64,000 bases of DNA from contig NC_091930.1 of NCBI RefSeq assembly GCF_041260155.1, positions 49,455,402 to 49,519,401 on the forward strand, in the 5' to 3' direction. The notes beneath the pieces are model-generated. The model worked only from the letters and a program-made list of their open reading frames with translations, was not told the DNA's origin and ran no database searches. How positions within the stretch are numbered: the first letter of the stretch is position 1; each line of letters begins with the position of its first letter. Origin of the DNA: Ptychodera flava (lineage: Eukaryota; Hemichordata; Enteropneusta; Ptychoderidae). A program made the position numbers and the translations under genes. Positions 1 to 64,000 of the stretch are shown piece after piece.

Positions 1-1
1 A

Positions 2-53
2 GAGACTATTGTGTGCTCCGCCTGCACAGATTTCAAGGGACTTAACAACAAAG
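2..53 (+). CDS. Possible internal exon of the BEN-domain gene (3' part)
   Basis: Reading from base 2 gives an open stretch with a CSAC motif, ending in one leftover base before a GTTAGA donor. That phase-1 exit fits the entry phase of the next candidate exon at 262. The 5' limit is cut by the window edge. No family is recognised in this piece. Its assignment to the BEN gene rests only on strand, order and phase, so it is weak. Confidence 0.25.
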
Positions 54-261
54 GTTAGATCCTAAGAACTGAAAATTCGCTTTAATTTTTGCACCATGTC
101 ATAATTCTTTTCAAAATTATTGGAGTGTCAAATTGTGCAGGTGTTGTATACAGTGTATATTGCAGGGTCGCATGGCAAATACAGCTTTGTATAAAAATAT
201 GCACATTGCATACTCATCAGTGAAATAAACATAATTTAAAAACTGACCCATCTGTATCCAG

Positions 262-311
262 GGAACAACGTTGAAGTGGACTTTGATCAGTTACTGTGTA
301 GCAAAAGAGCA
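262..311 (+). CDS. Possible small internal exon of the BEN-domain gene
   Basis: A tatccag acceptor precedes 16 open codons that could join in frame to the piece ending at 53; a weak GTAATT donor follows. The exit phase (0) does not fit the BEN exon at 964, so another exon would have to lie between, or the call is wrong. Confidence 0.18.
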
Positions 312-963
312 GTAATTCTAATAGGAACATTTTAAAAATGACAGTCGGGCTTTGAGAACAGTTAAATTCCTGTGTTTGTTCTTGATCCATAAAATTTAAT
401 TTAGTTAACCATGGCCTTCAATAATAACATAACTTTGTTGCAAAGTTCCAACAGCATTTCTCCACAAATACTGGCAATTGCAGTCTATGGTTCTCTAAGA
501 CTCCTTTTTCCCCGTGAGCTTAATAACTTGACCAAAGTCAGGGGTAACTGCTGTTTTTTTTCTATTGTGTGGTAAGCTGTTTACAGGTAGAGGGCACTGT
601 CTGACTTTGCATTGGTGATGAAGGAAGGAAAGTTCTGGTCAATACCAGTGAGTCTTCCAAAGTCCTAGAAAATTTATACTCACACTAGTGATATCATAGA
701 AATGGTATGGAAAATCATACATAAAAAAATGAGGTATTGTAAAAAATTATATCTGAAAAATTATGTGTTTAACTTCTAAAAGTCCTTGATATGCCTTAAA
801 AACGCCTGAAAAGTTATTGAGGTTTAAATGACTTTGAGTTAGTGGACCCTGATGTAAATTCCCAATATAAATGCAGGTAGAATGTTTTCTTGTCTACTTA
901 CACTGCCCTCAACGCCCACTATTGGCACCACATCATCTTTTGTTTTTTATCACCCATCTGTAG

Positions 964-1104
964 GAACACTCCTGAATGAAGTCATTGACATTGTGTTCAC
1001 GCAAAAAGAGCTATGCCAGTCCCGTGGCTTGGGTTTGCGAGTAAATAAAAAGGATGCTGATGAGAAACAACCCCTGGATCAACATCGCGTCAATGCAGTC
1101 AGAG
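964..1104 (+). CDS. BEN-domain exon, N-terminal half of the domain
   Basis: The exon lies between a CTGTAG acceptor and an AGAG/GTAAGT donor and is phase 1 at both ends. The translation contains LLNEVIDIVFTQKEL, SRGLGLR and PLDQHRVNAVR, which matches the usual BEN start: a helix ending in F-T-x-E-L, a G-rich turn, then a PLD..RV.AI helix. BEN domains bind DNA or mediate chromatin interactions in nuclear proteins such as the BEND family. The exon joins in phase to 6072-6202, which completes the domain, across an intron of about 5 kb carrying the 44-bp satellite. Which BEND family member it is cannot be told from this fragment. Confidence 0.72.
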
Positions 1105-1302
1105 GTAAGTCCAGGGTAGTTGCATGTGTTACATGTGTGTGGTGGCACAGAGCAAATGCTCCCACATTTTTGCAGCCGGTATGAATGAATATATGCGCAT
1201 TAGACGTAGCCTTGCTTTGCCACATACTGTATGTGTGGCTGCAGAGAGCAAACATTTACACATAATTAACCCAATGCAGCTTGTATACAGTGGCAAACCT
1301 GA

Positions 1303-2640
1303 TGGATTATAATCTGTGCATGGTGTCATAGGTTACCAACCTGCATGGATTATAATCTATGCATGGATTACAATCTATGCATGATGTCATAGGTTTCCAA
1401 AGCTGCATGGATTATAATCTATGCATGATGTCATAGGTTTCCAAAGCTGCATGGATTATAATCTATGCATGATGTCATAGTTTCCAAACCTGTATGGATT
1501 ATAATCTATGCATGATGTCATAGGTTTCCAAACCTGTATGGATTATAATCTATGCATGATGTCATAGGTTTCCAAACCTGTATGGATTATAATCTATGCA
1601 TGATGTCATAGGTTTCCAAACCTGTATGGATTATAATCTATGCATGATGTCATAGGTTTCCAAACCTGTATGGATTATAATCTATGCATGATGTCATAGG
1701 TTTCCAAACCTGTATGGATTATAATCTGTGCATGATGTCATAGGTTTCCAAACCTGTATGGATTATAATCTGTGCATGATGTCATAGGTTTCCAAACCTG
1801 TATGGATTATAATCTGTGCATGATGTCATAGGTTTCCAAACCTGTATGGATTATAATCTGTGCATGATGTCATAGGTTTCCAAACCTGTATGGATTATAA
1901 TCTGTGCATGATGTCATAGGTTTCCAAACCTGTATGGATTATAATCAATGCACGATGTCATAGGTTTCCAAACCTGTATGGATTATAATCTATGCATGAT
2001 GTCATAGGTTTCCAAAGCTGTATGTATTATAATCTATGCATGATGTCATAGGTTTCCAAACCTGTATGGATTATAATCAATGCATGATGTCATAGGTTTC
2101 CAAACCTGTATGGATTATAATCTGTGCATGATGTCATAGGTTTCCAAACCTGTATGGATTATAATCTATGCATGATGTCATAGGTTTCCAAACCTGTATG
2201 GATTATAATCTATGCATGATGTCATAGGTTTCCAAACCTGTATGGATTATAATCTATGCATGATGTCATAGGTTTCCAAACCTGTATGGATTATAATCTG
2301 TGCATGATGTCATAGGTTTCCAAACCTGTATGGATTATAATCTGTGCATGATGTCATAGGTTTCCAAACCTGTATGGATTATAATCTGTGCATGATGTCA
2401 TAGGTTTCCAAACCTGTATGGATTATAATCAATGCATGATGTCATAGGTTTCCAAACCTGTATGGATTATAATCTGTGCATGATGTCATAGGTTTCCAAA
2501 CCTGTATGGATTATAATCTATGCATGATGTCATAGGTTTCCAAACCTGTATGGATTATAATCTATGCAGTGATATGGTAGGTTTCCAAAGCTGTATGTAT
2601 TATAATCTATACATGATGTTTTAGGTTACCGTAGCTGCAT
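1303..2640. repeat. 44-bp satellite array, about 30 tandem copies
   Basis: A unit of 44 bp built around TGATGTCATAGGTTTCC, AACCTGTATG and GATTATAATC is repeated head to tail about 30 times. Each unit contains two palindromes: the 10-mer GATTATAATC, and ATGCAT in most copies. Copies differ mainly at one dinucleotide (CTATG, CTGTG or CAATG after GATTATAAT) and fall in runs of the same type, as expected from block amplification. Edge copies are more diverged (GCTGCATGG at the start, GGTAGG and TACATG variants at the end). The array lies inside the last intron of the BEN gene. Confidence 0.97.
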
Positions 2641-3035
2641 ACAAAATATGGCCTAATAAACAAGAATGCTAGCCTGGATTAAAATTCAGTCTTCAAACAT
2701 AATATTTGACACTTGACAGGGCACAGGAACACAAACAAATGTAGGTATACTATTGTCGTAGAAATTATTAACATTGTGCATTACAACATGATTTTTGAAG
2801 AAGATCCGAGACTAGTCATTAACATCAAACAAAAAATGCTAGAAAAATCTTTAAAGAAGTATGCTTTGTCAGATTTATCTCAAGGCAAACTGAGTAACTG
2901 CACAACTTGTATAGGAGAACAGAGGACTCAAATCATATCAGCAGTCAATGTCAACAACCAGCGTTCTGTTACTATTTTGAAACTTGTGTATGATTATACG
3001 TAAGTTGGGTTTTATCATCCTGTTTCATAAGTGAG
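2641..3035. other. Intronic sequence, nothing recognised
   Basis: AT-rich intron between the satellite and the inverted-repeat element. An open frame at 2713-3003 has no splice-site support on its upstream side and no recognisable motif. Confidence 0.5.
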
Positions 3036-4690
3036 GTCCAAGACATATGTACCGGTCACAGTGATTGTTGTTTGCAGTCCTATAACTTACAGCTCACTGA
3101 TTGGCTGGACCCATTCTCATCGGTCTCATTACTCTGTAATGTTCAGTTTACGGCACTGTGATTAGCCACCTTATGTCCCTGTGTGAGGGTCATTTAGTAA
3201 TGCATCATTATGTAGTGTCCAATGTACTTCATGGAAACTGTTGGAGTATCAAGTTAGTCAGGACGTTTGCATGTGGTTCGACCCCAATGTGAAGACAAAA
3301 ACAAAGAAACTCAATGTCTACTGAGAAACATATAAAACCATTCAATTTGGTGGTTTTATTTTGCACTCCACGTTTGGTGTTCAGCGATTGTGGCTTTTAA
3401 TAGTAATTTTTTAATGTGGTTGGTAGGGCAAAAAAGCATATTCTTGAGTAAATTTTGAAACGTTTGGCCCAGTGATGATATCTTGTGCCATGTGGAAAAA
3501 AGTCTGGGACGAATTGATTTCATAATGCTAACAATGCTTACAATGTTCAGACACCTGAAGCGCATCATTCTAACAATCATAACTGCTGTATAGCTCAGAA
3601 ACTGGTGAAATTAAAAAGAAAAAACTCCCTCACGACTAATGTCACCGGTTTACCATAAAAAAAGTTGGGATGTTCAGTGCCAATGCAGTAAATGTCATTA
3701 TTTTGGAACTAGAGGTGTCAATGATATTTTTAGTTCCTTTTAAGAAAATCTTAATGACATCCTAAACAAGAATAAAGGGTAAATTAGAGAAACATTCTGT
3801 TTTGACCAATGGTGTCATCGAAATTGCTCTAAGTAGTGTACACAATGGTTTCATAAAAAATGGATTGAAATATGGCCATGAGATGATGAATTATTACAAC
3901 TTGTGTACTTTATGCCCAATTTACACTAATTGTTGTTTTCCCCCCAAAAAGTGAACGAATGTAAAAGGCTCTCACGGTGCCCGATACTTCAGAAATGCTA
4001 GCTACAATGTAGCAGTGTACTGTCTGTTGTGTTCTGACTGTGATACATCATGAATAATACAATGTATCTGAACCAATCAGATCGCTGGCTTTGCAAGAAC
4101 AAGCTGGTACATGTATAGTATAATTCAGGGTATGCTGTTGGCATGCTGGGAAATTGAAAACGGTCCATCATGCAGAAGTGGTTCATGATTCACAGACCCT
4201 ATTGGTGAACAGCTGATATGTTATTATATTGCTTGGAATGTTTGTGTTCAAAACAAATTTACGATTAATTATAGTAAGTCTTAGGTTCATACCAGCACCA
4301 TCAAAATATCACCCAAAAACTGAATCGTAGCAAGTATTTGGAGCCCAATAGACATGCATGTTTTGAACCAGTGAATGTTTCTCCGGCAAATTCGGCATTC
4401 TGTCTTTGACTTTGTACGTTATGATTGAACCACGTCATAGTTGCAAATACTTTAAATAACTGGTTACCACAGCGGTATCCAGGAAGTAGATGAGACACTT
4501 TGTTAGGAGGCAGTGAACACTACAGAATGAAGCTAACACAAGTATACAAGGCAACCAATCACATTGCTGTGAGATGAACTTTACATGCTAATGAGACCTA
4601 GAAGAAAGGGTCCAGCCAATCAGTGAGCTGTAAGCAGACTTTAAAGGACCACAAAAATCAATCCATTTGGCAGATACATTTGTCAAGGAC
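3036..4690. mobile_element. DNA-transposon remnant with diverged terminal inverted repeats
   Basis: The stretch about 3036-3260 reappears in reverse complement at about 4500-4690. Both arms share ACAGCTCACTGATTGGCTGG, a GGTCTCATTA block, a TGTGATT block and a TAGTGT block. Arms are roughly 200 bp and clearly diverged, so this is an old copy. The 1.2-kb interior has no transposase-like frame I can recognise. Exact ends and target duplication are not clear. It sits inside the BEN gene intron. Confidence 0.6.
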
Positions 4691-6071
4691 ATAATCATAG
4701 GTCATTTTGAAACAGGACTATTTGCATAAAATATATCAAATTGTGTACGTCAGCGTAAAATATGCAGAAATCAGTAGATCTGAAGTGGTTTTGGCAGTCT
4801 TTTTCTGTAGAACTTGGCTGGAAGGGAGGGAGGTTGAATTTTCCTTTAGTATGCCTGTTTTTAAGCCCTGCGGAACTTCAAGAATGCCACTCGACAGACT
4901 CGTCACCTGTACACACTATCTCAATAACATGCAATATGATAACAATGACTGTATATTGTATAACTAACAAGATAGACTAGATTGACATGTGAATCCAAGT
5001 CCTGCCTTTGTTTTTAGAACCTTTGTCTGAACAGAACGTATTGACACTATGCTTTGTGATGATGGGATACAATGCTGCATCGAAAGTTGCAGTCGGCTCC
5101 AAATCTTAAATGAATATCATGGTAACTTTAACCAGCAAGCAGGTTTATGTGTTCTATTTTGGTCCTGCATCGAACTATGTTAAGGCGATTCAGTGTGGGC
5201 TGAGTGTGTCGTATTATGGAACTGCACTTCGTCAATATGTAGTACATTATGCAGACGTAATTTTCTTTGTGTAATTTTGAATAAGTTTGGGTAAAATGTG
5301 CATGATTCTGAACAGACCACAGTACATAAATTACCCACAATTCTCTATGATTTGTATCCTTTAAGGTTACTTTTCTAAAAACTTTTTCATTTCTGCATGT
5401 AAGCATTGGTGTGCAGCATCAGAATAATTTTTAAATACATGTAATATCTAGTAAAAGTACGTTTAGATATATCAGTGAAAGTTTCAAAATAACCGCTAAA
5501 CAACCAGAAAAGTCACATTCTTTAGGTACTACAAATGCCTTGCTTTTTGGGCAGCAAGTTATGACGAACTGAAGGGGTCATTCTCTGAGAAAACTTAGCA
5601 TGCAAATTTCTTTTGTCACTTCTGTTGCAAAAAATCTATATCCTTTTGTTTCATGAAACAGGTGCAACTAGTCTCCCTACTTTCCATCACATTATTCTGT
5701 ATGGCTGAGGACACAATCTGTGGCAAATTTCACAAAAATGCTATCTCCTCTCTCAATTATGCATAATTTTCCAAATTATTTAAAATGAGAATTGAGAAGA
5801 ATGGTGTGCATAAAAGTACGTTTTTCAAAATTTTGATAAATAGTCGTTGAATTTGTCTACACATGGGAGACATGGTAGACTTCACTCAGGTGTCTCCAAG
5901 GATACAAAGCATAATGAATTATGGGAAATCTATAGTACTGTGCGGACCCTCTGAATGACCACTAATGTGAGAACCAGGGATTGAAGACTGCCCCTATAAA
6001 AGTACTGTATATAAGTATGGGCTACACAGTAATGGAATGATTTCTCATTTCTCACACTTTGTGTCTTGCAG
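4691..6071. other. Intronic sequence, nothing recognised
   Basis: AT-rich remainder of the BEN intron. Short open frames here have no splice support. A strong acceptor (CTTTGTGTCTTGCAG) closes the intron at 6071. Confidence 0.5.
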
Positions 6072-6202
6072 CCTACTTGTATGCCAAGGCCAAAGAGCAG
6101 ATGAGGACAATGGACCTGAGTGCCAAGACGTTCAATACCAAGTTCCAAAACAAGATTGGAAACGCCAGGAGGCATCAGAAGAACAAACTTCTCCAGAAAT
6201 GA
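6072..6202 (+). CDS. BEN-domain terminal exon with stop codon
   Basis: After a CTTGCAG acceptor the exon enters in the phase left by 964-1104, completing a GCC codon. It encodes AYLYAKAKEQM, then FNTKFQNKIGNARRHQKNK, and stops at TGA 6200-6202. The K-I-x-N-A-R-R ending is the typical last helix of BEN domains, so the protein ends only a few residues after its domain. No clear AATAAA was seen just downstream. Confidence comes from the phase match plus motifs on both halves. Confidence 0.72.
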
Positions 6203-9200
6203 AAATAATTTTTTAACATTTTATAGATTTATATGGTTGCAAAAGTCCTTTGCATTGTAATGACAGTATAATTGTCTTTATTGCAATATTTACATATATA
6301 ATTTGAAGTTTAAATTCTGAGTGAAGATTTGTTAAAAATAGTAAGAAAAATATTAACGTCATTTAAAAGAAAAGTATTTAGAACTGAAAGTCAGGCAAAC
6401 AATTTTAACCCACAAAAAGACAAAACACCCATATACAACTGAACAATTGTCAAAAATTATTGTAATCATCTCAGTTCCCTTGTCAAGATTTTCATGATCA
6501 TCAAGTTTGCATCGAACTTGATCATGATCTCACAGTTTTCAGTGGAACAGATAAATGTAAATAAGCTCTCTAACTTTTGATGTTGTGTAAAACAAGGGCA
6601 TTACTCATTAGTATTCCTGATCCGTGTTTATCTACAGAGTCTTAGTATCATCAACATGGCATTCTGTGGAAAAATGTCACGTCATATTCGGCAATTTTAA
6701 TTCAAAATTGCGACGTAAATTGTTCAACAATATCATTGATTGGTACTCACACCTACATGCTGTGTCAACTAGTTGAACTCTGGGCTTTTTGACTTTAAAA
6801 TCAGAATGTGTATTTCACAAAGCAAAATTATTCTGTGAAGTATATCAATGGTTAAAGGCTAATGGAGGGATGTCAACTCCTATGGGGTGACATGGATGTT
6901 GAAGTTTGCCACAGAGGGCGCCCTAACAATGCCACAGAAAGAAGGTGCCAGGCAAAGTGCAAAGAAAATTATCAGTGTGCATGTGAGGTACATACTTCTT
7001 GTTTAAACTTAAAAATTCTACCAAGTCCAACTCTACCATCTTCTTTGTTGGCCGAATTTTTCGTTTCCTTTCCATATGATAGACTTATGATGTTGATATA
7101 ATTATATCTATGTAGTTTTTTTAATGTCAAAAATATATGTGTACATGCATTGAGTAGCAGTGTATCAATCTACCTCATATGAAATCATAGCTTGAAGATT
7201 ATTCATAACTTTTAAATTTTGAGTATTTTTTATCACTTTTTTGTCAGTTGCAAAATTTCACTTTAACAATCACGTTCACCATTTTCAATAAAATCTGAGA
7301 CGTAAGCAAATTTGATAAAGTTTGTTCTTATTTTGCAGAGCATGACTTTACAAAATCATGTAAGATGTAATCCCTGCAATTTGTATCCTATTGTTAGATT
7401 TCTTTTATGAAATTATAGCTTGAGTATAAACAGCAAACGTGTAGTTTTTAGGATATTGAAGGGAATGCCAGGGTTTTGTGATTGTCACTGAAACTTTGAA
7501 TGTGTAGTAATTTAACTGTGATCTATTTTTATCCTATAATTCCACCAAAATTTAATTGTCACTTTAAAAGAGTGGTAAAGCAGATTTTTATGTTTTCCAT
7601 CTCTTTGAATCCGCCTAACAATTTGAAAAGTCCACTGTCATGTATGTGAACATTCATTCAATTTTCATCTGTCTGTGATCCCCAAGATTAAAAGATCGAT
7701 TTGGTTCACCATTTAGCGTGACAATCAGTCGTATGCTTGGTGAGAAAGATGTGTACAGTTTTGTAAGCATTTACAAATAACCCCATTTCCTGGCTTTTTT
7801 TCTCCCGTTCCAACTTTACCAAAAAGCAATTAACTCCACTTTGGCAAAATCAAATTTTATTAAATTTTCACATTACAATCTTTAGATACTACATAACAAA
7901 TTGAAATTGAAAATTTATTTTGCAATAAATGTTTCAGAATTCGAACAAGGGTCTTCAATTTTGCTTATGTTGATTTTAATCATATTTTTGGAATGTCAGT
8001 ATTTCAACCCCTGCTATTTGAGGATGAGAATTGATAATACAAAACTAAAATTTGATTCTTTATCTCCATATTCTTAAGTTTCAATGAGATATTTACCCCT
8101 TTTATCCTTTATTCCTCTCTATCATACTAAACAATAGATTGTCTGCAGTTGAATATATAAGTATGAGGGGGTTTACATGTGATGTTTGATAAGAAATATT
8201 GCTTGATGAAAAATGTGGGTTGAGTAAAACGCCACCTTCCATTGATCATACTACTAACATGTGATATAATTTCATCTCCTTTTAATGCCAGAATCTGTAA
8301 ACATTAGCATCATATCGATGGCCCAGTGCAAGAGGGGCGTAACTCTTTTCTTGGTTAAAATTGAGTTTTTGATATTTTTTTTTTCGTTCAGGAATGTGCA
8401 ATGCATCTTTTTGTGAAAATTTTGAGTAAAAAGTAATATCAGTCATGGTGCCATAGGGAGGTAACTTAATTTACACCCCTTTTGCAGGAGAAAGTCAGTG
8501 CTATCCTCACCTGTTTTGCATGGGCAAAATGTTACAACATCAAAATGTAAAACCTAAAAAGTTCCTAACTCATGATGAGGTACTTCCCCTTTTTGCTAAA
8601 AATGCTGGTGCAAGATAGGCGTAACTCCAATTTTTTTCAATTCATATAAAAATTATTTCATAATTATAATCATTTATGACATTTTATATATCTATTACAT
8701 TACCTTTTACAAATCAATTGAAATTTAGAGTTAGAGGCTTTTAAACCTTTAACTCCACTCTAACTCAGTCTGTTGAAAAATTGAGTCACACCCGTATTGC
8801 ACTGGCCATGGACAAAATGACTGATTGGAAAGTGACTGATTCAAGAAGCGATTTTTCAGATTCATACTTAAAACGGGATAAGGTCTATATTAGGTAATGA
8901 TGTTTGTGCATTCATGATTTTTTCAGTAATTATTTTTCCTTTTTTTATCAATAAATAATGTCAGAAATCATTGATCCAATATCTTTCAATTAATTCTTGG
9001 AATATTTACAGTGCAATGACACATCGACATTCATTTTAATTGCTGATGACAAATTAATTGTTATCATTCAAGATAATATCTCAGAAAATAAAATTTACAT
9101 AATTTAGGCTTCATTCAAAAATACTTGGTTTGAATGGAGGAATCAAATTGAAATCTTCATTCATTTAAATTCCTTCAATACCTGGTAAAATCATTTCAAA

Positions 9201-10426
9201 TCCTACTCCTCTATATCACCAACAATGTTCAAATTTAGCCCCCTCCCCCATCGGCCAAAAGTGTTCAGACCCGCCCCCAATTATGACCGACCATTTATTA
9301 AGTAAAAAATATTGAACTATAATTTTTGAGATAATTTTTACCAATGTTTTTGTTCTTTGAATCAACTCTAGTTTCTTGTTTCACTCACTGTCGTATTGAA
9401 TATCCAGTGTTCAGCGTATCAATACGGCCTGCATGCATTGTGTTCTGTACACTTACACTGGCAATCATTTCGCAATAGCATTCGATATTGCTACTTGACA
9501 GCAATTTGGTAGTTTTTGCGTAACCGCTACTCTTTTGTACGGAAATATATTTGTCGGAAAGTACTGGTTAATTTGTTTGGCGATTGCTGAAGTCTGCCCG
9601 GGTATTTATCAAAAAGCTGAAATTTGTTGAAGATGGCATACTGTAATTGTTAATGATCAAAATGAGGTTGTGATTTGGATTTCATGACCATCGCACAAAT
9701 TGCATAAAGCCTCTTTGTTTTAACCCACTCGAACGGCTTTTTTGAAACTTTTTTAATGTGATTACTGAAAGCAAGCGTATGTGCCAGAGAAAATAATGTG
9801 TAGTGACATTTGGTCAAAACTGCTATTCTGCCTAAAGTCGGCTTTCACCGCATTTCTAGTTATGCAAATACACCAAGCCAAAATCAATCCTAGCGTGAAA
9901 TAAAATGAAAGAGCAGATAGATTCTCCGCTTTCCCTGATATTTTGTTACAATGAAGTGTTTGTATTTTGCGGTTACCTAGTGTTATGTCTATTTTCTAAA
10001 CCCGATCCCATGCATTCCAGTCACACCATCCCTTGCAAAGTCTAACAGGGCTAAATTTATCCCTGTGTAAGCTGCAAATAACTTGGTCGTGGTCATGATG
10101 TCTGATTCTCGCTAGTATAAAATTTGAAATTGGGCTTCATTCTCACTTATCTGTATCACTTTTTAGCCAAGATGGAATTTGCCAAAATGCAATTAGTGTC
10201 TGTGCCAGTGGCCAAAAGGGCGTCGAGAAGTTAAGACCCGGAAAGAAATTCTACAATTACATAGGCACCTTAATTCCGGAAACCTTACCCGTAGTTTTCT
10301 TTTAAGTGCAAAGTTCTTTTAAAGTGGCGTCTAAGTTTCCATGTGTAATCAAAGGGACATTTTACTATAACAGCAAAATCCAAAGTTCAGGATATTATTA
10401 ATCACTTTTTCAACTTGTTATATGAG
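6203..10426. other. Intergenic AT-rich stretch
   Basis: About 4.2 kb rich in A/T runs. The only open frames are below 80 codons and lack splice or homology support. I see no convincing gene, RNA gene or repeat array. Confidence 0.55.
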
Positions 10427-10429
10427 TTA

Positions 10430-13169
10430 GGGAGCATTCGTTTTTTACGGGGAGGGGGGGGGCGGTGGAATTTGAGCGACAAATGAAACGTAAAAAGCGA
10501 CCCCCCCCCCCTCCAAAGCAAATTTCTAAAATTTGACCCCCCCTCAATTCATCAATTGTAAAATGTGACCCCCCCCCCATGAAAAAAAAAAATTCATCAG
10601 ATTTGATTCATTAACCCTTCGCACCCTGTGGCCCCGGGCTGAAAAAATTTCCTCACATACTAGAGAATCAACATTTTTGGTGAAATGCCAAAATCAAATT
10701 TTGCACACACATGAACTTGTAATCGCTGTAGTCTAATCAAGTACACTAATATCAATGATCAAGAGTACATAAATACACAGATTTACCTAGTTTTATATTG
10801 GAAAAAAATTATTCATAGTTTCCATATATACAAGATAGTGAATCAACATTTCGGTGACATTCCAAAATCAAATTTCTTGCACAAACATCCACTTGTTACC
10901 ACCCTAGTCTAATCAAGTAAATTAATATCAATAATCAAGCGTACATAAATACACAGATTTAACTAGTTATGTTATGGAAAAAATTATTCATAGTTTCCTC
11001 TGACAAGATAGTGAATTAACAATTCGGTGAAATTCCAAAATCATATTTCTTGCTCACACATGCACTGGTAACTACCCTAGTCTTATCAAGTACATTAATA
11101 TCAATAATCAAGAATCTATAAATACACAGATATAGCTAGTTTTGTATTTAAAAGAAATTATTCATAGCTTCTCATAGATTATGTATGGAGGACCTGTGTA
11201 TTTTCTATTTTGCCTGGGAGTTCTTGTGTGTTATCACTGTATACCTAGGGAGTCCAAGACGGGAACTTTCCAGAGAGTGTTTTACGTTGCATGCTGCACT
11301 GGCACTGGAAGGTTTGAGTGTCAGCGTGTGCTTTTTAAGTCAGATATTTCTCTATTTTGAGTCTTACTCAAGTCAGCAGATATGTAAAGAAACCGGTGAG
11401 TGGCAGAGATCGAATTTTGTGCGGATCGGACAGTTTATTTAAACCCTACGCCATGCTCTACTTTAGTCGATGGAACGAACATTGCTCACACAAGTGAAAG
11501 CCGTGCCGTATATTTGCAATATACGCACTGCTAAGATGATAATATCACCACAAGTTGAAAGCTGATCTTTCTGCAGCAAATTGTGTGTTAACTGTGAACT
11601 TTATTCCGTTTATGAGTTCAGTCAGATGTCTGAGATTGTCATGAGAACATTATTTATGATTGTTCCACTGAACTTTTGTCGATGCGCGGAGTTAGCAGAG
11701 TAAGACTTCAGATTAGTTCGGCATGTCCCGACTGGAAGTAAACAAAAGATCTAAGAATATTAGTAAGATGGCTGCTCCCGTGGTAGCTGAACTGGACGCT
11801 GCTTAGCAGTGAATTGCGTGTGTTGTCGCCGACTTTCATGTGCAGACATTACACGGGACTTACAATTGTGCTCATCATCGAACATTAGTTAAAGTCGCGT
11901 GTGAACTATTGTGTGTTTCCCAGCCGCGTCGTCAAGTCTGAGGTTCCTCTGCGGTACCATTAAGTTTTCCATAGAAATTGTTAAGCATTTAGAAAGGGTT
12001 TGAACAGAGTTTTGTTCTGAAAGTGTGTTCGACTCCTGCCGTCGGGAGGTCGATCAGTACGGTTACTGTTACCATGGAGTAATATTTATAGTTTTGGGTA
12101 CGGTTTTACTATTTTATATGTACACCCCGATATTTGACACAATATATACAGAAGTTGTTTGTTACATTATATGACTGTGTGTTGGTTCCTCATTTCGGCA
12201 GATCGTCCATGTAGCCGACACGAACACGAAGTGTGTGTTACCGGCTATCAAAAACTATGAAAAATAGTAAAGAATGAGCTACAAAATCACTATCAGTTTT
12301 AAGTTGCAGGTAGAATAAGTCTGTGCCTTTGTAAAAAATACTAAAAAAATAGTAGAAAGTGAAGAACCAGCTGAAAGTTAGTTGAGGAGACCTTGACCGC
12401 ATATCATTTGGACTGTGCCCTCATTTTGGCAATTTTCATGCCCCATGCTGTGTAGCCCTGCGTACAGGTGTGTGCACGTGTGTTCCCAGCATTATATGGC
12501 CTCTACCACAGCCCTGCAATGGTCTTTGAACAGACTTGAGGTCTCTGCGGCCTGGATCTGGACCGCAATGAAGACTAAACGGTCTTTTTGGCCGAAATTC
12601 TGCTCTATTGGGGCAAAATCCTTTCCCTGCCTACCTTTACCTCCTAACCAATCCCAGAAAAGATGCGATTGACTTCTCCTAACGTCCAAAACCGCTCATT
12701 TTCTGAAACATAACATACTCGACAAGTTGTTTACCCATGGCGATCCCATTTTGAATCTCGCTGCAGAGACCCCAGTTATCTCCACAGACCGTTGCAGGGC
12801 AGCGTGGTGGAGGCCGTATACGCCAGGAACACACAGACCTGTACTCAGGGCTACATGCTCTGTTGCTGCTCTAGAGAGGTTAATGCCAGTCTCGGACTTG
12901 TTGGCCCTGCTAGAGAAATAAATTTGGCTGAGCTTCGGTCGGTTATTATTCTGCCGTCTCGAAACATCGGTTACACAAGCAACATTTCGGTGAAATTCCA
13001 AAGTCAATTTTGTTTTCCATAACTCAACACAAACCTTTGTAAAATTTGACCCCCCTTCAATCATTGATTGTAAAATTTGACCCCCCCCTGAAAAGCGGTT
13101 TTGTAAAAGTCAACCCCCCCCTGATTTCCACCGACCCCCCCCCCCTCCCCGTAAATAACGAATGCTCCC
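10430..13169. mobile_element. PIF/Harbinger-like DNA element, non-autonomous, 2.7 kb
   Basis: The left end reads GGGAGCATTCGTT and the right end is its reverse complement AACGAATGCTCCC. Both continue inward as TTTACGGGGAGGGGGG. TTA stands directly outside each end (10427-10429 and 13170-13172), a 3-bp TWA-type target duplication typical of PIF/Harbinger elements. Inside each end are several G-tract modules: GGGGGG joined to TCAAATTTTACAA, in several copies. The interior has a three-copy 174-bp repeat and no recognisable transposase or DNA-binding frame. Superfamily is inferred from the duplication size only. Confidence 0.75.
10655..11182. repeat. 174-bp tandem repeat, three copies, inside the Harbinger-like element
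   Basis: The block running from GAATCAACATTT through GTCTAATCAAGTA and ATACACAGAT to ATTATTCATAGTTTCC occurs at 10665, 10840 and 11013, a period of 173-175 bp. A fragment of the same block (AACATTTCGGTGAAATTCCAAA) returns at about 12978-13010, near the right end, so the repeat may once have bordered the whole interior. Confidence 0.85.
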
Positions 13170-13172
13170 TTA

Positions 13173-14654
13173 GTTTGTGACATGACATCCACTCATGGGA
13201 AACTAGTCGCTGTGTTTCGATTAAAATAGTTTTAGAATCAAATATGATTTCTCTCTGTTATACACTAAAATACACTGCAACGTCCTGAACGTCCTGGTGT
13301 TTTATATGCCAGCGCTAGCTCTGTGATAGGTGACTCCTAGCGATAGCGACGTAAGTCGTTGACGTCATAACATCGTCGAACGTTGACCCAGGCTCCAGCT
13401 GTGATGAATGGAGAGGTAATCAGGCGAAGCTTGTTCGATAGCAACGGTAATAATTCGAGTCGTTTTGCAGGGAGTGATGCGTGTTACAGCATGAACCGGA
13501 CAGCGGAGGCTACAAGTGAGGTAGTTTGGCAAACGTCGAACACTTATTTTACAGGGTTATCAAAAAAGATGTTTAGCTTTAACAAATCGCAGCGAAATCA
13601 CCTGGAGGCCTGCCAAATGAAACCAAAGCCAGCGCCATATTGGAAAAACAAGTCTTGTTGCCACTTCCGTCACTTATTCATATCGATATCTACCATGTTA
13701 CAACTGTATTAATTAAACCAATCGTCACCGATCCATAAAATCTGTGATATGATTAGGCACGTTTGGGAATATGGAAATGATTGCAAGTGGACATTCTCTA
13801 TACAACGAAAACATAACATAGCTGTTTGTTAGGCATGCGCATACGCTATAGTTGTGAAGCTCTTTTCTGCGAAAACAAAGTGAAAGTTCGTAAAGCACAG
13901 TGTAATAACATAACACAAGTATGTATGTATTATGAATGTATGTATTATGTATGTACATGCATTGATACATGTATTATAGTCAAAAAGGTCATAAGACCCT
14001 GCAGTTGGTGCAAATCAATCTTAACCTATGCGAATATAAGCGTATTTTATATCAGATTCATTTTTTTTGTAACTCCAAAATTGCATTATCAAAAACTGAT
14101 ACATTTTTACTCTTTCCTGATACACAAACTTTTGAAACTTTGATGGTAAAAATAATTATGTGATTTCAAATTGGTGATACTTAGAACACCTGTCACACGT
14201 GAACTTTGCATAAGTACTATTTTATGTTTTTATGATACACCCCTTTTTGTTAAAGCTAGTTCATGAGAAATATTGTGTCATATATTTATATATTTAAAAG
14301 TAAACTTAAAGGAGCCAATCATATGCCTAACATCTACCTAATATCGAACTCATAATATATAAAGGAACCATTTGGAAAGTGCAGCTAAGCGAGCAGTCGA
14401 AGACAGCCATTTGCAGGATAGAATGTTTTGATTATTTAATTATTCTGCCATTTTCGACCAAAACGAAATGCAAATATGCACAGCGAATTGCCACCATTTT
14501 GTCACTAGAAAACTCTTTCTTTTTCAAGCTGCTAACTTGTGTGAAAGGCACTGAAGGGAGGTACCTGTATTAGCTTTCTAAAGGGGACGGTCAGAGTCAC
14601 CGAATATATCCCGTGTCAAATTTGATTAATAAATATTGTGACCCATAAGCTTAT
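13173..14654. other. Non-coding or unassigned stretch
   Basis: A 109-codon open frame at 13383-13712 follows a GC-richer patch with CRE-like GACGTCA sequences at about 13360, so a promoter and first exon are conceivable. The peptide matches nothing I know and no clear donor was chosen. The rest is AT-rich with TATG-type simple sequence near 13920-13970. Confidence 0.35.
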
Positions 14655-14657
14655 TAA

Positions 14658-14875
14658 CACTGCATGAAAACCCAAAAATACTTACTGTATTAACATGGAT
14701 TATTGCCTGTATTTTAGCTGAAGAGTGCATATACAGATGAATACAGTCAAGAATCCATTTTTGTATTCAGCAAGCCTGTATTCATGTGGATTCATGTGAA
14801 TTCACGTGTATTATACTATAATACAGGCAACTCATTAATGTGAATTTATCTGAATAATTGGGTTTTCATGCAGTG
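14658..14875. mobile_element. MITE with TAA target duplication
   Basis: A 218-bp element with 18-bp perfect terminal inverted repeats (CACTGCATGAAAACCCAA and its complement). TAA lies directly outside each end (14655-14657 and 14876-14878), again the TWA class expected of Harbinger-type elements. The interior is rich in ATTCATGTG and CACGTGTATT steps that fold back imperfectly. No coding capacity. Confidence 0.85.
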
Positions 14876-15482
14876 TAAATGATAAGCATGAGGGGTCAAT
14901 CGAATGTCAACATCAAGCTAACATGAAACGTTATGGATACATTGTCCACGTATTGGTATGCAGCCAGAATGTGCCGTCAGTTAAAGGGGTCAGTCGAAGG
15001 CAGCCACATGCAGTGCATCCGTGTGTTATTAACTAGCCGTCTCAAGTGACAGCCTCCTGGTTTGAACTCTGGCAACAACACTTTTTCATATTGTACGTAA
15101 ACACCAGTGTGTTTTCTTCACACCTCGCCTTAATTCGGCTACGTTTCGCCAAAGCAAATCGAAAGTCATTTCATGAATTACATTTTTCAGTTCATTTAGA
15201 TGAACGATAACAGAAATGACATCAAGCACTAAAGTTTTCCCTAGTGTCAGTGCATTATTTTGTTTCACACTCAATAAGCGTACAGACTTCTATCACAGAA
15301 TGTGATCCATAGTTGATAAGCTCTTCTTTTACCGTTTTGAACATGATTTACCGACAAGTGCAATCAGCAAGTCACATTTATTACTGTTATACCACTCTCC
15401 GCCTCGTGCCCATTGTTCTAACCATGCTTTCTAATTTCCATAACCGAATATTTTATTATTACCACCTGGTTTCTTTTGTTGA

Positions 15483-15640
15483 AAAAGTGTCCGATTTACA
15501 AGTTCTTTTGTTTAAAAGTGTCCGATTTACTAGTAAATCGGACAGTTCTTTTGTTAAAAACTGTCCGATTTACTAGTAGTAAATCGGACACCATTAAACA
15601 AGAGAAATTGTAAAATGGACACTTTTTAAACAAAAGAAAA
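15483..15640. repeat. Nested palindromes built on GTCCGATTTAC
   Basis: The 11-mer GTCCGATTTAC and its complement alternate through the block. Bases 15520-15543 are a perfect 24-bp palindrome centred on ACTAGT. Bases 15562-15590 are a second, near-perfect 29-bp palindrome. Both lie between AAAAGTGTCC and GGACACTTTTT arms. This looks like a small foldback element or a recombination hotspot. Confidence 0.8.
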
Positions 15641-16563
15641 TCACGTGGCAACGAGTAAAAAAAATGCGAGACATTAACCAGAAGGAATTTATTTCACCAT
15701 CAAGTACAGAGTAAAGACACGTTAAAAGAATCACCGGAATGAATTAATTTTGCACGACTGTACATCTCAAAATCAATTACAGGTCACCGTGAAATAACGG
15801 TATTGATTGCAAATATCGCTTCTGTGTTAGGGTTATTGTTATCATGATCATTCGAAGCTGAAATTTAAGACTTCAAACTCAGTTTTCAAACACTGAATGT
15901 GGAGATTTCAGTCGCCTTTGGTAAAGTTAAATCTACTCAGTCTAGCTATAGGAAACACACACGCAGTACCACAGTCATTGTGGATCTAGACATATTGTTT
16001 TTTTTTTGTACTTGCAGTTTCTGTTGCGCCTTTCTCTGGCGTGTCTGTGTAGCTTGGTCTTCCGATTGTGGCCGTTAGCAATGGCGTGACAGGGGACTTT
16101 TCTTTTCCATCTTTGGCATGGGTAGTTGAAGTGCACCGGATACAGCTTTCATTTGTACTTCGTCCGCCATATCGAACTACGTAGAGCGACTCGGCAATTG
16201 CATGTGTGCTGCTCAAAGTTTTCGACCCAAATGAGCAAAGCGTGACTTTAACATCGATCTGCAAACACCTTTTCACTTCATTCAACCAACCAACCAACCA
16301 ACCAACCAATCAATCAAGCAAATTCGTACAATTCATATAAAAACCAGGTGCTAAACCACGTAATCGCACTACAATAGCAACACATGTCAACTTTGTTTTA
16401 TCCAATCATGGGTTGTTTTTTTTATACTTTCGTTCAACAAGGTGTCAAAACGCGTCAATGTTTTCCTGCCAAAGTTTCAACGTGCACTGCACTAAAATTA
16501 CAAATAAAAACTTTCGGCGTGCAAACAAGGCTCTAAAACTCTGCAAATTCGTGGTATAACACG
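15641..16563. other. Unassigned stretch with a short CCAA/CAAT simple repeat
   Basis: Bases 16280-16318 are a (CCAA)n to (CAAT)n tract. A 107-codon minus-strand frame (15986-16309) starts inside this tract and has no recognisable motif, so it is not called as a gene. Confidence 0.45.
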
Positions 16564-16766
16564 GTAAGCGAATTCGTAGTCGGCGGTTTACGGAATTTAA
16601 CGGTACAGTTTGCCAGTAAAACTCCGAGGCCCGCAGGGCCGAGGAGTTTGCCATACAGTTTGCCGTACAGTTTGCCATAAAACTCCTCGGCCCTGCGGGC
16701 CTCAGAGTTTTACTGGCAAACTGTACCGTTAAATTCCGTAAACAGCCTCCTACTCGTCCGCTTACC
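16564..16766. mobile_element. Foldback element, long hairpin
   Basis: Arms 16586-16651 and 16679-16743 are nearly perfect complements (GTTTACGGAATTTAACGG at the outside, CCGAGGCCCGCAGGGCC further in). Similarity continues outward more weakly to GGTAAGCG at the left end and CGCTTACC at the right. The loop holds three copies of CAGTTTGCC spaced 12 bp apart. No coding capacity; no target duplication was found. Confidence 0.8.
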
Positions 16767-17327
16767 TATAGTTAACATCAATCATTGTGGATGTCGTTCC
16801 CTTCTATCACTTATTGGCGTAGCTCGTGGGATTCTGTAAAATAGGCGAAGCATTTCTGAAAATTCCCACGTTGCTAATGACAGACTACACTTTGACTAAT
16901 TTATGTTCATTCTGAAGGGAAAACTCAAGGCTTGAATTGATAGCGAGTTTTGCAGCAATACAGGCAATTCTATCCGAAAAACAATGACGACAGAATAGTA
17001 ATCAAATGCCTTCCTGTGCATTGATATCTTGCTCGATTATACCAATGAACTTCTGTAACCACCAGTTTTCGGTGCTACAATTTGACACTCTTGCTGCTTT
17101 CCGGATAGGTTAATGCAGACCTGCCCGCTATTTTGTCCTCCAGTCAAATTTTTGTGATTCTTTGAATAGTGTACGAAGGCTACATAGTGTATGCGCAGTT
17201 CTTATTATAGCTCGTCTCGCGTCTGCAGCGCTTGCTTGTGAACACATGCGGGTCAAAGGTGTCACGATACCTTTTGAAAGGTCCAGGCCTCTACAATAGC
17301 CCAACGGCTTGAATGACAACTTAAAAC
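16767..17327. other. Upstream region of the RHIM/SAMD9-like gene, nothing firm
   Basis: No splice-supported exon or repeat recognised. It may hold the promoter of the gene starting near 17328, but no TATA or initiator element stands out. Confidence 0.35.
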
Positions 17328-17456
17328 ATGTGCTGTAGTATAAGCGGCGAAAAGGTCAATGAACTAACCTGTAAACACGGTCGCTCCTCCTGCGTGGAGG
17401 GACCGTGCTGTTTGAAGGTTAATTCAAAGTTGAGAGATATTAAAGATAGCCACCGG
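17328..17456 (+). CDS. Tentative first coding exon of the RHIM/SAMD9-like gene
   Basis: An ATG at 17328 opens 43 codons (cysteine-rich start MCCSISGEKVNE) ending exactly in phase 0 before a GTAGGT donor. Phase 0 is what the next candidate exon at 18044 needs. A hairpin (CACGGTC and GACCGTG arms, about 17375-17407) lies inside. There is no homology support; start and exon are offered only because signal, phase and order agree. Confidence 0.3.
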
Positions 17457-18043
17457 GTAGGTATTTACAGAGAGAGCTGCACTTTTCAGGAGTGCTTCTC
17501 ATTTGTTCATGACAGAAGTGGCAGGTTCGGGTAATGCATTCTACCAGCTCTGATAATGATATTTGGCTGTAGGAGCTTTCGTGAGACGACGTAGGTGGGA
17601 TAGCCGACATTAAAGCTGGACTTTGGCTTGACTTACAAACATAGAAACGACTCCAACTATGAAATATATCGAGCTGAACAAAGCTAATGTGGCCCATAAA
17701 TTTTGCACCTCATAAAAAATATAACTCCTTTGTAATATTATGAATCTCACTTTGAAAATAGAAACTCATATTTTTGCTAAGATTAAGGATATGCATGTGT
17801 TAGAATACAATAAAAAACAGCAACATTATCATTAATTCGTAAGTTCCCATGTTTAAATATAACAATGAGTTCTCTCTGCTTTCAGCTGTAGAGTCTACTT
17901 TAGTTAATAAGGCCGAACAAGCAACATGCGTATTACTACGCATGCGTACAACTCAGTGTACTTTGATACACGTAAGGTCTCGTATTGCTAAAGTTCACCT
18001 CATTGGGTATGGGTTACCTTACATGTGACGTCATATTTTACAG

Positions 18044-18137
18044 ATTGACCCAGTTTCTACAGGAAATACTGAAAGTTCGGATGACGTCAGTACCCAACAT
18101 GAAACCGTCGACAGCGGCACAAGTCTGGCTAAAAAGG
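18044..18137 (+). CDS. Probable disordered-leader exon of the RHIM/SAMD9-like gene
   Basis: A TATTTTACAG acceptor and a GTGAGC donor bracket 94 bases reading IDPVSTGNTESSDDVS and so on: serine/threonine/acid-rich with no predicted fold. It exits with one base, which completes a GAG codon with the exon starting at 19240 (GTAG acceptor). The composition resembles the linker in the next exon, which supports the join. Confidence 0.5.
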
Positions 18138-19239
18138 GTGAGCTTAAGTATATAGTAACTCACTTCCGAATATTTTAATCCAACATATCTCATCATGATT
18201 TTAGTGTCATTGGAAGGGTTTGATATTATTTTGTCATACTGTACAACTTTGTACTACTTTTCACAGCACATGCTTTTAAGACAAAGATTTGATATCTTGG
18301 GTTGAGGTAGAGTGCGCCTTGGGCTTAAATCTTAGTTTACAATACTTTCTAGTTTACCGCGTGTAGAAGCAACATTTGGCATGTGACCCACGATTTCAAT
18401 AGTAGCTTTGTGGAAAGAATAGTTGCAAAGGTTGGATGTTTCGCCGGGGAAGTTTTTAAATTAGCAAAAAATGTTACATCTGTCGATTTCGAGGTTATTA
18501 CGGCCTCAGAGGACGAGGAGAGTAGTCCATATCTCGGATTGGAAACATCTATATATGCAGAAATATTTTACAGGGAACTCTTTAAGGAAATTGCAGTCAG
18601 CAACTGCATTCGGTGGCATATTATTTTTTAATTATCTGAGAAGAGAAATTATTGTTTATAATTTGTATGTGGCCCGAAAAGACTAGTTGTTATAAAAAAC
18701 AAAACAAAGCAAAACAAAAAAGTCGCACTTTTTGTTTTTCTTAACACGTTGACAACTTCTTTTGAAGACTTCTTGACCATCACACACATAAAGATGAGAT
18801 AAAGTATCCCCAAAATATGACAATGATTATCTTTCAAAACAGTAATTCACAATTTACACATCTCCATTGACTTACTCAGAGAATCTTTACGCGATTTTTC
18901 AATCTTTTATGAAAATATTATTTCAATAATATAAATTAGTTAAGGTGTACATTTCCTGTTAATGTTGTAAAAGGTGCAACCATCATTTGCTTTGTTGATA
19001 CACCGAAATGCTAAAAAAACACCCAAAAGGAAAATTTTGCAATCTTGGTACCTTGAAAGCCTGCTCCACGCCCATTTTCTTTAAGTTGCCAATGTACGAA
19101 ATCATTTACTCGTTATTCTGGCGATAACGATTGCCAAAACAACACTTTGGTGCCTGACATTCCCATTCTTGCACTTGTCAAATTTGCATCTATGCAACAA
19201 ATCAGCCAATATCTGATTCTGATCGGTCTATCATGGTAG

Positions 19240-19488
19240 AGAACACACAGTCGCATGGAACCAGTGTAGAGAGTGACTACACATCACCATCTCCACCACA
19301 GATATCTGTAGAATCCAGCACTCTTCCATCGGAAAAGCAGCATAGTCTACCGAAAACAACATCACAAGACAGTGGAGCCAGTGTGCCTATCGCTGGACCA
19401 CAAGTGCCAACGACTGGTACAACAATATACCAAATCCATAAATCAAATGTCCAAATTGGCGATAAATGCCAGCAGATCAATAACTATG
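19240..19488 (+). CDS. RHIM-like motif exon of the SAMD9-like gene
   Basis: The exon encodes about 60 disordered residues (rich in S, P, T, Q) followed by IYQIHKSNVQIGDKCQQI at 19425-19478 and a GTAAGT donor. V-Q-I-G preceded by a short beta-prone stretch and followed by polar residues and a hydrophobic is the core of RIP homotypic interaction motifs (I/V-Q-I/V-G), known from RIPK1, RIPK3, ZBP1 and TRIF, which assemble into signalling amyloids. The usual asparagine after the G-x-x position is a cysteine here, so it is a variant. The exon is phase 1-1 and joins exactly to 23074. Acceptor choice (19240, 19206 or 19251) is uncertain and affects only the linker. Confidence 0.68.
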
Positions 19489-19781
19489 GTAAGTCGCTTC
19501 ATTTATAATGATAGGTAGGCCTTGCTAGAATGCACCAATGTAAGAGATCAAATTTTTGTATCACAAAATTGTACAATTACCTGTAATCCCTAGTCCAAAA
19601 TGTAACCAGTCCGTGCCTGAAACATTAAACTAAGAATACTTGTGATTTTTAGTGACTCTTACCAAGTTCTTTGTTTAACACGATTGGAACTAATGTGGGA
19701 TAATTGGATCTTCACATTTTTCAAATTTCTTAAAAAAGTCAGGTGCCCTATAGCTAAATGTTGCAATACCGCTAGTTTTCA

Positions 19782-20802
19782 CTAGCACTCACGCTCACTA
19801 TCGTACATGGCACATACACACTTTATCGAAGCGAAGAAACGAATTTCATCGCTTTAACTGGGCGAACGATAACCTCGGGGATAATTCTGTCCACCAGCAG
19901 TGTTACCAACCCAGGGTAGAAAATACGGCTAGTTTTCAATCGGATTCGAACCCACAACATACGGCATCAGTCGCCTAGCTGAGAGGCCACAGACAGAACC
20001 GCTCGGCTAAATCTCCACTCCCAAAAAAGAGTGGTTCAATAGCCGGCTAAGTTGTTACATTTTTCTGACTGAGACCGCTCAACACGTTGTAGAGTTCGTG
20101 AAGCACTCACGCTCACTATCATACATCGCACATACACACTTTATCGAAGCGAAGAAACGAATTTCATCGCTTTAACTGGGCTAACGATAACCTCGGGGAC
20201 AATTCTGTCCACCAGCAGTGTTACCAACCCAGGGTAGAAAATACGGCTAGTTTTCAATCGGATTCGAACCCACAACATACGGCATCAGTCGCCTAGCTGA
20301 GAGGCCATAGACGGAACCGCTCGGCTAAATCTCCACTCCCAAAAAAGAGTGGTTCAATAGCCGGCTAAGTTGTTACATTTTTCTGACTGAGACCGCTCAA
20401 CACGTTGTAGAGTTTGTGAAGCACTCACGCTCACTATCATACATCGCACATACACACTTTATCGAAGCGAAGAAACGAATTTCATCGCTTTAACTGGGCG
20501 AACGATAACCTCGGGGACAATTCTGTCCACCAGCAGTGTTACCAACCCAGGTAGAAAATACGGCTAGTTTTCAATCGGATTCGAACCCACAACATACGGC
20601 ATCAGTCGCCTAGCTGAGAGGCCATAGACGGAACCGCTCGGCTAAATCTCCACTCCCAAAAAAGAGTGGTTCAATAGCCGGCTAAGTTGTTGCATTTTTC
20701 TGACTGAGACCGCTCAACACGTTGTAGAGTTTGTGAAGCACTCACGCTCACTATCATACATCGCACATACACACTTTATCGAAGCGAAGAAACGAATTTT
20801 AT
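19782..20802 (-). repeat. Tandem array of a tRNA-derived SINE (three 318-bp units plus a partial)
   Basis: Units begin at 19785, 20103, 20421 and 20738 (landmark GCACTCACGCTCACTATC), giving a period of 317-318 bp, and are over 95 percent alike by eye. In reverse complement each full unit has a tRNA-like head: an A-box-like TTAGCCGAGCGGTT and a B box GGTTCGAATCC, about 60 bp apart, with a leucine/serine-like long variable region. An unrelated body ending near GCTTCGATAAAGTG follows. This fits a tRNA-derived SINE. Head-to-tail trimers suggest tandem amplification after insertion. The array lies in the intron between the RHIM-like and TRADD-N-like exons. Confidence 0.85.
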
Positions 20803-23073
20803 CGTTTGCAATATTACAAAGTACTCAAAAACAAGTGTATAACTTAAAAAGAAAAAAAAAGCAGTTGAGCTTACATTTGCAGATTCCAAAAGCATACTTC
20901 ACTAACCAATTATCCCAGATTAGTTCCGATCGTGTTGCTTTATCATTGATTTTAATACTGATTTTTGCTTTGATGAGAGAGCGCCATTATTGAGTCGTCA
21001 CTGGTAGATCTTCACATTATTATGAAGGCTCATCTCTACCTTCATGGACTGTGTAGACATGTACCAGCAATATTTATTGTTTTATGTTTCATGTCTATAT
21101 TTAAAATATGTTCACATTGGTGCTCTTTGAAAAAAACTGTTATCAATGTTTTGAAATTCAATTCATATCAAGATATGATAACAATACCCTCTGTGAGCTA
21201 TGTAAAGTCCCAAAATTGTCAAAGTGAGCGTGAAAGTGCTCGATCGAGCACTTTACGGGAATTGGCAAAGTTAGCTTTCAGAGATCTCCTGCGTGTATTA
21301 TTAAGTCCTTCGCATTAATGAAATATTCAGAATTTCACTCCTGTAAGTTGACAACTTTAAAGTCTGCTTCGGAACATCCTCATTCCAGAATGATTTTATC
21401 ACGCAAGTGAATTTCACCGGAATGGTGAATACCGAAAAAAATATTCGAGAACTTTTGTTGACGTACAAGTTGATTATTTCTTATACGTAGAGTATGCACC
21501 TAGGAGCGCTTGACGTTTCCTTCATGATTTAGAGTCAAAACTCGGATATTATTTCTTACTTCTCCTCCGACCTTATAATGAGGCATGATGGATACGATAC
21601 TGATACAGTCGATTTGCGATAAGATATGCAGGTCGACCAGGTATGCAGGCCAAGCAATATGAACTGTTGATCTGTTATGTGACAAGTGTTCAGTATAAAG
21701 TACGTAATAGGCTACGCATTCCACTGTATCTATAGCTGGTTTGCCTTTTTGTTTTTCACCCGACTATCACTTGGAGGAGGGCAATATACCTTCCTTGGAC
21801 ACTTCGCCAGTAAACGGTCACTTTATGACCTATGATCTTGGTCAAAGTCGAATGTCGGTCGCGTTTGTTAATATGTTGCCCTCCTCGTTCGTAACAGCAT
21901 AATGAACATGCGCTTTTCTAAGACTAAATATAGGCGAGTTCGTAGTGATTCAGAAGTTGTCAAAAGTTTCTGAAAAACATGCCTCGCAAAGCGTGTACGT
22001 AATGGTACTTGCAGCATCATATTAAGCACCAGCCCAATAGGTACTTGGAATTGCCGATGTGGTTCACCATGGTCTTTCTCTTCCATTATTTTTACGGTGA
22101 ACACTTGACGCACCTGTACTCATTTAGTGTTCACTTTGTCATTTTCTTTATCAACGCTCACGTTATCATTTTCAATGCTCAGTTGACGCTCAGTTTATCG
22201 ATTTTGGGCCCTTACATACTTGCCTCGATTGCGAATTCATTCCCAGGCTGTCTTTCAGAGGACTGGAAACTGTGGTTGTGATAAACTACGCCCTCTACGT
22301 CCTTAAAAGCTAATTACCATTCGTTTTAGTTACTGAAGTGGCAAGGAAACCCAATGTTTACGTTATCATTATATAACTAACTTGTACCAAAAGATGTTGC
22401 TCTTATCTTCTTAAGAAGTTACACTTCGAAATCTGTCGTAGTTATAATTAAAACTATCGGACTGGTGATCTCCTGTGAAATAGCCCCCCTCGATCATCTT
22501 CGTGAAAAGTAAGATTTCACCGACTTGTTATCCAACTTCATCAAAACCCTTTTCAAATCGGTTATAATTTAGTCCCCTTGAGTATAAAACAAAGTCACAA
22601 CATTGTGAAAACTATGAAACTAAACATGTATCCGTTTATGACAACGGGGATTAGCTCATATCTGCACACGTGTTTTAATATCATATGAATTATTGCACAA
22701 TCCAAAGTGCTGAAAAACAGAATTTCTTTATGAAGAATATTTTCATAGACATTAGATAACACTACTGTACTTCACAAAATATCTCTCCTGGTATTTCACT
22801 CAGCTAATGATTAATGCAGGGGAAATACATTTGTTGATGCGGTTCACTTACACTGGCAGCTCTTTTGGTGTTTTTCTGTTGTCTTTTTAATTTAACTTTG
22901 TGTTACTGACGTCTACAAATTTTCCGTGAGTCTGAATGTGAATTCCACAAACATAATAGGAACACCTTTTAGCCCGTGGTTCTCCTTTTATAGATTCTGA
23001 CTATTTATGCGCTGCTTCCCAATTGCATCACTGATGTCAACGCATTTAGCTTTTACACCCCTTCATTTTGCAG
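20803..23073. other. Intron of the RHIM/SAMD9-like gene
   Basis: AT-rich intron ending in a strong pyrimidine tract and TTTTGCAG acceptor at 23073. Open frames here (for example 21022-21318 and 22009-22281) lack splice support or familiar motifs. Confidence 0.55.
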
Positions 23074-23460
23074 AAATGCCCCTGAAAGCTGAGCTGAAGT
23101 ACAAGCATGACAAACAAGCTTCGGACATAATGTTAAGCCGCGCCCAAAAATGGTTTGATGATGCCGCAGACATCAAAAAGAACCCCGAGAAATATGAGAA
23201 AATCTTTAAAATATTTGAGGGCATAGGAGCCGTTCTCAAAGAGATTGCCCCTGGGTGCCTCGAATTTAAACTTAGCCTTCCAACAGCTACATCGCTTGTA
23301 TTACTCTGGGATCGGCACCAGGAATTCCTTCCAAGACAACTCGAAACAGTGATGATTACAGAGGAAGTCATTAAATCTGTGAATGGTCGACCACTGCAAA
23401 TATGTATTATCATGGATCAGATGATGTATAATAGGGGCTTACAATTTTTTGCAACTCAAG
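23074..23460 (+). CDS. TRADD-N-like domain exon of the SAMD9-like gene
   Basis: 387 bases, phase 1-1, between a strong TTTTGCAG acceptor and a GTAAGA donor. About 129 residues: a charged helical start (AELKYKHDKQASDIMLSRAQ), a helix through YEKIFKIFEGIGAVL, then the signature C-L-E-F-K-L, L-V-L-L-W and LETVMITEEVIKSVNG. This strand/helix pattern (G-C-L-x-F, a conserved L-W, and V-x-T-E-E) is what I recall of TRADD-N-like domains in invertebrate NLR- and STAND-type proteins, which act as adaptors in death and immune signalling. The whole module sits in one symmetrical exon between the RHIM-like and SAM exons. Family call is by motif memory and needs a profile search. Confidence 0.68.
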
Positions 23461-23985
23461 GTAAGATGTATCGGGAGAATTCATCAAATGATAGGCGAGC
23501 GGATTGCCTTATTTTATGAATCACTTGATAACTGCCATAATCGAACACCTATGTAAGTGTCCTTTACTGGAAATGTTTATTTCTCTAGGATCTGTCAGGA
23601 TATAATACCCTACTTAATTGCATTTTCGGAATTCCTTTTTTAGCTGAGCTTGTATCATTCTAGAAAAAAGCAAATAATCCTGAATGAATTTTGATACTAA
23701 ACTATTCAATGAGTAAAGCTCTTTCCATCGTGTCCTTGGAAGTGCAACATCCAAAAGCGGAGCAATAAATGCGACACAACAATCAGGCATACAGTTCACA
23801 TATAAAACCTGAAAAATAGGGATGAGAGGAAATTTTGATTGAGTTTCCATTTTGGGGCGCTTTGCATTGTCACTCATTTTTTTTATTTGAATTGACATCA
23901 TTTTTCAAGCAATGTTGCAGTTTTCAATATTTTCCGGTTACTTCATGTATATTCATGCCTTTTGTGCTTCTCTTTCAATAATAAG

Positions 23986-26900
23986 ACAATTTGGCAAAAC
24001 TGTCTTCAAGAAGGCCAAAGAAGATGAAAGATTGGAATGCTAAAGATGTACGCGATTGGTTGAACGAAATTGGTATTGACACAAAATATGTCAAACGAAT
24101 ATATGAAGAGGAGATCACTGGCCCAGTACTCATGATGTATAGAGAGAAAGACCTTGAAGCAGATTTCAACCTGAAGAAGGGAGCCCTGCGAAACATCATG
24201 TATTCAAGGGAAAATCAAATTGAAAACGAGGCCAGGCAAAGTCTTCAGGAAACGTCGATAGATAAGTCCTATGAGCAGAGTGTTGTTTCTTCGTCCACCA
24301 ATGACAACAAGCACCCTGAAGGCATATGGCCGATTCCATCTGCTGGCGATAGGGAGTTATCATCTACAGAAGGTGAAAGTGCATTGAAACCTTCAAAATC
24401 ATTGCCATATAAGGAACATCGTTACCTAATGCAAGAGGCCACACCCCATTCTTCGACAATTGAAGGGGAAGAACAGAACAAGGCAAGTGATGTCGTAAAG
24501 AGAGAGAAAATGAGAGATAAGCAAAGAACTGAGCAGTCCGAAAAGCATTACATAGATGTCCAAGAGAAGCACTATGATAAAGGAATTGTAACCAGTTTCA
24601 CGAGGGCAAAGGAAACGCGAAGCAGCTCCTTTGAAAGCCGAATGGAGGTTCTTGAACTAAGTGAGCGAGCAACAGAGATAAGGTCACCGACGCAATATTC
24701 AACACAGGATAGAAAACTAAAAGAATATGGATCACAGGAAAAGAGACAAGATAGCAAATTTTATAGACAAGGAACAAGCGAGCAAGATCCGACACATGTT
24801 CAACCCTTAGATCAAGAAACGAGCTGTATTGATGCCCTAAAAGCCCGTACGTCCGAAAAGATGGTGGATGTTAATATCATGCAGTCTAAAGATAATGATG
24901 ATGACGTGAACAAACAGTGCAAATCTTCAACTTCTGTGTCACCAAATAGTGAAAAACAAACTCGGAAACATTTAGCTATAGTAAGTCCTTATGTAGGAGA
25001 GCAAGATAAAGGAAATGAAAGTGGACATGCTAGGTCTAGAGACACTGCGGTAGAAGAAAGTGATGATGAGTTTTATCAGAAAATGTTAAGACGAATGGGG
25101 ATAAAATCAAGTTCACGTGAAGTGTCTTCCAGCCAAACACATGCAAAGAAGACAAGTCTGAAAACAGATCAGGGATTTTCCAAATTGAAAGACTCTAGCA
25201 ATAAGCAGCATAAGCCGAATATCACACAATCGGATCGTCGCCTGAAGGAACTTTTGTGTGGGGGATCAAAACAAATAGATGCTTCATTGTACCCTCTGCT
25301 TGTTATTAATAAGCCTGCTGAGGAGATTTTTAAAGCTGGTGTAGATACGCCTCTGTCAAGAGACCTTCAATTTGTCAGTAGTGTTAAGTGGGTTGGAGTG
25401 TTTGACCTTGATGCTGAATCCTATGAAAGTGGTTTGTGTAAGCTATTCAGAAGAAAGAATGACATCAAAGCCCAATCGCCGGAGACCTTCTGCAACATTT
25501 CTGAAGTGGGTTGTTTTCGAGATAGTATGAGGTTTCCTGAAGTGACAACATGGATTTTTGCGAATGGACGTACTGATATGGTAGAAGAAGCCCTTGATAG
25601 AAAGCAGTGGAATGCTGTGCGAAGCAATGGTGTTGAAGATGCAATTAGCTTTTTTGCCAAACCAGAAGTTATTCCTGACTTAAAGAGAGCAACAATACTG
25701 TTTCTTCTCCTATCAGACAACCTTGGCATTATGTGTGACACATTCCGTAAGTTTTATTCAACGTTTGGCATAGAACACATAACATGTATTGCTGAAAAGG
25801 AAGAGTACTTTGTTAAATGGGCAGATGAAATTGAAAAGTGGTGTTGCCGTGAAATGCTTGAAGAAAGAAGTGTTGTAGGCATGTCCTGGCAAGCTGTTAA
25901 AGAGAGTGTCATGAGTATTCAGGGAGTCATTCACAAGACAGATGATTATCTCCCTTCTTCGTCTGGCTCAAGTTGTCCTTTATCGGAACGAGACAGGAAT
26001 AGGTGGTCAGATTTGTCAATCCTGTGCCAAAATGAGTGTGAAAATACAACAATGGCTGACAGTAGTAGCGGTTTTGAAGAATTTGCACAAAGTATGGAGC
26101 TTGACTTTTACCGAGGTCATAAAGTCTCATGGTGGAATTTTCACTTAACTGGCAAGAAGTACAACCAGGTTCTGAAAAGAGACATTCATGAGCAGTTACA
26201 CGATATGGTTGATGCTTCACTCAGAGAGAATCAAGACTCTCTTCCACGTGTGGTGCTACTAAGATTATTTCATCAACCTGGGGCTGGTGGAAGCACTTTA
26301 GCAAGACATATCCTTTGGGATTTCCATAAGAAGTTCCGCTGTCTTGTGGTGAACCATATTAGAGTGAAGACATGGGAACAATTCTTGAGGTGCGCAAATA
26401 CGGAGAGGTCGATCCTCGGACTGCAAACCGTTCTTGTTTTGGTTGAAGATGCCGAAGACACAGAGATCAACGAGCTGATATATCATCTCGAATCAGGTTC
26501 AAGGACAACTTCACATCAAGCTGGCTGTCCATTGTTTGTTGTACTGCATTGTAAAAGAGTCCATTCCCCGTATAAACACATGGTGAAGTGCCAGAACACG
26601 AGTATAAAGCTAGAACAAGAACTGAGCAGTAGAGAAATAAGATGGTTTGCTGAGAAACATCGAGAGCTAGACACCAAAAAGGCAAAAGGTCTTCAAATAT
26701 ACAGTCCCGATAGGCTCGTTTCCTTTATGGTTATGAAGGACAATTTCAAGAGAGATTATGTCGAGAATCTTGTAAGTAGAATACTCCAGGACATACCAAG
26801 TGACAAAGGAGAGTCTCATCTTTTGAAGTTCTGTGCCCTGTTGAATAAATATGAGCCAGATGCGTCGATACCAGTTTCTTGCTTGGATGCTATAATGGGA

Positions 26901-26998
26901 GGTACTTACCTTAAGAGGAAAAGCAAAAAACATAAGCAAGACACACAGGAACTTTGGGAGAACCATGTATCTGACTCTGCCCAAATGTTGCTGTTGAA
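23986..26998 (+). CDS. SAM domain plus SAMD9/SAMD9L-like core, truncated by the assembly gap
   Basis: One large exon, entered in phase 1 after AATAATAAG; the join completes a GAC codon, so the TTG at 23991 is not a start. Residues about 15-80 form a SAM domain (MKDWNAKDVRDWLNEIG, ITGPVLMMY, KKGALRNIM). About 330 charged, low-complexity residues follow. From about 25240 comes a region like the SIR2-like part of SAMD9 (VKWVGVFDLDAES, VTTWIFANGR, MSWQAV). The NTPase follows: LFHQPGAGGSTLARHILWDF (Walker A, 26265-26324) and VLVLVEDAED (Walker B, 26431-26460). SAMD9/SAMD9L are interferon-linked vertebrate antiviral and growth-restraining proteins. I see no AlbA-2-like segment between SAM and the SIR2-like part. 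The frame runs into the N gap; the TPR and OB-like half expected after the NTPase is not in the assembly. Confidence 0.88.
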
Positions 26999-27098
26999 NN
27001 NNNNNNNNNNNNNNNNNNNNNNNNNNNNNNNNNNNNNNNNNNNNNNNNNNNNNNNNNNNNNNNNNNNNNNNNNNNNNNNNNNNNNNNNNNNNNNNNNN
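26999..27098. other. Assembly gap, 100 N
   Basis: Exactly 100 N, a conventional placeholder for a gap of unknown size. SAMD9-type proteins carry several hundred more residues after the NTPase, so the true gap is probably 1-2 kb or more. Confidence 0.98.
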
Positions 27099-27099
27099 T

Positions 27100-27165
27100 T
27101 CAAATGCAATTGAAAAGGACAGCTCAAAAGATAAAAAAAAGCTGCAAAAAGCTAACGGACAGTGA
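27100..27165 (+). CDS. Possible C-terminal tail of the SAMD9-like gene
   Basis: Directly after the gap a frame reads SNAIEKDSSKDKKKLQKANG and stops at TGA 27163-27165. A lysine-rich tail would be a reasonable end for the gene, but only 22 codons are visible and another frame stays open slightly longer, so the assignment is weak. Confidence 0.35.
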   Translation, partial: SNAIEKDSSKDKKKLQKANGQ

Positions 27166-27764
27166 CTACACTAACTCTCAATTAAAAGATCATCAAGCTT
27201 AAAAGCTCAGCTGTATGTAACTGTTCTCTAATGCGAAAAACGTGTAGAGACCCATCTCTTCCAGTGTTTGTAACCACAAAGCGTACGTAATCGTCGTCGC
27301 TCGACAAATTACAGACTAATCTTGGTGCTAGGAAAGACTGTGTTGGAATTCGCAAATGCTTTGGTGTTTTTTGTTTTAAATCATGACCTATGATGTCCCG
27401 TAATCTTGTCAGCCGGATGAGACCTCTTTACCGTTACCTTGTCAATTAGTAGGGGATAAGCTGTCGATTCAATTAACGATATAACAGTCCTCGGTACCTT
27501 AATGATCTGATTGACACTGCTTGATCTGTCGCCGTAATTATCGCGGCATCGAACCACGACTACGACTGATCAGCGATCAGAGAACAACAATCTTGATTCT
27601 TGACACTGAATAGTACAGAATTTTATTTGTCTCCACCACAGACAGTAGAAGAAACTGTGTATGTTTCCACCTAGCTCATTATTAGCATAAGTTTACTTGT
27701 CAGGTTGTGGAATATTAGTTTAAAGCACACAACAAACAACTTGACTACATGAAGTATGATGAAG

Positions 27765-28029
<265 letters not shown>

Positions 28030-30075
28030 ATGTTGCTTTACCATTTCGTAATATCTCAACAATATGTTGTCGCTTCATTGTTTTCATTCGTTTACAGGCG
28101 AATAAAAACTCAGGCAAGTCTGTACACACCATCATTAGTGATGTGTCCATTAGAAAAAAGCTCTCATTTCCTTCAAAGAATAAATATAATTAAATGAAAA
28201 TTAAGTGGAATGAAATTACATCGAAGGAGACTGATGAATACTAATAAGGGTCGTGACCCAGTGACGTTTAATGAAGCGTGACTGATGAAGAGACATTCTG
28301 ACAATACTCAGGGGATTAATTAGACAATGCTAAAGGGATTAATAAGACAATAATGAGGAGATTAGTATGGCGATGTTAGACAGTTTGTCTTCATTTTAAT
28401 GTATGTGTTTCCACGCCTGATGGAAAAGGATCGTGAGAGAACATCGCAACTCGACGTGTTCATGTGTTTTATTGGCTTCCAGATCAAGCATTGTTTGACC
28501 TGATGTGTTTGAATCGGCCTTGTGTATCTAAATCTTGATATGAAATCTTTGAGGACGATAAGATTTCTTCACGCCAACTCATGTCAACTTTGCAACAGTG
28601 CCAGCATACTTTCTGAGACAATGCTGATATCAAGCAAAGGTATTCTTAGTGATGCACTCTATCCTCCACCCACCCTCCCTGTAAGCCTGTGCATGTGTCT
28701 GTGTGTCTGTCCGTCTCTCTCAGCTAACATGTTCGTTGTTACTCTAGTTTGTTTCATTTTTCTTCGGCTATCTGCGCTGTTGTAAACCCCATCTTCCCTC
28801 CATCGACATGGAAGGGGGAAAATGCTCAGAGCTGTCTGCACCATCGCAACTAAACGTGAAAGCGTCTTCCAGCTAACCTAATGTCAAAACTAGAAGGGGA
28901 AGACCCTGTATACCGTCCATAAATAAACACGATGGTACTTTCGACCATAGACCATTAGGGTCTATGTTTCGACGCAGTGATGGTCGTGATGGTACTGATA
29001 TCGCACTTGGTTTTACTGTCAATGGTTGACGTATGAATATTTCTATTCAATCAATTTTCCTTGGTAGATTGTTCATCAGTCATTTGCTCTGCAGTCTAGA
29101 CAGCGCCCCGTCTCAATAACACACAATTCGTAACTATGGTGACCGATTGGAAAATCATTTATTCTACTACTATGGCAACTATCACCAGCCTTCTTGTTTC
29201 CCCATCGAGTTTGGTACAAACACAAAGAAAGTATGAGATTCGGTCTTTGTCAAAACTGTTTGTGTATGATTTGATGTTTGACTTAAACTTTGGACCGTTG
29301 ATACAAAACTGATCGGCAGGCCGTCTTGTTGCAGCTATCACGATGACTTTGCAACGCTATCACTCTGACTGCAGACACTTCGCATACACAAATGTTCATA
29401 CCGTTTCTGAGTTTGTTTCACAGCTCGAACTGTGAGTCGATTATTGCTAAAACAAAACACACTGTGTCAAACCTCTCGCCCGGTGTTTCAATTCAATGGC
29501 ACAGATCGTTAAACCATTATCTTCCATTCAATATATCTCTAATGCAAATAAAATGTCATTCGTATTGCCCGTAACAGACCCTGCCTCCCCTTCCACAGAC
29601 AAATTCATCTCATTTCTGAAGTTTAAATCTTTGTTTGGAGTCCTCAGCATGACACAACACCAAGATAATGTAAGGGATTAAAATTATCGACTGTATTGAA
29701 GGTCGTGATCTTCGCTGTGTCAAAAGTTGAAATTGTGACCATTGTATTACATGCTCTGCTGTCAAAAGTTGATTGTCAACTGATCGACTCCAATTGTCTT
29801 TTGAATGACGTCAATCTCTGGGGTCTAATCCCTCCATTAAGAAAAGACAAATCGAAGTATGTTCTCTCAAATCCCCAAAGAGTGCTGTACGAAAACATCA
29901 CCTCCCCCATCTTTCAACTGACCGTGCGCGGTCTGCGGGGATTTGTCGGCGATGACGTCACGCGGGATCACTTATGTGCGAAGTTCAGAGATGATGTCAC
30001 CATATCCTGTCTTGGAAGAGCGATTATTGGTCAAGATTTTTTCACCAATGCAATGACTACCTCATATTATGTTAA

Positions 30076-30427
30076 AGGGCCAGTAACGCTGACTTTTGAT
30101 AATATTTTCACCATTTTTACTTTGAATGTGAACCATAATTCCTTCTTCTTCTCCCCAAAGAATGTTGATATACACAGTATCAAGCTTGTCAACTAAGCCC
30201 GTACGCGTGTAAACTGCATTGTTATTGTTGAAAAGTGACTTTTGGTCCGGACTAGAATTCAAATGTAAACAATAACAATGCATTTTCCACTTGTAAACGA
30301 TTAGCTGATAAGCTGAGTAGTAAGTGTTTTTTCTACATTCTTTTGGGAAGTAGAAAAAGATGTTGCTATTGATATATAAAATAAAAATAATATAAAAAAA
30401 TCATTGAAAGTTAGCATTACTGGCCCT
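30076..30427. mobile_element. MITE flanked by TTAA
   Basis: A 352-bp element with inverted ends reading AGGGCCAGTAACGCTGACTTT on the left and the complement of AGGGCCAGTAATGCTAACTTT on the right (two mismatches). TTAA lies at both outer edges (30072-30075 and 30428-30431), the target site of piggyBac-type transposition. No coding capacity. Confidence 0.75.
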
Positions 30428-32446
30428 TTAACACTTCCCTCTTTGACCAAAATGTTGTGCTACCATCTCACATCGAGAGAAAGTTCCTATCACGGAATTC
30501 TATAGAGAGACGATCTGCTAAACGAGTGATTTCACGTTGTTTTAGTTCAGTTCAGTTCAGTGCACATGTTGCTACTGTCCTCTCACCCGTGTTCCTCGAC
30601 CGGAGTGTTGTTTCATCAGTCTGCAGGTCTCTCCGATGGTACTTTTCGGACTCTGTCCAGTGGTGCAACATAAGGTCTTCTATCTTATAGGCAGATCAAA
30701 AACAAAACAAAAAAACAAAACAAAACAAAAAAAACCGTCGTGACAGTCCGAAAGCCGCTCGGCCTTGGCACAAGCTGATGAGCCATAGCTAGATTGTCAT
30801 CGGCGTCGAACACCCACACATTTCCTTGCGTGGATTCCCCACATTTCTCAGATAAATTACTATTTTTTCAAGACCCGTGACAGCCCCCTTAGACAAATAT
30901 TGTCGAAACATGACTTTGTTTTGCGATACAGCGCATAAATGGCGTGCTATTTGCCGTCAACTGATCCGAAACCAAGTTAAATATTTTGCTGTCCAGCCGA
31001 TCACGGGTGACTGCAAATATTTTATTCGTCTGGTGTTTTCTATAGAAGAGCCACTTCGGTCAGTTGACGTTACCCGACGGCCCTTTCACTGGAATTATTC
31101 ATATTGTTTGTAGACATTAACTCTAGACGTTTAGTTGCTGTGAGGTATGTCTGCGCATTTACACAAACCAGTTGAGCATGATGCTTTACAGAGCCGGGAT
31201 TTAACATTTTGTTTCGCTGTCTGTTAACACAATGATATCTGACTGCGATAACTTTGAAGAAAATCTTAAAGAAAACAGAGCTCTGTCATAATACATCGCG
31301 AGTAAAGTTTGCTTTAAAAACGTCAAAGTTGTAGAGAGGACAGAACGAAAAACAAAACGCTGTGTATACAGTATGTTGACAAACCATTTGTCCTGGAAGA
31401 AACGGAACGAGGTGAAAGTGCAATTTTATCGGTGTTCTGATGTACACATTTGCCGGTGGAGCGCATCACAATCGACGTCAAGTCTTTAGCGATCGTAAAA
31501 GATCATCAAAAAGTGAATGTTGAGACATAAAGCATGCTAGCGCAAATTTAGGGGCAACGTACAGTCTCTCGGAAGATTGATTGGCTTGATCTCATTAATT
31601 GTTCTTACTGAAGTATTTCCAAGCGGCCAATCCGGTTGAGAATAGGCATGCTTACAGACCCTTTAAGTTGATGTAAATGGTAACAATCGACCAATCAGAT
31701 ACAACTTACCAAGCTGCTGTATATTGCGAGGTTGTTATTAACCTGCCGTGTTTTAGAAGTCGTTAGACTCTGAGTTTAAAAAATAAATTATCAAAATAAC
31801 TTCAACTGTCGACACTTCTGTCATAAATGAACTGCATGGCGTTCGAACGGTGTAAAGTGGCAAGATTAAAAATGTATATTTTTGACTATGTGATATCTAA
31901 TCCGCTATAATGCACTATACTGCCTTGAAGGGTTTGATCTGGACCTTAGTGCTGAGTGATGCAACATTTCAGATGAAGAAAAATACAGGAAAATAATAGC
32001 TCTGAAAAAATGTAAAGGTCAGATCAAGTAATATATTAATTAAAGCACCATTACTTACTTGATAATTATGACAAAGGATGATAAGAAAAAACAGTCTTTC
32101 TATTATTTGGCTAATGGACTGTCGACAATGATTTTCCCGTGGTATGTATTCCCTGCACGCCGGAAATCAGGAATCATGAAAAGTGAAAGTGAGGGTTCAA
32201 AGGGGTTATAAACGATAAAAGAGTTTACACATTGTGAAGCAAGAAAATAAGAATAGTTCGGTCACATGGCTTTTTCGACTTGTTCGTACGCAAACTTAGA
32301 ACCGGTCTCGCTGTGTCATATTGAGCCCCTTCAAGTTTTCAATACGTCGTTGAGGGCGTTACGCACTGAACTCATGGTGGTTGAGAGTGGAAAGCATGTC
32401 AACTGACACAAATCTTTCGATGTTTTCGTCTTTTTTACTCTTGTAG

Positions 32447-32573
32447 GGCGGCTGCGGAAGTCGAAGAGGAGACTCGCTCTTGTCGTTTTCAGCCTTTGCG
32501 GAGAAAATGTCACGTGGATCTGGAGTCGTTGAAGATTTGACTTTGATAAAAATACTACAGGGCACAGAAAGAG
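32447..32573 (+). CDS. CNBD2-like gene, probable exon 1 visible here
   Basis: A strong TTTTTTACTCTTGTAG acceptor and a GTAACA donor bracket 127 bases; 32493 is an alternative acceptor. One frame is open throughout and its one-base exit joins the next exon in phase. A different frame contains RFDFDKN, closer to what CNBD2-like proteins have just before the LS-x-E helix. The frame that is open and the frame that looks homologous therefore disagree. Confidence 0.4.
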
Positions 32574-32799
32574 GTAACAACCGTGACAGTCAGTGATCAG
32601 CGGAATTTGTCAATCATCTTGACGGTCACAAATAGATGGAAATGTACATAAAAATTTAACGCATTGTTTAGTTATGTACGGCATTACATAGTTTTGAAGA
32701 TATGAATAGATGTTCCAAATGCGTAGCACTTAAATTCAAAACTTACGTTCTGTGGTGACAAACTATTAATTATAAAATGTCTTACAATGTTTTGTACAG

Positions 32800-32873
32800 C
32801 TCCGTCTCAGCCAGGAAGTAAAAAATATATTGACGAAGAAGTTCAAGATCGGACGCCAGAACAATTGAAAAAG
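32800..32873 (+). CDS. CNBD2-like gene, exon with LSQEVKNIL / RTPEQLKK
   Basis: A TTTGTACAG acceptor and a GTATGT donor. The phase-consistent frame ends in DRTPEQLKK, the usual pre-CNBD motif. The other part of the conserved motif, LSQEVKNILTKK, lies in a second frame of the same exon. One base difference between assembly and gene would reconcile them, or the copy is damaged. The donor is followed at once by a (GA)n microsatellite. Confidence 0.5.
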
Positions 32874-32884
32874 GTATGTGCGTA

Positions 32885-32886
<2 letters not shown>

Positions 32887-32960
<74 letters not shown>

Positions 32961-32961
32961 G

Positions 32962-33021
<60 letters not shown>
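32887..33021. repeat. (GA)n microsatellite in an intron
   Basis: About 135 bp of AG repeats with a few GGAG steps, beginning about 13 bases after a splice donor of the CNBD2-like gene. Confidence 0.97.
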
Positions 33022-33022
<1 letters not shown>

Positions 33023-33211
33023 CGCATGGTACTACACACATTTAATGAACTTGTAAAAGTTTAGACATTGCTTGATAGTCATGGAGAAGGAATAAAAATT
33101 ATTTTTCACATGAGAACCTTGACCGGAGACAAATACAAATAAACCCTGTCGATGTGCAATCGCGTTCAACAGGAGTATAGGGTCGTACAAAATTGTTTTC
33201 TATTGTTTCAG

Positions 33212-33302
33212 TCCCTCTACGGTTTGCAGTCACTGGATTCATATTTGTGAATATCCACTTCACATGCAAGACAAACTGTGCCGGGTTGCTTTCTTACACA
33301 CG
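33212..33302 (+). CDS. CNBD2-like gene, exon with EYPLHMQDKLCRVAF
   Basis: A TTGTTTCAG acceptor and a GTAGGT donor. The frame entered from the previous exon reads SLYGLQSLDSYL and then hits TGA. Shifting by one base gives EYPLHMQDKLCRVAFLHT, a clear match to the start of CNBD2-like domains. So a frame conflict lies within this exon, and its exit phase also disagrees with the next exon. Confidence 0.55.
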
Positions 33303-33638
33303 GTAGGTTCAAAGAATTTACAATACGTATTTCATGACGCCAAACGTTTATACAGCGCCATCTGTGTGTGAAGATGTCATACTACAGGTGGACTAAAAGG
33401 AGAAATCACATCTCATCTTCGACGATTAGTTTATGCAATGTAGATCGCGGTAGATAAAGATGTCAAAAGAGATTGTGTCATTAAACACTGAATGATTTAC
33501 TACTTTCAAATTATGGGCAGTATGAGCGAATTAATTGGACTAGGGTTGTCTACAGAGCAAGATCATTCTTTGACGGTACTAACGGTACAAAAATATTCTT
33601 TGAGACATTAAATGTTTACTGTTTTGTTTTTTTATCAG

Positions 33639-33712
33639 TGTCCCGCCGAAACGTGTGATAATTCGACAAGGTCACAACGCTGAAATGTTCTACATAATGA
33701 TATCTGGTCGAG
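33639..33712 (+). CDS. CNBD2-like gene, first beta strands of the cyclic-nucleotide-binding domain
   Basis: A TTTTTTTATCAG acceptor and a GTAGGT donor. It encodes PPKRVIIRQGHNAEMFYIMI followed by SGR. V-I-I-R-Q-G-H and F-Y-x-x-x-S-G are the classic first strands of the CNBD beta barrel. It exits with one base and joins 34167 in phase. Confidence 0.8.
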
Positions 33713-34166
33713 GTAGGTGGAAATCTGAAAGGGGCTTCACCAACGTGTGCTGAATTTATTTGCTAATATGTAAAACCATGTTAAATGACCTCTTTGTTCA
33801 TACGTTCAATTTCGTCTGATGTGTTATTTTAAAGTGATAGAGGATAGAAACTGACACACTGTAGCTTTTGTCTTTGAAAGTCATTTGTTTGAAGTGAAAC
33901 ATACTTTTGATCTAATAAAAGCCAACCTGTTGAACGTAACGAAAATTTTTCCCGGTGTTGTAAGAAATAAAAATCCCACATTTATCGTTGTCGCCGCTGT
34001 TATTACTACCACTGAAGTTCATTCGCCGAGAGGAACTGACACAGTGCAGAATTTCTGAAAAAGGAAAGCATGTCCAAGAGCAACCGAGTCGTTGGGGCGC
34101 TATTTAATCCAGTGAACAGTGTCCCAAAATTTAACAAGTGCGATCCCTGCATTCTTGTTTTCGCAG

Positions 34167-34339
34167 CCATTGTTACCATAATGGAGACAGATCCCGTCAC
34201 CAAGGAAACCGCAGCCAGGACGGTCAATATACTGAGACGCGGAGCATGTTTTGGTGAGTTGGCTCTCATCCATCACTCCAAGAGAACGGCGACTGTCACC
34301 AGCGACACATTCTGTGAACTAATATCAATAGGACGAGAA
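34167..34339 (+). CDS. CNBD2-like gene, phosphate-binding cassette exon
   Basis: A TTTTCGCAG acceptor and a GTGAGT donor. It encodes IVTIMETDPVTKETAARTVN, then GACFGELALIHHSKRTATVT and CELISIGRE. F-G-E-L-A-L-I-x-x-x-x-R-T-A-T is the phosphate-binding cassette, with the ribose-contacting glutamate and phosphate-contacting arginine both present, so cyclic-nucleotide binding is plausible. Phase is consistent on both sides. Confidence 0.9.
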
Positions 34340-34825
34340 GTGAGTTTCTTTATTGTTTTATGGTTTGATTTTACTAACATGATAGCCGACTCATCATGGC
34401 TATCCCCATGAGCCTTTGATGACGTCACTGATTGAAGCAAACATTTGATTATTCTTGCTGTTGGCCTGAGGTCGTTGTCATGTCGATTTCATCTAAATCT
34501 ACTTTGCTATAGGATGTCGATATTTGTAATTAAGACAATTGTCAAATAATCTTTTTACAAAAAGCAAAACGAAAAAAATGATGAAATCGAAACAAATGGC
34601 TTTAACTCGATTTCTAAGCAGGACGAGGGACACGAAAATGGTTTGGGGCCTAGAAATTCCTGAAATATATTAGTCATGAATTATCACTGTCGCTGTGAGT
34701 CTTCACAGAGTTAAGAGAAGAACAAAACAACAAAACATTTTTCAAGTTGCATTTTATTACTACTTTTGAATTCACATATCGTGTAAGAACGTCCTTCTAA
34801 TCAGTTCAATGTCAATGTATTTCAG

Positions 34826-34893
34826 GATTTCCACGATATTTTCATGAGAGTCACGGAACCTGGAAAAGATCCACCTCACATCGAATACCTCAG
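34826..34893 (+). CDS. CNBD2-like gene, end of first CNBD
   Basis: A TATTTCAG acceptor and a GTGAGA donor. It encodes DFHDIFMRVTEPGKDPPHIE, the helix after the barrel (F-x-D-I-F) and the H-I-E-Y-L link to the second half. It exits in phase 2, which fits the exon at 36031. Confidence 0.85.
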
Positions 34894-36030
34894 GTGAGAT
34901 GCCGCTATGTTATGTGCCTGAATGTACACAAACACGTTTGCGTGTTCCATCACTGGGGCGCCCTCTACTGTGTTTTATGAGTTACATAATTTCATGCAAA
35001 GTTTTCACATCACTCGCAAAGCCAAAACCAGTGTTTCTCACAGAAAGTCGTGCCGGCGTGACTCGAAAGAAGGTTAATTATAACGGAGTAGTAACTTGCC
35101 GCTTTTCTCCAATGAATCGACGTATGTATTTAAAACTAACAAACAATTGGTAACTCCAAATGAAACATGATGCGAAAGGCCAAAGTTGTCATGTTCTCCG
35201 AAAAAATTAAAATCGTGCCAAATGAATAATTCAATAAACCAAACAGCCATGCAGTCAATACGCCATTTCTGTCGGTGGAATGTTTCAGCGACGGGACTTA
35301 TAGCGCCTTGGTCTCATTTAGACATTTGCATAATTTTCTCCCCAAAGAACGCTGCCATTGGTGAAAAATTGGCCTGTGGATCTTCTTTTCGAAGAAACTG
35401 AAATGTGTTCTTTTCCACTACTACAAGTAAGGCTTTGTTAGTGTTTGTTAACTTTAACCTGATGGGTTAATGAACCGTCTCGAAGAATTATATTCATGAT
35501 GATGACTATATGTGACTCAAGTTAAATTGTGATGGATTCACTTGAATAAGAAGCCTTAGATAGCAGACGTTGCTATTTTGTGTTGCTCTTTTGTGAAGTA
35601 TCTGTCGACGTCATCCGATAGGCGAATTTGATCTAGATATCCAACCACCGATAACTTGTTGTCAGTACGATGCCAGGTCGACACTAATGATGATCCAGTA
35701 TTCTCACAACTGTACACAAAAATTCATCCACTGAAGCGCGCCCTCCTCTGTAGGATGCATACTGCTCAGGAGGCTCTTCGGTTTCCGCTTTGTGCAGACA
35801 TGGCATTGACATTCGGACGTGAAAATACTTCAACAATTCTAAGATATATTTAAACTTTGAGTAACTTTCAAGTATTGCGTCGTAAATGCCTGTTCAGCGA
35901 GTACATACAAAACTAATCGCGAATACGGTTTGAAAAAATACAAGGAACTGTATGTGTTTATTAATTAAATAATTTACTTATTTATTTATTTATTTGTTTA
36001 TTTATTTATCGTCTGTTCTCTATCACACAG

Positions 36031-36091
36031 GCGAGGTACCGTTATATGCAAAGACAGCAATGATTCAGAGTGGATTTACATCGTCAAATCA
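36031..36091 (+). CDS. CNBD2-like gene, short exon RGTVICKDSN
   Basis: A TATCACACAG acceptor and a GTAAGT donor. It encodes RGTVICKDSNDSEWIYIVKS. It joins 34893 in phase, but the roughly 25-30 residues usually found between H-I-E-x-L-R and R-G-T-V-I are missing. That exon is either lost, skipped or not recognised in 34894-36030. Confidence 0.78.
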
Positions 36092-36138
36092 GTAAGTGGC
36101 TACACTAAACTTTCAAATATCTTTGGATGTGCACAACT

Positions 36139-36161
36139 AATCAATCAATCAATCAATCAGG

Positions 36162-36192
<31 letters not shown>

Positions 36193-36198
36193 ATCAAC

Positions 36199-36243
<45 letters not shown>

Positions 36244-36266
36244 CAATCAATCAATCAATCAATCAG
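36139..36266. repeat. (AATC)n microsatellite in an intron
   Basis: About 128 bp of CAAT repeats with a few interruptions, just after a donor of the CNBD2-like gene. Confidence 0.95.
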
Positions 36267-36615
36267 TCTTTTGAATCAGCAGACCTAACCGAAGAACATT
36301 TGATGCGTCGAGGGTAATTTTTCGAAGATAATTGGTTGTCGATATTTTTGGAGATTTTATAGTTCATCAATAAGCGCAACCTTATCAGCTGACATGTTTA
36401 CAAGCAGCTTGAAAAGTCATGCCAACATACATCTATGCAACGAAACAAAACCAAACAAAATATATTTGAGAGATGAAGAATATTCAAGTTGAAAGTAACA
36501 TCAGGCGGCCAATTACTTGACTAAAATAGCCAGGCAAAATCGACGCCAGTATCGAGCGAAGACAAAGCTTGGAACATATGCCACATACACCATCGTCTCA
36601 TGTTTTCTTCGTCAG

Positions 36616-36743
36616 GGCACTTGCCAAGTCATTAAACAACTAGAAGACGTTCAGCCATTACCGGATGTCTTTCTACGGCGACGAAGAAGAAACAAAACAA
36701 CGGAAAGATGGCGACAACTACGCAAGAAACGGCACAAACATAA
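36616..36743 (+). CDS. CNBD2-like gene, basic-rich exon
   Basis: A TTTTCTTCGTCAG acceptor and a GTATGT donor. It continues VKS with GTCQVIKQLEDV in phase, as in CNBD2 relatives, then becomes strongly basic (RRRRRNKTTERW, RKKRHKHK). Exit phase 2 does not fit the next recognised exon (37317), so a small exon may be missing or the acceptor differs. Confidence 0.72.
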
Positions 36744-36878
36744 GTATGTGTCTATCTGTCATATAGTGAAGCCAACAGGCGTTACTGTAATACAACGATC
36801 GCAGCGTAACATAGTGTAAAATTTTTGCCTTGCCAGATGCTTTGAGAGCGTACTTCTGTATTAATGGTTTTGTGAATA

Positions 36879-36927
36879 TATATATATATATATATAACTA
36901 TATATAATATATATATATTATATAATA

Positions 36928-36977
<50 letters not shown>

Positions 36978-37058
36978 TGTCTATTATCTGCTGACTATTG
37001 ATCTGTCTTTGTTTATATCTACATAGTTTCCATAAGTTTGTATTTTACATATGTTTAC

Positions 37059-37091
<33 letters not shown>

Positions 37092-37135
37092 ATATATCTA
37101 TATATTATAATATATAGATATATACATATATATCT
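36879..37135. repeat. (TA)n and (TG)n dinucleotide tracts
   Basis: Alternating TA tract, a TG tract (about 36931-36976) and a second TA tract (about 37057-37135) in an intron. The two TA tracts could pair. Confidence 0.9.
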
Positions 37136-37316
37136 GGTGCTGTTGTGTGTATTGTGTGTGTATGTGTGTGTGTTCATCTATATGTTTACATCTTCTATAT
37201 GTGTGGATGTATAATTGAAATTTTAGCATTAACAAAAATCAAGTATTTGGAAACACGTACTGTATAATGCATCTGTTATGATAGTTTCTCTCGAATCCCG
37301 TCTTCCTTACACACAG

Positions 37317-37780
37317 GACCCAAGATTGACAATGGCCGACGACGAACGAAGTCAACACCGGCATCCATCGATAATCTCCACCTCCCGGATATTTTCAACC
37401 CGAACGCAAGCATGAGGTCGGTAAGGTCAGAGTCGACAAGTGGCCTTAACGCCAGGTCAGAGGTCACGAGGTCATCCGGGACCGTCAAAAAACCTAGAAG
37501 GTCGATATTAATGACAGAGTATCTGAGGAAGGAAAACACCATGCTATCGAGGGAAGGCAGGACGAGGAGGCCATCGGATACGAGATCTGTGACGGAGTAT
37601 CTTCGGAGGGAGAACACGATGTTTCCCGATGTTAGCCGACGCAGGATCCCTTCAGACACCAGATCAGTGTCGGATTATCTCCGGAAGGAAAATACCTCCT
37701 TATCCGACGTTAGCCGACTGTCAGTCTCCGACTTGACCGACATACATTCCATTTCAACAAATATGAAAACAATGAGATCA
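37317..37780 (+). CDS. CNBD2-like gene, large exon with a three-copy peptide repeat
   Basis: A CCTTACACACAG acceptor and a GTAAGT donor. The open frame (from about 37319) carries a unit of about 27-28 residues in three copies: MTEYLRKENTML, VTEYLRRENTMF and VSDYLRKENTSL, with RRPSDTRS or RRIPSDTRS between copies. This serine/arginine-rich insert sits between the two halves of the CNBD region and looks like a recent lineage-specific expansion. R-x-x-S sites in each copy could be phosphorylated by basophilic kinases (inference). It exits in phase 0, matching 38169. Confidence 0.75.
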
Positions 37781-38053
37781 GTAAGTAACAACATCACATC
37801 AGTGAATCAGTCAATCTATCGATCAATCAATCAATCAATCAATCAATATCGTAGAGTCTGTGATTATCACATATACTTATTGCAGCAGCTATCGAGTCAT
37901 ACAGAGTACATATTAGTTATCGTTTTTTTCAGCGTTTAAATTTATTCATGAAATAACAAACTTACACAAAATAAGTTTGCCTCTACCTGAGAAGTCACGT
38001 GTCATCATGGCTGTAACTAATCACAACAGACACCAACAACCACGAAATATCTG

Positions 38054-38056
<3 letters not shown>

Positions 38057-38116
<60 letters not shown>

Positions 38117-38120
38117 TATT
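38057..38120. repeat. (TA)n microsatellite
   Basis: About 60 bp of TA repeats in the intron before the exon at 38169. Confidence 0.95.
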
Positions 38121-38168
38121 ATGTTATCACGTCTTATTGACTACATCGCTTTTCATAATTTTATTCAG

Positions 38169-38234
38169 CGGAGTGATACATCGCGGAAGGATGTTTTCGT
38201 TCAACTTGAAATTCTACACAGCGGTCAAGTATTT
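38169..38234 (+). CDS. CNBD2-like gene, second barrel exon VQLEILHSGQVF
   Basis: A TTTTATTCAG acceptor and a GTGAGT donor, 22 codons, phase 0-0. It encodes VFVQLEILHSGQVF, the L-x-x-G-x-V-F strand of the second barrel. Confidence 0.82.
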
Positions 38235-39023
38235 GTGAGTATTTAATACACACTAGTGACATTCACCTTCGATCAAATGAGAGCATAAACTTACGTGTAT
38301 ATTGGAATTCATCTCAGTCTATGTCTAAGTGAAAGTGCACGTAAAAATAACGCTTTCATTCGTCCACGTGCCATTCACCTGGACCCTTATAAAACAAATA
38401 ATTACACGGATATATGACCATCATATACACACCCTCAGTAAGTAACCAACTAGACCATCTTATACATTTATTTCAATCGTTCAATCTCTCCTGATAGACA
38501 TGTTATTGTGTAACTGACAGACTTACTCACTTACTGTATTACAATTGTCTGACCTATCCGCCATATATGCTAACATCTGAACTTGTATCTTGCCCATCCA
38601 TCATTTCGGTATACCCAGGAATCTAGTACGTGATACGAGCAAAATTAGACTCATATGTACCTGGCCGCACCCTAGGTTCAAGATTTTAAGATTTTAAGTA
38701 TACAAGGTGATGATTTTGGGAGGTAAATGAAAAAAAGCAAAACAGAACCTAAACATGCATAACGACTGTGACCACGCATTGAGAAACCAACAAACATGAA
38801 TTTGTAATATGTAACCAAACCAAAGAAAACGAAACGAAACAAAGTCAAACAAAACAAAGTCAAACAACAAACTAAATACAGCACCAAACGATCACTAGCA
38901 CCATTCTTTGGCATAAACTGCAGCAATTACAGTGGTTATGAAGGCCGCGTCACAGTTGCCAGGACTGTTTTGATTTTTTGTCATATCCACCAATCACAAT
39001 AGTTTTGCTGTGGTCTATTGCAG

Positions 39024-39086
39024 GGATTGACTAATATGTGCTATGATACCGGACTGATAGATTCCCAACAGCCGTCTGTGAGTCTG
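39024..39086 (+). CDS. CNBD2-like gene, second barrel exon GLTNMCYDTGL
   Basis: A CTATTGCAG acceptor and a GTAAGT donor, 21 codons, phase 0-0. It continues V-F with GLTNMCYDTGL and ends QPSVSL, joining VSRGAECLML in the last exon. Confidence 0.82.
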
Positions 39087-39411
39087 GTAAGTTTTTGCGT
39101 AATTTCATGACGAAAAGACAGCCCGACGGAGGGATGTTAGTAAACAAATGTACACATTTTAAATAAAAGTAACACTAAGCCCGGATCTTATTGTTTAAAA
39201 GTTTCTATGGTATTATTCGGAAAACTGCTCTGAAACACGAATTCTTTGTCTCTAGGAACCCATCTGTTTTTAGAAGTAAACTAAAGTGGTCGCTGGTATA
39301 TCTATGGTACTTTTGTTGAAATCGATTTTCGTTTACTAAGTGGCTCACCTCAATCCAATTAATTCTGATATTATTTGGTCACATGACAAGGCTTCTTTGG
39401 GTTTGTTTCAG

Positions 39412-39624
39412 GTGAGCCGGGGAGCTGAGTGCTTGATGCTGAACAAGAAGTTCTTTTTTGACAACCTCAGCGAAGCACAGCGGGTCAACCTCAAGTCTAT
39501 AGTCCGTCCATACCCGCTGCAGGAGACTTTGCAGGAACGCTTACAAGACCTCGTCAACTGGCAGCTATACAAACAGCACACATTGAACAAAATCGTCACG
39601 GAACATTTGAAAATTATGACGTAA
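39412..39624 (+). CDS. CNBD2-like gene, last exon with stop
   Basis: A GGGTTTGTTTCAG acceptor opens 70 codons ending TAA at 39622-39624. VSRGAECLMLNKKFFFDNL completes the second barrel and its capping helix. YPLQETLQERLQDLVNWQLY is the typical CNBD2-like tail (Y-P-x-x-E-T-L-Q-E-x-L-Q-x-x-x-N-W). Exons from 38169 to the stop join cleanly, so the 3' half of this gene looks intact. In mammals CNBD2 is testis-expressed and tied to sperm motility. Here the role is inferred only. Confidence 0.88.
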   Translation: MSRGAECLMLNKKFFFDNLSEAQRVNLKSIVRPYPLQETLQERLQDLVNWQLYKQHTLNKIVTEHLKIMT

Positions 39625-40479
39625 CACTTTCTGGACATCCGGGTACTATAAAGAGCCGATTCCGTCGCTAGTCTGTACTGATATTCCACATTTACAATGG
39701 ATGCCGTTAATGGTGATCGATTTTTCTACAACTACCATGTCTGTGTCTGTCTACTTGGATGTCTCTCGTTCTGTCTTTAGCTCTGTCTGTTCGTCTCCTC
39801 GTTCGTTCATTTACCTTGTTTGTTTCACGTCTTTTCAGTAACAACGGCGACAATGGCATTAGCTAACACAATGTTCTTTTTTACCTCGAAAAAATACTAT
39901 TCACAGTTTTATCACCCAAAATTCCATAAACTTGGGAAGAGAGAACATACACCTCAATAGTTCAACCTACAAGTCGGAGTACAACGACCATCACCCTTTC
40001 ACTACCGATATGCACAATCGGCTGACAGTCTCAGTGAGCCTATACCTTCACAAAGTATAAATAGATATCATCAAAGGAAACTGTAAACGAAAGTTTCCTT
40101 TTCGTTTGCATGGCCAGAACGAAATCAACAGTGCCAGGACATGCTTCAAGTCGTACTCCTATCGCATGTCCTAACGACACGAAAACAATATTTGAGACAA
40201 TTATTTCAATGGTGGAATCAGTGTAGTTTTCTCCTGAGTCGTTTTCTAATAATAACGTGAACAGATTGATATGAAAGCACAGCCGACAGGACCAATGTCT
40301 TATTTGGTTTTATGACCATGGCATATATTCTGTGGCGCAAATTTCAAAGTGTATTCAATCATATCGTAACGTGACGTTGCTTGATCCTTTTCACACCATT
40401 GACTAACTAGACGATCAAAACTTTGTACAAAATGTCAAACGTGACCAATATCTGAAGTAGTTTCCTAATAGTCCAGTCA
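39625..40479. other. Downstream flank of the CNBD2-like gene
   Basis: 3' UTR and intergenic sequence. A (CTGT)-rich patch lies at about 39740-39800. No further exon recognised. Confidence 0.45.
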
Positions 40480-42363
40480 AAATAGGGTTAGACCCACCAC
40501 AAATTGCAACAGAATTTTTTTCTTCAAAATGCATTTTAGAGAGGTACCCAGAACAACATATTAAAAGTTTACTCGAATCCACCTTGGGGAAATATGTCTA
40601 ATTTGCATAAATCAAATATGGCGGCCAACCATCTGACAAAATAACATAATTGGCTATATATCACATGTTAAACAAGCTATTTCAGTGATTTCAAAGTCTG
40701 ACACTAGTTATTAGGCTCAGGGAATCATTTTGGAGGTATAATGTTTCATATAGGCACTTCATTAATTTGCATAATTCCAATATGGCGGCCAACATTCCTA
40801 CAAAAGACATTTTCGGTCATATACTACGTATTAAACAAGCTATTTCAGTGATTTTAAAGTTAAAAGTATATTTCTTTGGCATGGACAAATGATTTTCGAG
40901 ATGCAATGATTTGCATAGGTAATTTGTTAATTTGCATAAGTCCAATATGGTGGCCAACATTCCTACAAAGACATTGTCGGTCATATACCACGCATTAAAC
41001 AAGCTATTTCAGTGATTTTAAACTTTTAATATTTTTTTGGTATGAAGAAACACTTTTAGTGGTTCAATTTTTACAAGGAACCTTTGATAATTTGCATAAA
41101 TTAAATATGACTGCTATATTAATGCCCCATGGCTTAATAGCTTCTATTATAAATAAGGGTTTGGTATAGTGTTTAGCACTAGGAAACTATCAAGAAGAAA
41201 TTGTTAAGTCCTTCGACATTCATTTTTAGCTCATATTTGGTATTGATATAAATACCAAAAAGAGCTTATATGGTGAGTCTATGGCGTCTGTATGTCTGTA
41301 TGTAGGTATGTATATGCGGATGTATGTCCGTCACACCAAAGGCTCCTATACCGCCAAAGCTGCCATCTCAGTATTTGGTGTACAGGTAGATGCAGGGGTC
41401 GAGATGTTACGTTGTTTAAGTGCTTAAAATATGCAAATGAAGTCAGAAAAAGGGAAAATCCTGCAAATGTGCAGGAGTGGTGGCAATAACTGAAACAGCG
41501 CACACATCTGAGTAAGAGGTTTTTGACCTTTAACCTATTTGTATGCAGGGTACCTATTATGTGCGAGAGTGGTGGCAGTAACTGAAACAGCTTATTATTC
41601 ATTTCCTGTGATTGTTTATGAACTGTGACATATTAACAGACCTGCTCAAACCATGGATGTCTATTTTTGTACATCCATGGTTGAAACATTCTCTGCTATG
41701 CATGTTGCTAAAGTTGACCTCCAGTACCTAAAGTTTCAGACGTTATTTACTTTTGTCATTCTTGTTTTCTGGTTTAAATATTTCTTGTTGTTTTTCTGGT
41801 TGTGCAGAAATCATTGTCATAACATCAACGTAGAATTTTCCTGCACTGAACAGATAGAAACAACACTTATTGTTGATCTTTGGTATGTACCAATTCTGAT
41901 CAAATGTGAGCGACACCGTATAATTGCGGTATTTTTAAAATTTTAATTTATCTATATATGACGACTGTTAATGATTGTTAGTCTTCTGAATAATATATTC
42001 TCTTTCTGAGTATAACATTGGATTCATCTGTGTACGGCATTTTCGTAATTTGTATTGGTGTTTAACACTGTACAGTGTCAAAACATGTAATCTGTAATGT
42101 TTACTGTTAAAAAAAGACGTGTTCAAAATCTTTAGTTTTTAATTTAGACTGAACCCCCTTCTTATGGATGGGTGCATCTTTATAAGATCCCTAGATGACA
42201 GGCAAGAAGTCATCACACATAACAGCAAAAATACAATAAACACAACAAAGCTAAAAAACAGAAAAAATGATATGACCAAAATAAAAAATGCCATAATACA
42301 CACAAATTGAAACTTAGCACTATTGCAAACAATGTCAGATTCATAAAAACTTTATGGAACATA

Positions 42364-42596
42364 GACTCAAAAAAATCTGAAAACTGCATGCTTTAGCAAA
42401 GGCTTAAAATTAATCCAAAAACAGAATCCAACTATTACACAATACAAACAAGTACATCTTGAGTCATTTTTCCAAGTGTCATTTTTCCAGATGTACATGC
42501 TTGTATCGTGTAACAGTTGGATTCTGTTGGGCTGATGAGTTGTTTGAATTAATTTTAAGCCTTTCTTAAGCATGCAATTTTCAATTTTTTGTGAGT
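42364..42596. repeat. Inner inverted repeat, about 230 bp
   Basis: Left arm CTCAAAAAAATCTGAAAACT to GTACATCTTGAG is repeated, inverted, as CAGATGTACATGCTTGTAT to TTTTTTGTGAG, with a short centre around CATTTTTCCA. It looks like a small MITE nested in the centre of the 4-kb foldback element. Confidence 0.7.
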
Positions 42597-43335
42597 TTAT
42601 GTGTTGATCAAGTTTTTAAGAGTCTGACATTTTTTGCATCAGAATTTTATTGCAAAACAAAATAGTTGTTTTGTTATATAGCATTTAAAAAACAATGTGA
42701 AAATTTCAGAAAATTTGACCCAGCCAGACTAGAGTTATATTCTTTGCAAATCTTGAAATTCGGATAAAAGGGAAGCAGAAAATCGAGTGATTTGCATAAA
42801 TTTGCATAAATTACCCCTTCTATATCATGAACTTACGACTGCTTGCCAAGCTAAAAGGTGAGCCTAACCAAATTTTAATCTTCGGTTAACAAATTAATCA
42901 AATTGGATGAATATTTGCAAAAAATTATTTTGAGCAAAATACGCTGCATTGGGTGCAGTGCCTTCTTAACAGTTTTTTCGTGATATTCCGATTGCTAAAA
43001 TCTCTACAGAACCTTATTTATATAAGAAGCTATTTGGTCATTAATTTGGCAGCCATATTTAATTTCTGAAACTTATCAAAGTGTCTTTTAAAACATTGAA
43101 CCGCAAAAGGTGTTTCTTCATGCTCAAGAAATATATTTAAACTTCAAAATGGCTGAAATAGATTGTTCAATACATGATATATGACAGAAAATGTCTTTTG
43201 TAGGTATATTGGCCGCCCTATTGGATTTATGCAAATTAACGAAGTGCCAAGGCAAATCATTGCACCTCAAAAATCATTTGTCCATGCCAAAGAAATATAC
43301 TTTTAACTTTGAAATCACAGAAATAGCTTGTTTAA

Positions 43336-43549
43336 CCCTTTGACTGCTGTTATTATTTACACAAAAATTTTAATGCAATATTTTACCAATTTGTGTTAAC
43401 TTTTCTGTACGTTTTTTCATAATTTTTTACCAAATGGATATCATTTTTAAGGAGCCACATTTTTTTTTCAAAATTTTGGCAAAAACCAGAAAAATTGACT
43501 GTGATACATTTTATATAGTTGACAATAATAGACTTTGGCGCCAAAAGGG
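43336..43549. mobile_element. piggyBac-type MITE, copy 1, nested in the foldback element
   Basis: TTAA at both edges (43332-43335 and 43550-43553), ends CCCTTTGACTGC and GGCGCCAAAAGGG. TTAA targets with CCC termini are the piggyBac hallmark. 214 bp, non-coding. Confidence 0.75.
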
Positions 43550-43722
43550 TTAATACGTGGTATATGACAGAAAATGTCTTTTGTATGTATGTTGGCAACC
43601 CTATTGGATTTATGCAAATTAACGAAATACCTAAGTATGCAAATCATTGCATCTCGAAAATTGTTTGTCCATGCCAAAGAAATATACTTTTAACTTTGAA
43701 ATCACAGAAATGGCTTGCTTAA

Positions 43723-43934
43723 CCCTTTGACTGCTGTAATTCTTTACACAACATTTTTTATGCAATATTTTACCAATTTCTGCGAACTTTTCTGTAGGTT
43801 TTTTCATAATTTTTGACCAAATGGATATCATTTTTCATCAGCTACATTTTTATCAAAATTTTGGCAAAAGGCAGAAAAAATGACTGTGGTTCATTTTATA
43901 AAGCTGACAAATATAGACCTTGGCGCCCAAAGGG
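43723..43934. mobile_element. piggyBac-type MITE, copy 2, nested in the foldback element
   Basis: The same element as copy 1 about 387 bp downstream, at the same position relative to the host module and with TTAA at both edges (43719-43722, 43935-43938). The two copies most likely arose by duplication of the host module after one insertion. Confidence 0.75.
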
Positions 43935-46225
43935 TTAATACGTGGTATATGACAGAAAATGTCTTATGTAGGTATGTTGGCCACCATATTGGATTTATGC
44001 AAATTATCAAATTACCTATGCAAATCATTGCATCTCGAAAATCATTTGTCCATGCCTAAGAAGTATACTTTTAACTTTAAAATTACTGAAAGAGCTTGTT
44101 TAATATGTGGTATATGACCAAAAATGTCTTTTGTAGGAATGTTGGCCGCCATATTGGAATTATGCAAATTAATGAAGTGCCTATATGAAACATTATACCT
44201 CCAAAATGATTCCCTGAGCCTAATAACTAGTGTCAGACTTTGAAATCACTGAAATAGCTTGTTTAATATGTGATATATGGCCAATTATGCTATTTTGTCG
44301 GATGGCTGGCAGCCATATTTGATTTATGCAAATTAGACATATTTCCCCAAGGTGGATTCGAGTAAACTTTTAATATGTTGTTCTGGGTACCTCACTAAAA
44401 TGCATTCTGAAGAAAAAAATTCTGTTGCAATTTGTGGTGGGTTAGGTGCCAAAATCTCGTAGATTGACTGACTATAAAGCTTCTGATTGGTTAATTCGGC
44501 CTACACGAGGTTAACGTGTGACCAAAGTCCTGATAACTTCAACACTATCTACATCGCGGTGTATGCCGTGTACTTACTCGTGTCAAGAAAAGCGACATTT
44601 ATTTTTCGAAATCATTGTCAAGTTCTGTGCCAAACAGGTGACAGTGACGTCATGCTATGTATTTGATATGAGATTGTCTTCATTTAAAGCTGACATATTA
44701 AAGTGTGGCAAAATGGCCGTTTGGAGTAGTTCAAGGATCGAATTCTGTAAAATATCTAAGCTAGCTACGGTCTTATATTATAGCAAATTTGACCCTAAGA
44801 ATGTCGGTGAGATGACGAAGATGATTTGCACATGTTGCATGGACTTTGAAGGTTTTGGCAAACAGAGGCTGTTTGTAATATCATCAAGTTTGGGGTTTGG
44901 TTTGGGGACTATCATAGGGTGTCATTTACGGCTGAAAGTTTGCAAGGGGGCGCTATTCGTTGAAACGAATGATACTCCCATTGATTGACTGAACAGCGAC
45001 TCGCATGCTGCCATTAGCAGTGTTTCAAGTATACTCTGCTCATGCGGCAGACACCAGGGAACCCATCATCTCCGGCGGCGTGCTCAGGCTGAACCCGGCG
45101 CCTTACTTCGGGGTGTAAAGCGCCCTCTACCACGACGTAGTAGTGACGTCGACCGTGACGACAAGTCGAGAATATACAACTCGTTAGGAAATGATATTGT
45201 CGTCGACTATTAAACGGACGACTTTCAGAAATTCTCTAACTTTAAACAGAGATTGAATGTCGATAATAACAATATGTCAGGGAAAAATACGTTAGTTACT
45301 TTTAAGCTTTGTATACTTTTCAAACCTCATTTCGATTGTACATATCAACGTTATATTCTGTATTTTATAGTCTTCTACGAGAAATAAATATATAAATTGC
45401 TCTTATTTCTTGTCTCAGGGGAAAATATCTAATTTACATAACTTGGTCCACAGTGGCATTATTGTCTGCCACTCATCTCTTGTTCAAACATATTTTATGG
45501 CTTAGTGTAGCTTGTTTTCAATTTGGTTTATGTTGCCAGTCGTAATTAAGGAATCGTTTCTGAACTTTTTATAATTTTTTCATATCTATCAGTCATGTTT
45601 ACTTTCAAAAGTCGGTCAGACAAAAATACTTTGAAAGCGTGTTTTTATTTTCATCAAAACCTGTTCTCCAGAAATGAAAAGAGAAGTCAACAGCAAACAC
45701 ACGATACAATGTACAAATTTAGAGTTGACATGGACACACGTACAGGAAACACTATGGTGGGAGACAGCAATGTGGGCTTCTGTCATGGGGCTTTATAAGA
45801 AATCAAAAACACTCGCATTAAAACACAATTATCCAATTCCGTTTTACAATATAACTTCTTTATTTTCCCTTTCGTTGCATGTACGAATACAGTTTCCGAT
45901 AAACATCGTCCAGAATAACCGCGTTCCTGCTTACACAGTTTCACACCTGACCATAAATTAAATCGTGACAGGTCAGATCTGGTAGTGCACAGCAAAACCA
46001 GCAATAAAAATATAGAATCATCTGAAGAAATTCGAAAACAGGACATTCGAAAGCGTCAAACAAAGTGGAAAAACAACACAATAGACTCAGGATAGCAATC
46101 TAAAATGTGTAAATAAAGCAATTTTGCCACCGTTACAATAATTTCGCCGAAAAAAAGGCGAAAAAACACAACAACAGACCATTATTGATTGAAGAGTGTA
46201 ATCTGCTGGCAGTTGAACTAGGCAG

Positions 46226-46284
46226 ATACATTGGTTCTGAGAGAATAAAGTCAACTTGACTTTATTCTCCCAGAACCAATGTAT
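46226..46284. repeat. Perfect-arm hairpin 1
   Basis: ATACATTGGTTCT plus AGAATAAAGTCAA is mirrored as TTGACTTTATTCT plus AGAACCAATGTAT around a one-base centre. Arms of about 29 bp with one mismatch. It carries AATAAA on both strands. Confidence 0.85.
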
Positions 46285-46320
46285 AGGTTTGAGGCCTATT
46301 CTAGGATCTGCCTCAAACCT
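46285..46320. repeat. Hairpin 2, directly adjacent
   Basis: AGGTTTGAGGC and GCCTCAAACCT are separated by about 14 bases, starting at the base after hairpin 1. Confidence 0.8.
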
Positions 46321-47539
46321 ACAATAACCAAACAATACCCTTTTGTCTACTACTTATGGGGGCACATTTTGAAACCCAGGGAGCATGCGCAAATAAACTT
46401 TACACCAGTTTATTTTTGAAAAAGCCGTCATTTTGAATTTCAAGTATGGGTAATTTCTTCTACAGTGCCGAATTTCGCACGGTGACCCCCGGGCCTGATT
46501 TTTATTCTTGATTAAAAATGGAATGGTTAAAAGTTCTCTTTCGGAAAGTTTGAGCAAAGGTTTTTTTCCCCAATTTTATAGGCTCATACCATCTTAATGG
46601 AATACGCGCCTCTAAAATGGAAGCCTATAAATGAGGCTATGATTACATTTTGCAACCATACTCGTACAAAATGATCCCCTCCCGCAGGTGGTAGACCTGA
46701 AAACTATTATACAAAATTTAAGAATCAAAATATTTGTCCCGGAGGCGCACCCTACCCCACGGGGCAACGAGCGACTGAAAACGGTATAGCCGTGACGACT
46801 GCTCACCAGTCGTTCTTCGGCCGTGCTACAGCCTTGATACATTGTGTACATTTCCGCGACAGTGTCACAGTACGTCCGTTGTCTTACCTTCCCATGGGAG
46901 ACTTGACGCGACGTTTATCGGTATTTCAAAATATTAATGAAAGAAAGCGGAAAACGACCTTGAAGTGGCCATTTTTGGATAAAGTCTGAGCGAAAACCGT
47001 CTCATCTTATTTGGGTTCCAGAAAATACGCCTTCGCAAGCACCTTAGTTTGAAGAAGGTTCAGCGGGAAACATATTACATTGTAATCTGGATACAGCGAA
47101 TAATGCGAACATAAATCTGGCTGACAGCGATTCGAACATTTATTCTGGATAATCTCTTAACACATCGGGGAATTGCTCACTAAATAAATGATACAGTGTT
47201 TGATGAAACCAGCTTACTCGGAGAATCATTAAATGACCCGTTCTCTGATTAGGCCGTTCTCTGATTAGGCGCGCAATTAATTATGGCAAGTACTTTTAAA
47301 CATCGCGTTACAATTTTCGCGGTCACTTATATCTGAAACGCTGAAATACCAACAACTGTAAAAATATATAAACGTCCTGTTACCTCTCTGAAACCATTTT
47401 TCAGGGGAATATGCAAATATTACACTTGTCTGGATCTTTGGTGAACATAGGTAATGGCATATCGTCATGACACAAGCATGCGCACACTTAAACGTTTCAA
47501 GCCTACAGAACCATACGTTGATAACCATACACACATGCA

Positions 47540-47662
47540 TGCATACATACATACATACATACATACATACATACATACATACATACATACATACATACAT
47601 ACATACATACATACATACATACATACATACATACATACATACATACATACATACATACATAC
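47540..47662. repeat. (CATA)n microsatellite
   Basis: About 30 uninterrupted tetranucleotide copies. All open frames across it (repeating YIHT or MYVC) are artefacts of the repeat. Confidence 0.98.
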
Positions 47663-48369
47663 GTAGCGACAAACAATTTAAGCCTTAGTAATTCAGAACC
47701 TAGCAAATCCCGACATGAGGTTGTCATGGTGACTTTTGGCCGTTTCTAAAAAAACTAGGGTATACAGTTATTATCGTAAGGTCATGATCTAAATTTAAGG
47801 GCTAACGTTTTTCCCATTTGACCTATCTATTGTATAATGACCGAAATAAACAAAATGGCTTTGTTCCAATCACGTTACTAAAAAACTACTTTCGCTGTCG
47901 CTGAATTTTATAATGCCAGCCTCGTAAGTGGTATTCATCCTCCTATCCCATATCACATTTACTTTGAATCAACCACATATTGAAAGGAATGGTCCATTAA
48001 TATGATTGGGGGTGTCGTCGTTTTGTGCTATTTGTGTCATATTCGGGCGCACATAATAATTGTAACTGTGTGACAGATATCCCTTGGAGGTGGTAACGAA
48101 TACACGAATGAAAAGGGGTGTTCACGAGTCGTTCTTTACAGGGTTGCCTCGATCTCATACAGGTGTAGTTGTCGTGCATCAAGACCGTTATTACTTGAAC
48201 TATAATACGTAGCCCATAGAATTCGCATAGACGTTCCGTGCTTGTGACAGATCGGTGGAGCACCATTTTACGTGTCCTTCAGTTCAGTTCTCTTGAATGA
48301 GTCAAAATGAATGCCTTAGGACGCGTCTGTTGGCTCCCTCCGTGCACCCTTGAACCGTGGCAAATGCAT
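47663..48369. other. Intergenic stretch, nothing recognised
   Basis: About 700 bp without splice-supported exons or clear repeats, up to the target duplication of the inverted-repeat element. Confidence 0.45.
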
Positions 48370-48378
48370 ATTGGTCCC

Positions 48379-49083
48379 TAGCTGTGGAAACGCAGCTATC
48401 TTTTGGCGGGGTTGCGTGCGTCTTTATGTGGGTCAAAGGTCAACCCCGCCACGGATAGCTGCGGGCCAACTGCGAGCGAAAGTGGGTCTATTACGACGAC
48501 ACAACATGTATCGGAACTTTGAACGGCAAAATAAACCAAAGTGAGCGTAATTCAATAAAATGACCTATACCTGCCTGAACTCTGATTATTGCTCATTCCC
48601 TAACTCCTTTTGTGAACAAAATTTCTGGTTCGTTTACGTTATTTCGGCTGATTTTCCAAGGAGTACTCAAGATTTTCACTCCAGCAGCGAACTTTGACTT
48701 CTATTGATATGCTAATAAGGATCTGACCGAACGAGCGACGTCTGTATTAGCATATCAATAGAAGTCAAAGTTCGCTGCTGGAGTGAAAATCTTGAGTACT
48801 CCTTGGAAAATCAGCCGAAATTACGTAAACGAACCAGAAATTTTGTTCACAAAAGGAGTTAGGGAATAAGCAATAATCAGAGTTCAGGCAGGTATAGGTC
48901 ATTTTATTGAATTACGCTCACTTTGGTTTATTTTGCCGTTCAAAGTTCCGATACATGTTGTGTCGTCGTAATAGACCCACTTTCGCTCGCAGTTGGCCCG
49001 CAGCTATCCGTGGCGGGGTTGACCTTTGACCCACATAAAGACGCACGCAACCCCGCCAACAGATAGCTGCGTTTCCACAGCTA
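48379..49083. mobile_element. MULE-like/foldback element with 9-bp target duplication
   Basis: Two nearly perfect arms of about 330 bp face each other around a short centre near 48730. Ends are TAGCTGTGG and CCACAGCTA. ATTGGTCCC (48370-48378) and ATTGGTCTC (49084-49092) flank it, a 9-bp target duplication with one mismatch. Very long terminal inverted repeats plus a 9-bp duplication fit Mutator-like elements; foldback elements are the alternative. Arm identity by eye is about 98 percent, so insertion was recent. No transposase. The right end is 24 bp past the stop codon of the NHL gene. On that gene's strand the near arm contains AATAAA twice (plus-strand 48903-48908 and about 48927-48932). 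Confidence 0.88.
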
Positions 49084-49107
49084 ATTGGTCTCAGACTGCG
49101 TCTCACT

Positions 49108-49931
49108 TCACAAGTTCAGGATGCTAACCCGGTGCTTTTGGTGCTCTGTAACTGCGATAACGAACGGACTGATAACTGCCACGTCAATCGGTCCTTTGAG
49201 CTGCCCTTGACCTATCGTGTACAGAAACTTTCCCTCGCCTGTGTACTTGGCGATCCGGTCGTTCCAGAAGTCGCAGATATAGACATTGTCCTCCTGATCG
49301 ACGTCGATTCCGTAAGGCGTGACGACAGAACTGGCAGTGCTGAACGATGATTGCAGTCGCCCGTTGCAATCGTAGGTCTGTATGACTGGACGCCCGTTTC
49401 CTGGAACGATGACGTGCCCCTTGCTGTTGACGGTGAGGGCGCATGGATACTGCGTCTGACCCTCGGCGGCGCTGTAGGTCGCAAATTCTCCAAGGTGGCG
49501 ACCGTCGAGGGTGTACTTACGAATGCACGACCTACCCTCTTGGACATCGGTGACAAGCACTTGGCCTTGTGGAGTGACAGTGATTCCACGCGGCACAATC
49601 CCTTCCTTCGGGCCGAATATCCTTAATACTTGGTCGTACTCATTGCAGACGACGATTTGATTATTGCTGATGTCTGTAACGAAGAACTTGCCGTCGTCGC
49701 TGTAAGCGATCCCGAAAGGCATGAAGGGTCGAAGAAACTTCTTGAACTCTGACGTCACCTTGCACAGCCCGCGACGGTCGAGCACCTGCAGCCGATGGTT
49801 ATCCTTGTCGGAGATGACCATCTTCCCATGTTTGTTGATGATGATCCCACAGGGATGGTTAAACATGCCAGGCTTAGTACCTCTTGATCCAAAAGCAAGA
49901 GGTGTTCGTGCAATGACTGAGTGATTAACTG
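49108..49931 (-). CDS. NHL six-bladed beta-propeller, last exon of the WN-repeat/NHL gene
   Basis: Read on the minus strand: a TTACTTTTCAACAG acceptor, 274 codons, stop at 49108-49110. Six NHL blades are visible, each with the G-I/P-x-G...V-x-D-x-x-N-H/R-I/V pattern: FNHPCGIIINKHGKMVISDK, PFGIAYSDDGKFFVTDISNN, PRGITVTPQGQVLVTD, YPCALTVNSKGHVIVPGNG, PYGIDVDQEDNVYICDFWND and GPIDVAVISPFVIAVTE. NHL propellers at the C-terminus are typical of TRIM2/3/32/71-type proteins, where they bind protein or RNA. Here no RING or B-box is seen. The upstream exons encode eleven WN repeats, and entry phase (two bases) matches the exon at 50365. About 1,000 residues of this protein lie in the window; its N-terminus is not found. 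Confidence 0.9.
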
Positions 49932-50048
49932 CTGTTGAAAAGTAAAGAAACACAGTCACTAATTATTTTAACAACACACAGTAACGGTACCCATCTGTAT
50001 TTCTCAGAGTTTTCGTTGCATATGTGTCTATCTCAGTACTAACTGTAC

Positions 50049-50215
50049 GTATGTACGTATGTATGTATGTATGTATGTATGTATGTATGTATGTATGTAT
50101 GTATGTATGTATGTATGTATGTATGTATGTATGTATGTATGTATGTATGTATGTATGTATGTATGTATGTATGTATGTATGTATGTATGTATGTATGTAT
50201 GTATGTATGCAAGTA
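50049..50215. repeat. (TATG)n microsatellite
   Basis: About 40 tetranucleotide copies in the intron between the NHL exon and WN unit 11. Confidence 0.98.
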
Positions 50216-50364
50216 TGTAATATTATGTATGCCTATATTTAATGTCTGTCTGTCTCTTTTTGTGCTTACGTTAATTCAGAATGAATGCTAAAATTAGCAT
50301 ACCATGCCATTTGTATGCTCATTTCAAATGCGATGTGTTAATAAGGGAATTCTCTCGTAACTAC

Positions 50365-50556
50365 CTTGAATCTCTGGTAACAGTTTAACGCATCTCTGTC
50401 GCTGTTTCGCTGAAACCATCAAAGACATGGCGTCTAAGAACCATTTCCATTTGTCTTGATAGGTCTTCGTCTCTGGTACGGGTGTGTTCAGGCCTTTCTT
50501 GAGAAATTTTACACTCGTATGATCATAGGGCTTGGCGTTGGAGAAACTGCTACAAT
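50365..50556 (-). CDS. WN-repeat unit 11 exon
   Basis: Minus strand. CAAG/GTAGTT donor; the AACGTAG acceptor at 50557-50560 gives the phase 1-1 exon shared by its neighbours (50546 is an alternative that breaks phase). The core reads TPVPETKTYQDKWKWFLDAM, then LMVSAKQRQRC and LLPEIQ before the donor. It is a diverged copy: W-x-W-F-L-D-A-M replaces W-x-x-L-L-D-A-W-N. Confidence 0.75.
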
Positions 50557-50970
50557 CTACGTTAAACACGAAATTGGATTGATTACTTATGTCCGTTTTA
50601 TAGTGGTGATATTTATTAACCGCTCTGACTCGATAAGCACCGACCAATCAGAGAGCCCTTTTAAATAAAAAATCGTAAACCCAGAGAATAGGCCCACCTA
50701 TGAACTTGTGATTTCTTTCCCCTTGTATTGCAAAACAAAAGAAAAACAAACGGACCCCTTCGCTGTTTTGTTGCAACATTTGGTCTTGATAGGGTTTTGT
50801 CATCCGGGGAACTTGTCCAATCGTAGAGTGTGTAGTGAGCGATTTGTGTTAAAAGTCATTATGATACACTATTCATAAATAACTACCTCTATTCGTACAC
50901 GACTACTACCGGTACAGATACTAGAATCGTGTAATATTGCAATAAGCTTACTTAGCAAAATTTTACTGAC

Positions 50971-51159
50971 CTACAATTTTAACAGCAGTAGACGAGTAGT
51001 TTTCATAATCCAAGGCAGTCATCATCGTGTTCCACTTGTCAAGGACCTTCGACCACGCTTGATGATTTGTCCTCGGTATGAGAAGAGTGTTGTCGATAGC
51101 CGAGTCAGCGTCCATGGCATGGATGCGGTTGTCATCGCCTCTAAAGCGACCAAGAATTT
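50971..51159 (-). CDS. WN-repeat unit 10 exon
   Basis: Minus strand, phase 1-1, TTTTTCCTACAG acceptor and GTCAGT donor. After a linker with acidic residues, the core reads LLIPRTNHQAWSKVLDKWNT, then MMTALDYENYSSTAVKIV. It shows all consensus positions: I-P, W, L-D-x-W-N, M, L-x-Y-x-x-Y. Confidence 0.85.
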
Positions 51160-52089
51160 CTGTAGGAAAAAGAAAAATCCGTGACAGGAATGATCATTGG
51201 GGATTGGGTGATTGAAGTACTGTGTACCCGTGCATCGCAGTGACTCAAGCCACAAACGGCATACGATTCTTGTGGATGGATTCCATTCTCATAATTGTAT
51301 GAATCATCATCACTTGCATCATGATGGTAAGTTTGGAGACAAAGTGTTTCAAATCAATAGGACATGAATGAGGGAGCCATTGGGCTATGAGCCAGGGATC
51401 GAGTATTTATTTAGAGGCCCACAAAAAGCGGACCGGTTCGTATCTAAAAATTCGTGTCGACTAAATTTCACTCATATCGCTTGAAATAGAAATATTGTTA
51501 ACCGTAACTTTTGTATTGAAAATCAAAAATGACCCAACAACCGTTGCTAAAAATAAGCACGATAATGCATGCAAGAGTTAAAAGAAGAATATCATTTCAC
51601 CCGGCGGCCAATGATTATAGAATGATTCGGGATGTACTCATTTTACAGACCAAGACCATATTGCTCAAGATTGCATGATGTATTTGTAATTGATGATATT
51701 TAGTAATTAGAGGCCCGCCTCTGATCCAGCAACACCCTTCGTAACTTAGCAGTGCTGATAAAAACGCAAAAGTTAATTCAGTGACTGTTTCAAGGCTCTG
51801 GAAGAAGGATGTATCTAATATCAGGACCTAATCTCGCAATATTCTACGCTTTGTGTATGCGATTGATTTAAACTCCCATGTCATGTGACGGAATTTCAGA
51901 TGCCATGAAATACTCGTGAAGAGAACCTAGTGTTACGAAGATGTCTGAATTTCCTCATGGATTCATTATATTAAGAAACAGATTGCGATTACTTCATTCC
52001 GTGATTGGTTTGCGGTATACATGTCTAGTTGTCTTAACAATGGAGGTGATCTGCACTTCTTAATTGAATTTAAAAAATAAGAAACTCAC

Positions 52090-52317
52090 CATTCTTTACT
52101 TCGCCAGGTGACCTGATACTACTCTTCGGTTTCTCGTCTCCTAACTTCATGGCTTTCAAGATCCATCGTCTAAGTTCTCTGTCCCACACTTGGTACAGAT
52201 TCATGGGTATTAGTGTGATCACTGGGCCACTGCCTTCACTGTGTTCCGTATATGAGTCAAACTCTGCATCGCTCAGGTAGGTGTCTCTGATCGCACTTTT
52301 GAAGTTTTTCTCTAGTC
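52090..52317 (-). CDS. WN-repeat unit 9 exon
   Basis: Minus strand, phase 1-1, TTGTCAACAG acceptor and GTGAGT donor, 75 codons. It has a long acidic linker (YLSDAEFDSYTEHSEGSG), then ITLIPMNLYQVWDRELRRWI and a lysine-rich end without the L-G-Y step. Confidence 0.82.
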
Positions 52318-52605
52318 CTGTTGACAATCGCAGACAATTGTTAAGTTATTTATACAGAAATCGCGCCGTGTCATTCATTATATGATACGGTGTTGTGCAG
52401 GAAGGATGCCGTACATATACATGGCACATGGTTATGCGAATATCCATTAACGGTAGACGAATCTGATTTATCGAAGTACTATCGCCCAGGCATTAAAAAT
52501 GCCTACGTTGCACCATGTGGCTTCTATCGATTAACGTCGCCAAAAGATATTTCAAATTTCAAAGTTTTGGTCATCAAATTTCAAGCAGTGTGCAAAAGAT
52601 CTCAC

Positions 52606-52773
52606 CTTGGATGTTAGGAATGGTGGCAGCTAGCTTGGATTGACCAACTACCGTGACCATGGCGTTCCAGGTATCTCTCAGCTTGACCCAATGCTGGTAC
52701 ACCTTTTCAACGTCAGTGACAGCCTTGCTCGACCCACCGCCCCCCTGCTTTCCGTACACGTGATCCTTGAATT
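52606..52773 (-). CDS. WN-repeat unit 8 exon
   Basis: Minus strand, phase 1-1, ATCTTAAATTCAG acceptor and GTGAGA donor, 55 codons. A glycine-rich linker (GGGGSS) precedes VEKVYQHWVKLRDTWNAMVT and ends ATIPNIQ. The I-P of the usual first strand is replaced by a V-E-K step. Confidence 0.85.
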
Positions 52774-53442
52774 CTGAATTTAAGATAAGGAGACCGTTAG
52801 ACGTCATTGCGTAGTGTATGAGTCACTGTGTACTCACTTTTGAATACAAGTGCAAGCGCAAGTATTCGTCATATTAGGTAAGTACTGCTATGTAAATTAT
52901 TAATGACAGCGCCCTCTTTGCTCTACCCTATCATCAGTGTTACGGATGTTAACTTTGACACACTGGACGGCTGGCAAATTTCATCATTTTTTACATGACT
53001 CAGTTAGATTGATGCATCTGAATGTCAACATTTTTCACTGTCACCGTGCCGAGTTTTTGACAAACTTTATCGTACATTTGTACCCAAATGTAAAGCGGTG
53101 GTGGAAAAATCGACTAAAAGTATTTCCCTTTTGTCCATCATTGCTGGTATAGTGACCGCCACTACCCTCACCGTTTCTATCGATGTAAATCCGCACTATT
53201 GTTTTGCCAGTAGTAATTAATAGGGTAACTTCTTTTTCCTAAAGCCTGTTAAAATTGCAACATATAATAGCTTGTAGTGCGTGTTAAATCGACCACTTCT
53301 CACTCATGAACAAGTTTCGTTTATTGCCTATAGTCTGCCGTTCCGTGTACTTTAAATCGCCGACTGTTTTCTTCCACTGATTACTACTCAGTGATCGAAA
53401 AACTAACCTTACTTGACCGTTTGGTACTAACATCTCCCTTAC

Positions 53443-53543
53443 CTTGCACCTGTTTTAAACTTGTCTTGTAATCTTCGTATCCGAGGGCCATTAACATCTC
53501 ATGACCAGTTTCAAGTATGCTAGGCCATTGACCGTGAGCATGG
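53443..53543 (-). CDS. WN-repeat unit 7, second half (split unit)
   Basis: Minus strand, TCTTTATTCGGCAG acceptor and GTAAGG donor. It enters with one base and exits in phase 1. It encodes HAHGQWPSILETGHEMLMAL, then GYEDYKTSLKQVQ. Together with 55225-55351 it makes one unit, the only one interrupted by an intron. Confidence 0.78.
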
Positions 53544-53747
53544 CTGCCGAATAAAGAGAAGGGAATTTTTCATCCTCTAAGTGACTGCTAATATGAATAT
53601 TGCAAGATGAAAAATCTATATCTATGAGGGCGCACTTGTTAATTTTACAATGAGGTTCAATGCATTGACTCCGTTTAATATATTAAAGGCAAGCTTGAAA
53701 ATACCACAGTACGGATGACGTATGCATGAATACGTCAATCACATTAA

Positions 53748-54404
53748 CCCTTTGAACCCGGCACTGAAAAAAATGTCCGCTTGATGTCATAGGTCACAAG
53801 GCAGGGCTCGAAATTAGCGGTAGTCCCGCGTCCACAGACTACCAACTTTTCCCCGGGGCTACCAAAACCCATGAAATGGTAGCCCACATGGACTACCAAA
53901 GCCTGGGACATGAAATTACTTAGTTCGACATGATGTTGATCGCTTTTCGATGACCGACGCTCAAACAGTCAACCTAGCTGGACACAGAAAGGCCAGACTA
54001 TGGCTTTGTCATGCAAATTGAAAGGTGACAGTGCAGTCGAATTTGCTGCGACAAACTTTCATCGAAATATCATTACCTGAACTGATGTACTTGGATGACA
54101 GGCTTGGGAAATGATGGCCAATGAAAATTCATTTTCGTAGTTATTTAATCACAATGTATCAATCGCAATTAAATACAAATTATAAATAGCGTCCCTAGTA
54201 CTAAACCCAACACTCGCCTTGGCCGACTTTATCTGATACGTGTCAACATGAGTATTATGAATTATTTCCGAAAAAAAAATCTTCATTTAAACATGGGCTA
54301 CCAGACCTTGTCACTGGGCTACCAACTTCAGAAAATGGTAGCCCAATGGGACTACCAGTAGAAAAGTTAATTTCGAGCCCTGCAAGGGGTCAGGGTGCAA
54401 AGGG
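53748..54404. mobile_element. piggyBac-type MITE carrying a second nested element
   Basis: TTAA at both edges (53744-53747 and 54405-54408), outer ends CCCTTTGAACCC and GGGTGCAAAGGG. The insertion at 53802-54382 splits it. It lies in the intron that splits WN unit 7. Confidence 0.75.
53802..54382. mobile_element. Nested hAT-like element
   Basis: Ends CAGGGCTCGAAATTA and TAATTTCGAGCCCTG are perfect inverted repeats of the CAGGG type seen in hAT elements. Subterminal GGCTACCA and TGGTAGCC modules repeat at both ends. CAAGG flanks both sides, shorter than the 8 bp usual for hAT, so the class is tentative. No transposase frame. Confidence 0.7.
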
Positions 54405-55224
54405 TTAAGAAAAAGAATGAACTTCTATAGGTCAAATTGAGAACAATGAACGAAATTTAGCTGACTTGTATTTCTTATTCAATTTCTGTTATACTTAAAG
54501 CCCCAATAGTGGCAACTGTGTAATAAACCGATCTCAAAATATCTTCAGTTTCCGAGAACTTTCATTGAATAAGACCCATTAGAGACTGAAAAAGTGTGTA
54601 CACTGTTATAAGTGTGGAAAGTGGCATGTAATTTCAAACGTTTCCACATTATTGTAGATTTCCCGCCATTTTCAAAAACTAATCATATGACAGAGAAAAT
54701 AAAGATTACAACAACAAAATGTTGGCCATCATGCGTGGTGCATTCAAGTAAATAGCATCATGCTTGTTTCTTTTACTACCACGATGTGTATGTGCAGGAA
54801 ATACTGATTTTTACACTTTTCTGTGGGGTGCTATTTTATGAGTGCGGCCGCATCCGTTTATTATTCAACCTGTTAAAACGTCACGGTGTAGGCATGGTCC
54901 AAATCAGCGAGCAGTGATACGTCTATACACGTCCTTCAATTAGCACGTTTACACGAACCAACTTTGGTTTGAAAATAAAATCATGATAATAATTCTTAAA
55001 ATTAGCAGCTATTGGGGCTTTAATGATAACCGTTTATGTGCCAATCTAACTGAATGTTATTTGAACATATTAAATTAAGCAATATAAATTGGTCTCTTCT
55101 TCATGAACTTCAATTTAACGGACGGTACATTTCTTAGGATAAACTACATAAGTCACTGATAAACACACTTTTGAGGATGACAAAATAGGAATTGGGATTC
55201 AACGTGGAACCTACGCAAACTTAC

Positions 55225-55351
55225 TTCAACCAGTCGGTCAATACCAGTTCAGGAATGCTGATGAAGTGATCGCTATCGTCGCTGTTTTCGATGTAAGACA
55301 TGCAAACTCGTCTCCTTCTGGCAGTAAATGCAGTTTCCGGCATCTTTAACA
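55225..55351 (-). CDS. WN-repeat unit 7, first half (split unit)
   Basis: Minus strand, CATTACAG acceptor and GTAAGT donor. It enters with two bases and exits with two, matching 53443-53543. A basic then acidic linker (TARRRRV, ENSDDSD) leads to HFISIPELVLTDWL, where the intron falls just after the first tryptophan of the unit. Confidence 0.78.
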
Positions 55352-55486
55352 CTGTAATGGAATAATAAACATATTGTTAAGTTACCGACCATCCTATACA
55401 CCTATCTACCTACCTACTACTACCTAACTACATACCTACCTACTACCTACATACATAAAATACATAATATATATACATACACACAC

Positions 55487-55612
55487 ACACAACACACACA
55501 TACATACATACATACATACATACATACATACATACATACATACATACATACAGACAGACAGACAGACATACAGACAGACAGACATACAGACAGACAGACA
55601 GACAGACAGACT
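55487..55612. repeat. (CATA)n / (CAGA)n compound microsatellite
   Basis: CA-rich start, (CATA)n, then (CAGA)n in the intron between units 6 and 7. Confidence 0.97.
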
Positions 55613-55730
55613 AACTTACTGAAACTCATGCGATGACTCTTTTATGATGAAAGTATACATACTGAAGATTGTTGCTTATAGTCTTCGAGCGAAAAAATAC
55701 ATAAAAAGATACAACACCAAAATCACTCAC

Positions 55731-55916
55731 AGTTTAACCTTTGGATGTAAGTTGTCTTGCTACCGTATCCAAGAGTAGAAATCAGAGAGTTCCAGGCGTC
55801 TAAAGCTTTGAACCACATGTCATGCAGTGTCTTGGGCATCAAGATAATCTTCTTAAGTTTGTCTTCAACGTCTGCCTCTGATTGGTCCACACTGTGACTT
55901 TGGTCTTCTTCCAAAT
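55731..55916 (-). CDS. WN-repeat unit 6 exon
   Basis: Minus strand, phase 1-1, CTACGCAG acceptor and GTGAGT donor, 61 codons. An acidic linker (DLEEDQSHSVDQSEADVED) precedes IILMPKTLHDMWFKALDAWN, then LISTLGYGSKTTYIQRLN. It is one of the two units closest to the consensus. Confidence 0.88.
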
Positions 55917-56273
55917 CTGCGTAGTTCATGAAGAGGCAACATATTGAGAAATCGCCAAAATTTATTTGTTCGATAAGGTCAGGTATATAAATCTGTAGCA
56001 TCGTTCTTTTAAGGGACCGTCAACTAAACGAACTCATTTTATCGGCCATAACACGTCGATTCTGGTAGTTTCATCAATAAATCATGATCTTTGTTATCAT
56101 ACTAAAGCAATCTTACAAACATGTTTCTTCTCGGCTAAAACGTGCATTAATCAAACACTCGTTTCATGCAAATAAACTATTGTACGGTCAAAATGTATGC
56201 AATATACTAGTATCATCCAGGGATATTATCTGAGGGGTGCAACAGCGCCCTCATGCTGTTGGCTTTACCTTAC

Positions 56274-56522
56274 CTGGTAATTTAGGAAGCGTCAATCGAT
56301 ACTGCCTGTAACCGAGGCACGACACCATCACGTTCCACGCGTCGAGCAATTTCCTCCATTCACTGTACGCAGCCTCTGGGACTGACATCATGACTTGGCT
56401 TGCATCGTTTGCGACCGTGTCCTCCATGGGTGTCGGCGGCTTGTTCTGCGCATGCTCGTCTACTGGGGCGTCGTTGTTCTGGAGTCGTCGCGGTGGCTTT
56501 TCATAGGAACTAAACCTTTTAG
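56274..56522 (-). CDS. WN-repeat unit 5 exon
   Basis: Minus strand, phase 1-1, CTTTCTATTATTAG acceptor and GTAAGG donor, 82 codons. It has a long proline-rich linker (KPPRR, NKPPTPMED), then MSVPEAAYSEWRKLLDAWNV and VSCLGYRQYRLTLPKLP. It is the best consensus copy. Confidence 0.88.
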
Positions 56523-56913
56523 CTAATAATAGAAAGGCGGAAGTTGAGTGAGTGTTGATAGCGCAGCGTAGTTTTGAAATGTGCAGATACGGAACACAGT
56601 CCGGAATAACTATAAATTTCAGAGGCACTTTACAATGATTTACCGCCAAAAATAAACTGAGTACAGTTGCTGCGATGTTAGGATACCATGGCAATGATCA
56701 CATATTTACCGACTTATTATTATTTCTTGAAACATGATACTGGCATGTTTTTTATGTCTAGAAGGCCTTTTTGTTTACATATAGATATTATTTTTCCTGT
56801 TTCGGGTGTCCTTTCCGTCTTTCCTATGGTCACTGCTTGGGTTCTGCATACTGAGTGTCCATCCGTTGCCGGTTGTCCGGTCGATTTGATTCCCACTATA
56901 ACCCATGACCTAC

Positions 56914-57096
56914 CTTGCACCTTCGAAATCGACGCCTTGGACGAGATATTTATCTTACAGCCTTTCAGTAATTTCTCCCAGGCCACGCATATCGTCAGGG
57001 GCATTGGTATCGTGATGTCGTCTTTGAGGTCTGTCTTTGTGAGAACCACCGATTTCCTTACATCGCGGCGGTCGACTCTCGGCGTCTGCTCGTTTC
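56914..57096 (-). CDS. WN-repeat unit 4 exon
   Basis: Minus strand, phase 1-1, CTCGTCCTAG acceptor and GTAGGT donor, 60 codons. The core reads ITIPMPLTICVAWEKLLKGC and ends SISKVQ. It keeps the first strand and first W but not the second W or L-G-Y. Confidence 0.82.
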
Positions 57097-57469
57097 CTAG
57101 GACGAGGAGGAGAAAAAAAAGTTTGCTTTGCTACGTGTTGGCAGTGTAATTCAGATAAATTCAGCATGTGTTGTTACCAACAGTTAAAATAATCCTACAG
57201 TCCGCTCCTTAAAGGGACAGTCTCCAATCCCTGGTTTCCGAAAACCCTATCCTAGACATGCGTTTACCGAAACATGGTCTCACTATTGTCATACTCGAGC
57301 TGAAGTCGGTATATGTTTTGTCAAAGTTTAATCGATAATAGTGAATTTTAAAATGCCCTTTGGTTAAATGAAAGTGGATAATATGTTCCCTTCTATTTTG
57401 TTTTGACTAATTTTCACTCTAAAGTCATTTTCACGATCATACCCGACCTTCACACATCACCCAACATAC

Positions 57470-57628
57470 CTGGGCAAATGCACAGGGCGGCCATATTGTT
57501 TTCAGCCTGCTGTGACGTAATAGCCAGGTCCCAGTCGTCGACTGAGTTACACCATTGCTGGTATATTGTGCTTGGCAACGGTTTGAAAGCAGAGTCCTTA
57601 CACTCGTCAGTTTCGAGTGTTCCATATC
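57470..57628 (-). CDS. WN-repeat unit 3 exon
   Basis: Minus strand, phase 1-1, TTGTTTCTTTCAG acceptor and GTATGT donor, 52 codons. The core reads FKPLPSTIYQQWCNSVDDWD. Both tryptophans are kept; the C-terminal helix is altered (AENNMAALCICP). Confidence 0.82.
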
Positions 57629-57850
57629 CTGAAAGAAACAACGCGTAATTACATGTATATATCACTGAGATCACGTCATAAACGCCTGAAAGGTCAAAAG
57701 TTCGTACATTTCAGGTTAAAAGTAGTATACACATATTGACTGGGCATGAGCGTCACAGCATGCATTTGTTGCCCAAGGTCCTTAGAGTGCCCCAAAACTG
57801 TTACAGGAGGCCGTGTGCCGACGGAAACAGACTGCTATCGGACGACTCTC

Positions 57851-57953
57851 TAGCCTAGATTGCTTTTCCCTTCGCTTGCCTCCGTACCTCCGTCTTCACA
57901 CGGTAGTGAAGACAGAGGTACGGAGGCAAGCGAAGGAAAAGCAATCTAGGCTA
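57851..57953. mobile_element. 103-bp palindromic element with perfect 9-bp target duplication
   Basis: Arms of about 46 bp (TAGCCTAGATTGCTTTTCC outermost) are almost perfect complements around a centre near CACACGGTAGTG. ACGACTCTC flanks it exactly on both sides (57842-57850 and 57954-57962). The TAG...CTA ends and 9-bp duplication match the element at 48379-49083, though the arm sequences differ. Confidence 0.88.
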
Positions 57954-57962
57954 ACGACTCTC

Positions 57963-59054
57963 ATGCCCAAGGGGAAACAAACGTATGTTGTTGTCCGAAA
58001 TATAGCCAGTCAATATGTGTTATGTAATACACCCCGTCAAATCTTCTCATAAAATATCGAGAAGTTCCTCAGCTATCATCCCTATCGTCTCAGTTGCAGA
58101 CGATAGGGTCATCTCTTCACGCGTTTTACAATGTGTGCATCGTCAAACTCTCCCACTTTATAGCTATTGCAAACTGTTTACCGGTTAACAGTTTCGGAAA
58201 CTGTTGACCGGTACATGTATCTTGCTCTTTGCATGTATCAGCATAAAAAATGGTGCATCAAACATGAACATAAATTAACGAATCACAATGTAGAGTTATA
58301 TAAATTGTTAACAGCAGCAATGTATTCAAGTCACCGTATTTCACATCCTTTCCTCACTGACGAACGCTTTCAGCGAGTTTGCATATTCAGACCCGATTTC
58401 TTTATGCACTTCTAATCATTTCTATCTCGTTGATACTCAGGCTGAGAACCAAGAATGTTGAAAAGTGGCACATAGGATTGTTGGATAAGTGGGTTTGTCA
58501 AAATGAAACAAAATATAGTTACGTGCAAAATTATGATCTATTGAACACATCTACATGTAAAAGCGTATATTATAAAAACATTCACACCCATTATCACCAC
58601 TTATAACAATGGGTTAGGGTCAAACCATAGCTGTGAAGGGGTTAAAATTATGTCGGAGTTTACGACCAGTTAGCCATATTGAATGGACGTAGATATATCA
58701 ATCTTATGTTTAATATGACGATAACCATCATGCCTTGCAGTAAATTTCGGCACCACGTGCCCAATCTAGACCAACTCATCACTATCTCGATGAAAACCAA
58801 ACTGACGATTGAAAACCCGTCATAAATCTTAGTTTCACTTCCTACCATAATTTATTTCCATTAATTTGATACAGGCAGAGCAGTCTGTTCACGCTGAGAT
58901 TTTCGTTGTGTACGGCGAGCTTACTTATATATTCTGAAGTAGTATAATCTGTATATCCATTATACTGCTCATAGACTCAACTACTTACTTATATCGACCC
59001 ACACTTAACCTTTAATCAGATGAAATATTTGGTTCCTACGGGCACAGAGAGTAC

Positions 59055-59056
<2 letters not shown>
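57963..59056. other. Intron of the WN-repeat/NHL gene
   Basis: Between unit 3 (low side) and unit 2. A short hairpin (ACGATAGGG type) lies at about 58078-58110; otherwise AT-rich with no exon seen. Confidence 0.45.

Positions 59057-59107
<51 letters not shown>
59057..59107. repeat. (TA)n microsatellite
   Basis: About 50 bp of TA repeats, about 40 bases downstream (minus strand) of the unit 2 donor. Confidence 0.97.
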
Positions 59108-59109
<2 letters not shown>

Positions 59110-59148
59110 CACATATATAATGTTTATCACGGTGCAAAGACTCGATAC

Positions 59149-59343
59149 CTTTACTTTTCACCGTCGAAGAGTGCTGCTTCGTTTCTTCGATGGCCGTTTT
59201 GACTGATTCCAATATGGTACACCATCGTTGATAGGTCCCCTTCGGTACCATGACAACGCGCCTGGTTTCCTTGCCATTTCCCGTCCTGTAATCTGATTGG
59301 TTTATTGAAATTCTCCTAGAGGTGCTGAGAACACGCTTCCTCT
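59149..59343 (-). CDS. WN-repeat unit 2 exon
   Basis: Minus strand, phase 1-1, CGACCTTTCAG acceptor and GTATCG donor, 64 codons. A basic linker (RKRVLSTSRR) is followed by RRVVMVPKGTYQRWCTILES; the second half is diverged (TKQHSSTVKSK). Confidence 0.82.
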
Positions 59344-60511
59344 CTGAAAGGTCGATATAAGCCAACATGAAACTTCGGCAGGGTTTCTGTTTACATTTGA
59401 CAGTCGGGATAAAGGGGGTCGCATTACTGATTTTATGAAGAGATAAACTCAGTTCACTGTATGATTCATTCGTCTCAATGTCATTGTACTGAGACTGTAT
59501 GATGACACCTTAAACGTCCCATTTGTTTATCAATGGACCGTTCACTTAGTCCGCTAGCAGGGTTTTCATCTCGAAAACATGTATTGCGCTGTTACACTGT
59601 TCAATCATGATGAGTTAAACACCAGTCTTTAATATCTTCCCTAACATTGTGCCACTTCTTTGGTCGTTATATCATTCCCGAAAGGTCTTCTTTGAACCAT
59701 AGTTGCCAACGACTCATGGTGTATAACCCTACCGCAATGATACACTGATGTTTGCGGATTCTGTTGTGTGTTAAAATAATCCCTAAAGTTTCTAGGCTGC
59801 AGTAGCGCGCCGCCGTCGATTGCTACCCTTGGTCCTATGGTTGACGTTGTTTAATAAAACTACTTTTCAGCAAGCTAAGGGGTGTTGAAGAGCATACAAA
59901 GTTAGCTGTCTCTACAAGCATTTCGTTAACATTCAATGATGTTTTTCTATTAATAGCAGCTTCTCCATCACTATCTGGACTCAATTCTGTTCTCAATAAA
60001 ACAATGCACCGTACACTTTCCGTAATACATTAAGATATTGTACGTGATACCGGAACAAGAAAAAACTTAAACATTTGTATAAATTAACATACAATAGGCA
60101 TGCTTATAGATAGAATAGAAATCCCATTGCGGTTATAACTTCGAACTTGTATTGTGTCTGTTAATTTTCAATTATTTTTGATCTTTCATAAGTGATATTT
60201 TTTACTCCCGGAAAAGCATAGAGTTCACCTTGTCAACACAGTTCACATGTGTATAACTTCCGTCATTATTGGTAAATTTTACAAATGAATTTTGATGCGG
60301 GACAGAATCCATTTCTTATATTATGCTATGAATAATTATTTCATATTGTTCAAAATGCAATGAGTCGGCAAGGCTAATAAGATACTTTGTATTTAACCAC
60401 ACTATAAGGAGTAAAAGAAGAAAATGCATATTTTCTTCAGCAAATTCACGGTAATGATATCAAAATTTACAGTTATTGTGCCCTTTTTTTTGGAAATTTT
60501 AACTCGCTCAC
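59344..60511. other. Intron between WN units 1 and 2
   Basis: AT-rich, no exon or repeat recognised. Confidence 0.45.
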
Positions 60512-60736
60512 CTGACAACTTGGCGATACTGGCCAGGTATGAAGCAAACTGTTTGACCGCAGCGATGACAATCAAGGTTTCCAATATCCCCGCCCATTGC
60601 TCATGTCTGGCCCCGGGCACAGTGACGTACAGTCTGTCACGGGTTGCCTCTCTTTCGTTCACTTTCTCGTGTTTGCTGGTTTGCTTGTCGCTGTCGTCAC
60701 TTTTCGTCGTGGAGGTAGTAGATCCTTTTTTATTTC
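60512..60736 (-). CDS. WN-repeat unit 1 exon (first seen in window)
   Basis: Minus strand, phase 1-1, TTTGTTCCGTTGCAG acceptor and GTGAGC donor, 74 codons. A Ser/Thr/Lys linker is followed by YVTVPGARHEQWAGILETLI, then a hydrophobic helix (ASYLASIAKLS). Entry in phase 1 shows at least one more exon upstream (higher coordinates), not identified. Confidence 0.82.
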
Positions 60737-60835
60737 CTGCAACGGAACAAAGTGATCAAATTTTAGTAATTACTTGGCGACACTGTATGTGCAGTAAAGC
60801 TTAACCAACACAGTTTGCTCTCGATTCAGTAAATA

Positions 60836-60836
<1 letters not shown>

Positions 60837-60917
<81 letters not shown>

Positions 60918-60925
60918 GATGTTGA
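60837..60925. repeat. (ATT)n / (GTT)n trinucleotide tract
   Basis: ATT repeats followed by GTT repeats, with GAT variants after them. Confidence 0.97.
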
Positions 60926-61252
60926 TGATGTCGTCGTCGTTGTTGTTGTCATTATCATCATCACTCATCACTTTATCTCAGACTGACCAAAAGGCCTTTG
61001 CTACAACCAAAAATGTAATTCTTCACACTGACAAAACACCAATTCAAAAAAGAATTTCCTCTGTTGGGTCACACAGTCCCTCTGGTTGGATATAACACGC
61101 GAAAGACACTATCTGATTGGCTATCATGATCGTCTGCAGCATGATCAGTACCAAAATAAAAAGCCTTTACTCTGACTCTGTTCAGAAATCCAAGTCTATA
61201 GCAAGGGAACTGTCAATTTCTGTATTACACACCGTTCTGTTAATTTCAGAGG

Positions 61253-61312
61253 TCACGCGCATGACCTCTTCTTCGCGACGGTTGCAGTTAGCGTCGACGT
61301 TCGAAAAAAAAT
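61253..61312 (+). CDS. Possible plus-strand exon, unassigned
   Basis: A TTAATTTCAG acceptor and a GTAAGT donor bracket about 60 bases open in a phase 1-1 frame (VTRMTSSSRRLQLASTFEKK). Both splice signals are good, but there is no homology and no partner exon in the window. Confidence 0.2.
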
Positions 61313-64000
61313 GTAAGTATTCTGACATGATTTGGGGGAGTAGGCAGGTCATACAAAAACACCCTGACATTGAAAATGGTGGCTTTGGACTGGAGGATGG
61401 AGAATCGTGGCAAGGCGGTGTCACTCATAGGTTAATTTTTTACTTCAAGCCATGTTCCAATTCTGACAACGTTATTTTGATATATTAACAGGGATAATGA
61501 CTGAAAGTTTTGATAATATTTTCACTATGGGTGTACTATTATTGGTCTCTGTAAATTCGACTATCACGTGACATGCGGAGACTGTGTTAAACTTGGTAAG
61601 CTGAACTAAAAGCATGCCGACATGATTTAGATAGTAGAGAAACAAAACTGCATATACAGCCGGGCCGAAAACATACACCTTACTAGTAAAAGCTGCGATT
61701 ATTTGAGCCTTGGTTGTTTATCTTTTATCAAACCATCAAAAGAACTTGTCAGGTCGGAAGTGGACTTGCCCATATACTACGTTATCTTACTTTAAAACAC
61801 CCGGATGTCCATTAGTGAAAGCTGCTCGTAGTGGGTCTCGAAACTGACGCATGCGCTGTGCATATTAGAAATTATGGATGAGTAAAATTGAGAGAAATAT
61901 GTCAGGATATACTAAAACGCATTACAGAAGTCTGTTAAACAGTTTTAAAATTAGGACTTTTAGTGAAATCGAATCAAAGCCTACAGCTGAATTATCGCTC
62001 ACAGTACTCACGACGTAGAAGAACTATTTGACGATCTGCCATTATGTACATTAGAATGCTTCGTATCGAAACTAAAACCGAAAAGAATCCGCAAAAATCG
62101 TTGCCAAACTAAAACTTGTCATGATTTTGACATAAACTGGGTTCATAAGATTTATGTCCTTTGGGATTGATGTATTGGGGAGGGGGGGGGCGGATTACCT
62201 CCGGCAAAAAATATTCAATTCGACAAAGTGTATCACGTAACGGTGAAAAACAACTGGCTGGTATTCGACGGCTCAAAAGCACAATTCCTTAGTTTAAATG
62301 TCAGTTTGGCGCTGTTCGTAGCAGAGCTTGAGTTCGAAAAATACTGCAAACTCTGATATGGTGTGAGTGATGACATGGCATTATTAGACTTTTACCGTGA
62401 GATTCAAATTAATAGACACATTGCAGAATGTTAACAAAACAAATCCAACCACGTTAACATTGGATTACAATGATATCACTGAAGTGATTCCTATATGGCC
62501 ATTTTATTCTATTAAAAATCACAAACAGTTCACCAGTTCATATGACTTCCTGCATGGGAGGGGGTTCACAGATTTTGCAACGCACACGCATATTGCAATA
62601 GTGTACAGATGCATGGATGAACGCGTGTATGACTGATGGCGAAGGCGAGCATTTATACAGCCAGTAATGTCACGAAGGAGTACAAACAATTTTGCGACAA
62701 ATGTCATGTACACATTAATCCATGGTCTATACTGTTGGTAAACACAGTAATGTGTCAGTCCGCCTTGATCGTTGCTTGCATGGACTGGTGCCAAATGAGG
62801 CAAAGTTGAGCACGGACTGAGGTTAAGTTGAGCGACAGGAAAAGTGACTTAAGTTTCATCGGTAGCCAGTGAGGCCGTCCGCGTTAAAAGACGTTCACAA
62901 GTGGTGGGGGCAAGCTATTTTATTGCATCAGTGGCCCAAGTAGATGGCATCTATTTCATGACAATAGACTTTGAAAATTTTGTGTTCTATTTTATTTTAC
63001 GAACATATTAATAGGAATGAACAAACGTGTTTATGAGTGAACATAGAGGGTCTTTCGTAAAAGGAACAGGAGATCGGAGAGTTGCGGTGGGGAGAAAGGC
63101 AGAAGGGAGTTTCGGTAATGGAGAGGGGAGCGAGGAACACACGAATGGTGGTTTCTTTACATGAAGTAAAGATTCCCCCAGAGCGTGAAGTACAATTACA
63201 GCTGTGATATAAATGATCAAGAGACTCCGTTTCAACCTTGCATAAAACACAAAGTGTGGTTGTAAATTACTGCGGGTTAAACTTGTTCAGCTGTTTGCTT
63301 GTGTACAAAATATTGTGGGGTAGTTTATGTTGGAAAACTCTAGCCTTATAATCTATTGATGTTTCCTATTCGACTGCAACAGTCAACGAATGAGCCGTTG
63401 GTGAATTTCGCATGACATGTTCACCTGATCGTGATCCCTGAGTCTCGCCTGTGATTCATTACCTACCGAAACAACATCACATGCACGCCTACTCGCTCAA
63501 ACCTGGCTCTTCGACGAAATGCTTTCGGGTTATTTTTAGATCCAGATTGCCATCGCTGTGTCACGAATACTGTATGTAGGTTGACACAGTTAGCCGGTCA
63601 GGCATAGTCGTTCAGTTCAAAGGTGAAGCGACGCCGAAGGATTCTTCTTATTGCATGTTGTAAACAAAAGACTTTGAAATCGAGGAATCTAAACTCACAA
63701 TTGATTGCGGACGCATGCATCATCTTATCTCAATTATATTATTGCCTTGTAAGAGGGCAATAAAGATATTTTACGTGGCCAATAACACATGTTATGCTGG
63801 TCAATAACACATGCCGCATACTTGATAATATGACAAATTCCTGTATCATCTCTTGGTGAAAAGGGCCTTTGCCCGATAACGTGACAGTACGTTGTTGCTG
63901 TATATACGTGTTTTGGCTCGGTGACTTCGAGGGCGAATGGCAACGGATTGGTCTTTGGCATTCAGTTGAGAAAAAAACTGAAACGGCTAGAAACCACGGA
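61313..64000. other. Unassigned stretch at window end
   Basis: May contain 5' exons of the WN-repeat/NHL gene on the minus strand, but I found no further WN unit, RING, B-box or signal peptide. A G-run lies at about 62176-62192. Open frames are below 100 codons and unsupported. Confidence 0.4.

Follow-up and report, generated by a model that had tools for sequence, protein, structure and literature searches.

What is the module that recurs through a run of exons in the acorn worm Ptychodera flava (Hemichordata), and what does it do ahead of an NHL beta-propeller? A sequence-only reading of the window, the 64,000-nucleotide stretch of P. flava DNA that we analyzed (NC_091930.1, positions 49,455,402 to 49,519,401), had described eleven copies of an unrecognised unit, one per exon apart from a split seventh, joined to NHL in minus-strand exons. 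Joining all eleven units to the NHL exon, 13 exon pieces in total, yielded 999 codons with one terminal stop (computed with acceptors 53519 and 49931; the alternatives 53543 and 49928 are likewise in frame), and an NCBI P. flava "uncharacterized protein" of 1,144 aa, labelled P0001, spans the spliced array with 99% identity and has the same joins, including that between array and NHL. The proposed exon ends and phases stood as well: GT directly follows all twelve listed 3' exon ends, acceptors end in AG, and every exon length is divisible by three with borders in phase 1-1, unit 7 alone departing from this because an internal phase-2 intron divides it into pieces of 127 and 101 nt. With unit 7 taken whole, phase-1 introns flank 11/11 units, as in class 1-1 modules. 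We thus confirm the repeat as genuine and the exons as correctly called.

From the start of the array, all on the minus strand, the single-exon units with phase 1-1 lie at 60512..60736 (unit 1, open frame), 59149..59343 (unit 2), 57470..57628 (unit 3), 56914..57096 (unit 4), 56274..56522 (unit 5), 55731..55916 (unit 6), 52606..52773 (unit 8), 52090..52317 (unit 9), 50971..51159 (unit 10), and 50365..50556 (unit 11), each with AG/GT borders and each present in P0001; the unit 2 acceptor at 59343 was picked among five in-frame candidates, and P0001 agrees with it. Unit 7 comprises exon 7a at 55225..55351, which is 127 nt long, has its acceptor in phase 1 and its donor in phase 2, and is present in P0001, and exon 7b at 53443..53543. 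For exon 7b, acceptor 53519, which aligned without insertion, was dropped; 53543 is the better choice because P0001 uses it, reading HAHGQWP, and the Glandiceps talaboti relative introduced below has a similar stretch, AAHKEWSN. The NHL beta-propeller exon with its stop codon occupies 49108..49928, behind a tandem CAGCAG acceptor (start 49931 or 49928) of which P0001 uses 49928. P0001 also has 137 N-terminal residues beyond the units and NHL, for which the window contains no match with an E of 1 or lower; its residues 111-127 form a weak partial twelfth unit by the unit profile (E 5e-4). Rfam and ARAGORN found nothing in the window.

The units are divergent, with a mean pairwise identity of only 24% among P. 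flava cores. In a leave-one-out profile analysis, each unit exon (for unit 7 the core only) was scored against 500 shuffles of its own core, and ten of the eleven units outscored every shuffle (0/500, units 1-3, 5, 6, and 8-11 among them), with unit 5 scoring highest; unit 4, the weakest core, was equalled by 15/500. A profile built on 19 cores, drawn from two species and run against the six-frame window, returned eleven matches, all on the minus strand at E 9.6e-9 or better, these matches having helped to build the profile; it found no twelfth unit in the window (next match E 0.7). The claim that the core is unrecognised withstood the profile searches proposed along with it. When ten units were scanned singly against Pfam, hits to three families arose, each in a single unit and none reaching a curated cut-off (best E 0.046); within whole P0001 the array matched nothing but CNTF, below the cut-off (E 0.027), and the core profile had no significant match among PDB chains (best E 0.21). 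NCBIfam gave propeller matches plus one sub-cut-off match in the array of the G. talaboti protein (E 0.051). If this reading is right, the unit is a repeat domain absent from the Pfam copy searched.

Comparison with another acorn-worm family indicates how the array has changed over time. The relative, uncharacterized protein LOC144440146 isoform X2 of Glandiceps talaboti (P0002), resembles the P. flava protein in carrying units 4-11 collinearly, followed by NHL, with 45% identity across 835 columns; it differs in that its model apparently starts inside the counterpart of unit 3 (weak profile match, E 0.05). Identity between the species reaches 60% in NHL and 45.5% in the cores (137/301 columns) versus 34% in the linkers (68/198); the linkers, described beforehand as variable, are not hypervariable. 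In a tree of the units, each of the shared units (8/8) is sister to the unit at its own position in the other species (support 0.79-0.98; 0/2000 label shuffles reach this), including units 4 (0.89), 5 (0.88), 6 (0.97), 8 (0.98), 9 (0.89), 10 (0.79), and 11 (0.88). Since eight units are kept in order in both families, the array has been stable since before the two families split, as judged from these two species. The proposal that units can be gained or lost without breaking the frame therefore holds in part: symmetric exons would permit it, but the conserved order of all eight counterparts leaves actual turnover unsupported.

Structure prediction simplified the picture of the unit. A short strand plus two helices had been expected from residue spacing, whereas AlphaFold placed a single amphipathic helix at residues 49-77 of unit 5, with confidence blocks of 84-95 across residues 41-70 and low confidence in the linker. 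A full-length 795-aa model, of low confidence, has a helix at 8/8 cores and a short strand ahead of it in only 2/8 units; its array pLDDT is mostly <50, so unit packing is unreadable from it and the array is too uncertain to be compared by fold. Consistent with an amphipathic helix, mean hydrophobicity over the 19 cores is at its maximum at 100-110 degrees per residue (p 0.013 by permutation, computed over a hand-chosen stretch), and hydrophobic positions counted from the core Trp fall at 0, 3/4, 7, 10/11, and 14, forming a W/L/W face. Conservation extends over some 20 residues with W/L/W/M-V spacing. Set against the coiled-coil dimerisation region of TRIM proteins, the units have a hydrophobic spacing that is heptad-like, assembly being likewise unreadable from the model. 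The helix of unit 1 is hydrophobic, its 19-residue mean of 1.59 being near the usual threshold for a membrane span, and it may have a membrane role.

We consider the gene most likely to encode an intracellular multivalent scaffold, a plausible function to which we would give about an even chance; location, packing, and function are here inferred from the models and the sequence. A basic N-terminus (137 aa, pI 10.8) heads the protein; in P0001 it begins without a signal-peptide-like stretch, the top 10-residue hydrophobicity window within the first 40 residues averaging -0.53. Eleven, perhaps twelve, units follow, each a linker and then one predicted amphipathic Trp-rich helix. The W/L/W face of each helix may be buried by packing on neighbouring units or on a partner protein, while the C-terminal six-bladed NHL propeller would dock a client, with the whole acting inside the cell.

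The alternative that survives best holds that the units are short linear motifs, for example of the WxxL docking type, that lie in a disordered tail and fold only on binding, so that the array works through avidity rather than as a folded scaffold. The low confidence of the linkers and of most of the full-length array would suit such motifs, and W-x-x-[LIV], which we take to be a WxxL-type docking motif, occurs at the core Trp in 7/11 P. flava and 4/8 G. talaboti units. The motif is nevertheless broken in 8/19 units, the conserved stretch spans some 20 residues rather than four, and the single-unit model contains a confident helix, leaving us to regard this alternative as unlikely, though the best of those that compete with the scaffold.

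The propeller itself is well defined. PF01436 (NHL) matched in four stretches at E 3.5e-20, and the best Foldseek matches were the NHL domains of Thin, TRIM2, Brat, and TRIM71, with TMt 0.75-0.80 across the ten best, all of them NHL domains; among the matches listed for the full-length model, about 250-350 columns aligned, mostly to NHL-like propellers. Besides NHL and the CNTF match already described, the Pfam scan of P0001 hit three further families in the propeller region; in P0002, which may lack its N-terminus, all seven families hit lie within NHL. Like the TRIM-NHL proteins (TRIM71/LIN41, TRIM2/3, Thin, Brat), the P. flava protein would combine a C-terminal NHL propeller with a helical region ahead of it, the helical part here being a tandem exon array. 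Unlike them, it lacks matches to RING, B-box, and filamin domains, none of which were detected in P0001 or P0002 in Pfam scans to E 10, so that in sequence terms the tripartite order of RING and B-box before NHL appears to be absent.

A further alternative is an RNA-regulatory protein whose NHL domain binds RNA in the manner of LIN41/TRIM71 or Brat and whose array either brings in effectors or takes over dimerisation from the TRIM coiled coil. TRIM71 NHL chains are the best PDB sequence matches of the propeller (E 2.6e-42), Brat, TRIM2, and TRIM71 are among its closest folds, and the N-terminus is basic (pI 10.8). LIN41 contacts RNA through R564, R581, R611, K628, D629, Y658, and R676 (PMC5908797). 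In either species and under any of six blade rotations, at best 2/7 of these contacts were matched, with blade pieces picked by hand and the LIN41 numbering offset fitted (all seven letters agreed), which argues against a LIN41/TRIM71-type RNA-binding NHL. Nor is the charge of the propeller conserved: between P. flava and G. talaboti its pI is 8.8 vs 6.4, and that of the array 8.7 vs 6.5. We rate RNA regulation slightly below the linear motifs. Because the charges of NHL and array differ between species, a shared client of the proposed scaffold is not evident either.

Less probable again, and in our view improbable, is an extracellular or membrane-anchored modular protein with its signal peptide on an unannotated upstream exon. 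The phase-1 unit borders and the hydrophobic helix of unit 1 speak for it, the latter observation, near membrane-span level, also counting against the scaffold. The same holds for a survey in which class 1-1 modules of Metazoa are mostly extracellular (PMC8001218). The array shares with those modules symmetric phase-1 borders and a tandem arrangement of one unit per exon except unit 7, but extracellular modules are mainly beta in fold according to the survey (PMC8001218), whereas our units are predicted to be helical. Furthermore, the P0001 start is free of a hydrophobic stretch, although 5' ends come from gene models, that of P0002 apparently starting inside unit 3, and the NHL fold is closest to TRIM-NHL proteins. 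Chance resemblance of helix patterns among unrelated exons, or an error of annotation, might account for a unit 4 that is weak alone (15/500 shuffles) and for the low identity among cores, but are highly improbable given ten units above all shuffles, a single joined open frame, and eight positional counterparts in a second family, the second species already contradicting them. Taken as a whole, the sequence-only reading is partly supported.

How widely is the unit distributed? A search with the array returned only P0001 among 7452 scored candidates and missed the known relative P0002, and a profile of both proteins returned P0002 and the unnamed, NHL-bearing P0021 among 7993, missing the known relative P0001, so that negatives from these searches are weak. 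When 21 retrieved proteins were scanned with the unit profile, P0001 and P0002 matched, and the best of the other 19 reached E 0.74; a second host gene for the unit, which would be expected of class 1-1 modules, was not found among these 21, the database searches having missed known relatives. Within this limited search, the gene has so far been found only in acorn worms and the unit in two hemichordates. Titles and abstract openings on P. flava, G. talaboti, hemichordate genomes, NHL repeats, and "WN repeat" do not describe the gene, and for P. flava with NHL we found only a teneurin paper, whose title and abstract opening do not describe it either. More tentatively, and with the balance tilted against it, we suggest a repeat domain that originated within Hemichordata (or Ambulacraria) through duplication of exons and was frozen afterwards; its eleven or more non-equivalent copies of a Trp-rich helix would assemble on NHL, in a set order, as a new all-helical architecture. 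If true, this would be a case of how a new repeat protein is assembled from duplicated exons and subsequently held fixed, perhaps a lineage-restricted repeat domain with symmetric exons, yet with a fixed copy order across two acorn-worm families, and of an NHL propeller that lacks the customary RING/B-box front end. A search with NHL returned 20 proteins, 17 of them unnamed and three named: P0001, P0002, and the TRIM45-like coral protein P0018.

Thirteen exon pieces on the minus strand, running from 60736 to 49108 and comprising the eleven repeat units (U1–U11) and the NHL exon, splice into a single open frame of 999 codons with one stop at its end. The array exon borders carry AG at acceptors and GT at donors, and the unit exons are symmetric (phase 1-1), except for unit 7, which is split into exons 7a and 7b by a phase-2 intron. 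Searching with the array identified one database protein, a Ptychodera flava "uncharacterized protein" (isoform X2; P0001, 1144 aa, 99% identity across the query), in which the array exons are joined to the NHL exon, bearing out at gene-model level what the sequence-only reading had proposed. P0001 places the acceptor of exon 7b at 53543 and that of the NHL exon at 49928. A CAGCAG tandem acceptor precedes the NHL exon at 49929-49934; either choice keeps the frame, and the upstream CAG yields one extra alanine where the array meets the NHL. Nothing in the window matches residues 1-137 of P0001 at E 1 or better; this N-terminal stretch is strongly basic, with a pI of 10.8, and contains a partial, weak repeat unit.

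Scanning the window in all six frames with a two-species core profile, built from cores that include the eleven P. flava units themselves, gave eleven matches, all on the minus strand (weakest E 9.6e-9; next-best match E 0.7). In a leave-one-out profile test, 10 of the 11 units scored above all 500 shuffles, the exception being unit 4, matched by 15 of 500. The core had not been matched to any known domain, and this held: a Pfam scan of ten units singly found no family in more than one unit (best E 0.046), and the best PDB chain for the core profile had E 0.21. On whole P0001, Pfam gave a sub-cut-off CNTF match over residues 435-500 (E 0.027).

A search with the NHL part identified a 795-aa protein of Glandiceps talaboti (P0002, LOC144440146 isoform X2; 59% identity in the NHL part), a species placed in Spengelidae, a different family from the Ptychoderidae of P. 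flava. From unit 4 through to the stop codon the two proteins are collinear, and their identity is 45% over 835 columns; the P0002 model appears to start within unit 3 and may lack the N-terminal side. Against a P. flava-only core profile the P0002 array scored 181 bits (top of 200 shuffles, 9.6 bits), with E 1e-5 or better in six of nine stretches and weaker scores for unit 4 (E 1e-4), unit 11 (E 0.02) and the unit 3 remnant (E 0.05). For all eight G. talaboti units (G4–G11) the top-scoring P. flava partner was the unit at the same position, although by percent identity alone G4 and G10 were marginally nearer U5. In a tree of the 19 cores, positional counterparts formed sister pairs in 8/8 cases (support 0.79-0.98), a pairing equalled by 0 of 2000 label shuffles. 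Mean identity was 42% (28-59) for positional counterparts, 25% (9-50) for the remaining between-species pairs and 24% (11-36) among P. flava units. The sister pairing and this identity contrast indicate that the duplications are older than the split of the two species. Symmetric exons do permit unit turnover, as had been suggested, but units 4-11 show no gain, loss or reordering between these two species since their split.

Of the 21 proteins retrieved, just two, P0001 and P0002, contain the unit. The protein searches depend on shared five-residue words; the array search returned P0001 but missed P0002, and the profile search from both missed P0001. Since known relatives were missed, restriction of the unit to hemichordates is provisional. 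The gene is not described in the titles and abstract beginnings of the open-licence literature searched.

AlphaFold2, given unit 5 with nine other units, predicted one helix (residues 49-77; block pLDDT 84-95 over residues 41-70, then 69 and 53; linker 54-65), in place of the two helices originally envisaged. In the full-length P0002 model, which is poor in the array (pLDDT mostly <50), a helix nonetheless occurs at 8/8 cores, with extra helices between some cores and a short strand immediately before 2/8; a short strand in the unit is possible. Averaged across the 19 cores, hydrophobicity varies with the period of a helix (strongest signal at 100-110 degrees; permutation p 0.013 over a selected stretch), peaking at the core tryptophan (W0) and at positions 3/4, 7, 10/11 and 14.

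From this helix pattern, the NHL and a P0001 start without a signal-peptide-like stretch, we favour an intracellular multivalent scaffold, in which the Trp-rich helix faces would pack against one another or a partner and the NHL propeller would dock a client. Counting against it, the unit 1 helix may be hydrophobic enough for a membrane role, and charge differs between the two species' proteins. The first of these would suit a rival reading as a modular extracellular or membrane-anchored protein, against which the P0001 start speaks. An array of disordered linear motifs would suit the low pLDDT, and the confident helix predicted for unit 5 speaks against it. An RNA regulator might be expected from the C-terminal propeller, whose fold is nearest Thin, TRIM2 and Brat, with TRIM71 also among the matches listed; however, it agrees at no more than two of the seven RNA contacts described for zebrafish LIN41 (PMC5908797), in any blade rotation, which makes stem-loop binding of the LIN41 type unlikely as judged from sequence. 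RING and B-box are absent from the Pfam scans of P0001 and P0002, so on present models the protein is not a TRIM.

A near-perfect foldback at 48379-49083 (arms of 339 nt each with 3 mismatches, separated by 27 nt), with no third arm copy in the window, has its nearer end 24 nt downstream of the stop codon of the array-NHL gene; it perhaps lies within the 3' UTR, in which case the mRNA could fold into a long hairpin there. On the plus strand, an open frame at 34040-34408 matches the Pfam cyclic nucleotide-binding domain (PF00027, E 4.6e-8), suggesting a separate gene on the strand opposite to the array-NHL gene, and a 172-aa open frame at 23001-23516 has nothing significant in Pfam (best E 0.08). 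Tandem arrays lie at 1363-2627 (44-bp unit, ~29 copies, 97% matches) and 19784-20804 (318-bp unit, ~3 copies, 98% matches).
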